Positions 1 through 64,000 of a stretch of DNA of 64,000 nucleotides are shown here, piece after piece. Where the stretch lies: NCBI GenBank assembly GCA_023053545.1, contig JAKZAN010000001.1:6344565-6408564 (forward strand), written 5' to 3'. Under the pieces are notes generated by a model. The model was not told where the DNA came from. It saw nothing but the letters and a program-made list of their open reading frames with translations, and ran no database searches. Both the position numbers and the translations under genes were made by a program. Within the stretch, counting starts at the first letter, position 1. Every line of letters begins with the position of its first letter. The stretch comes from Lepidurus packardi. Lineage: Eukaryota > Arthropoda > Branchiopoda > Notostraca > Triopsidae.

Positions 1-1472
1 GTGGTGTACCATAGAATGTGGTGTATCTTTGTTGACACAGGTTTCAGTCATACATGTTTGGTTACATAGAAACTTCTTGAAGGTATGTATAGAGGGCGGC
101 AAAGAAAGAGTGAAAGGAAAATGCGAATCGTAAAACGTGAAACGTGAGATATTTCAAAAGTTTAAAACCTTATTTGAATACATTAAATATTTCAGTTATT
201 AAATACCACAATAGGACTCTTGAGATTTATATTGGATTTAAGAATGTATGCAAATTAATTCACACCATATCCACATTCAAAGCGACCCTGGTACGAAGTG
301 CAACATGAATTTACCCAATGGTTTCCTAATATTTCGAAATTCGGTACAAGGTAGACTACGTCGTGATAGCTGGGTTTTTTTCGTTTATTTTATGTTTAAA
401 TTAACAGACAGAAATACGAAAATACGAAATGGGCGTCTCTCATGGGCTTTAGAACATGGCTTTCGCATTTTGTTATTTCGGTAATCAGCATTGTGTGTTT
501 CGCATCTTAAGTGCTACCCGCACAAACAACACGTCATGTAGAGTACCACGTACAGCGAGTTTGACAGAAAATTTTCTAATTTGTCTTATCCTGCTTTTGC
601 CACATTTCTTGTGAACCAAAGTGGGTTGAAGTTAAAGGTGCGTTTAGTTAAGTTCATGAACTTCACGGTTAAGGTTCAAGCCTTTCTGAAAGAATTTGAG
701 ATTTCCGTGGTCTCTGAAAAAATACAAAGGGGTAAGATAACTTTTTTGAACTTTTTGTATTCTGAAACTAATCCAAATACGTAAGGAAATTTTATTTCGA
801 AACCTCCCAAGACATGTTGAAACTGTAGGTGGTAAGTTGGTCCCACATTGTCATTTACAGTATGATTATGTAGGGCCTAGGGTATTTTTCGGCATCATGC
901 GGGGGTATTCTGGACATGAAGCTATTGGTACCTCCGCGACGACTGCTGGCGCTGCAGTTCCCTCCAAAGTGCAACATGAAGCTATTGAGTTGCACTCTGG
1001 ACGGGAATTGGTACCTCCGCGTCGGTTGGGTAGCGCTGTTGTTCCCATCCAAAAGTGCAATGAAAAAATGTTCGCGTGAGTGCGTTATACTGGTAACCAT
1101 TTTTGGAGGGGAACAGCATCGCTATAAAGTGACGCGGAGGTTACGGGGTACCAGTAGTAACTCGGGTTTTCTGGCAAGTGCTTTTGAATCGTATTTCGTA
1201 TATTGTTAGTTCCATTTGTAAGAATTCGCAAGTCTGATATAAACAAAACAATGGACGAAATTGCATACTGTAATAAGAAAGGCCTTTATTTTTTTGCCTG
1301 TAAAAGTGAAGCAAAGAGGTAGAATCATTAGCCAAAAACAATGCAAAGAAAGAGGGACTTTTAAACAAGGTGTTGGGCACAAAGCGCGTTATAAATAACA
1401 CTAAACTACAGGGGAAAAAATGAACACCGAATCCTGGTAATTGGGATTCCAAGTCATGTTTTTAACGGATAC
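1..1472. other. Left-edge non-coding stretch
   Basis: I see no convincing gene. It holds an imperfect direct duplication (912-1063, listed separately) and, at 1285-1290, an AATAAA signal in minus orientation that suits the MARVEL gene ending at 1473. Short ORFs here overlap each other on both strands and have no splice context. Confidence 0.5.
912..1063. repeat. Imperfect tandem duplication, about 60-bp units
   Basis: Two related units start near 912 and 1001. Both contain TTGGTACCTCCGCG, then a diverged GC-rich middle, then GTTCCC..CCAAA(A)GTGCAA. The offset is about 89 bp. Divergence is substantial, so this is an old duplication. A further GTGCAACATGAA match lies near 299. Confidence 0.6.
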
Positions 1473-2736
1473 TCAGCCTCGGTAACTGCGGATAGCTAGG
1501 AACGAGCTAATGAAGTACAGCACCGTGTTGACCAGACCCATACACTGCAAAAACATTAAGTTGATCATGAGTATCACAATGAAAATCGTCATCAAGCTAT
1601 AATCAGAGAAACTAGTGGTAACGGCCTGGTAGTCCGATGCATGCGTGCGCTCGCTACTCACCCCCGCGAACATTTTATCCCCATAACCGTATTCATGTTC
1701 TTGATAGCCAAGATTTCTGCTCGCAATCTCTCTTAGTAACAGAACAGAGGCGCAGAAGTACATGACAGTTGACGGGATAGAAAACACGGACACCTACAAG
1801 TTGGTGAGGTTTTGTGGTACGGAGGAATTGCACGTCAAAGGATGGGTTAGTTCCAAAATGTGGGCGCGGATGGTTTTAAAGGGCGTGGTGTTTTATCCAG
1901 ATTAAGGGTTTTTGTGTCGGGTAGTAATAGGAAAGGGTTCAACAAAAGAAACAAAGAAAAACGCAAGGAATTAGCGTGATGTAATCCACTCACCGCGGCT
2001 GCGAGGACGGCGTCGTAATAATGCAGGTAGTATTTGCTGGTGTGCTTGGTCAGGACGACCAAAAGGCAAATAGAAGCAGCCAAGTAGAGTAGAGAAGCCA
2101 CTCCGTGGTAAATGACTTCCTACATAAACCGACCAAAGGCAAAGTCATTTGGTAACCATTGGCTTTTTTTTGTGAAGGAGAATTGAGCAAAGGAACGGAA
2201 AGGCGGGAAGTTCTACTTCTAAGGAGCTAAAAATATACTTACGAAAGTAGTTTTAGAGATGATCGTAGCCGTCGAAATGGAGACCAAGCAGGAAACGAGC
2301 AGGCACGCCGTAGTAATCAGACAAGTGGAGGACACGATGAGAAAAAACAGCTCGGGGATGAAAAGTACAGACTGATACGAACTGTTGCTCTGGTAATATT
2401 GAATATAGTGACCGATCAAACCCACGACTACCGCGCCAACAATCTGCCGTGTTTAAAAGATGAGGTAGAATTAGTTATATTTGCTAATAGCTTTTTTGGT
2501 AATGAGTTTTCCATTCTTAATTGTATAGTTATAGTGAGCCGAGCAGGGTGCATCTTCCTCTTGACCTTTCAAAGCGTTCAGACTAACTTGTAAACAAACT
2601 AGCAGCTACCAAAACTTACCAATTGGGTCAATTTGAGTAATCCGGGAAAGGTTTGCAGGTATCCCGTATTGAGCAGGATAGCAGAGGTAGTGTGCACAGT
2701 CGTTGTAGTTCTCGTTACTGTCACGGCGTGGGACAT
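1473..2736 (-). CDS. MARVEL/CMTM-type four-pass membrane protein 1, alternative TM3 exons
   Basis: Exons (minus) 2736-2620, 2443-2243, 2119-1994, 1793-1662 and 1544-1473; every junction is phase 0. The protein starts MSHAVTVTRTTTT, a short cytosolic tail. GLLKLTQL marks the start of TM1, which continues as IVGAVVVGLIG. TM2 is ELFFLIVSSTCLITTACLL and TM4 is MGLVNTVLYFISSFLAI in the last exon. Exons 3 and 4 (42 and 44 residues) each encode a TM3 plus loop and resemble each other. The two paralogues in this window have only one such exon, so I infer mutually exclusive use, giving 171 or 173 aa with four TMs. Use of both would give five TMs and 215 aa. AATAAA lies at 1285-1290. MARVEL proteins act in membrane apposition and vesicle trafficking; the specific role is unknown. 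Confidence 0.7.
1662..1793 (-). other. Alternative TM3 exon B of MARVEL gene 1
   Basis: A 132-bp phase 0-0 exon with a TAG acceptor and a GTGAGT donor, encoding VSVFSIPSTVMYFCASVLLL and a loop ending KMFAG. Its length equals that of the single TM3 exons of the other two MARVEL genes in this window (132 bp each). The 117-bp intron after it has no in-frame stop. Confidence 0.65.
1994..2119 (-). other. Alternative TM3 exon A of MARVEL gene 1
   Basis: A 126-bp phase 0-0 exon with a TAG acceptor and a GTGAGT donor. It encodes EVIYHGVASLLYLAASICL and a loop ending in AVLAAA. It aligns without gaps over its first 14 residues with the exon at 1662-1793 and corresponds to the single TM3 exon of the neighbouring paralogue (4474-4605). 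Confidence 0.65.
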
Positions 2737-4317
2737 GATCTGTAGAGGAAACAGAAGTTGTTTATAGACAAGTTGGGGATTTCTTAAAATTGTAATCTTT
2801 GCGGAAGTAGCTACGGGCTGCAAAGAAAACCTCAAAACCTGTCGGTATAAGCATTCGTTTATATTGTATGCTGCCTTTGCTTTGGTTGACCAGTTGTCGA
2901 CTCAAGAGTTGGGAATGTTTTGTTATCAAACTCCTTTCCCCCAGTTCTGTAGTATTAAGATTAAGGCAATCTATCCAGGGCTAGACTTCCATTTGGAAGT
3001 GAATCATCCAGACAGCTACATGGCTGGACCGCAATACAGTCCAGCTTAAATGAATAACCTACGCCCTTTGGTTTTTTTTCGCTTAAGCCCACGCCCAAAC
3101 GCTTTACACAGCAGCCTCGTTTGTAGCTCTTATGAGATGGCCCAGCGTTTCATATGTTTCTTAATATATTTAACTTACTTGGCAGATGGTTCAATCCTTT
3201 CTCCTTAAGTTGGCACAAGAAAACAAGCAGGCCCTTTCTCTTTCTGGATCTCTGGTCGACTAGCACGATTCGTGTGGATCCCAACGTTACAACTTGCAGC
3301 GCGGCACACGGGAGAATGAATTTTCGTTATGCAAATGAGCTGGAGGAGAAATCGGCGTCTTTTCCCGTCTCTTTTCGCAGGATTATAACTAAATTTCGGT
3401 TGCAAATGTAGTCTCGCGAGGAGCTTTATGAGTAAGACTAGAAATAATTCGCAGTCGCGAAAGCAGCTGGAAAGGCACGCCTCTGTTGGACTCTACGACG
3501 CACAGATACTGTCGAAATGGGTGCCGTAAGGTTAGCGTCGAAGAGTCTTTCTTTCACGCACCACACAACCCCACATCCACATGCCCTGACTGTCGTTGGG
3601 AGCCGAGCCAAAAAAAGCGTACAAATAAACAGCTTCGGAATGTGACTGCACCCCAAAAAGAGGGGTTCCGTAAATGCTTAAAATAGTTTGTGGAACCAAG
3701 TCAAGGGCATGTAAAACTTCGGGCGGTACTTGCTTCAAATTTAGGCCTCGTTGTATTGATTTCTTTCCGCTCCGTCTCCACGGAGCGAGTAATTTACTCA
3801 CTCGAAGGGATGCAATGATGACGTCATCCACACTCGTCAACAGGAAACTAAGCCAAGAAGGATGCTGACGTTGTTTGCGATGGCTTTCGGCCTTTAAGTG
3901 ATTGGCATTGCCCGGATTTTGATGTCACAACAAGGGGGAATGAGGATTTGGAGAATGTATGTGCATATTTAATAAATATCTAAGTGGACGTATTCAAAAC
4001 GCTTTAACTTTGAAACCAGCATAGCAGCCGGTTTGGCTTGTGTGCCGTCGCCAGATAGGCATCTATTCCAAAAAGTGGGTCACTGGCACCGTTTCACTTT
4101 TGAAAGTAGGACCAAAAGAAACGCGCCGAGAGAAGAAGTAAAGAAAACCAGAATATTAAAAACGTAAATATATTTTTTTTATTGCGAACTGGGAATTCAT
4201 TTTTTTATATCCTGGTGAATTTATTAGTATGTTAGTTTTTTAAAACGAAAATTTTGGAAATTAAATCGCATTTGCTTATAAAAAAAATGCCCAGCGTTTT
4301 TGTGGCAAAAGATCGGG
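2737..4317. other. Spacer between the tandem MARVEL genes
   Basis: About 1.6 kb without a convincing exon. Overlapping 60-100 codon ORFs at 3154-3870 occur on both strands with no start or splice support. An AATAAA in minus orientation at 4220-4225 suits the gene ending at 4318. Confidence 0.5.
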
Positions 4318-5264
4318 TTACTGGCTGGCATGTCGTTCACGGTGTAGCAGGAACGCTGCACTCCCATACACGATTGTGTTAAAGAGCCCGAAGCACTGGG
4401 GAGGAAAGAATCAAAGAGGGAATTTTAATAGTCAGGAAGGCATTTTAAAAATAAAGTTTTAAGTTTTACGTACCCCGGCAGCGATATTGGAATTTCTGTA
4501 GATGTCGTGTAAGGGAAAGCCGAAGGAATACTGTGACCAAACCGCTAATTGGGTTATGAACGCAGTAGTGTAGAGTACCGTCACTCCAGCGTTATACCAA
4601 AACTCCTATGATATGTAGATGGTATATGAGTCCATATGAGGACTTGTATTTTACTGTTTACCATTGACAGCCACGGGAGGGCCACAGGCGTTTGAATGCT
4701 GCTTTGTAAAGACAACAGGTGGATGAAGATCCAGAGAATGGTTATGATGAAAGACGTCACTACGACGAATAAAAACCATGATGTGCCAGGCAGTGTAGCT
4801 GGGGATGCACACGCCATGCAAATGATGGCTAAAAACTGGCAAAAAGTACGAATTTCAATGTGAAATGGTGAAGCGCAATGTTATGTCGAAACGAATCCTG
4901 CTCATAATGCAAGATTCTGAAGCGTGTGACGTTTATAGATCATGTTACCACTAGAAAAAGTGGCTAGCATGGGAAATTGTAGACTAAAATATAGAATAAA
5001 TCACGTTTGACTTACAACTTCGAACAGCTTGAGAATACCTGGCCAGGTATGGAAATAGCTCGGATTGAGGGTTACCACAACTGGGGCCGAATCTAGATTT
5101 GTGGTTGGCTGCACTGTATAGTTTGCTGCAGGAACATTCTGGTATTCTGGAACTTCCGGTACGTTTTTGATAATAACTGTATTAGGTCTAAGGTTGCCAT
5201 TGCTGTTCATGGACGGAATCTGATGTCTCACGGTAATAGTTGGAGGGTCAGTTTCTGACATCAT
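4318..5264 (-). CDS. MARVEL/CMTM-type four-pass membrane protein 2
   Basis: Exons (minus) 5264-5016, 4835-4662, 4605-4474 and 4395-4318, all phase 0, total 210 aa. The start is the first of two ATGs (MMSETD). A proline- and asparagine-rich cytosolic tail of about 65 residues leads to NPSYFHTWPGILKLFEV, the MARVEL entry motif. TM1 continues FLAIICMACAS. TM2 is WFLFVVVTSFIITILWIFI, TM3 is AGVTVLYTTAFITQLAVW and TM4 is CFGLFNTIVYGSAAFLL. It ends HRERHASQ. The exon grid matches the neighbour at 1.5-2.7 kb, so the two look like tandem duplicates. Function is inferred only as a membrane-trafficking or junction-type MARVEL protein. Confidence 0.75.
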
Positions 5265-5734
5265 GTTGACAGGCACTTAACCTTCGTGTACTCAAATAAA
5301 TAAAATTGCAGTCCAACTTGAGACGAACGATTATAAGGACACTTGTTTCTATGAATGCGTAAGAAATGGCACTAAAACTTGCAACTTTCTCTTCGGGATA
5401 CTGAGCTGAGCTAAGCGTAAACACCAGTCTCCGCCTCGGCCTTAGAAGGTATTGTGGATAGTAGATGCTCTCTCCCTTGCTTTCTCAGTAGGAAAGCACC
5501 ACGAACGAGGTACCGTGCTCCCGAAACACTGCGTGCATTATAACTACGTTTCTTGGTAGGATAGTCTTCGCAAGGTAACCTGTTGGGTTTGGTTTCTCAA
5601 GCTAACTCCTTCTTAGTTCGTAATCGAAACAACTCCCATTTTCGTCATTTCTACTTCAGGGAAAACCGCCCGTAATGAAACGAAACAAAGATTCAAGGTT
5701 ATTCAGTGTAGCAGTTGATTTATTTCAGAGATAA

Positions 5735-6303
5735 TTAAACATAGCCGTCTATTCTGTCTTGTAATTTGAGCTGGTAACCAATTAGATAATGATTAATTTC
5801 AACGCGAATTTTTTCTGTGGTTATGAGATCACCTTTAATCCTAGACCACATATAGTTGGGGTTTTCGTCGTCTATGTGGGCTAACAATGGCGTAACCTTT
5901 TCAATTAGGGAATCCATTTGTTTTTTTTTAGCTTGTTTACGAAGTAGACTGGGTACGCTTGTTGATGAATTTACGCACATAGCATCGCACACGGCGGCAC
6001 AAGTGATAGCGCAGCAAAATCCAAGAATAACTGAAAATTTGGTAAGTCTTTCAGTAAGTGGTAATTCACTTATTAGCTTGTATACTAACTGCCGCAGATG
6101 CCACCAGATGATCCCACTCCTCCTACTGAGGTATTGGATTGAGTCAGGGGCTTGGCTTTTAGCTCGGTTTTCTCCGAGTAGAGGATCAAAAACTGCGTTA
6201 CTACCTCCGCAGAAGGCTCTTTATTAACAGGTTGCTAAAGAGAGAGTACCTTAGGTAAAAATATGTGTGCGTATTGGCTTACCTGATTTTGAATGATAGA
6301 CAT
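5735..6303 (-). CDS. Small single-pass membrane protein, unknown
   Basis: Proposed exons (minus) 6303-6283, 6234-6090 and 6030-5735. ATG gives MSIIQNQ, spliced at CAG|GTAAGC. The second exon is hydrophilic with a GSSGG segment and ends at a GTTAGT donor that I find only moderately convincing. The third begins with a hydrophobic, cysteine-rich segment (ILGFCCAITCAAVCDAMC), then a basic stretch (RKQAKKK) and a charged helix-like tail ending RIDGYV. The AATAAA at 5719-5724 comes just after the stop. I do not recognise the family. The cluster of four cysteines inside or beside the membrane segment is its most distinctive trait. Confidence 0.45.
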
Positions 6304-6891
6304 TTATACGTCAATAAGACCGTGCAACTATAACGTCAGTTCCGTTAGGTTTCAAGTAGGAATTGTTCACGGTCGCCTGTCGTAAGCTTTATCTTATCCT
6401 TGGGTGTAATCTAAATTGGTTGTTAGTTCCAGCCTGTAATATTGTGATGAAAAAAGATATCCGTGATCTTTTTAATTCTTTATTTTCTATCTTTGTAGTC
6501 TGGCGCAGTATTGGGAACTTCAAGGAAGTACCTCCCGTAACAACATCCGTAGGAATTGAAACATACAGGTTTATGATAAGGACATATAGATCAACGATCC
6601 TAATTGAAGGGAAGTTTAAACTTTATTCTTGCATTTCGTAGTGCACCTCGGATTTCAAGTAGTACCGATACGATACCACACTGGCCCTGTGACTTGCTAT
6701 GTTTTTAGTTATTGCTAAGGACGCTTGCGGGGAAGGGAAGGACGCTTGAACACGGTGCCCACGTGACAAGTGGCCAGAGCCTTAGGTGAGGCTTTTGTGA
6801 AGTGGAATCGACACATGCGATAGCACTTGTTTCTGCCACACAGTGCTAATAGCTAGCCTGGTCACTACATTTCGTGTGCTTCCTTGTAAAT

Positions 6892-8776
<1,885 letters not shown>

Positions 8777-11471
8777 AATTTGATTAGACAAGCTTAGCTT
8801 TTCTGTGGTGTCCCTGCCTTCTTTTGGAAGCGTGCTTTTACATTTTTTCACAAAACTTCGGACCATTTATGTCACTTTGACTTTTATAATGAAGCGAACG
8901 TAATCATTTAAGTGTTCAGAATTGCCCTGACATCCGGGGCGAGCGTCTCTTGTCGCTAGTAGAAGTAGTAGCTTTTTTAAATTAGCTGTTTGAAGGGGTT
9001 CGTAACTCAGTTCCAGGTTTACGAAGGTTAGGAAAAATTGACAAGTAACCATGACATATTGCAGATTTACAAGGCTTATAATGGGTTACAAGTTTTACGG
9101 TGCATTACAAGGTTACAAGTTCGGGTTGTAAAACTAGTACCCCGATTCCGAAGTTACAAGGCCGTTTACAAAATTTTTTCGTCGATTACGAAGTTATATT
9201 TATACACTTGTTAAAAAGAAATTTAATTTATTTTTATAGAAAAACATTTTTTTTTTATAAAATCAAGTATCGAACCTCTTCTTAGAAACAAGAATTGAAA
9301 AGAAATTCTGTAAAGCAGAATTCAGTAATTAATTTCTAACGGTATTGGATTTGGTAGGGTTGCTTTAAGTTCCCCGGTTTGCTCACGGTGTTTTTGCGAT
9401 AGATGTTTCGAAACAGATCCAATATTCCAGTATCGGCCGTTGCTCTTACTGCAACGTTATAGAGGTTATTATGGTTTCAAAGCTAAAATCTCTAACTATT
9501 AATTATGAAGTTACAAAGATAAATATCTCGGATTAATTAGGATGTACGAGTTTACAAGCAAGTTGCGAACCTCTTGAGCTTTTCATTGTAGGAGAGTTAG
9601 ACTTGTAAGGTTTTATAAATACCAAAGTTAAATACGAAGTATCTTTAATTTATCTTCTTTTCCAAATGGCACATGACACAAGTGTTTATATTTCTGTATA
9701 TAACGCCTTAATTTATATTTGGTTGAAAAGTTATAGGATCCAAGTTGCGTGCGAACTTTTGATTCACGATGACAGGCGTTTGTGCAAGAAGCTTTAGTTC
9801 TTGGATACGAGGTGGCAGCTTGGTTCAGTTGTGTCGAAAACTTTGCCCCTTTCTACATGTGTTATGCTGCGATTTGATATAGTGGAGGTCACTGTTTGTC
9901 ACCAAGATTATCTCAGATTCCCCAGCTGTTATCCACCACTTGTGGGCCCAACCTTATTTGCTTTTCATTAGAGGCATTAATACTGGGAAGATATCCGATT
10001 CCGTGGAATAAGTTTTATTCTTCTGCGCAAATTCTGACTTCGCATGACGTCATACAAAGATATCCGGTAGTAATGTACACTTGCAATTCGGCAAATATAA
10101 CATTGTAGACTCTTTTTCATTCTTGGAAATGAGACGGGGACGGTGAAAAGGCCCTGGCGCCCAAGTTAACCAGTAAGCTTTCACCCATGATTAAAGGAGG
10201 ATGTTTTGGAAATTGGCAGTGGACCCATGTTGAAGGTGCCAGGGCAATTGTTCTGCCGGCACAAGACTTGGTTAGTCAGGTCTAATAAGAACAGTACGGA
10301 CATTACGGGGTTCGTCGAAATAAAAGTCAAGTTGACAGGCAGCCCACTAGTTTGCAGCCTTGGTTGGGCTCTATTTTCCCTTCGCTTTGCTGCCAGGCCT
10401 ATGCTTACGCTCATCTCTAACAAACTTGAAGCAACACACCAGGTTAGCCGCTGGAATGTGTTTCCTAATTGACTACTAGCATTCCCCAATTCGAGCACCA
10501 AGTCTGGCACCGCAAACTTTACACCCACTCGGAAAGCTTATCCAACTTTTTTTCCAATTCTGTACCTGGGTTCGGTCTTGTCAGAGGTAGACGGTGTAGC
10601 TAGGTAGGAGGTCGGGAAACCGACAGGTATTTTTGTGGCACCTTGGTTTTGAGGAAATACAATGGGCGTAGAGTAGAGAGGGTTAATCAAAGGGGTTCTC
10701 TTTTTTAGGCCAGGCCGCGGTGCCAGGAAATGGGAAATAAGTCTGAATTTGGTGGACCTTTTTTGGGGGCGGAATAACCCCAGGAAGCTACAAGTTTGAA
10801 TTTGAGGAGCCACTCTGGAAAAAGAAACAATGTGTCCGTTTTATCGTGCTGTAATGTTAGAAGGCAGCAGGCTGCCAACAGCTGGAGTCATTAAATAAGG
10901 CAAAAGGAGGGGAGAGAAGATGCTGTAGCTAATGAGGACATCTCATCAAGGCATGGCGGTGGCTCTTTCATCTCGCTTGATGCAAGCGTTATTTTTGTTT
11001 AAGCGAAAGCAGGTTTTTGCATCATAAACGCTTCTAGTCAACCCGTATGCATGTGTAGTGTATCCGTTTCGAGCAGACTAGAGTATACTCCCTTATTTTG
11101 TTTTATTTTTTGCCCTTTTGTAAGTAACAGCCTTTATTTTAACGTCTATGTGAACAACGGTTCAAACACGATCCAGGCCACGGCAGAATGAAACGTACAT
11201 GCAAAAAGTCCCAAGTGCTTGTTACACTTGTCCTGTTCCAGACATGCTGACGGGATCGCAAAAGTGGTGTTTTTGTGTCGAAAGGTATTACTGTCCACTC
11301 TACGCCTGCCAAAATCCATGTTTGAAGTCATAAAGTGTTATCTTTGGAATGAGCGATTTAGATTAGCGGGGCTTTATCGTCCCGCTCTGGGGAAAGGTAA
11401 GGTGAATAAGCGAACAGATAAAAACGCAACAACAGTTCTATAAGGGCCATATTATCCGTGTTATCCCTTTT
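8777..11471. other. Gene-poor spacer downstream of SQOR
   Basis: No gene supported. It includes a run of TTACAAG-type motifs (9060-9200). ORFs at 10181-10813 overlap on both strands, lack splice or family signals, and are treated as chance. Confidence 0.5.
9060..9200. repeat. Degenerate TTACAAG short repeats
   Basis: TTACAAG or GTTACAAG recurs at least five times in about 100 bp (for example near 9067, 9086, 9105, 9112 and 9153), with reverse-complement-like TTGTAA and related ATTACGAAGTTA words alongside. It looks like a decayed minisatellite. Confidence 0.5.
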
Positions 11472-11780
11472 GCTTTGGAGCTAGAAGCCTTTTCCAGCGA
11501 CGGTTCAATTGTGCTGTGCCACGATTGTGCAAGGAACAAGCTGTTCCAGCGTTTTTGTGCGTGCTTTTTGTGCCGCGCAATCTTGTTCCAGCGACTGTGC
11601 CTTGGACTGTGCGTCCAGTTGTTCCAGCTGTTCCAGCGCTTTTGCTGGCACACAACAACAAATGTCTGAGAAACGCAAATATTGTGCCGCACAGTTCTGT
11701 TCCAGCGACGAACATGTAAACAATTGTGACGGCACAACGCACAATTGAACCGTCGCTGGAAAAGGCTTTAGGTTTGAAGC
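11472..11780. mobile_element. MITE-like element with about 49-bp terminal inverted repeats
   Basis: The left arm 11472-11520 matches the reverse complement of 11731-11780. The core (11487-11515 against its partner) is identical and includes CCTTTTCCAGCGACGGTTC. The roughly 210-bp interior is packed with TTCCAGCG and GTGCC words in both orientations. It has no transposase ORF; the ORFs over it are low-complexity by-products. I could not identify a clear target-site duplication, so the superfamily is open. Confidence 0.75.
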
Positions 11781-15145
<3,365 letters not shown>

Positions 15146-18100
15146 ATGGCGGTGGCCATGGCGAGCGTCGTAGGAGTAATGGCCGGTGGCAGTAGCAGTC
15201 CAGAGGATGGTGGTCGTCGTGGGGAAGCTGCTAATTTAATCTCGCCGCCCTGTGCTCATAAGAATGGGAGTCAGCTGATCAAGATGAGCAGTGCCGCTGA
15301 TGGGTACTGTTGCTCTTGGTGTCCCTCTGGGTTTGGAGTGAAACAGTTGTGTCGACCGGGTGCCAATGGGCCCTCCGAAGACGGCTTGCGAACAGAAGAG
15401 TTGAGAGATGAGGAAGATAGCATGAAAAGGAGCGCCGCTTTTCAAGACACACAGTGCCAAGTTTGCCAGTCAGGTGTGACTTTCAGCGATGCACCGACTG
15501 CACATGCGCCCTGCCGGACCTGTTCGCGGTGTCCGGGTAAAAGTCGCCTCCGGAAAGCCTGCAATATCACCCATGACACTGAATGTGAATGCGAACGGGA
15601 TCATTACCAGGATCTACCCACGTCCAGTGATACTAACGTGAACATAATTTGCAAAGCATGCGATCTCTGTCCCCATGGCTGGGGAGCTGCCAGGCCCTGC
15701 TCACCTATGCACAATACCGTGTGCCGGAAATGTCCCCCCGGATCCTATAGTTCCTTATTAAGCGCCACCTTGGGCTGCGCCTTGTGTTCCGTATGTCATG
15801 AAGACCAAGTTACGCTTCATGAATGCACCCCAATTCAAGATACCGTCTGCGCAGGTAAGCAGAAACGATTTTTTTTACACAATGAGCCATTGAGGGGAAC
15901 CGATTACAAAAGCGGCACTTGTGCCTCTTAAAGTTGAACTTTGGTATAAGGACATATGGTAAGAAAAGCGAACAGGGACGTGCTTCTATGGAGCAGTGAG
16001 CAGTGATACACGGCCATACAGTAAGAAAGTAGAAATGGTTCCGAGTTGGCAGACCGTAAAGTCTGGGGGAATGTGACAGATTTGATTTTTATGGAGAGGA
16101 CAGAAATGAGGAAGATATTGCCCTCGCTTGTATTTCGAGAACGGGGAGGGGATAGAATGCCATCCTCTAGGAACGCAGGACGGCATGTGAGACAACATTT
16201 TTTGAAAAGATCGCGCTGGGATTGAAACTGAAACCGCTTCACAGAAAGAGGTCTTTGTCTCGGCCCCTGGTCGTCCTTTTTTTATTTCTATTAAAGGGCA
16301 ATAATTAGAAGAATTAACAGTTGAAATTTTGAAGGAACTTGTACTCACATTATCTTAAAAACCAACCGTGCAACTGCAAGTAATTGACAAATTTTTGTCA
16401 CAAGATGGCACTGATGTCATACCATTTCTCATTGTAATTTTATATAACTTTAAACAAGAAATTAAAAGAAATAGAAAGTGATAACTGAACAATTAGTTAT
16501 CTAAGTAATATATGATCAATAAACGCTACTGCGCCTGCTGCTTAAGATTTTGATAAATGATTTATTTAAGAATTTCGTAACTAGAACACAATGGAAAAAA
16601 TTAGTGAAACCGATATTAGAAATGAAAATCAGGAATAAAGTAAATTTGGACTATCCATGCATTACCGTCACAATATTGCCCATGCATTACCGTCACATTA
16701 CCCATGCATTACCGTAACATTACCGTTCATTATATTGCACAAAATGAAAATTTTCGGATCAAAATTTCCCATGCTGTAGCGCCAGTTATTAGCCTTTCAC
16801 GGGTTATCAAGAGGTTCGTAGCTTCGTTTCTAGGTCTACAAAGTTACACAGCTTGTGACCATGGTTTCTGTTTATTTCCGTGCTTAAAATCTTAAAAACA
16901 ACTCCAGAATGCCTTGTATCTACCGATACTTCCGTAACGTCAGGAAGCCACGTGATCCTTTTTTAGAATTGTATGTTTTCAATTATAATTTCCATTGTGA
17001 AAAGAAATATCCATAGGAATTAGATTTTTTATTATATTTCTTGTGTTTTGTTTGACTAGGAAGTTGTGCAACTGCTAGGAATTTTATAACGTAGATTCTT
17101 CATGATTTTGCTCCCCGTAAACTTTCTTCTTCTTCGTTTACTTCTTTGTATTAAAAAACAGAATGACTAATAATGGACCAATCATCCCAAGAGATCCTGG
17201 CCATCATGGAACGTTGTAGTTCTTTCATCAGGTTTCACATGCCGAGCTTCTTGGTGGGTTTCTCGTAATGTTTTCCTGACGTGAACAATTTCCGCTTAAA
17301 AGTGGGCAGAAAACACCGTGAGGCAAGATCAATCGTCATTCCTCATCCTATAGATTAAAGGTCTTTTACTACTTTAGCCAAGGGAGTTATCTCGTGACCG
17401 TAAGGCAGCCTATTGGTTTTCGGGGTGTGGGAAATACGAGACCTTATGTCTCAGGCTCAGGTGTGCCTACTGATTACCTGACAGGGCATTTTATCCCTCG
17501 CAGTTTTTTTATTATTATTATTATTATTGTAAACATTTTTTAGCCCCTCAATTTTGGAACGTTAAGCCAAAACGGGTCAGAGGCCTCCATTATTCATAAG
17601 TTCGTGTGGCCCCTTTTGTTTACCGTTTTAGTTCTCTGCATTGCAGTCGGTGCCAGTTTCCGCCATCACGTGTACCCGAGCACGTGTAAAAGCTAATACA
17701 AGTCTTGGTTTGGACCATAAATATAGCTGAGTATTATACATGAGCAAGAAGGAGATGCATTTTACTCGCTTCTATTTTGCTGGGAATCCAGATTGGGGCA
17801 TTCCCGACATTCTTTTTGCCTTCCATTGAATAGCTCTCGCAATCCATCATCATTCGCATCAGAAAGCCTCGGAAATTGAGGCTGTTTTGTTCGATATAAA
17901 AATGGGCCCAGTCGCGGTACAAAGGAGCTTTTATACACGAACAAGTTTTTGTACATGAAAGACAGGGGGATCCAGCCAAGTGTTTTCGTGAATAGAGCCA
18001 GCTCCGCAGCTCTTGAAGACGGGCAGGGACCGGTTCCCGTATTTTTTTATCATTATATTTATGGTATGGCATTTTTGTATACTAGACAAGCAACAAAAGG

Positions 18101-21100
18101 AAAATGTGAACGTGGATAGACCCAGAGATGGGGGTTTGTAAGGGGCATTAGGCGATGATGTTATCGTTAATTGCCTTCATAAAAGCAAGCCCTCCAGTTT
18201 TCCCAAAGAGCAAGTTCCTACTACGACGTTCTTCAACCTTTTTCGTTCTTTTTTCCGAGGGATTTGTTTTTCCTTGAGTTGGATTTAGCTTGAAAAAATA
18301 GGAAAGGAACTATAATTAGCTGCATTTACAGACAGCAGATTGCACCGTTCACACGTAGATGCATTAAAGGAACATATGTTTCCAATTTCTTGCTCTACTA
18401 CACTAGAATTTCAAGGAGCAAAATGAAAGTGTTTTTTTTTTTTAAATATTTTTTAATGCGTTTCGTGTCAGTACTGGTGAGATGTAATCTGCCATCGGTC
18501 GTGGTTGCATGTAAGGTTTAAAAAGTTTTGAAGGAGCATTATCAGCAGTTGCATAAATTGCCGAGTGCCAGCTACCGAAGCGAGATTTGTGAGATGAGAC
18601 TTAATGAGAACGCAAAGTGGAACTTGAGGGGTTTGCTTTTAGAAACATCCTTACCACATTTTCCCGAGTGTCAGATTTTCCTGTCTTAAAACATACTTTC
18701 AAGGGGGGCAATTTTATTTTTTGAAACCGAAACTCTTGGCTAAAAGCCGTTTTCAAAGAAGGATCTTCTGCCGTGTAGAGGCGGTTCAGGCATCGTCGAG
18801 ACTTTTGATTATCACCTAGTCTGCTTAATAAGCAAGGAGGCGAGGTAATTCCACCTAGAAAAGAGCATATATATACCTGGCCATGTCAGAATCAGGTATG
18901 CGAGAATTTCTTTTTTTTTTCGCCAGCCCCCCTCCCCCCTAATGTAATTGACGGGTCCGGCTGAAGGTTGAAAAGGTTCCGCGAGGAGAAGGAAACGAAT
19001 TTTCAAACATTAAACATCCAGAAAAGAAGCACCAGAGCTTTTACAGATGTACGGAGAATTTGGGAACGGAAAATGAACAGCTCGCGTGAAGCGCTTAATC
19101 TAATTAGTTGAGGTATAACGCCACCAGAATAGCTTTTAAGACTGGTTGTTAAAGTTTTAAGAAGTTGTCATGAAAACGAAGTATAGAGCGTTGATTAACT
19201 ACGGACTTGGGTGGTCGGCCACTTGAAAAGAGTTCAAACGGATGCTGTTATGTATATCTCTTTTTTAAATTTTTTTCTTTAGCGGGGAACCGGGAAACTG
19301 GTCCGTGGAAATCATGCAAACAGTATCGGTGAAACTGTAGATATAAAATACATGAAAGCTGCCTCATTTAGCTGCGCTTTTAGTAAAAAGGCAGGGTATG
19401 CAATGTGCCAGTGGGTGGTCTAACTAAATACCTTGGCGGATTGAAAATCGTTGAAATCGTGAGACCATGTGCTTTTTTAATGTCCTTTGGGCAGATAAGT
19501 TAGGACCAGAATGTGGATGTCGTCGTTTCAAACTTTGCAATGCATTTTAGTTTTTTTTTTTAGTCCTGGATTTTACTTCATAGAAATGTCTGTGTTGGCG
19601 ACGTTTGATGCCGATGCATGATAGCGGCGAATCATTCGATCAAGAGAATATTTTATTATTTTTTTGGTCAAACTCGAGGGCAAATTAAAAAAAAAGGAAG
19701 CTTAGGCCAGCGTTTTGAAAAAAAAAATATCAAAACGGAAAGGTCTTTCCTAAGAACCAATGCGGAAAGGAACAGGTCGTGGATCTTACGATCTTACATT
19801 CAAGTGCTCAGCAGTGAGCAGCTGTAAAAGAAGCTTGCTGAATAAAAGAGGGCTGACTACAACAAGCCTTCCTTTTCATGTAAAGCCTCGAGTTGTATGC
19901 TGGAAAAGAAATCTGACACACTAATTGAAGAGGGCTTATTAATTCAACCAAAGGAAGGGGCAGATAGGAGTACATGCCGGATTGGGTTTCGGCTGCTGGC
20001 TTTTTATTATTATTATTATTTTTTCTTATTTTTGCTTTTATGTTAGCTGGCAGGAAACTATCTATTTCCCCCAAAGAGCTCAAAAAATAAAGTATAAAGT
20101 GTGATGGGTAACGTTATCTTATTTCGACAGATAAGGACATGGGACACCCCAGCCGCCGCGTTGTTACCAGGCCGCTGGAAAGTTTAGTCGGCCACGCAGA
20201 AGATTACAACAATCAAGGCATTATATTCGTTTATTGCGCCATCCTGGGAGCCGTTGTATTAGGTAAGTTTTAAGAACCCCATCACAGCTCATGAAGCTGT
20301 TCATGAAATGAAAGAAGAAAAAGATTGCATTCTCTTTCGTAGAAAACGCGAGATGTGTTATTCTATAAATACAACTGTTTACTTTTGTGTTTTTGCTATG
20401 TGACAGGTCTGCTGGTTTACGTGGTGGTAAAACAGTGGCGGCTGAAACGGGCAGCCAACAAATTAGCGCAATTAAATGTTCCTTGTAATGGCGCAACGGT
20501 GCCATTAACGGCGGGAATGAGCAACCAAGATTTCCATATAATTAAGGGGAAAGGAAGTGGACACCGTTATTTGTGGATTGATCCGGAATTGGATGTATCG
20601 CCAGCTGAAAGTCGACGACTTCATGGATCAGATGGATCCCGAGGATCCGATTCAGCCATTGTTGTTCCAGGAAGCGATGGCTCTAGTCGCGATAAACGGC
20701 TGAGTAAGTATTTGTTTTACTTTTAAGCCCATCAGATTAATTTTACGTCAGTATTTCCATGATGAGTGGGTGCTTATTCTGTAAGTATAATGACACTTGA
20801 ACGTACACAACCCATAACAGAATAGAAGAGTTTAGTTGATAAACTTGTTAAAATGGTTCGGGTTTTTTCATGTCATGCATCGAACACTCACACTAATGAG
20901 CAACAGCCACTAATAAACAACTTTGACCTAAATATAGACTAAAAAATTCGAGTTTCCAGTAGTACGTTTCTTTCTAGTCATGAGCTTGATAGTAATTAAG
21001 CTAACAAAAAAACAAATTTCGAAAAATAGGATCACGTTGCTTTCTGACGTACAGACGTACCAGCATATCCATAATACTCGGGAGCTTTGTTGGCTGTTTA

Positions 21101-22392
21101 AAACACGGACGTAAATATAGTAACCGCAATCCACGATATGGTAAGTCTGACGTCATACCTAAAATTTAGAATGCCAGTAAGTCGTAAACGACTAGTCCAA
21201 AAAACTTAACCGCTCAAAATTTGAAATCATTGAAACCCAAGTGTGCGATTTTGGTAACTATTATCCTTCAAAATTAAGCGTAGACATTGTGTAGAGGAGT
21301 TTCTCTTTGGTGTACTCAGAAACTTTCGACGCTCATGTAGAGAAAAGGGTTTTATTTGAGCTGTTTGGCAAGCAAAAACACTCGGGTAATTTGCACTTTG
21401 ATAGAAGGTAGATGCTGACTTCCTCTATGGGGCAGATGGTGGTCCAGGGAAAAAATAAAATAAAGCTAGAAAAGGATGACTATACTTATGGTATACTGTG
21501 AGGGCTGTTTATGGTACTGCGTGAGAAACTAGAATTAGCAGTGGCAAAATGAGAAAAGGTAAGATTGGGATACTAAAAAATATTAAATTAAAACCGCAAG
21601 GGTGCTGCCGAATGAGTGAGGACATCAACATTATCAAGCAAGCCTTGTCATTGGGTAGGAAAGGAGAATAAGACCTCAGCCACCTGGGCTTAGACAAGTC
21701 ACCTTTTGTCTCACTCGCCGCTGCAGTATGTAACAAAAAGTTTGAAAGGGTGGAGGGAGGAGAAAAAATATGGAAAATTGAGAAGTCATGAATGACTGGG
21801 CGAGTAAATCTGCAACACGATAAGATTAAATTATTTGTGCATGCTTATTTTTTTTAGCATATCATGCAGCGGTAAGAAAAGACAGCATTCTTAATGATCC
21901 TTGTGCTAGGGTGGCATGTTCGTTTTTGTCATGGTCTTTTTCTTTTTTCTTTCCTGTAGTCACGTTAGCCACCAGACTTCGTGAAATTAGCTCGGCGAAA
22001 CGCCGCGAGATAGAAGCCAGTCTCTATTCTCGTCAAGATTCCAAGGATTGGAAAGCCTTAGCCAAAGAATTAGGTAAGTTTGACGTCGGGAAATGTTCAA
22101 GAGTAGTAAAAATTGAATGCATTTGTGTATAATTGCGTGTTTTGTATGTACAGGTTACACGTCTTGTCGTGTGGCAAGTTTCGAGCAGCGAGCCCATGAG
22201 AAGCTGATGAATCCCTCCAGAATCCTTTTCGCAGATTGGGCGAAGCGAGAAGAGTCGACGGTTCAGAACTTGCTGAGAGCCTTGCAAAGTATTGGATGTC
22301 ATGATCTTCTGTTGTCGCTACTCCCTATTCATGATACAAGTGCGGTTACTTTACCCAGGACTCGGCATCTCAGGCCCATTGATATTGTCTAA
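15146..22392 (+). CDS. NGFR: p75 neurotrophin receptor-like (TNFR superfamily, death domain)
   Basis: Exons 15146-15854, 20131-20262, 20407-20703, 21960-22073 and 22154-22392, 496 aa. The first carries about four cysteine-rich TNFR repeats (CQVCQSG, CRTCSRCPG, CKACDLCPHG, CRKCPPGSYS, CALCSVC). The second and third encode the membrane segment FVYCAILGAVVLGLLVYVVV, strikingly like vertebrate p75NTR. The last two encode a death domain (DWKALAKELG to LLRALQSIGCHDLL). The C-terminus PIDIV could bind a PDZ domain. The ATG at 15146 is followed by a weak signal sequence and a good acceptor lies just upstream, so a 5' exon is probably missing. Intron 1 is about 4.3 kb, far longer than its neighbours. 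Expected partners are neurotrophin-like ligands and Trk- or sortilin-type co-receptors. Confidence 0.9.
16654..16735 (+). repeat. CCATGCATTACCGT(C/A)ACA tandem repeat
   Basis: Three consecutive copies start at about 16654, 16680 and 16702, with spacers of 6-10 bp, inside intron 1 of the p75NTR-like gene. Each contains the ATGCAT palindrome. Confidence 0.75.
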
Positions 22393-24399
22393 GCGTGATT
22401 AGAGCTCGTTTTTTGAGTAGGAAAAGCCGCCGGTTTATCCACAAGAGTCAAGACGAGCAAGAATTAAACTTTACGTATGTTTGTATGTCGTTTCGCATCT
22501 TCGAGGGAAGATGAAAGGGTATTACGAGGGCATCACTACGTCATAAAAGAGAGGGAGAGAAGTTTCGTTATTTGTATATTACGCTGTACAGACGAGGGGA
22601 TTGGACGCAACTTGTGTGTCGTATTGTGTGATAGCTTTATTCCCATCATGTATTGTATTGTATATAAAGGAAAGGTGGTTCATACAATGGCTATTGTGTA
22701 GTACGCTATCACAAGAAGTTTTCCTCTTACCCCCTTTCGTCTCTTTTGTCGTATGAAATGAGACTTATAGATGAGGTCTTCATTGGTGTGACAAAACCGA
22801 CAGTATTTTTTTCCAAGGCGGGGTTCCTGGGGTTGGGCGAGACTAGTGTACAAGAACTCATTATTTCATTCTGTTGGAAATGGCGGAGCCAAAAGAGATT
22901 CGTCACGGCGTCAAATAAAAACCCGACGCTCTTAGACTATAATACTTTTATGAATCCCATACCAAATTAGCTTACGGGTTGCGTGCCTTCGATAGCTAGC
23001 CGGATTCCGGTCTGGGTACTGGTACTGTGAATAGAAAAGAAAGAGTGCAATAATAATAATAAGAATGGAAAGAAAGGAGTAGGATTCTTTTATCATGATT
23101 ATAGCTGTCATCCCATGTGGCTATGGGAGACAATTGCGATATCTTTTTCTTACCAAGGTTGAGGACCCGTCCGTAATAGGACAACTCATTTCGACTTCCT
23201 GTTTGGCTGCGATGGTGATGGGAGTAGAGCGGCTTCCCTTTGAACTCCTACGAGAATACTTTACACATAGCCTTATCTAGTAATCCAAGTGATGGAGCTT
23301 TTCCCTCAACTTCGGCAAAAGAAAAGTCTGTCTTAGGAGACCGGCGAACGTGATAGGTGCAGAAACTTCCTGTCGCCATCGGTGGCGGTCGAGCTCGGAT
23401 CCTTTTATGATCTCCAAGTACGGAAAACAAAAAAGCTAAAACACAAAGTCTCTTTTCATACAACCTGTCATAAAAGCCTCTAGCACCAAAAAATTAGTGC
23501 GCAGCAATTCAAGTTTGGCTTTTTGGCTTCAGCTGCTATGTTATGACATACGTGTGGAAATGGTTGGTAACTGACGTGCTCGTAGTGTTTTTCGTACGCT
23601 TCGGAGGATATGTAAATTACTTAGCGTGACCTGACTGAACGGTTTGGCTGCTTGGGATGGTGGTATAAGGTGCTCTCATAGGTAGGGTGCAAAGACAGAC
23701 CTATTAAGTGCAAGTGTTGCTGGCTTTATTATACGCTTCTACGATACTGTTATAAATCTTTGCGACATTTCACTCTTGAACCATGACTTGAGATTTCTCG
23801 TACTCGTATGTTCTACAATGACACACCTCTGGAAAATTTATTCAGCAAGGAAAGAGTCAAGGAACAAAGAGCCGAGACACGACCGAAGCATATAATAGAT
23901 GAGAAAACAGTCCCGGAGGTAGATTGGCAATGGGTTGGCGGTACTGGGTAGAACGTACTGCGAAACCGTGACTAATACCCTAATTGGAGCTTCGTCCTGG
24001 TCTCTAATGCACACCTGCCGCATTGGGCTTTTATAACACCTGACGGTAATCTAATAACGGCTATTAAGGACAGTCAGACGGACTGATAAGAAAGACAATA
24101 GTCGATGACTCTTGCTTTGCTCCTATGTTCATTGCTGCCCATTTCCGAAACAAAAGAAACCTAGCACAAACAAAATGGAATTAACTACCGGTTTTGTGAA
24201 AGAGAACGTTCCCGATGTTTGAACTTTCCCTCCTTTTCTTTTTATAATATTTATTGACCTATAGGTGGCAGCACGTTACATCGAGGCATGAAGCGCATGT
24301 GCAGTTTTTCATGACAATTTTGTTTGGATATTGTTTTTTTGTTTTAATGCACTATTTTATTACTTGTGCAAGATTGAAGCTAGTGTCACATCATCGATC
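22393..24399. other. Spacer between p75NTR-like gene and RPRD1
   Basis: About 2 kb with no exon I can support. Short ORFs are scattered on both strands. Confidence 0.5.
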
Positions 24400-25741
24400 A
24401 TGTCCGGATTTACAGAAGCGGCATTAGAAAAGAAGCTGATAGAACTCAATAATTCGCAACAGAGTATCCAAACATTGTCCTTGTGGTTAATCCACCATAG
24501 GAAACATTGTTCAGGCATTGTGAAAGTTTGGTACAAAGAGTTTATAAAAGGTATAAGCTTATTTTCTTGAAAATAAAAATCCAATTTAAATGACATTGTC
24601 TCTATATTATTTATTTTTGTAGCGAAAGAAAGTCACAAGCTGACTTTCGTATACTTGCTCAATGACGTGATCCAAAACGGGAAAAAGAAAAGTCCGGAAT
24701 TTGGTAAAGAGTTTGGGACAATTATGGCAGCTGTACTGATGCACTTAGGCTCAATAGTTCCGGCCGAGGAAAAGCGAGACAACAGCATATTGCGTCTGCT
24801 TCAAATATGGGAAGAGAGGAATATTTACACTAGCGAACAAATCGCGGGATTCAAAGAAGCTTTGGGTAAGAGTCTCCTCAAATAAACGGTGGGCATCTGT
24901 AATATCGTGTTTTTGTAATAGAAGCTGGTATGACAAAACGGTCTGAACCACCTACGAAACTTCCTCGCCGTGACACGGAAGCGGCTGGGGCTCGTGTTAA
25001 GGAAAACGGTAGTAGCAACCTCAAACCCAAAACCGTTGTAGTAAAGGAGAAATCAAAGCCAAAGCCCGTCGAAACTGAAGTGGTAGACTCAGAAGGTCGG
25101 AAAGAAAAGCACATCACATTATCGCCTCGTTCTCCTGCCAAAGATCCGCCCGAGCCAGAAGAACTCATCAAAGCTCTTCAGGTGCCATATTGCTTCTATA
25201 ATTCTTAAAGAAAAAGATCGAACTTGAACTATTACTGAAGGATTTGGAAAATTCCGCATCTGGAGATGCTGCAGTGAGAGAGAAAATTGCAAAACTACCA
25301 CCCGAAGTGTCGGATGTCAATTTGTTGTCGAATGTTGCAGGTGAGATTTATTTTTGCTAGTCTACATTGCGTAACGTATTTGACAAGGAATATTGATGAT
25401 TACTCCATTACGTTTTGGATATTCCAGACCGCCAGGCAGCCGAACGTTTATCGAAACAAACTACGGAAGCCTTGACCTTATTGAACGACTATAACAGTCG
25501 ACTCGCTAAAGAAATGGATGTGCGGAAGAATGTTTCTCGGATGTTACATGACTTTGTATTAGCCCAGAAAGAGCTACTGGCACAAGCAGAGGAACGACTT
25601 GATGAATATAAAGAGAAACTCCAAACCATTTATCAAGTAAGACAGGAGCTGCAGTCGCATATTCAGAGTTTGCCCGACTTGACGAAGTTACCTGATGTGC
25701 TCCCATTACCTTCAGCCGGGGATTTGTTTAATTCTCATTGA
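24400..25741 (+). CDS. RPRD1: RPRD1-type RNA polymerase II CTD-interacting protein
   Basis: Exons 24400-24550, 24623-24865, 24922-25181, 25211-25340 and 25428-25741, 365 aa. The N-terminal 135 residues form a CID (MSGFTEAALEKKLIELNNSQ, WLIHHRKHCSGIVKVW, FVYLLNDVIQNGKKKSPEF, ILRLLQIWEERNIYT), the helical domain that binds phosphorylated Pol II CTD repeats. A basic, proline-rich linker follows, then a C-terminal coiled coil (RLAKEMDVRKNVSRMLHDF onward) used by RPRD1A/B for dimerisation. The family recruits the CTD phosphatase RPAP2 and takes part in transcription termination. Length and order match human RPRD1A/B (about 312-326 aa), with a longer linker here. Confidence 0.95.
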
Positions 25742-26531
25742 CAGTCATCCAAAGCACTACAGCTTCCATACAACTCCGCACGTATGATTTCGTGTAACTG
25801 TTAATACAACACTTTTTTATGTTTGCATTTAGTTTGAAACTATTGGGGCATTGTAGAAGATAGCAGTAGACAATAACTCCAGGATTTTTGAAGCCCTTAT
25901 AGTATGCGAAATTAAAGCGTTCTAGTTTTAAGCTAGCAATTGTTCATTCGCGCCCTAATCGGAGAGAGCTAAGTTGAGAAAGGCGAAGGAAAGGAGTGAT
26001 GTCAAGCTGCGAAACTTACCGTAATCTATGACGACAAATGCAGTGAAAATGTTAAACATGTCTTTGGATGCAGACTTTATGATATCCTAATTAGTTTTTC
26101 TTTAGTTCAGTACAAAGGGGCAGATCTTGAATAATGAATCAAAAATCTGTTTCGTATCAGCTTTGCATTTTGGCATTTCGCGTTTTATTCCAAGTATTAG
26201 CCCATATACGTATCGCGATAGCAATGTCGATGTAATCGATTAATCGTGTTATGCCAAACAAACATGGCCGGCATTGTTTGGAAATCTTGGAATGAAAACT
26301 ATTCTTGCCTGCGCCATAACTTAAGCGTCTACTCTAAAAGTGCTAGTTACATCCTTAGTTCCTTAATTTATCGCAAAATAATTGATGTGGTTTAAAAAGT
26401 GAGCATTAACATATGATATCACCAAAAAGTAAACATTCCAGATTCATTGTCAACCCCGTTACTTTGGTACGCTTTCTGCGCGTATATTGACCAAACTTTC
26501 AGTGTGGGTGAGATGTTTCGACAGTAAAAAC
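25742..26531. other. RPRD1-ASXL spacer
   Basis: About 0.8 kb, AT-rich, between two genes on the same strand. An upstream exon of the ASXL gene could be hidden here, but I see no coding match to the HARE-HTH domain. Confidence 0.45.
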
Positions 26532-29500
26532 ATGGAAGACAGTTCCGAATTTTTTGAAGCAGAAGATGTGGTTGACAGCGTGTATTTACCAAAAGGTTCA
26601 CAGCTCCTCGGCAGGAAAGTTCTTCATAATGCACTAAAACAGCAGGCCAAAAGAAGGCGAAGAAACACGAGTCTTGCCTCTACAGGATCGTTGCATCCCC
26701 TTAGCAATGGTTCTGTATTAAAGCCACCTACTCTACTCATTTCTCCAGGTATGTGTTATTTCACAACTCCCGCTTACATTTTCCCACTAACGTTACATGT
26801 TTACTTTCAGCTTCCTTTGATTCCCTGTATCGGAATAATCCTCCTGAGACGTCTTCGTTCCATCACCATCACGCAGATAAACCTGTGAACGTGATTTCCG
26901 CCAAGCCCAAGCCCACAATGAAAGACATTCTCGATTCCATACCGGGCTTCAATGCTAAAACGAGAAAGCGGCCTTCAAGGAAACTGTCCACAGCGGCTCA
27001 GTTAAAAAGAACGAAAGAAGGCTGCATAGATCTCGAAACTCCGGATTCTATCTTGGTTGACGCCAACCTCAAGAGTCTTCTAGACCAGCACTCGTTTTCC
27101 TTGCTGCCCACTTTATACCAACAAAAACTTCTCCAGCTCTTGCCGGAAGTGGATCGCTTCCAGAGTCCTGACTCCATGTGGAGGTATATTCTAGTTTAAT
27201 CAAAATTAACCTCATGGAGCTAAAATAATTGAACGGTTTTATGTTCAGGGTCAGCAACTCGGGTTTGAACAACGAATTCTTTGCGCGGGCCTGCCAGAGA
27301 TGGCGCGATAGGTTGTCTAGTGGAGAGTTCACCCCCGAAATCCAGCAGAGAATGAAGGCCGAAGCTGAAAAGGACAAGTGTCGTTTAGATCCGTGGAAAG
27401 TAAAGAACTTTGAGCCCATCTGGGGCGTTCGTAGTGATTCGGCGGTGGATGTAGTTTCCTCGTCTCCTTCTCCTCCGTCTACTCCGAAAGTGAGCCTCAA
27501 GCGGAAACCCATGTGTCAGAACCCAGAAGTCTTTCATCCGTCAATGTCTAGCACCACCAATGCGAAAGAAAGTCTCGAAGACCCAGCCGAGGAGCCAAAA
27601 ACGCGAAAACGAAGCTCGAAAAGGAAAAAAGTGCGAACCAAGAAAGTCGAGGAATGGCCCGATGCTTCCGAAGACCCCCCTGCTTCTACATCGCCCGCGC
27701 CCACCGATTGGTTGTTACCACCCTCCGCCACAGACGATCTTCCGAAAAATCTTGACGAAACTGTGGAAAAAACGGCCACGGCCTCGTTGATCGAACCAGA
27801 ATCTGACTTGGTTTCCGAGCCAGCCGCCGTAGCTGTCCTTGAAGTCGAAGAGCGAGTCCCGCCCAGAGTAGAACCGCCCCCGATCCTCAATTTAGAGCCA
27901 GCCGACTTACCCCTCTCTATGCAAACAGACCTGGAGAGTCACTTTCAGGACGTCCAAGAGCTTATGGATATGGCTTCTTGCGAGTCATTAGATACCAATG
28001 AAGACAAGTCTGATCTTCCCGTACCTGCCTTACCTTGCGGCTTTTCATCGGAGGAGCCAGTCTCAACGCCCAACGATCAGCAGCCAGAGGGCATGGAATA
28101 CACACTCCAAAGTCCTGCTCGCGACTCCCAAACTACTTCGTCTGAGGATGGATCAGCAGATGGGACGGACCTGGCAACCCACGTTTGGGCCGAGTCCACA
28201 CCTGAGAGCGAAACAGACCTCTTATCCCAAGTGGCGGCCAATTTCCCGCCCTGCCCACCCGCATCTGATCTCGAAAGCAGACATGCCCCAGCCGTCACCT
28301 CAGAACCTTTAGTAGCGGTCGAGCCCACTCCGTTCGTCTCGGACACCACAGTTAGCTTTCCCAGTGAACATGCGACAGAAACTATCACAACGTATTCAAC
28401 TTCCCATGTTGTAACTCCTGTTTCCACTAACACTCCTATAGTGGTCGGCTCTTCCGTTAACTCCCCACCCACAACGCTAACATTAGCCTTACCTATAGGT
28501 CTCCCTTTACCTATCACCCTTCCTTTGCCTCCTGTAACCGCATTACTCGTATCCGAGTCGCATAAAAGGGAAGACTTGACGGTAGGGATGACACCTATCC
28601 CGTCACCCGCTCCATTTGTCCATATTCCCAGGCCTCCCAGCTTGGGAATGGTCCCTCTAGGGGTGGTCGCTAGTAAGGCAGAAACCAACGTCCGACACCA
28701 ACCTACTGTTTCTGGGATGTCGTTGCCCAAGGCTGCTATTGCCCCCAAACTTCTCCCGCGCACACCACCCAGCTTGTCGGCATCGAGCCCTTCTCGCATT
28801 GTGCGGGCTTCGCCCAAAGTCCCGCCCGGAGTGGTCAACTTGGAACGGTCTTATCAAATTTGCCAGGCGGTTATCAATAATAGTCCCAATTGTCATCAGC
28901 TGAAAGCACAATTAAAGCCGCCATCGGCGTTTAAATCGTCGGCTTCCAGCACGACGCCTGCTACCATCAGTACCGTAACGACCAGCACGTACCCCGCGAA
29001 CGATGAGGCTCGGAATAGCAGGTTTGTTGCCCATGGGCGACCTTCTTCAGCTGGTATAGTAGCTACGGGGGTCCAGTCGTACCCTCACCGGCCGGCTAGT
29101 ATTGGTAACCTGGGGCATGTCGTATCCGTCGCGCAAAACCGGCCGTCTTCCGCTGGCCCGTTAACAACGCCACTGTGTCGACCCAATTCGACCGATGCCA
29201 CGCTGATGAGGCGGACGCCGACACCCACAGCGGCTGCAGCGGTGGCGCCCAGTACGATGCCTCGTCCGGCGTTGGCGATGAATACTCAAGCTGCGGCTGC
29301 CACCCCAGAAACGACGATCCCGATAGCCAACAACACACCCGAAGACAGTAAAATGAACATTATCCTGCTCCAACCTTGCGCCCCACCCGCAACAGCCGCC
29401 ACAGGGCCAACCCTTTCTTTAAAACCTGCATTACCACCGGTCCGTTTCATGACTTCGCAAGGGATGGAGCAGCACGGGTCTATCGAGCTGCACAACGGTC

Positions 29501-31275
29501 ACCAGACTCGCATGCCCATGTTGAGCTCGAATATGCAGGAAGGTAGTTTCCATTTGGTCCAATTACGGTCTACGGATGGAAACGGTCAGGAAGCGTTCGC
29601 GCTGATTCCCACAGTGAAGAAAGAAGATTCTTTTAGCACGACGACCACTGTCATAAACCCGTATGTTAATAGCAACACATCCACAACAACTCCTCAGCAG
29701 CAACATTGGGGCAACGGCAACGGGGTTATCAATGGTACGTCTAACCATCAAGGAACGACGCCGTTGCACCAGCAAGTGAACATGAATCCCAGTTCAAACG
29801 TAAACACGTATTCTATGACGACACAAGCAATGGGGAATCAGTACAATAACGCGTATACCAATACCCTATACCAAGCCAAAGGTCATCTTAACTCCCAGTA
29901 CGACCCCACGGGCGCCTATGTCCGGCAAACGAATCCCATGTATCAAACCTGCCAACCATACCCTCAACAACAACAGCAGTCCCATATTACCAACCAGTCC
30001 CGGCCTGTCACCATGGACATGACCATGTACGGCAATAACGTCAATCAGTGGCAGCAGCAGCAAATGACACCCCAACCGCAGCCTATGCAGCAGCAGCAAA
30101 TGACGCCCCAACCGCAGCCTATGCAGCAGCAGCAAATACAGCAGCAGCAGGCTTGTATGCAACAGTTGGCGTATGCGAGTTCCCAAACACCCAGTGCGAT
30201 TTTCCGAAATCCCATGCCCATGCAGCAACGCATGATGACCAGTTATCCGACACCGCAAGTGCAAATGATACCGGTCAATCGCGGTAATGTTGTCAACATG
30301 AACATGGCTTCGGCGGAGAGTAATGGGATGGGAACCGCATGCGGGAATTACTCTGTACCGGTTAGCCAACAACAGCAGCAACAAGTGGGCAGAATTACCA
30401 CTATGAATACCTTGATGAACGGGACTGCATTACGTCCTACCCATACGGCAATTCAACCCAACTTGAACGTCAGTTATGGCAATTCTACCGGTTTCATGGC
30501 CTGCAATCAAACGCTGATGCGGGCGGCGATGAATCGACCGTTTGTGACCCAGCTACCTCAGCAGCAGCAGTCGACGCCTACGCCTACTCAAGCTATCCAA
30601 TTACGACCCATTCAGAATAATCTCAGCCACGCACCGATGCTCCGACCCGTGACACTTAGCAATCTGCCGGATACTACCGTCACGCCCATCAAATGGGTTC
30701 AACAGAACAACGTGAATACCATCAACCAGCAAGTAGATTACACGGCGAACGTTTCCACGCTGGCCATTCAGCAACAGCGCTTGCAGCAACAGCAGCAGCC
30801 CATCGTTTGTAGTTACGGTCAACAAATGGTTACCAGTCAGTATACCCCCATCAATGCTGTAGCAGGGCAGCCTCAGTTTTGTAGTAGTAATGCCGTGGCT
30901 GTGACCTCCGTGGCAAACAATAGTGGTATGGGCGTGGCAAGTACAGCAGTATCCCAAGAGGGACCGTTAACGCCAGCCAGTTTTAGTCCCCAAAGCCAAT
31001 CAAATTCGTTAGATTTTCCGTCGGCGATGGAGATGATGACAAGTAATGCTATTATTGTTATCTCGCAAGCCAACCATACGGAATCCGATAGCTCGACGTC
31101 CACTCCGAATTCGGCCTCAGACAGTGTTATGAACGTTAAAACAGGAAACAGTGGAGGCGGGACCAGCAGTTGTTCTTGCAATATGAAAGGAATGATTATG
31201 TGCACCAAGTGTGGAGCCTTTTGTCATGATGATTGTATTGGACCTTCCAATCTTTGTTTTACCTGCATCATATGA
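26532..31275 (+). CDS. Asx: Additional sex combs-like protein (ASXL)
   Basis: Exons 26532-26748, 26811-27183 and 27249-31275, 1538 aa. After an N-terminal basic stretch (LHNALKQQAKRRRR) lies the DEUBAD/ASXH domain, split across exons 2-3: ETPDSILVDANLKSLLDQHS, LLPEVDR and SGLNNEFFARACQRWRDRLS. This domain activates BAP1/Calypso, which removes ubiquitin from histone H2A Lys119. A very long disordered segment follows, rich in Ser/Pro/Thr then Gln/Asn (poly-Gln near 30030-30150). The protein ends in a PHD-type zinc finger (CSCNMKGMIMCTKCGAFCHD to CFTCII). The HARE-HTH domain usual at the N-terminus is not visible, so either a 5' exon is missing or it is lost. It acts in the nucleus in the Polycomb deubiquitinase complex. 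Confidence 0.93.
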
Positions 31276-31887
31276 TAGGAATCACTTAGGAAGCTCTCTC
31301 TCTCTCTATCTTTGCTCGTACTGTTTCGGCGTTCTTTCGTTTTCACCCTTCATTCAGTTTGGGTCATATATTGATTTGCCTTTTACCTTGCATGCTGAGT
31401 ATAGCTTTATAATGGTACCGATATTGGTTCGTGGCTTTGAAATTCAGGTTAAAACACGAACTGGTGGTCTCCTAAAAACCTTTCTCATGGTTTGCTTTTT
31501 ATTACCCTAGTCTTTTCATTCACTTTGCTTGGGTTTTTAATTTTGATGGATAAACTTCCCGTTTCCTTTCTTTTCTTTACGACTTTCAAGTCCTATGTTA
31601 TGATAAACTAATACTTTGCACCCGTTTTGCGAAGATTGTGGTGTGGTTGTACAGATACTGGAGAATATGGAAGATAGTTTACTTTACCATATAAACGGCA
31701 TTGTTAAGCCATTGTATTTCAGGATGCACCAGTTCCCGTCACCGATTTTGTGGAATATAGGTAATTAATAAGAAACTACGCAAATCAAAGTTAGTATCCT
31801 ACACGAGGTCTTTCCAAGGTGGCATCGTCGTAGATTTGGTAACCGAGTAGCATTTAGGTCCACAGCCCTATTAGATAAATTTTTGTT
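31276..31887. other. Convergent 3' spacer
   Basis: About 0.6 kb between the convergent ASXL and OBP-like genes. It presumably holds both 3' UTRs. No exon seen. Confidence 0.5.
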
Positions 31888-32986
31888 TTATAATTGTATA
31901 TGTTTCGGAGATGATCCTACCGCGTTTGATAATGCAGCTCTTATGCAAGAGTAGGCAACTTGGCTACCAACACAAACTGGATCAGAACTGGGAATCGGCG
32001 TTATTGTAGGTCTCACTGTAGTTGTTGTCGTGGCAACTGTAGTTGCGTTGAAGCTCGTTTTGGAGGTTGTACGACGGGGACATCCCGCTTTGAAAAGAGG
32101 AATTTTAGGGAGAAAAACAATAGTATTACTTATTTGGATATTGGAGGGTACATACTCATAGTTGCATTGGAAGCTAAACAACTGCGTAGGTTAGTTAGAG
32201 CAGCAGCTTTTTTGTCCTCATTTAAGCTTGATTTAATTATCACTGGCTCTAAAGCGACTGACACAATACTGCCGGATGGATTAACCTAAAAACTGAATTC
32301 TGATTGGATTCATTACTTCTGTCTCCAACTTACGGCTTTTAGCTCATCCATAATACAGCGAGCATGGCACTGAAAGTAAAAGGGAAAGGGAAATCGATTT
32401 ATAGTTAGGAAAGCCTCGTTGCAAGGTCCCTCTACTCACGAATTTCATGTCATTGCCGGATTGCTGCCTAGGCGTTTCCTAATAAGATCACTGACAGTTG
32501 TGTCACATCCGTCAATTTCTACACTTACCGAGCTCCTATTTAAGCGTTTGCTAACCGATTCCAAGCCTGAAATAATTAAGGCTTATAACTTTACCATAAC
32601 CTAAATTTTTTTAATAAGTAATGTTCAAGCTTACGGTTTTGGGAAGACAGTACAGCACATTTCATGGAGGCAGATTTGACTGTGTCGTCCACGCAGCGGT
32701 GCTAAGGAAAGTCCTTGTAAAATTTTAACCCGGTCCTCCTACCCGATCGTTAAGATTTTTTTCTTTTTACCATAGCGGCGAATCCTACTGGCAGTCTAGT
32801 TCCGTTGACTGCGGAGCTCTTAGTGCTGGTACTTGTCGCTTGCGTCTTAGCCGTAGTCGTGGCTTGACAGTAGGCCTATGAATTAACATGTTATCCTATG
32901 ATTGATATGGCTATACTCGTATAAAATGACTGGTATCTTACCGGAGCAGCCACAACGGCCAGCAGAATAATTAATATATTGACCAT
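31888..32986 (-). CDS. Secreted cysteine-patterned protein, OBP-like
   Basis: Eight small exons (minus) 32986-32942, 32875-32771, 32701-32635, 32566-32529, 32478-32440, 32369-32334, 32285-32156 and 32087-31888 sum to 219 aa. A signal peptide (MVNILIILLAVVAAP) is followed by a mature region with FCHARCIMDELK (Cys-x3-Cys), then 42 residues to the Cys of LRSCLAS, a further Cys after 9, a Thr-rich insert, and CVGSQVAYSC (Cys-x8-Cys). The Cys-x3-Cys, about-40 and Cys-x8-Cys spacing is that of PBP/GOBP odorant-binding proteins, but no residue-level match is claimed. It would be a secreted carrier of small hydrophobic ligands if the fold holds. The very short exons made it easy to miss. A TATA box lies at 33043-33050. 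Confidence 0.6.
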
Positions 32987-34087
32987 GTTTAAGTTTTGGA
33001 GAACCGAACTATACTGGCGATTCTTCAGCACACGAATATGAGTTTTATATAGAACCGTAAGGGCTTTTCATTTAACAAGCTATTGTTGCGTGTGGTCGTC
33101 CGGAAACTCGATAACGAGTGGGTGCGGTATTGTGTAATTCGTTTGATCAGTCACGGCATGGGGTTATACTACATTCCCCATGGCTCAAAGCACAACCTTT
33201 TTGTTCGATTGTATTAAAAGTTGGCAAACTGAAAAACTCCACCTCCTATAGATTCCTAATCCTTGCTAGAGTGCTCAATAAAGCTTATACACTTTTTTCT
33301 TTCTTTGAGCCCTTCACACGTTTTCATCAGCAATTTACGTTTGGACTAAATTCTAACGCACCAAATCACTGATCATGGAATGTATTTGACTAGATTTTGG
33401 CCACCAGACTAGGACGCGTTTTTCCCTTGTAAAATGTGTCGCATTACGCCTTCAAGTGTTTCGTTTTGTTTTGACGTGCCTTGACATTCTTCAACCACAT
33501 TTTTCTCCAATTCCCATGGGGAATACCGTATTGGCGGGAAGTGCTTAAAAGACATAATAGGAGTAACCGAGAGCTGTCAGCGATGACTTATTCGACAGGT
33601 GAAAACAGAAGGAAGACTTTTTTTCGTGAATCATGCAGAATGAAGACGGGAACTCGATAGTGTTTCGAAAAGGGAGAGAGAGGTGAGGGGGGGGGGGGGG
33701 GCAAGAGGGAATAGGACCCACAACAAGAGGTACAGGGAGATATTCTGTCAGAGCTGCCAGAGGAGAGATTCTGAAAGATGTTCTTTTTTCATTCATACAC
33801 GCAGCACACCGGGAGAACCTTTACAAACAAGTTGCTCACCCATAAATCCATTGTCAATATCCCCGATAGAAAATCAGTCAAGGGTCCCCTTTTGGTTCGA
33901 GTCCAAATCCTGCTGGCCGTTGGCCTAAAAAGACTTGCGTTTTCTCCATTTCTATTCATTTCTCCATCCGTTGCGTTTCATTTATTTTTTCTATCGTTCA
34001 GCCTCTTGTTTTATGTTCTTGGCATCAGCAAGACGGGGGTCACTCACACTGGGATGAGATTACACTCGTCGAAGCTTCATTAGGTAA
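32987..34087. other. Spacer with promoter and G-tract
   Basis: Promoter side of the OBP-like gene. There is a 15-base G run at about 33688-33702. No exon supported. Confidence 0.5.
33043..33050 (-). promoter_or_regulatory. TATA box for the OBP-like gene
   Basis: On the minus strand this reads TATATAAA, about 57 bp upstream of the ATG at 32986. That spacing is what a short 5' UTR and a TATA-driven start site about 30 bp downstream would need. Confidence 0.55.
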
Positions 34088-35716
34088 TTAGGCAGCATAC
34101 AAGGCTTGTTGCTGCAGTCGAGCCTGATAGGTCGAAACCATATTTGGACCTCGACCATCATCCCAAGAGACGGAATTCCGCACCAACGGTCGCAGAGGTA
34201 GAGATTCGCGTTTTCCACGGACTCGATTGCGCTCCGTATTGAGGCTCGAGTTCGATGAAGGCATGGGCATTGGATTTGGCAAGATAGGGAAGGGAAGCGG
34301 CGCGTTGCGTAGGAAAGGGCCAATTTCGTGTTCGTCTAAACTCTCTTCATCTTCCGGAGGCTCTGGCCAAGGTTGGAGTCGACAAGTGCACATGGAAATG
34401 AAGAGAGCAAGAAAACCGCTCGTAAAGCAGAATGCCTGCAAGAGAAAGAAGCTTTAGTTATTGAAGCGGGAATCGAGGAAGGAGCCAAGGGGAGGGAGAG
34501 ATAAAGAGAAGAAGCGGATACGATTAGGAGGCAGGACGACGGGAGGCTGAAAGGCAAATGAAGCTAACGTGCTTACCAGAGCAGAAAACATGGAGTTATA
34601 AGTCCTTGACGATAGTTTGTTTTCCACTGCATATTCCTGTAACGCATCAACAAGCATTGAAGCACCTGTAACGAGTCCTACTGCCAGGCCGAGATAGAGT
34701 AACGAGTGCTAGGGAGAATTAATAGGTTTGAATATTAATTTATCGTTTTGTAATATTTTTTTTTTTTTGAGATTAGGAAAAGACAAACTTACTATAGTAT
34801 TCCAAGAAATAGGTAAAAGGGGCTGCAATTGCGTTACTTCAGCGAAAAGGAGTGCGATAGTTACGAGAATCGTAAATACGGTCATGAAGAGGACGAACCG
34901 AATTCGGTCTGCGAAAGGCAGTGACATCCAAGGTCCTGATGACCAAGGTGTAGCTAAAACACACGCGAAGGAAACGGCAGCAAAGATCTGCGAAAAAGTA
35001 AAGGCACTCAAGTTCGAGGACGCGCTAACAATAGACTAGCGGTACTAAGGAATTCGAAATAAAAAAAAGAACAGAAACCAAGTTCGACTACGACATCCAA
35101 CACTTAGAGGGTGAACGTAGGTAGAAGATAAAATAGAACTGATAAAATGATAGGTTTGTATAAAAATAATTTATTGGGGCATAACATGATACGGTTTACA
35201 TGCGTGACCGTAAACGGAAACGTGCACTGAAGCTAGCAATAAAAACATTTAGATCGACAGCTATACAAGAATGGGAGAAAATAATTTAAAGTGTACACTT
35301 AGAAGAATCCTCAAGATTCCCATTCGAGAAAGTAAGGGTTCTTTGATACAAAATACAGCCACTCCATCGAACACAGGATCAGGGCACGCTTCTGCTGTCA
35401 TTTCAGCTCTGTAAACTGCATGTGAGTCCCAAGATAACACCGACATCATCGAAGGAACACCAGCAGTCCCTGAATCGTGAGTTCCATTGACTAAATGTCT
35501 ACTACCATCAATTTCAAAGTCCTGAATATCTTCAGTGTGTAGGTTAATGGGTTCCAGGTGCTTAATTTCATCCAGAAGTTCTTCCATTTCATCCTTGGAA
35601 CACAGATCTGATACAGAGTGCAAATATCGTTTGCTACGTTCCGAAGATTCACTCTTCATATTCACCATGACGCTGCAGTTAGTGTAATTCACGTGATTTT
35701 CTTTAAGAGCCGACAT
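34088..35716 (-). CDS. MARVEL-type four-pass membrane protein 3, long tails
   Basis: Proposed exons (minus) 35716-35297, 34987-34793, 34708-34577 and 34435-34088, all phase 0, 364 aa. The long acidic N-terminal tail (from MSALKENHVNYTNC) ends in SRMGILRILLS, which lines up residue for residue with GILKLFEV and GLLKLTQL of the other two MARVEL genes, at the same exon edge. TM1 is IFAAVSFACVLA, TM2 is FVLFMTVFTILVTIALLFA, TM3 sits in a 132-bp exon (HSLLYLGLAVGLVTGASML) and TM4 is AFCFTSGFLALFISMCTC. A C-terminal proline-rich tail of about 95 residues follows. The exon 1 donor (AGT|GTACAC) is non-consensus, and an AATAAA at about 35170-35175 inside intron 1 could end a short alternative transcript of 151 codons. 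Exons 2-4 are firmer than exon 1. Confidence 0.6.
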
Positions 35717-37941
35717 TATTAATCAATAGAAAGGTTAGCCTAAAAGTTAATCACAGCTGAACATCTAAGGAAGGTGTTGCCGTTGGAAACCCTAGATTCA
35801 AACCGGAAGGGAAAAGATTACCACCAAAAGAATCCAGTGAGTGGTTTGATAATTTTTAAGCAAAAATATTGATGTATAACCCCCTTTAAACGTTCAAGAT
35901 CACCAAGAATCACTGACACCTCAACACAAACCAACAGCAATCATTGTTTTGGATGAACTTCGGCGTCCCCTGCGTCTTTCGTCAACCCTGAAGTAAGGTT
36001 AAATCACAGTCCCGCTCGCTAGACGGCCATCGCCTGCAAGATCTTGCTTGACGCTAACGGAACCGCCTTTCCTCTTTTTCGGCTATCATGGTCAAGCAGC
36101 ATCTAATACGGAGCCGAAACTCTACAGGAAAGGTTGAAGCAGTTTTCACCTTAGAACCAGCCATCCTGAACTTCCCAGTAAAAAAAAGCGCTACTTGAAT
36201 GTTTGATGGCAAAAGGTCGTGCAAGAACGACCCGCGCCAAAAAGCCGTTCGACAAGTGTCGGTTCAGCTTAGCTTCGGTTAGCTTTCGGTTCAGCCTCTG
36301 GCTATCAGATCGCACGAGGCAGGCTGGACTCCGCCGGAGCGCGTGCTCGTGGCGTCCACTGGAGGGAAGTAGACACGAGGACGACTCGCCAAAAGGATTG
36401 TCATTGTGTCGCGTTGCCGCAGCGGAGCCCGCATGTTACAGCGCGAAGGAGCTTGACCGAGTAATTGTGATTTAGATAGATGATTGTTGGGATTGAGCTT
36501 GCGAGGATTGTAAGGATCGTCTGAAAATGTATATTCTATATGTGAATTTTGAATAAAAATGATTTAAAGCAAACACATTTTTGAATAATTTTGACTCGTG
36601 CACATAAATTAAGTAAGGATTTTTTTGTTTCGATTTGAAAATATACAGAGAACACCGTATAATAAGGCAAACTTCTGGGGAATAGAAGGTGTGACTATTG
36701 GCGAACCGTCATATTTTTATAAATCGAACAAAAGATGGATGCAACGCACGTATGCAGTAAAGCTGCTTTGTTTGTATTATGTATATGTAGAAGTTTCAAC
36801 ACAAAGAATATAAAAAGCGTATGACAAGGTGGATAAGGTGTAAGCCTTGGAATCTAAAGCAACTCGGTTCGAAGCCCGGTCAATGCAATTTATTTCAACA
36901 AAAATTGAAATATTAAAAGGCTTCCTTTGTCTGTTCCCGGCAAGGTTCCTATACCCATATTCGAAATTGTGAAGCTTCGGCATCGCGAGCTCGAATATCG
37001 GGGATAAAAAACCAAGCAGGGCAGTTGGGAAGAGGGAAAGGAGCGAGGCTCTCAATTTTCTCCGTGATACAGTATTATTCCTTATGGAAGAAAAGCCTTG
37101 AAAACTCTTTTCCAGATTGAAAAAGAGCCACGCCCCTTTTATGTCCAATCTACCAATAGAATTCGTCCATTATGCGAAGGGCTAACCCATTTGAGCGGAC
37201 TTTTGAGAAAATCACACATATTTCCCAGATTTCCGATTTTATTTTAAATCCTACAACACATAAGGAATTAATTTGCGTATTTTAGAATCCTTAAAATAGA
37301 GTTCTTTTTTAGCTAAAAAAAAGTCACAGAACAAATATTCCAACAGATTTGGAATTTTAGAGCGTTAGGGCAATGTTTGGGTGGTTTAGTAAAAAGTGGT
37401 TTAGTAAAATAAAGCGAAACTGGACGTGTCTTTAAATCTAAGCCGAAAATAATACTTTAGCATATTACGCATATGAACAGCTGCTCATGTGGACACTTCC
37501 CAGCATATGCTTAGAGAATTCAATTTCCATTTTCAAAGCGTACCAAATCTTGCATTTCTGGTATTTTAATGCAGACCAAGCTCATCAGCATTTAGATTAA
37601 CCAAGGATATTAACGCTCAACGCCACCAAGGAGATTAACACTCAACGCCTCTAATCTAAAAACGTTTGAATCTCGTAAGTCGAAGAAATATCTTCGTTTA
37701 CATGCGCATACTTTTTGTCAAGATTATTACACGACCCAGAAACTAAAACACGTAGATTATTACCCATAATAAAAACAAAACTCCGCCTCAACTATAAAAT
37801 AAATCACGGTAATCTGCTAAATTTTTACCCAGCCAATAGTAAGGACACGATAATCAAATCATCTCCCATGGCAGATTTACTGACGAATTAGCATGGTATA
37901 AATACAGCCGAAAACAGTTGCAAACACATCATAATCGGCCT
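35717..37941. other. Spacer between MARVEL 3 and KARS
   Basis: About 2.2 kb without a supported gene. The stretch near 36840-36895 has a TTCGAAGCC B-box-like word but does not fold as a tRNA. Everything else is AT-rich. Confidence 0.5.
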
Positions 37942-40913
<2,972 letters not shown>

Positions 40914-41505
40914 GGTAAACAATAGGAACGCAAATGTACTTTCCCCTTGCCCATACCAAGCGCCCACGCGGTGTAGTGGTACAAAAAGGAAGTACTTTTT
41001 CGCTCGACCGGAAAACGCGGAACTCGTTTATATATACATAACGCCTAACTTAAACATATATTATATATGTTTATATATGTATATATTTATGTATGTATGT
41101 ATATATTTATGTATGTATGTATATATATGATATATATACATACATACATAAATATATACATACGCCTAACTTAAACAAAACCTACTCTAACCTTGTGACG
41201 TATTTTTAATAAGGTTTAAATACTTTCTAATCACACTGGCGTTTAATCAATGAGGAATTCTATTGGTCCCTTAAAATATTATGGACCCGGCAACCTTGCG
41301 TCGGGGCCCGGCGTCCTTGTGTCGGGTACACGGAGTCCTTTTGTCGAGTCGTCCTAGTGTCGCGTTGAAATCGGGAGTTTCATTCAAACCAAAGTAACTT
41401 GGCAAACGTCAAGTGTTTTTATTAAAGTACCATGGCTTTATTAACATCGCATTTGCAAGAGTGTGTAGAATCGGCGCCTGGTACGGAATCACACATCGCA
41501 ACTTA
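40914..41505. other. KARS promoter side and AT palindrome
   Basis: Contains the TA-rich inverted repeat 41037-41178 (listed). Otherwise no exon seen. Confidence 0.5.
41037..41178. repeat. TA/TG-rich palindrome flanked by a 16-bp direct repeat
   Basis: CGCCTAACTTAAACA occurs at about 41042-41056 and again at 41164-41178. Between them, GTATGTATATATTTATGTAT-type arms (about 41090-41127) are mirrored as ATACATAAATATATACATAC (about 41130-41166). The structure could form a hairpin and looks like an inverted duplication of a microsatellite. Confidence 0.7.
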
Positions 41506-43816
<2,311 letters not shown>

Positions 43817-44442
43817 TTTCTCTTTTTGTGTAAATCTCAAAGAGGTATTCAGATTCACTGAACAATAATTCGGGATTTGACAACCCACAGTTCGCCTCAA
43901 CCTCAACAACACCTCAACAACGCCACCTCAACAACAATCCTGTTACTTTCATAAAACCTGCCGAGTCAGCCGTAGGGAACAAATCTTGGAACAAATACTA
44001 CAAGTCACAGAAACAAGTACTAGGAGGCGTGCTAAAATTTTACTCATGTTGCCCTAACATCCAACAGAGTTCGTGGGAGGCGTGCCAGTGCCGCCAAAAT
44101 TCTATTGTCTGGCAAGGTAACGGAAAATCGAAGTTGGATTTTGTGTGGTACCGACGTCCACTGTCAACTAATTACGGTTCGCAATAAATCGTTTCAAGAT
44201 TCACCATATAAGCAAAGGAAGCCCGGAGAAAGCTTCTAGTTGAATTTTATTATCACAATTGCAGACCGGCAAGATTAAACCTGCTAATTTGCACTCAATG
44301 GCTGAAACCGAAATGGGCTTGAGACAACAACTACGATACATTTGGGGAGTATGTAACCCGAGAACCCACCACCACTTGTCGCGTGTAGAGCACGATGTAG
44401 CATGATATCATATAAGTACACACCCGTCATTATTAACTACGT
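43817..44442. other. Spacer between NPEPL1 and the FN3-ZP gene
   Basis: No gene seen. CCTCAACAACRCC words recur at about 43900-43935, just upstream of NPEPL1. Confidence 0.5.
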
Positions 44443-46080
44443 TTATGATAAGTGAACGGTGCTTTGGCTTGTCGCCGAATGATCGCAATCACACGGTAGG
44501 CTTAGGAAAACTGGGTTAGGCGTCGCAAACATCATATGGGGTTCCATTTTTGAAAGTTTGTCTGTCATTTGACTTGTATCTTGATATATGGGTAGAATAT
44601 CGCTCGAATTCGAAGTCCTGCTGGGATGCTGAGCACACAGCTTACCTTGGATAAATCGTCGCCGCTGTCTTATAACAAAAGATCCCACGCCAACGCACAA
44701 CCCAATCAATACCGTGCTTAATAACACCATCATGAGGACAAACTGTGGACGGATTTCCGAATCCCTTTCTTCTACTAGATGTAAATATATATAAAAGAAA
44801 AGAACATAAACGGAGTAGGGGTTCCTTTTTATGACAGTTTAACCTGAATTTTTACCGTCAACTGCCTGTGGCAAAAACTGCAAGCTTCGCACTTCGTTTG
44901 AGATATCGTTCCGTGTCGAATGCGATTCAAGCGTGTCATCAGCAACTTCCCATATCCCTGTTGAACGTTGGGAATCTTTCGTCGGATCACGCCGCGATGG
45001 CAATTGAACTCTATCATAATAAATAAGTACAGCGAATGCAAAGGTATCAAGACATTTACCCTGTTTGTACGACAAAAGTATCTGGCTGGTAATTGCAAAC
45101 CACCAGGAATCGCCTGGTGGTATGGGTAATTAGAGCCAAATTTTCCTGAACCAGCACGTAAGTTGTAACTAAGGAACCATTCGTTTGGCTTCCGCATAAC
45201 TGGTGATCGATGGTCAAAGCGTAAACATGCTGAGTGCTATTCGGCTTTCCTGCCATGCTACATTTGGGATCCGTGGCATCTTCTACGCTGATCTTTCCTG
45301 AAAAATGGGGCCCGGTTTCCACTTCAATACGACTGGCATCAGCTAAACATTGGCTAGCTTTTGCCGAGTCTAAGAGAGAAAATTAACGAGCTTTTTTAAA
45401 GTCAAAGGATTTTAGCGAGGAAGTAAAAATTCCGGCTTACAGCTTTTCGTTGATACGGTAATGACTTGTCCCATAGCTCTCCGTTTACCCGCCGGACCAA
45501 GTAGCACCGGCTGAACTTCAATTACGTAATTGGTAGACATTCTTAGGTCTTTAACAGTGGCTGAGTACCATTTCCACTGGGAACTCGCAAGATCTTTTAC
45601 GAAAGGTTCTAGGCTCTAATAAGCATAATGTGATCAGAAAAATGCATGGAAAAAAATCGGTACGGAAAGCGAAAGACAAACGAACACTGGAGTCAACCCG
45701 CGTAACAGCTTGGGCCACTAAGTGTTCACACTTTCATTGCTACCTCTTAAAAGTCTGATGGAAATGCATTTACTTGTGATTTACAACGCGTAAGACCCCA
45801 AGCCTGTAACTCACAGGTCTGGATACGAAACGTAAGGGGTCCAGTATAGAGAGGCAGTGCATTTCGCCATCGTATGGTCACGGAACGAAAGTCCGAGTCG
45901 CCCGTCAAATCTCGAACCTCTGATACATCAAAAGATATTAACTTCCATTCTTAGATAATATTTTTCGTGTAGAATCGTTAGTATATACTCGTTAAAAGAA
46001 TACAAACCTCCTTTGGACACAGGAAGAAGCAACGTCATTAGACAAAAGGCAACACAGATCAAAGGACTGGGACTTTTCAT
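44443..46080 (-). CDS. Type I membrane protein with FN3-like and ZP-N-like regions
   Basis: Exons (minus) 46080-46008, 45919-45774, 45615-45441, 45369-45060, 45010-44856 and 44774-44443, 396 aa. A signal peptide (MKSPSPLICVAFCLMTLLLP) is followed by an FN3-like beta-sandwich of about 110 residues (VRDLTGDSDFRSVTIRWRNA ... WYSATVKDLRMSTNYVIEVQ). Next is a cysteine-containing module of about 100 residues (CLADASRIEVETGPHFSGKI ... CG ... FLVVCNY) that looks like the N-terminal half of a ZP domain. A hydrophilic linker, a membrane helix (FVLMMVLLSTVLIGLCVGVG), a basic stop (RQRRR) and a cytosolic tail of about 75 residues complete it. No ZP-C half or furin site is evident. Role unknown; it could be an apical-matrix or adhesion receptor, and a cytokine-receptor-like reading of the FN3 part is an alternative. 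Confidence 0.7.
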
Positions 46081-49000
46081 TTTTACAACCAAGTCTAAGT
46101 AAATAAATCAGATAATTGGGTTATTAGCCGTTATTAGTTGCAAGCTAATAACCGCAAGTTGAAATCCTCAAGCTAAAAGGGACACAAAAATGGCAATTCG
46201 AGTCGAGGTGAAGTCGAGGTGAAGTTAAAAATATATCACTACTTTTTGCCATGTCTTAACTTGCCTCTCAATATAAAGCTGCTATCAGCTGTCGCAACCT
46301 GCCAAAGGATGAAAACCACTCTGAGAAAATTATCCCTTTTAATCTTCTCGGCACTACTTTGGTAAGAGTCCCAGTCAAAGGTATACAACCTGCAATGCCT
46401 TTATAAAAACACAATACCGATCTTATTTTGTCTCGGAACAGTAATTCAGAAGTTGCACAGTAAGAAAAGGTCGGTCACTGCCCTTGTTGTCCTCTTAATT
46501 ACTCTACAACAATAATGGCGTAACCTCATAAGCCACGGCAAATATTTCCGGTTTTCCTAACTGTTAAATAATTCTGTTATAACGAGAAAGGGCAACTGTG
46601 CAGAACGCTATAAATCTAACTCGTTACACCCATCCCAGCTAAATGAATGACTACATAAAAAATGAGACAGGCTTCACTTTTACTCATATAATCAAATTAC
46701 TGGGTCGTAGAAACCCATCGTTGAATCAGAAAGGAAAGAAAATTCCCGTTACTTAAAAACGAAATCGTGATTAGCTTTTAGTCTTTGACAATATAAATTT
46801 ATCACGAGTACAGCAAAATATACGTTAACTAAAAATAGTTATATTGACTTCTCTGCGAAGGCTTTGAAATTTCGGGTTTCCGGTTTTTTCATCGCTCAAT
46901 CCTGGTAGTCTATTGACTGCATTAGCTATTTATTTCATGGAATGCAATGTCATGTGGCGTGATAAGGTGATCAAAAGACATGATTGCAAGTGCGCCAACA
47001 TTTGGTTGGGTGTGGATCGCAGTGCAATGCACTGCGTCAAACGACAGACGTTGAAAAATTTAATCGTACCAAAAACGCAAAACAATTTGGTTGAAAACGA
47101 AAATCTGCTTCAGGCACCGCGGAAGAATTTTACAACCAAACACAAAAACTTCGTTTCTTTGAACCTCTGTGGATCAATATCACGCAAAGTAATCTTGTCA
47201 AGGTTAACCATATTAAAAACACCTTTTCTGGCACTAAGGCACGTAAAGTCGCATTAATAATGAAAGACAGGGTTAGAATAAGCGACATAATTACAAAGAC
47301 AAAATTGCTTACATGGTTTTTCTTCCGAAGTAGCGAGGGAAACTTAATTATCTAGTCCATGTCGCTGTTTCTTAAAGTTTAAAAAAACACCGATGAAAGC
47401 ACCTCACTAAGACTCGTTCGAATCTTAAAACCATTAACGAGACAAGCAAATCGAAGGCAGACCAGCGTAACTAGAACTAATCCTTGCAAAAATGAAGCAC
47501 TTACAACTGTGTTACCTAGTTACTCCGAAGTGTAGGACTGAAGACTAAGTGAACTGACATTGACAAGCCTTCCACCAGCAGTTTCATTCGTAGGCGCCAC
47601 AGGTGTTTGGGACATTCTCTGTGGCAGTAACCAGAGCAAAACACATGATGAAAATGGCCTCGGGGTGAATTAAAATGCCCATCATAACCAATAATTGCGG
47701 CCATTCATATATAACGCCCACCGCCTTCGACATCCCTTTTGTTCTTCGATTATTTCCCATCTCTTCCCTTTTCCGACCAATTTTACCAATGTAAACCAAT
47801 GTTTGTCTGCAGAAGTTACGCTTGCAGAGTAGAGTACACATGTGCTGCGTCAATATTTTTGCGGGGGGCACTTTAGGGTGCTTTGCTTGAGTTGTTTTAA
47901 TACGATGTTTTTTGGTTCGATAAATGGAAGTCTGGGGCGAAGAGAAGAGAAAATTTGAGGGGCAAAAGTACGTTTGCTACGTTTTATTAGTGTCGAGTAT
48001 CACATGCAACGTTAAAAAAGCCTTGCCGACTAATAAAAAAGCAACGCCATGATAGATCCTTATAAAGTTCTAGCCGTTATAGCTGTTAGTTAAAAGTGTT
48101 TCTAATTGAAGACGAGGTCTTGGTGTGGAACTTTCAGCTTCGTTCTCGATCAGGAGCACAACTGATTAAGCTGTAAATGTGGACCTGAGTTTTCGTAGAC
48201 TCGCTAGTACCCGTTCCTAATTAGGTTCAATATATAGGGAACTAGATAAAACACCAAAGAAATGACAGAGTAACTATAACACACTATCTACACAGTTACA
48301 AAGTCCACTCCCCGCGATGGTAAAATATGGCTTCTGTTTCCAGCGCTAATACAGTACTTCCCATTCAGTATGAGACAAGCACTATCGAACCAAGTTTTCA
48401 ATAAAAAAAAAACCTTCATCTAAGCAATTCCCAAATCTTTTGTAGCACAATCTCACCTGCTACGATATATCACTGCACTTTTTCTCCACCACAGACCCGG
48501 AATACGTTTTTTTTTTCGTTTTTCCGATTTTTCTCCCTCTGTCTGTTTTGTCAAGTGCTCATTGAAAAGGGTCTGCTAACAACTCAAACTCGACAAACGA
48601 TACACGGTGCAGTGCCAAGTGCCCGTGTTTCCACGACACCATAAAAATTTCATTGAATGGCCAATTCTCCTTCCTGCCATTTATACACACTTGTCAATAA
48701 GTGATCTACTAAGGGTTATTTCGCCTTGCAATGCCTCTCTGCTATTCTACGCCGGTCTATATTGGCAGCGAACCAAAGCAACACGAAAAAATCACAAAGA
48801 ACTCGCACTTCATTAAATCGAGACCTCCAATTCCAAAAGCCAGACGCTTTTCCAGGCTTGCGTCCTACGGACGCCAAATTATTAAAGAAAAAGCGTCACC
48901 GTCCGCGTTCCTAGGAAGAAGGGAGCCTTTTATGCTCGAGTTGTCCGAATACTCCGTCAGTCTTTCACGGATAGGCATCCTGTGCTCACATATTAAAAAA

Positions 49001-49501
49001 ATGCTGCTGAACATTGGGCTTCTAGACTAAATCTTAGTAAAAACTGAAAAATGTGAAAGGTTTACTTTTTGGTGTGACTGGCTTTGGGCATCAGCGTGCT
49101 GTGTCGCTCGTTTGGAGACACTTCCGTTTTATTCAGCTTCTAGACAGAAAAACAAAAAAACAGATACAAAGGAAAAAGAAAAGAATCGAAAAAGCTCCAA
49201 CAAAACTTGGCTGTGAAAGGTCCCCCAGCGTTAAAGGATTAAAGTCAGACCATGTACTGTACACAAGATGCCCCAAAGCATCCAAGCACAATCTCAATAA
49301 ATAATCCAGGAGCTTGTTGGGAGCAACTTAATTTGACACACTGAAAATCCGCAAAAAAAAGGATTGCACGATCCTGCCTCAATCTGTATTGTCAACGCAG
49401 TGATAAATTGCCATCATATGTGTTCGCTAAGTTTTAGTCGTTCTGATGCAGTAACCTGGCGAAGTCGTTTCTGGCAGCACACGGGAAAGTAAATTTTTCT
49501 C
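46081..49501. other. Gene-poor spacer
   Basis: About 3.4 kb. A 58-codon minus-strand frame near 47584-47757, starting MGNNRRTKGMSK, encodes a hydrophobic stretch but has no family or splice support. Other ORFs overlap at random. Confidence 0.5.
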
Positions 49502-50372
49502 TTAAAGGGTGAGTGAGGTTTCAAAATGAAATAATACGTGTTATAGAAGAGACCAAGTTACATGTTCTGGTTGAAAAACCCCTATGGCAATTATGCATAT
49601 TAACCGAGTAATTATTTATTTGGCGGTTTAAGCTCCGGCCTTTTACTCCAAAATTCAAATTTTCCTATGCTTATAGCATTTGGGGACAGTTGGCCGGAGG
49701 CCTAGCGCCTTTACCTATTAGCGCATTGAAAATCAATCCCAGGTCTTTCCAGGTTACAGGTCCATGACCTTTCTTTTGAATGCTCAGACAAGTCTCTAGG
49801 TGCTTTGGTTAATTTACACGCTTAATCGAAAAAACAAGTACTTTTTCGCGCCGTGACTTGCGGGCTCCGCTGAACGACATGTAAGAAGCGTTACCCGCAT
49901 AGTCGGAACCGCCGCGTTCGGTCCCATTGCCAGTGGATGGGCTCTTGACTGCGAAGACGACCCGAAACTTGCCCAATGGCTCTCAGGCGCGGGTCATGGC
50001 CCGGTAAGACGGCGATCGCGCGGTGGCGCGAAGAAAATACGTTTTTTGTGATTGAGCTTGTAAATTAACCAAAGCACCCACAGACTTGTTTAGGCATTCA
50101 AAAGAAGATAATGATGCCGTCCCTATGAGACCAGGAATAGATTTTTAATGCGCTAATAGGTAAAGGCGCTAGGCCTCCGCCAACTGTCCCCAAATGCTAT
50201 AAGCATAGGAAAATGTGAATTTTGGGTAAAGGGGCGGAGCTTAAACCGCTAAATAATTAATTACTGGGTTAATATGCATAATAAGCATAGGGGTTTTCGA
50301 GCCAGAACATGTAACTTGGTCTCTTCTATAACATATATTTTTTTTCATTTTGAAACCTTACTCCCCCTTTAA
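49502..50372. mobile_element. Foldback element with about 340-bp inverted arms
   Basis: The left arm (about 49502-49850) and the reverse complement of about 50025-50372 match over nearly their whole length with scattered changes. Matching words include GGTTTCAAAATGAAA, AGAAGAGACCAAGTTACATG, CTATTAGCGCATT and TTGGTTAATTTACA. The 175-bp centre is GC-richer. The ends read TTAAAGGG..CCCTTTAA, so a TTAA target duplication is possible. No transposase. It could form a very large hairpin. Confidence 0.85.
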
Positions 50373-50784
50373 GTAATCCTCATTCTCACTTGCCCTTCCT
50401 GCCCCAACACGTCAGTGAAAGGAAGAAAAATGTAATTAAAAAATATTAAAAACCACAAGGAACTTGTAATCAATCGGTGTCATATTTATCGCCTAAAACT
50501 TCAGCAAGGAACTACAATTTGCGCACGGATTTCTGCGCTGTCTGCAATTTAGGATAAGAAAAACGGCACATGTATCCCGTTTAACGTCGGAGATATTTAC
50601 ATGTATTGTGCCATTTTTCACCTAATTAGCCTGCCCGTATAGACTAATCTTAAGCGTGTTATGCACGCGTAGATAATAGGCATACCATGATTGCTAACTT
50701 ATGGTCCACAGGTTGTGCAAACCCTAAAGAACCGGTGGCCTAAGACCAACGATAATACACGGTGATTCTGGATAACAAGCAAAA
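50373..50784. other. Upstream region of the GPCR gene
   Basis: About 0.4 kb, no exon seen. ATG at 50785 is the first in frame. Confidence 0.5.
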
Positions 50785-53700
50785 ATGGAACCTGTGGATC
50801 CGAACATTATGCTGCCCACGCATTCCGAGACTTCTTTGTCCGTTCTAGACCCTGTTTCGATTGAAACTCTTGTCAATTACAGTATTTCGCTCTCGTCACC
50901 AACAATCCCAGCTCCAAGAAGTACTCGAGATGAAAGCCTAGCAACGGCAGAGATTGCTACCTTGGCAGTCATATTCCTTCTTGCTTTGTCCAGCAATGTT
51001 TTCATGCTCGTGGCCATTTGGCGGCAACGTCAATATCGTCCGCTGTCACGAATGTACTTTTTCATGTTACATCTGAGTGTGGCAGATGTTCTGGTTGCCA
51101 TTTTCAACATCCTACCCCAATTACTCTGGGACATAACCTATCGTTTCCTCGGTGGAGACTTGCTTTGCCGATTCGTCAAATACAGTCAAATTATGCCCTT
51201 GTATCTTTCCACCTACTTACTCATGTTCATGGCCTTGGATCGGTACCGCGCCGTCTGCTCTGCTTCCAGCAATTTGCATTGGAATTCCCTCAAAGTTGCT
51301 AAAATGATGGTGGCAATCGCCTGGTTGTTGTCGGTGCTCCTAGCCATTCCCCAGGCTGTCATTTTCGGAGAACAATATGTCAATCCAGACGGCGTCAGTA
51401 CCGAAACCGACTGTTGGGTACGGTTCATTGAACCATGGGGAGCTAAAGCATACGTTACGTGGTTTGTCATATCCATCTTTGCACTTCCTTTGGTAGTTAT
51501 TGGATTCTCCTACGGAGCTATTTCCCATCGCCTCTGGCGCTACAGTCAAGAAGCCCGGCGCTCGGAAAAGGCTCATATGAGCGGAGCAGCTCATCAGCGC
51601 AGAACTGGAGTTTCTGCAGGATCACCCTCATCATGGCCGACCTCTCAACGGTGGCTTCGAACGAGCAGGGTCTTGAATAGGCTTTGCATTAGCAGGCCCA
51701 AACGACCTAACCACAAGCGCAATTCCTGTGGCGATTTTGAGGAAGGCTTGCAACCCACCACGGGACACGTACTTGAAGATTCCCAGTCCAGCTCATCGAG
51801 TAGCAAACCTGCAGCAGAATCTCACCCCTTACGAGAAAGTGACACGTCGTCCACTAGCAAATCATCCAGTAACAAGAAGATTAAGATAGAACCCTTTCCC
51901 TTGAGGCGATCCAACAGTAATCGCATAACTCGAGCCAAAATCAAAACCATACAGCTCACCCTGCTAGTCGTCATCTGCTTCGTTGTTTGCTGGGCTCCGT
52001 TTTGCATCACTCAGCTTATCTTAGTCTACGATCCTCCTACCAACTGTAAGTTTGTTTTCGTTTACCAACATTTACTTTCCCAACCTTTTTACACTTTTTC
52101 CGCTTTCTATCGACAAAACAGTACCCAAAACAGAAGAAACCTGTATTGTACCACGTATTCATTCGCTGGTCGATTCAGTGTCCTACAACTATACACTAGG
52201 TCAGGGGCTATCTAAAATTGCTTATTTTCACTACATGATGCACATATTATTATGCTACGCTAAAGCAAATTAAAATAGATCAAATTAGTCAATCTTTTTT
52301 ATAGTTTGCAGTCAAAGAAATTAAAGTTAGAAATTTTCCATGAAAGCTTGTCCCTTTTCCTACTCGGACGCTTCTAGTGCTTCAACCACGGTCAAGGCCT
52401 CTCCATCAAAAGTACGCGACGTCTCCGCCACGCTGATGGTGGCCAAAATCAGCATGACGATTAAGGTGATGCCTAAGGAAATCATGGTGGAAGCCGGTCA
52501 GGAAGCCGAATTCACAGAAAAGCCAGTAAAGCTCCACTTGGGGAGCGGTCACCCGGGGCCTAATTAATAAACAAAGAAAATAAGTTTAACCAGACGAAAA
52601 AAGTAAACTTGAAACTTGCTGAGTGTTGCCTACCTGGACCTTGTCCAAAACCAGCGCAATCCAAGACCTGACTCCCAGTAAATGATGATCCAATCACACT
52701 TCTCTTGCACTCGATTAAGCTTAGGTACTCAAAGTCACTTAAAACTGGCGTGGTAAAAATCGGGGCCTCCAGGGGCCCTAGAACTTCCCGAAAAATAGTA
52801 TAACACGCCAAATTGTTACACAAAATGTTTGGCTCGTAAATCAACACACTCTTCGCAATTCCTTCACGTGTAGTCCCTTCGGAATGCGTGGTTGCGAGTT
52901 ATGGAAGCACCAAAACAACACTAGCTTGTAATAAGCAGGATACGAGCTGGCCTGTAATTGCTCTTTATATAAATAAAATGTGTTTGCGGAAGCAAAAACC
53001 GAGAAAACTGAAACTAACTTGTAACGAAAAAGCCAGTTTGGTTTCAAAACTACAACGAAAGCAAATAAATCTGTCGGCTTCAGTATAGCAAGACAAACTG
53101 GACAGTTTTGACTGGAAAACCTCGGTGGTGTGCTTTTATATAGGCCCTGGCTGTAAACTTCCAGAATATTCCAGATACAATTTTCACTGTAACCACTAGC
53201 TAAGGCACATCTAACTTTCATGGAAAACTGAAAGCTTCAATACGAAAAGAGACTCTCGAGCCCATCCAAATGCGTTATAGCTCAATTCTCTTATCTACCT
53301 TACCGTTGACTCACTAAGCCCAGCAACAAACCTCCCAAACCTCCAGAGAAGGGCCCTTTCCAGTATCGGACCACAGCAAGGTCGAGTGTAACAAACAAGG
53401 TCAAAAGAGGGGGGAAATTGCCCCATAGAGATTTTTGGAAAACATTCAAAGGAACCCAAGTTCCCAGAAACTGGAAGAGACAAATGTTAAAACTCAGCTA
53501 CTTCGCATGAAAAATTTTGAATGGGATTCATTAACTAGGTTAATGTGAGACGCAGTAATAAAAACGGATGCAATTGCAAGCCGGGACTATGGCAACTCAT
53601 CGATAGCAACTCACCGAGAACTGAACAAAAACTGCATTGGGCCTTAAATCGACATAAAGTACCAGTCTATGAAGTGATATATAGACTGCGTGTGAGGCGC

Positions 53701-54390
53701 TGTCCTTTGACGTTTATTAACCTAACCGAGGAGACTCCTGGTTCTCATATAATTCATATTCACGCGAACACTTATTTTCTTGCGACAAAAGGCTCAACTT
53801 GTCTGAACATGTGCTCTTTCTCCCACAGTGGCCAATGTGAGTCCGATCGCCGTCATCCTTTTACTTCTGGCATCGCTCAATTCTTGCACCAACCCGTGGA
53901 TCTATTTGGCCTTCAGTGGTAGCCTTGTCAACCAAATGAGGGTAAATAAACTATTCGTCTTGCTCAGCGGGCGAGAGAAAAATAAGAAAAAACGTTGACT
54001 TTAATTTTTATTTACGTTCAGGTGTGTTTGGGCATGGGATTGGGTCGCTCTCGCTCCAGTGACGACAGTATCGGTGACGACGAGCGCCATAAACACGAAG
54101 CACGTGCTCCCATGGCTGAAAGACCCGCTCGTTTTAGCCAGGGCTATCGACAACAGCGACACAATCGACCTCTGCTTCACGTACACACTCAGGTACCCTT
54201 GAGGGTGAACACAGGTCGCTACATCGGCCCCGGAATCCCATCAGCCATGAAAACAGAAGGTGGAGAGGTAGGACGCTTACATCGAGAAGGCTTTCGTCAA
54301 TCTCCTGCTATTACATTACCTGATCGCGACCCCGACCGCATCAGTAGCCATAACCAACATCCTCGCACTCGTTACGAACGCTCTTCCTAA
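50785..54390 (+). CDS. Oxytocin/vasopressin-like (inotocin) receptor, class A GPCR
   Basis: Exons 50785-52045, 53829-53941 and 54022-54390, 580 aa. The extracellular N-terminus has NYS, then TM1 (IFLLALSSNVFMLVAIW). TM2-3 are diagnostic: FFMLHLSVADVLVAIFNILP, WDITYRF, CRFVKYSQ and MALDRYRAVC (DRY). An ECL2 cysteine sits in ETDCWVRF. Intracellular loop 3 is very long (about 120 residues, Ser/Arg/Lys-rich), followed by TM6 (VVICFVVCWAPFCITQLIL) with CWAP. TM7 lies in exon 2 (LNSCTNPWIYLAFSG, the NPxxY position). The C-tail is Arg/Ser-rich. These motifs match vasopressin/oxytocin receptors more closely than CCAP, AKH or corazonin receptors. It should couple peptide hormone binding to Gq or Gs. 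The intron after exon 1 (1.8 kb) interrupts the TM6-TM7 loop. Confidence 0.88.
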
Positions 54391-55183
54391 ACGTTTGATT
54401 GAGCTAACACGTTTGAATTCCGTTTGTTTTGTCTTTACCTAGAAATGTTACAAGAAAGCTCAAAGAAATCAAGACAAAAGAACTTGAAGAATGCTTAGCT
54501 TTGTTGATTCTAGATTCTAGTTTATTATAGGAGGTTTAACTTGCATTTTTAAAATAGATTCGTTGGGCCAATTACATTTAAATACTTCCAAAATCGGTTC
54601 CACTTCAGTATTTCTTAACTACGTAATTGTCGTTTTCTTTTAGCGCTCAAGCATGCCGCATTTAGTAATAGAGACTATATATCCCGTCTTGCGTGATATT
54701 TAAGTAAAGAACACCTATTTTACATGCATCGAACGTGAAGGTCTCTTGCTTGCAATGTATGGAAGAGGAAAGGAAAGGTTGGCGACCCTCCAAGGTTCTT
54801 GCTATACATGTGTACAAGTTCACGGCACGTTTACTTTCCAAGAATTATGCGTTTTTTTGTTCCAGTCTGCACGGCAAATAACATAGGGATTCTTCTTTCG
54901 AAGATCGTGGAAATCCCAAAAGAGCAGAAAAGATTCCAATTGCGTTTGCATACTCGTGACGCTACCTTAACCCTGACTACGAAAGACATCCTCCGTAACC
55001 TTCCATTCGTACACCTGTACAATACGTCCCTCATGAGGAGGAATTCCCTTCGCCAGGTTCGCTCAGGTAACATAAAGCTCACGGGTGCGGCAAGTCATCG
55101 TATTCAGAGTGTAAAGAGGTGGCCGAACTCAGCAAGGATCTTGTTTAGTTGCTGCTTTGTTGGAGGACCTTGTGCACCCCGCT
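54391..55183. other. 3' side of the GPCR
   Basis: Presumed 3' UTR and spacer. A 115-codon plus-strand frame from an ATG at 54847 (basic, starts MRFFVPVCTANNIG) has no family match or splice context and is left uncalled. Confidence 0.45.
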
Positions 55184-55598
55184 TCAAGTGACAGCTAACA
55201 ATGAATTTGTTTTAGCCGACCGACCGTTTATAGTGTACTTTCCGTGAAACGTCACAATAGCAATAGTACAACAACCGAGTAGAGAAGCTGCGATTCCCCA
55301 TAAGCGTAAGTCTTTCAATAAATAATAGCTCCAGACAAGATCTGGGGAGCTAGCATCCCATTCCATTTGAAATAGCTATTCACCACAGAAACCACAAACC
55401 GCTCTTAGTATTTCGTTTCATCTTCAAGTCGAACACAAAGTAACGATCACCGCACAAGTTTACTGTCTCCTGTTTGTTTTCCTCGTCTTCCATTTGACCG
55501 CAAGACTGAGTAAAAGAAATTCTGTACATGAAAGTAAGAAAGAAGAAACAAAAGCAACAATTCCCTAAAATCTCACATTTTGTTTTTCCGAACGTCAT
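55184..55598 (-). CDS. Small type I membrane protein, unknown
   Basis: Exons (minus) 55598-55400 and 55341-55184 with a 58-bp intron (donor GTTTGT, acceptor CCCCAG), phase 1, 118 aa. MTFGKTKCEILGNCCFCFFF could serve as a signal peptide or anchor. A short hydrophilic part with two cysteines (SCGQMEDEENKQ ... VNLCGDRYF) is followed by a membrane helix (LWGIAASLLGCCTIAIVTF) and a basic, serine-rich tail. Both frames are open only when joined at these splice sites, which favours a real gene. No known family recognised. Confidence 0.5.
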
Positions 55599-56695
55599 TT
55601 CATTTTTACCTCCTAACTGAAATTCTCAGAAAAACTGGGTACGGGACCCTTTGGTTGGTTTAATTAAAAAGGCTTTATCGTTACATATTACTACACAAAC
55701 GAGACTAACGGGAACGAGAACGTAATGAGTGCAATATACGCAATACATACATATAAGGAACGGGTTGGAAGGTCGCACCTGAGCAAGTTTAAATGGTTTT
55801 GTGATGACCGTAACATTAGTACTAAATAATGCCGTTGTTTTAGGAACGGAATCAGAACTAGGTGCACTATATGTCTATGGACTATGGATGTAATTAACTC
55901 TAGTATCACTTTTCCTTGATGAAAAACATTATCAACCCCAAAAATATGCTCCATTTCAAGATGACAAAGAAAACTTTACGTTTCTCAACTTTTTGCTAAT
56001 TAGCGACTGGGATTCCCGATCCAGCTTTTCAGTTGCCCGCGGCTTACATACAAACCAAATTGTTCTTCCAGCCTGCAGCTCATAGATAAACGACCGACCT
56101 TGACTTCTCTTTTCACAAAAATAATTACATACCGCTAGGGCTACAGCATCTAACTTGCACCTTCACTTTAAAAAGCGGGAGAAAAAAATACCATGAACTT
56201 ATAAACGACCGTGAAGCATGCATAACTTTTCCGAACTTGCTCTGACAAACGTAGCGAAGCTCGAATTCGTGTTCTTCTAGATTTGAGTTCTAGGTCTAGC
56301 GCCTTTTTATACAAAGTATCTCGTAACCTTTAACCTTGGAGGGGAGTCGCAGGCGTCTTCAGAGCGGAAGCGGAACATAGCTCTGAACCCCCTCGCTTTA
56401 ACTTTCCGCTCTTTTTATCCGCTGTTTTTAATGGTTGGTGCTCTATTGGAACATTTTATGAATACCAAATGCCAGGATTTGTGAATAAATCTAAGCCAAC
56501 ATGTATCCTTCCTTCGCTTGAACTCATGTCGCATCCTAACCTGCAACCACGGGCAGCTAACTTTATTGATGGCTCTCATTGTTATTATCTTATTCTGCCA
56601 AAAACCTTGGCAACTACGTTTAAAAATAAATGAGCGAATTCAGACATTCATTAGGACATAATTCCACTCCTGCTCACTAAAAGTCTCCCCTGAAG
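55599..56695. other. Spacer upstream of the EB/LDLa gene
   Basis: No supported exon. It presumably holds the divergent promoters of the small minus-strand gene and the EB/LDLa gene. Confidence 0.5.
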
Positions 56696-58855
56696 ATGCT
56701 TTGGTTCATTCTCCTGACGGTTGTTACTGTATTCCAGGTTAGTTTTGTTAACTTATTTGTATTTATCTCCTCCCCGTCCCGAAAAATTCAGTGAGAAATA
56801 GTATTATTTCACAGAACCATGTTTGGGGATGGCAGCTCGACAACGTGAGATACGAGAAGGCTCTTTTCTTAGGGGACCCCTGTACTTCATCCGGGGCGTG
56901 TCATCGGGGCGTATCTGAAAGTCAATGCGCCGCGGGTTTATGTACTTGCCCCCCATATCACGTGGCCTATAACGCTACGGCCTGTTTACGAAGTAAGGGA
57001 GGTATTAAAAGGGCCCCTTAAACTAGAATTCATGATGATTCTTAAAGCTTCCTTGCTGGGATTTGAGTGCCTGGTCGACGCTCAATGCTCGGTGCGTGTG
57101 CAGGGCAGCGGTTGCATCGACAGGTTGTGCCAATGTAGCCAAAACCTGGTGCCGCACCGTAGACACCTTTGTTTGCCTCGTAAGTTTCCGAACAGGTTTG
57201 ATCTCAGATATTGCGAAAGCTTTAGAGCGGCGTAGAAATGGCAACCACAGGTTGGATAACCGAAAGTGTGTATTATTGCTAGCCGTGATGCCAGGGGATA
57301 AATGTTACAGCACGGAGCAATGCCTGGGAGGAGATAAACAATCCTATTGTAAATACATCGTGCCGAAAGTGTATGGTCGCTGTATATGCCAGTCTACAAC
57401 ACAGCATGTGGGCAAAACATGCCTGAAACTTCAACCAAGTATGTGGAATTTTGACTTTCCGCCTAATTCTCCCTATTTCTTTACTGCTTCCTCTAACGTT
57501 TCGCATTTTAGCACTTTTCCCACTTTCCACGCTTTAAAAACATCTTTCCCGGATTTACTTTATAGCACTCGGAACTCCTTGCACCCATACCAAGGAATGC
57601 TCCCATAATACGCCTGCTTCCACATGTAGAACGGGCCTTTGCCAATGCGAGATCGGGTCTGTTCCTTCGATTGACGGCTTGCGTTGTATAAGAGCCTTCA
57701 AAGGTCAGGGCAGACTTTGCCAGAACCCATTATTTGACGGCTGCGGAAAGTGCCAACTTACTTTACTTCTATACTTTAGGCATTGAAGCTGAGATAAAGC
57801 TCAGGCAAGTTACTCTTGGCTTGCCTTGCACGTCGTGGGCACAATGTCAAGCAGCGGATCCTAACGCAGCATGTATTCATGGCATATGTTCCTGTACAGT
57901 TGAGCAACCCATATGTGAAGGGACTACACCAGGCTGCTTCAACACCACCTATCAAGTAATGTTATTATTCGGTGCAATAAAACTAGGGAATTATACCTTT
58001 ACCTGGGTGTCACAGTGCCGATCTTCTGGCCAATGCATAAGTCCGGCGTTTGTTTGCAATGGGATTAGCGACTGTGAAGACGGATCCGACGAAGAATGCA
58101 TGGGGTTATCATGTCCCCCTCAAGGTTTTCGCTGCGACAAAGGCCAGCCTGCATGTATTAGTCAAGCTTGGGTTTGCGATGGGAAACCCCATTGTTCGGA
58201 TGGCTCTGACGAACAATACTGCCATGTGCGTCCAGGATCAGGTAACGTTACCCACTCAGTTATTTAATTCTTTTTCAACACGTCTTCAAGACTTTCCTAC
58301 TGTACATCATTTTTTCTATTTGTGTATAATAACTCATAAATCTCCAACAAAGAGGTAAAGTTAATGAGAAGTGCCAAGTGGACACTGCATGTTGTCTTTT
58401 TTATTCGCTATTATGCTTGATCGTAAACATCTTTTTGATGAAAAATTTCCCGAAATTGCCCATCTAATTAACTAGGGAACTGCTTACACTACTTTAGATC
58501 ATACGGAATGTCCTGGAAACGGGTTTAAATGCGGAAACGGCACTTGTTTACCCGAGCACGTGTACTGTAATGGAATCATAGATTGCGGCGGTGGCGCTGC
58601 AAACGATGAGCCAGAAAAAGCGTGTAAGAGGGAATTTCAAACGGTAGAGGAATGTCCTTTCCGATGCAAAAATGGTCGATGCCGATCTTCTTCGATTCTT
58701 TGTAGCGGTGTTAACGGATGTGGAGATAATTCTGACGAAGAATTTTGTCGCGTTTGTCGTAAGTACAACAAACTTGACAAATGCGTCACTGGCTTAAAAT
58801 GATTAAAAACGTCGGTTTCCTAGGTTGCCCCGCTATAAGTCAATGGAGGTTTTGA
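56696..58855 (+). CDS. Secreted EB-module and LDL-receptor class A protein
   Basis: Nine exons: 56696-56737, 56815-56992, 57048-57179, 57283-57438, 57566-57703, 57780-57955, 58016-58241, 58498-58758 and 58824-58855, total 446 aa. A signal peptide (MLWFILLTVVTVF) leads into about five cysteine-rich EB-like modules, one per exon (for example CAAGLCTCPP, CIDRLCQCS, CRTGLCQCEIG, CIHGICSCTVE). Four LDLa repeats follow: CNGISDCEDGSDEEC, CDGKPHCSDGSDEQYC, CNGIIDCGGGAANDEPEKAC and CSGVNGCGDNSDEEFC. The acidic calcium-cage residues are intact in repeats 1, 2 and 4 and altered in repeat 3. A 60-bp intron (57956-58015) is also open in frame; removing it restores canonical Cys-x6-Cys spacing of LDLa 1. 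No membrane segment follows, so it is probably secreted. EB modules are typical of arthropods and nematodes. Confidence 0.85.
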
Positions 58856-59509
58856 AGCTTAAAACTGGGCCATTGCGAGTATTTATGTCGTTTTTTGAGT
58901 TATGTAAAGCGAATACAGTCATTAAATTACTTGAGATTTTTTTAAAGCTTTTTGACCTACCTCCTTCGGTAGACAAATGAACAGGAGTCCTTTAATAATA
59001 ATAAAATAAAATTAATGTTCAGAATGGTTATAGCCAGAATTAATGGTTAATGGTTATAGCCAGAATTATAAACAGAATTCGCTTCGCAAACTTTGTAAGC
59101 CTTGCAATACAACAGACTATGGCTGAAGTTTTATTCTAAAAATTTTGTTCGGCTTATTAATTCAAGTGTGCAACTTGATTGGGCAAGAAAATACCTCGTA
59201 GACTAATCCCTTCCTCGGAATAAGCCCACGTTACAAGTGTATACCTCAAACACCGACGTTGAATGTTTCATCTTATGCAAGGTCTTCCTAGTATTGAACC
59301 AAGGATAAGGAACAAAAATAATGCGCCTTCGGGCGATCACATAACACAGCTAACCAGACAGCTTAACACATCAGGTCGCGGTAGATGGACAGAGGTCATC
59401 ACCTTCATCGGTCCTCATTCAAAGCGCCGAGCGTTTGTTTCGTGTTACAGACTTCAATTTTTCCGAAAACTTCAAAATATACAATGTGTTAGTAAAAGCA
59501 GTGTTGAAA
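58856..59509. other. Spacer before the nuclear receptor
   Basis: No exon supported, though a non-coding first exon of the nuclear receptor is possible. AATTAATGGTTATAGCCAGAATT is duplicated in tandem at about 59021-59071. Confidence 0.45.
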
Positions 59510-61775
59510 ATGTTCGTAAAAACAACAATGTGTTCACCCTCACATGGTTCGGAAGAATCCGGTTACCATTCCAGTCGCCATAGCCCTCTAAACTGCCATT
59601 TCGAGACACTTCTTGAACTCGGGGAAAACTGCCAAAACTACGCGAGTGAATTGGGGACGGGTATGCCTGACCTAGAACAACCATTTCACGATTTTGCTGT
59701 TCCGGCTCAAGGGGTTCAAACCAACGCTGAAACTGATTCCAATTTCAAACTGTACACTGAGCTAAACGCACCGGTAAGCATGGCTAGTGAATCATCCATG
59801 GAACCTTTGGATCTCATCTCTCGGGCCCAACAAGTGAGGGAAAGCAAGAAAAATACATGTTTAAACCTTTTTACTTATTACTGCCTAGGAGGAGCAAGGG
59901 AATCTTGAAAGTATGCCCTACTTGCTTCACACGTATCCTCTGACACCGGATTGTCAAGTCGCCAATACTTACAATTCTACGTCAGAACCTGTCGCGTTCA
60001 ATGAAAATCAACCAGCTGAAGAATCCAGCTCCTGTTTTCCCGGTACGACAAGTAGCTCTTGGTATTGTGGACCTACTATGCCTGCTGCCCAAATTTACTA
60101 CGTCGATCAAATGCCCTCTTCGCCGTTCCCTGGCCAGTCTACTTCTTTGGAACATTACGAATCAGATCCTTTGAGGCTTTGGCCTTACGATAACAAGCAA
60201 AGTGTCCCAGGATTACAGGCGTTAAATGTTACTGCTCTTGACGAGCTGGACTGCACCAATTCAATTACGAACAGGGTACCAAAGAAGGGAAGTACTACTT
60301 TTTTGAGGAAACCATCTTGCGTCATTTTGGTGAGCAATACGTCTCCAGAAACAATGTACAGTTACATTAACTAGTTATTGGTTCAGTAGTTATACCCTTG
60401 TCTAATCTTTTTCGTAGTTCAACGGCAAGTGAGTCTGCTTCCATAAATTTTCCAACGTCTTCTAGGAAAGGCACAAAGAGGAAGCGGGGAGTCTCGGGGG
60501 AGAAGTGTGCCGTGTGCAGTGATTTATCTTCGGGGTCACACTACGGAGTCCAAGTGTGCGAGGGTTGTAAAGTAAGCAGCCATAACTTTTTCTATATGAA
60601 GTTGTAGATTGTTAACCTGTAGCTCTTGACAGAACTTTTTTAAGCGATCCTTGACGCGACTACATAAAGGCATGCAGGCTCCGTACATGTGCTTGCAAGT
60701 ACATGCTTGCACCATTACTCCCCAAACACGCAATCAATGCAAAGCATGCCGTCTTCATAAGTGCTTAGCTATGGGAATGACAAGCGACAGTAAGTAGAGT
60801 CTTTATGAATATATGTTTGGTTATTAAAACGCTAAAAAATTTCGTAATTAGTAGGTACCTATGAAAAAACTCACGCATTTACACGGAAATGCTTGTCTAA
60901 ACCTTTGGATCTTCTCACTCAACTTATCACTGCCCATTCAGCTAGTTTCATTCCAGTACCTTCTGTAATGCTTTCAAGAGTAAGTAAGAGTTGTAACTAG
61001 TCTCTTTAATGATTATCCTACAATACTCTTTTTTCACAGCACGCTAACCTAAACAAATGCCAATCGTCTATGCACTTCCCCCCAGAGTGCGATTTGTCTT
61101 ACCAAGGCGCTAAAAACGTACAACACTATGCTGAAAGGCTGCCGGTTTTTACGGGCCTACCTCGGTCTATCCAAGAGATCTTACTGAAACACAATATGGT
61201 TGACATCATGGTAAGTTATTGTCTGCCATAAAAGGGCTCTTATAGTTGAGGATTTGCTCATCCTTTTATAAAAAGAAATGTAGATAGATCGCTGCAATTA
61301 GATAGCTTAAAGTTACACAAACGGTTCTTATCTTTCATTGTTGCAGGTATTGCGAACCGCCTCACGTTATTGCCCAGAACGCTCAAGTTATGTGTTTCCA
61401 ATGGACCGCGAAATGACAGAAACCATGTTCAAGCAATACCCGCTGGGCCTCCGAATCAATGATCGTGTACGTAATCTAGGCCGTTCGATGTTCAGTATGG
61501 ATATTGAAGACACAGAAATGAGTTTTTTATCCGTTCTTTTGCTGATTACACCCTACACTCCTGATCTGGAACACTTGGAACAAGTGGTCGTGGCGGAGGT
61601 ATCTAAAAAGTTGCTGCGAGCTTTCAAACGTCATATTAAAGCGCGTTGGCCGGTTAAATCTAATCTCCATTACAAGTTGTTGTGTTTACTGCCCGAAATT
61701 AAAGCCACCGCTTTATGTGTTCCCAAAACTTGTGCTTTAACCAATGATCTTCTTAACGAGTCTCTTACCGTATGA
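59510..61775 (+). CDS. Divergent nuclear receptor, NR1-type ligand-binding domain
   Basis: Exons 59510-59833, 59889-60355, 60418-60571, 60633-60789, 60855-60979, 61040-61210 and 61347-61775, 608 aa. The 3' edge of exon 2 is ambiguous; the AAT|GTACAG donor keeps frame. A disordered A/B region of about 280 residues precedes a nuclear-localisation-like RKGTKRKR and the C4 zinc fingers: CAVCSDLSSGSHYGVQVCEG, CKNFFKRSL, and finger 2 (CLQVHACTITPQTRNQCKAC) with RLHKCLAMGM. The P-box is EGCKN instead of EGCKG, and the link between fingers is about five residues longer than usual. The LBD has the AF-1 cofactor-groove signature (LPVFTGLPRSIQEILLK, then MVLRTASRYC) of the NR1 family and a C-terminal LLNESL like AF-2. 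A ligand-regulated transcription factor is inferred. Confidence 0.88.
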
Positions 61776-61920
61776 GAAAGCACTGCCTACTTCACTTATC
61801 AATATTTTCCTTCCCCGTTGCTAATTTCTTAAGCTTTCTGTTATACGTATATATTTGGACAATTACAAATACAGTACACCCCCCTTTGTTTACTGTTCCC
61901 CAAGCGAAGGCATGATTAGA

Positions 61921-63650
61921 TCAATGAAAAACTGTGTCCTCCGTAAGAGAGCCTGCCACGCGAAAGGAATCACTTTGCAAGACGCAATACATTCGTTGTG
62001 AGCTTGGCGTGGAGCCAGGCCCGGGGCGCTCTGCAGTAACTTGAAGAATGAATTCTCTCCTTAGTGGAGGCGGAAATGGACTTCCACGGTACTTCTTATC
62101 AGGCTGTTCCACCTTGTAAAACAGTTGAGTTAGTCCTCTTCAGATCGAAAACAAATGTAATGTAGACGACAACTCAGCAGACTCACTTTAGGCGCTTGCT
62201 CGACCAACTCAAGTAAGGCGCGACCAGCAGGAGAATGTGCTCCAGGAATTGTTACCACTTGGCGGCTTAAAAGCGCTGTTGCAATCTTATGCACTTCGGG
62301 CCAAGAGTCCCCTAATTTTCTTTTCAAAGACTGCGCCTGAGAAACGGCTAATTCAGCCCACGCTAAAAGCCGAACAAAGTCCTACCACGCAAATTAGTAA
62401 TCATAATAACTTGTAGGCGGGAGTAACAATATTAATAAGCAAGGCTAGATACCTCATACTGGTCCATGTCTGGGGGATGTTGTCTAGCCATATATAGAGC
62501 CTTGGATAATAAACGCTGCAGAGCTGAAGGCAAATTGGGTATGTCAGACGGATCTTCCTCTAACATGCGATCCATTGCTCCATGCACAACCACAGGCAGG
62601 AGCATGTGGCAAATTTCACTCGGCTTCAGCGAAGCCAAGTGCTGAAGTACTTTTTCAGCCTGTTTGGTGTCATCGAAAAGTCGTCTCTGGCGTCGAGCAG
62701 GAATGGGATACGCCGTTTTCCATACTTGTTGCCAAGTATTCCCCGGAAGCTGCATTCGTGCGCTCAAATGACCTGAAAAATGAGCTATCATTTAGAATGT
62801 AAACCACCCATATAGCTTCAAATTATTGTTGTAAGTAAGTCATCCAAGAAAACCGCTGATATGAGTTCAAACGACCGAACGCAAATGACTGAACATGAAA
62901 GAAAAGTACCACTCGTAAAACTGGAACTAACGCAGCTCGGAAGTTTACCAAGTAAAGGAATCTTTTAAAGGAGCATTTAGCGTTTGAGAGTGCGTACCTT
63001 TTTTCAATCGTCCTTCTTCGGTCACATCGTCGTATTCTACCCAGTCTCGAGGAGAATGCCAGCGCACAAAATCTTCCAGCACTGCCCCTGGATTAGCAGC
63101 CTACAGGAGTTGAGCGACATCCATTTTAGTGCAAATATTTTTTTTTTAATGACTTACTTTGAAAGCTTCCATATCCGAAAGCAGCGAAGCAGACATCAAA
63201 CGCGCTCGTAGCTCGGATCCCTGTGCATCGGCTCCGAGTTGCAAAAGAACTTCAGTTTGTTCTTCCAAAAGGTCTTCCGTCATTGGCGCCGGATCCTTTT
63301 AGTAAAGTACACATCACCACGTTACCATCACTTTCGATTGGGTTCCCACCGTATACGCTAAAGCAAAAACAAACTTTACCTGTGTAATGGGCACATACAG
63401 CGTTTCTCTCGTGTTGAGCAACTTAAACTGTCCACATGGCTTTAATCTGCCTTGAGGCTTGGTTAAGACCATGTATCGCGCCGACTTATCGCCATTATTT
63501 GACGAGGAGCCAGGTGTGTCTTCCGTGGCATCAAAAAATTCCTCTTCATCATCCGCCTCGTCTTCGCTAGATTCAGGACTTTGAAAATCCACACTCCTTT
63601 CCCCGTCTTCGAGAGAGCTTTCTAGCACAGGCGATTCCCTAATTTTACGT
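61921..63650 (-). CDS. RAB3GAP1: RAB3 GTPase-activating protein catalytic subunit, 3' part
   Basis: Exons (minus) 63650-63380, 63295-63158, 63100-62998, 62772-62453, 62381-62187 and 62112-61921, about 406 aa of an expected 980. The N-terminal catalytic half lies beyond the right edge. The visible part has an acidic linker (SSEDEADDEEEFFDATEDTP), then the conserved C-terminal signatures LRARLMSASLLSDMEAFKAA, FVRWHSPRDW, HLSARMQLPGNTWQQVW and PIPARRQRRLFDDTKQAEKV, and the terminal SQRMYCVLQSDSFRVAG. The protein pairs with RAB3GAP2 and acts as GAP for Rab3 and exchange factor for Rab18. The next exon upstream is not in the window: no donor is evident in 63651-64000, which is at least 350 bp of intron. 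Confidence 0.92.
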
Positions 63651-64000
63651 CTAGTTATGCAACAATTCAGAAGCTAAAACATCCGCAAAAAAGTAGACAA
63701 AAATAAGAAAATTTAATTACTTTTAATTTTTAATGGCTTAGAAAGTACGGCTGTAAAATTACTTGAAGATTCTGGTTAAGACGACAAGAACCCAAGTCTG
63801 GTAGCCCATCGGGTATTCTACGTGACGTCAGGGAAGAAAAAGAAACATTTGCAAATATTCTTCAATGTACACACAAAGCTTTCTCAAAAGTTTCATGTTC
63901 GAGAAGTCACTGACGTAAAGGCCATCGAAAGGCACTATGGATGTTAATTTATCAGAAGCCTGCTTAACATAAAGCATGCTTCACCTCATTACTCAACCCG
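63651..64000. other. Intron of RAB3GAP1 running off the window
   Basis: AT-rich, no coding match. The acceptor preceding the first visible exon is at 63651-63653 (minus-strand TAG). Confidence 0.5.

Follow-up and report, generated by a model that had tools for sequence, protein, structure and literature searches.

Human MAL is described in the available excerpt of PMC8145151 as a gene of four exons, in which exons II, III and IV encode 56, 42 and 24 amino acids, respectively, and in which the splice junctions all lie between codons. According to the same excerpt, minor human transcripts skip exons II and/or III, and the splice forms are designated MAL-a to MAL-d (PMC8145151). Mutually exclusive exons have also been surveyed more broadly, and the accessible portion of one such survey considers cassette use of paired transmembrane exons highly unlikely while recording that exclusivity is lacking in many cases of similar neighbouring exons (PMC5740500). 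For the Drosophila X chromosome, the accessible portion of a second study reports homologous neighbouring exons of similar length and the same frame that are not mutually exclusive in 6 of 1705 genes, and gives 15% of the self score as a setting of its published predictor of mutually exclusive exons (PMC3228551). No case of mutually exclusive exons in the MARVEL family appeared among the matches listed in a search of the titles and abstract starts of the open-access literature, a scope outside which subscription papers mostly fall; nor did one appear in the titles and abstract starts listed for Daphnia. Tandem exon duplication is otherwise well documented in membrane proteins, and such a case would therefore be moderately surprising.

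The window, the whole stretch of DNA analysed here, comprises 64,000 nucleotides of Lepidurus packardi from a genome assembly of 108.6 Mb in 344 contigs. Translation and splice sites revealed a MAL/MARVEL-type gene on its minus strand, with coding sequence running from 2736 to 1474, all coding boundaries in phase 0 and introns of the GT-AG type. The features of this gene and of its neighbouring paralogue, with membrane segments numbered TM1 to TM4, are as follows.

2620..2736, minus strand: coding part of exon 1, 39 amino acids, from the start codon to the start of TM1 (from translation and splice sites)
2243..2443, minus strand: exon 2, carrying TM1, the first loop and TM2; 67 amino acids, phase 0-0
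1994..2119, minus strand: exon A, carrying TM3 version 1 and the second outer loop; 42 amino acids, 126 bp, phase 0-0
1662..1793, minus strand: exon B, carrying TM3 version 2 and the second outer loop; 44 amino acids, 132 bp, phase 0-0
1545..1661, minus strand: 117-bp intron between exon B and the last exon, stop-free in the reading frame; a possible retained (exitron-like) segment
1474..1544, minus strand: last exon, carrying TM4, the tail and the stop codon; 23 amino acids
1285..1290, minus strand: AATAAA poly(A) signal, 3′ of the last exon
4318..5261, minus strand: neighbouring paralogue, read as four exons (5261-5016, 4835-4662, 4605-4474 and 4395-4318), only one of which encodes TM3; MARVEL score 49.4 bits

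The donors of the gene are ordinary (GTAAGT or GTGAGT), and exons A and B, separated by an intron of 200 bp, are each flanked by a TAG acceptor and a GTGAGT donor. These neighbouring internal exons are of near-equal length, share phase 0-0 and are both bounded by GT-AG introns. Each encodes one hydrophobic segment and a polar tail, with 19-residue Kyte-Doolittle peaks of 2.31 for A and 1.78 for B. The loop encoded by exon A, an exon that contains three histidine residues, has a net charge of +1, and that encoded by exon B a net charge of −1. The description in the first-pass annotation of two adjacent phase 0-0 exons of 126 and 132 bp, each encoding a third membrane segment and its loop, is thus borne out by splice sites, frame and hydropathy. 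A 5′ UTR intron is likely to lie upstream of the coding part of exon 1, where an acceptor-like CAG ends at 2740. A scan of the minus strand from 2740 to 1200 for AATAAA or ATTAAA returned only the signal at 1285..1290, so that the A-B interval contains no such signal. An imperfect inverted repeat was also observed a short way downstream of the gene (window 930-962 and 1109-1141), with 33-nt arms that are 73% complementary and 146 nt apart; this is possibly the remnant of a small mobile element.

From exon 2 onward, the exons of this gene encode 67, 42 (A) or 44 (B), and 23 amino acids, and those of the neighbouring paralogue 58, 44 and 25. The phase-0 plan with a 42-amino acid TM3 exon that is described for human MAL is found at this locus, where A encodes 42 amino acids and B 44. 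As far as the excerpted account of human MAL allows comparison, the two genes are alike in having a short exon 1, an exon for TM1 and TM2, a 42-amino acid exon III, phase-0 junctions and a short last exon (24 amino acids there, 23 here), and also in the alternative use of exon III, which is a feature of MAL and is predicted here (PMC8145151). In contrast to the single exon III of human MAL, which is skipped in minor forms, exon III is present here in duplicate and would be swapped. Because the length of 42 amino acids is shared with exon III of human MAL, a gene whose junctions are likewise all in phase 0, the locus looks like a MAL-type gene in which exon III has been duplicated in tandem.

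The neighbouring paralogue lies upstream on the same strand and ends 1.6 kb from the start codon of the duplicated-exon gene. The two genes share their exon plan and boundaries, and the TM3 exon of the paralogue aligns with A and B, its exon for TM4 being the counterpart of the last exon (47% over 19 amino acids); similarity also extends to exon 1 (E 2.4e-4). The paralogue differs in having one TM3 exon and a longer N-terminus. Given that the introns flanking its TM3 exon are only 56 and 78 bp, no second TM3 exon is possible there.

When sequences were compared with class-preserving shuffles, the A-B alignment score was reached in 2/1000 and 1/1000 cases, which upholds the earlier proposal that exons A and B align with each other. 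The score for alignment to the neighbour's TM3 exon at 4605-4474 was reached in 0/1000 shuffles for A and 3/1000 for B. Accordingly, the further claim that the pair aligns with the TM3 exons of two paralogues stands for 4474-4605, but it is poorly supported for 34577-34708: this exon (34708-34577), from a gene at 34 kb in the window, matched B at chance level (652/1000 class-preserving and 638/2000 plain shuffles as good) and A weakly (151/1000 and 31/2000, respectively). The 34-kb gene has the length and phase of its TM3 exon in common with the A/B pair, and it is mainly on these that the claimed alignment rests. Its MARVEL score of 31.0 bits, below the 32.8 bits of the curated cut-off of Pfam PF01284 (MARVEL), was obtained with part of the protein, from which the first exons are absent.

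The whole protein encoded by the duplicated-exon gene scored 52.3 MARVEL bits with A, 43.3 with B and 29.0 with neither exon, so that both the A form and the B form score as MARVEL domain proteins (PF01284). Exons 1 and 2 alone scored 22.0 bits and covered profile positions 4-64. When each exon was shuffled with its hydrophobic/polar pattern kept (n = 5), the scores fell to 22.0-34.0 bits for A, with one shuffle above the cut-off, and to 20.5-26.8 bits for B. Chance open frames can be rejected on the basis of this loss of MARVEL gain and of the finding of no comparable exon in 10 shuffled single-strand windows; an open frame by itself was by no means rare in shuffles (432/2000 for A and 175/2000 for B). 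When the 64-kb window was scanned mechanically for short phase-0 exons that carry a membrane segment, the minus strand yielded three matches (A, B and a portion of the TM1-2 exon), the plus strand none and the 10 shuffles, one strand each, also none. The scan demands a GTRAGT donor, and the TM3 exons of both paralogues were consequently missed.

The slot that each exon fills was explored by exchange between the two genes. In the TM3 slot of the neighbour, the MARVEL score was 40.3 bits with the slot empty and 49.4 with the native exon, and insertion of B raised it to 48.8 bits and that of A to 57.4. Exon B therefore gained 14.3 bits in the TM3 slot of its own gene and 8.5 bits in that of the neighbouring paralogue, and in the TM4 slot only 2.1 bits in its own gene (43.9 to 46.0) and 0.2 bits in the neighbour (41.2 to 41.4). 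Since B gains in TM3 slots and almost nothing in TM4 slots, these tests support the interpretation of A and B as alternatives for the third membrane segment, as the first-pass annotation had proposed, and the exon plan of MAL in the excerpt of PMC8145151 points the same way. Exon B also resembles TM4, the alignment score being reached in 0/1000 shuffles for the TM4 of its own gene and 1/1000 for that of the neighbour. An origin of B as a duplicate of TM4, to which it aligns as well as to TM3, is nevertheless not favoured in view of the gains of 2.1 and 0.2 bits in TM4 slots against 14.3 and 8.5 bits in TM3 slots.

Four hydropathy peaks were present in each single-exon form and five when A and B were both included, with the sidedness of the segments being a prediction. 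On grounds of topology and precedent, transcripts of this gene probably take A or B and not both. Precedent in favour comes from the alternatively used exon III of MAL (PMC8145151), from the survey's view of paired transmembrane exons (PMC5740500) and from the rarity of non-exclusive look-alikes on the Drosophila X chromosome (PMC3228551); against it stand the non-exclusive similar exons noted in the same survey and the fact that MAL skips exon III and does not swap it. Topology argues for exclusivity because inclusion of both exons would give five passes and leave a basic C-terminus outside. The earlier assertion that double inclusion gives five passes and so breaks the MARVEL topology is in line with the five hydropathy peaks, and its argument is that made in the accessible portion of PMC5740500; it is not absolute, given that minor transcripts of human MAL skip exons II and/or III in the excerpted account (PMC8145151).

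In the proposed switch, exon III, encoding the third helix and the second outer loop, would have been duplicated in tandem long ago, and the transcript would join exon 2 to either A or B and then to the last exon to yield two four-pass proteins. The predicted isoforms would have the same TM1, TM2, TM4 and tails and would differ in the third helix and the outer loop, the latter being rich in His and Tyr with net +1 in the A form and rich in Glu, Gly and Tyr with net −1 in the B form. Such a swap may tune helix packing or the preference for lipids or partners. The choice between A and B would fall to trans-acting splicing factors, because no lock by frame, by U2/U12 intron type or by intron pairing is visible. 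Both exons are multiples of three, and double inclusion or double skipping would keep the frame. Pairing between the introns was no better than in shuffles (153/200, 138/200 and 154/200 as good or better), and docking or selector pairing of introns was discarded for want of a signal above these shuffles. Among branch-point consensus matches, the best (CTAAC at 1847) is situated 146 nt from the donor of A, which makes a steric block of joint inclusion unlikely; a poorer match, CTAAT at 1971, is 22 nt from this donor. The motif GCATG, which we take to be a possible RBFOX pentamer, occurs at 1644-1640, just 3′ of exon B. It was given no weight as a regulatory signal, the window containing 109 copies of GCATG against 108.3 expected.

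The pair resembles known clusters of mutually exclusive exons in that the exons are adjacent, homologous, of near-equal length and of the same phase, and encode one and the same membrane-protein element. It differs from them in being read from sequence alone, in having no frame lock and in an A-B similarity that does not reach the published predictor's setting, as given in the accessible portion of PMC3228551. Depending on the treatment of end gaps, the A-B alignment score amounts to 9.9-14.2% of the self score of A and 9.2-13.2% of that of B, less than the 15% used there.

Codon identity between A and B was 15/41, 23/41 and 9/41 at positions 1, 2 and 3, respectively. Third positions are at chance, and second positions are above it, which is partly explained by shared hydrophobicity. 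Judged by this comparison the exon duplication is old, since silent positions are saturated. Global alignment gave z values of 6.8 for A with the neighbour's TM3 exon, 4.6 for A with B and 4.1 for B with the neighbour's TM3 exon. Since the closest relationship of A is to the TM3 exon of the neighbour and not to B, either the exon duplication would date from roughly the time of the local gene duplication, or evolution would have been faster in B. The persistence in B of an open frame and of both splice sites argues for its being in use.

These data also bear on the view, considered unlikely, that TM3 is constitutively supplied by A, with B as a duplicate that is decaying or seldom used and that enters transcripts at a low level or as a cassette exon, its exclusivity not being regulated. 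Consistent with it, A is the better MARVEL TM3 (52.3 versus 43.3 bits), has the 42-amino acid length that the excerpt of PMC8145151 gives for MAL exon III and is closer than B to the TM3 of the neighbour (z 6.8 versus 4.1). Synonymous codon preference is likewise present in A and absent in B, with 5/2000 and 984/2000 random recodings, respectively, being as good, in a test that is weak in that scores near or below zero were likewise obtained for exon 1 and for exons 1 and 3 of the neighbour. A neutral copy, however, should have lost both the splice sites, which in B are intact despite silent-site saturation, and the MARVEL fit, by which B exceeds the best of its five shuffles by 16.5 bits.

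The splicing repertoire may be larger than a choice between A and B, although this is distinctly improbable. From exon B to the stop codon there is a single open frame of 106 codons that runs through the 117-bp intron (1545-1661). Were this intron retained in frame as an exitron-like segment, exon B, the 39 additional amino acids and the last exon would form one terminal exon of 320 bp, with a hydrophobic stretch added. The 39 amino acids have a hydrophobic end that abuts TM4, and four hydropathy peaks were present with B and the intron and five with A, B and the intron. Besides being in frame and free of stops, the intron has a coding-like GC content by codon position (0.33/0.33/0.64). Among 5000 dinucleotide shuffles of its core, 21 were as GC3-rich and 3 were both open and GC3-rich, its codon preference was reached by 3/2000 recodings, and its hydrophobic peak of 2.05 was reached in 41/3637 open shuffles. 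Against retention, openness alone was seen in 907/5000 shuffles of the core, the intron was picked out post hoc among several, and the neighbour's intron at the equivalent place contains stops. Moreover, retention lowers the MARVEL score of the B form from 43.3 to 33.4 bits, and the Pfam matches of B, the 117-bp segment and the last exon alone were no better than E 0.16. It is conceivable from the sequence, but very doubtful, that A, B and the in-frame intron constitute a modular transmembrane splicing switch, whose combinations would change the number or placing of passes as well as the third helix, so that the MAL-type topology is altered by splicing.

Joint inclusion of A and B, which would produce a constitutive five-pass protein or a re-entrant segment and no switch, appears very unlikely. 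Both exons being multiples of three, the joint form is in frame, and with five hydropathy peaks it scored 55.1 MARVEL bits, the highest whole-protein score and above either single form, though in two stretches. The resemblance of B to TM4 as well as to TM3 might also be accommodated in such a protein. The 2.1 bits that B adds as TM4 after A nevertheless compare poorly with the 8.4 bits added by the real TM4, the fifth pass would place the arginine-bearing C-terminus (net +2) outside, and the cassette use implied is what the accessible part of the survey holds to be highly unlikely (PMC5740500). Two overlapping genes, or A as a last exon, are not favoured, in that read-through of A past its donor extends 48 codons to a stop in the A-B intron but finds no AATAAA or ATTAAA there, and neither is a separate B gene, the 200-bp A-B intron containing no match to a hydrophobic TM1-2 exon.

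If exclusive use of A and B is correct, splicing, and not gene duplication, would be the means by which a MAL-type proteolipid can exchange the third helix together with the outer loop. The two isoforms would then provide a clean natural pair for asking what role TM3 and its outer loop play.

Protein searches of the whole genome returned this gene, its neighbour and one weak match that contains stops (E 0.53, C1:5787846-5787980). Because these searches scored few candidates and missed the 34-kb gene, further MAL-type genes may exist in the genome. A tblastn search of the 10 kb downstream (L012) gave no MARVEL-like match better than E 0.5, and a PDB search found no relative, returning only three chains of one unrelated enzyme at E 0.5. 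The Pfam MARVEL search of the genome returned one gene (L013, from about 4565, plus strand), which we take to be synaptogyrin-like; the genes of the window, which match only exon by exon, were missed. The TM3 exon boundaries of the synaptogyrin-like gene differ from those of the MAL-type genes.

Elsewhere in the window, TNF-receptor-type cysteine-rich repeats were observed on the plus strand at 15149-15928 (TNFR_c6, three stretches, 97 bits), together with an Asx homology domain (ASXH) at 26705-27196 (57 bits), just downstream of which is a long open frame at 27229-31272. The plus strand also encodes a rhodopsin-family receptor in one open frame at 50782-52209 (7tm_1, 152 bits), two LDL-receptor class A repeats at 57692-58264 (64 bits) and a partial nuclear receptor ligand-binding domain at 61311-61772 (25.6 bits). 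On the minus strand, an M17 aminopeptidase N-terminal domain extends over two open frames at 42992-43716 (52.1 bits, and 25.6 bits, the latter below the cut-off). At the level of the genome, at least 150 Chitin_bind_4 matches were present, many of them in arrays (150 scored of 266 candidates). Mitochondrial-like COX1 fragments that are rich in TGA were numerous in contigs C1, C2, C4, C5, C6, C21 and C38, which suggests frequent mitochondrial insertions in these contigs. Both the Chitin_bind_4 matches and the TGA-rich COX1 copies point to the genome of an arthropod. Unlike the TGA-rich copies, COX1 at C52:160321-161757, C214:60865-62079 and C43:162713-164005 is contained in long stop-free open frames, and the three contigs concerned probably represent bacterial DNA included in the assembly.
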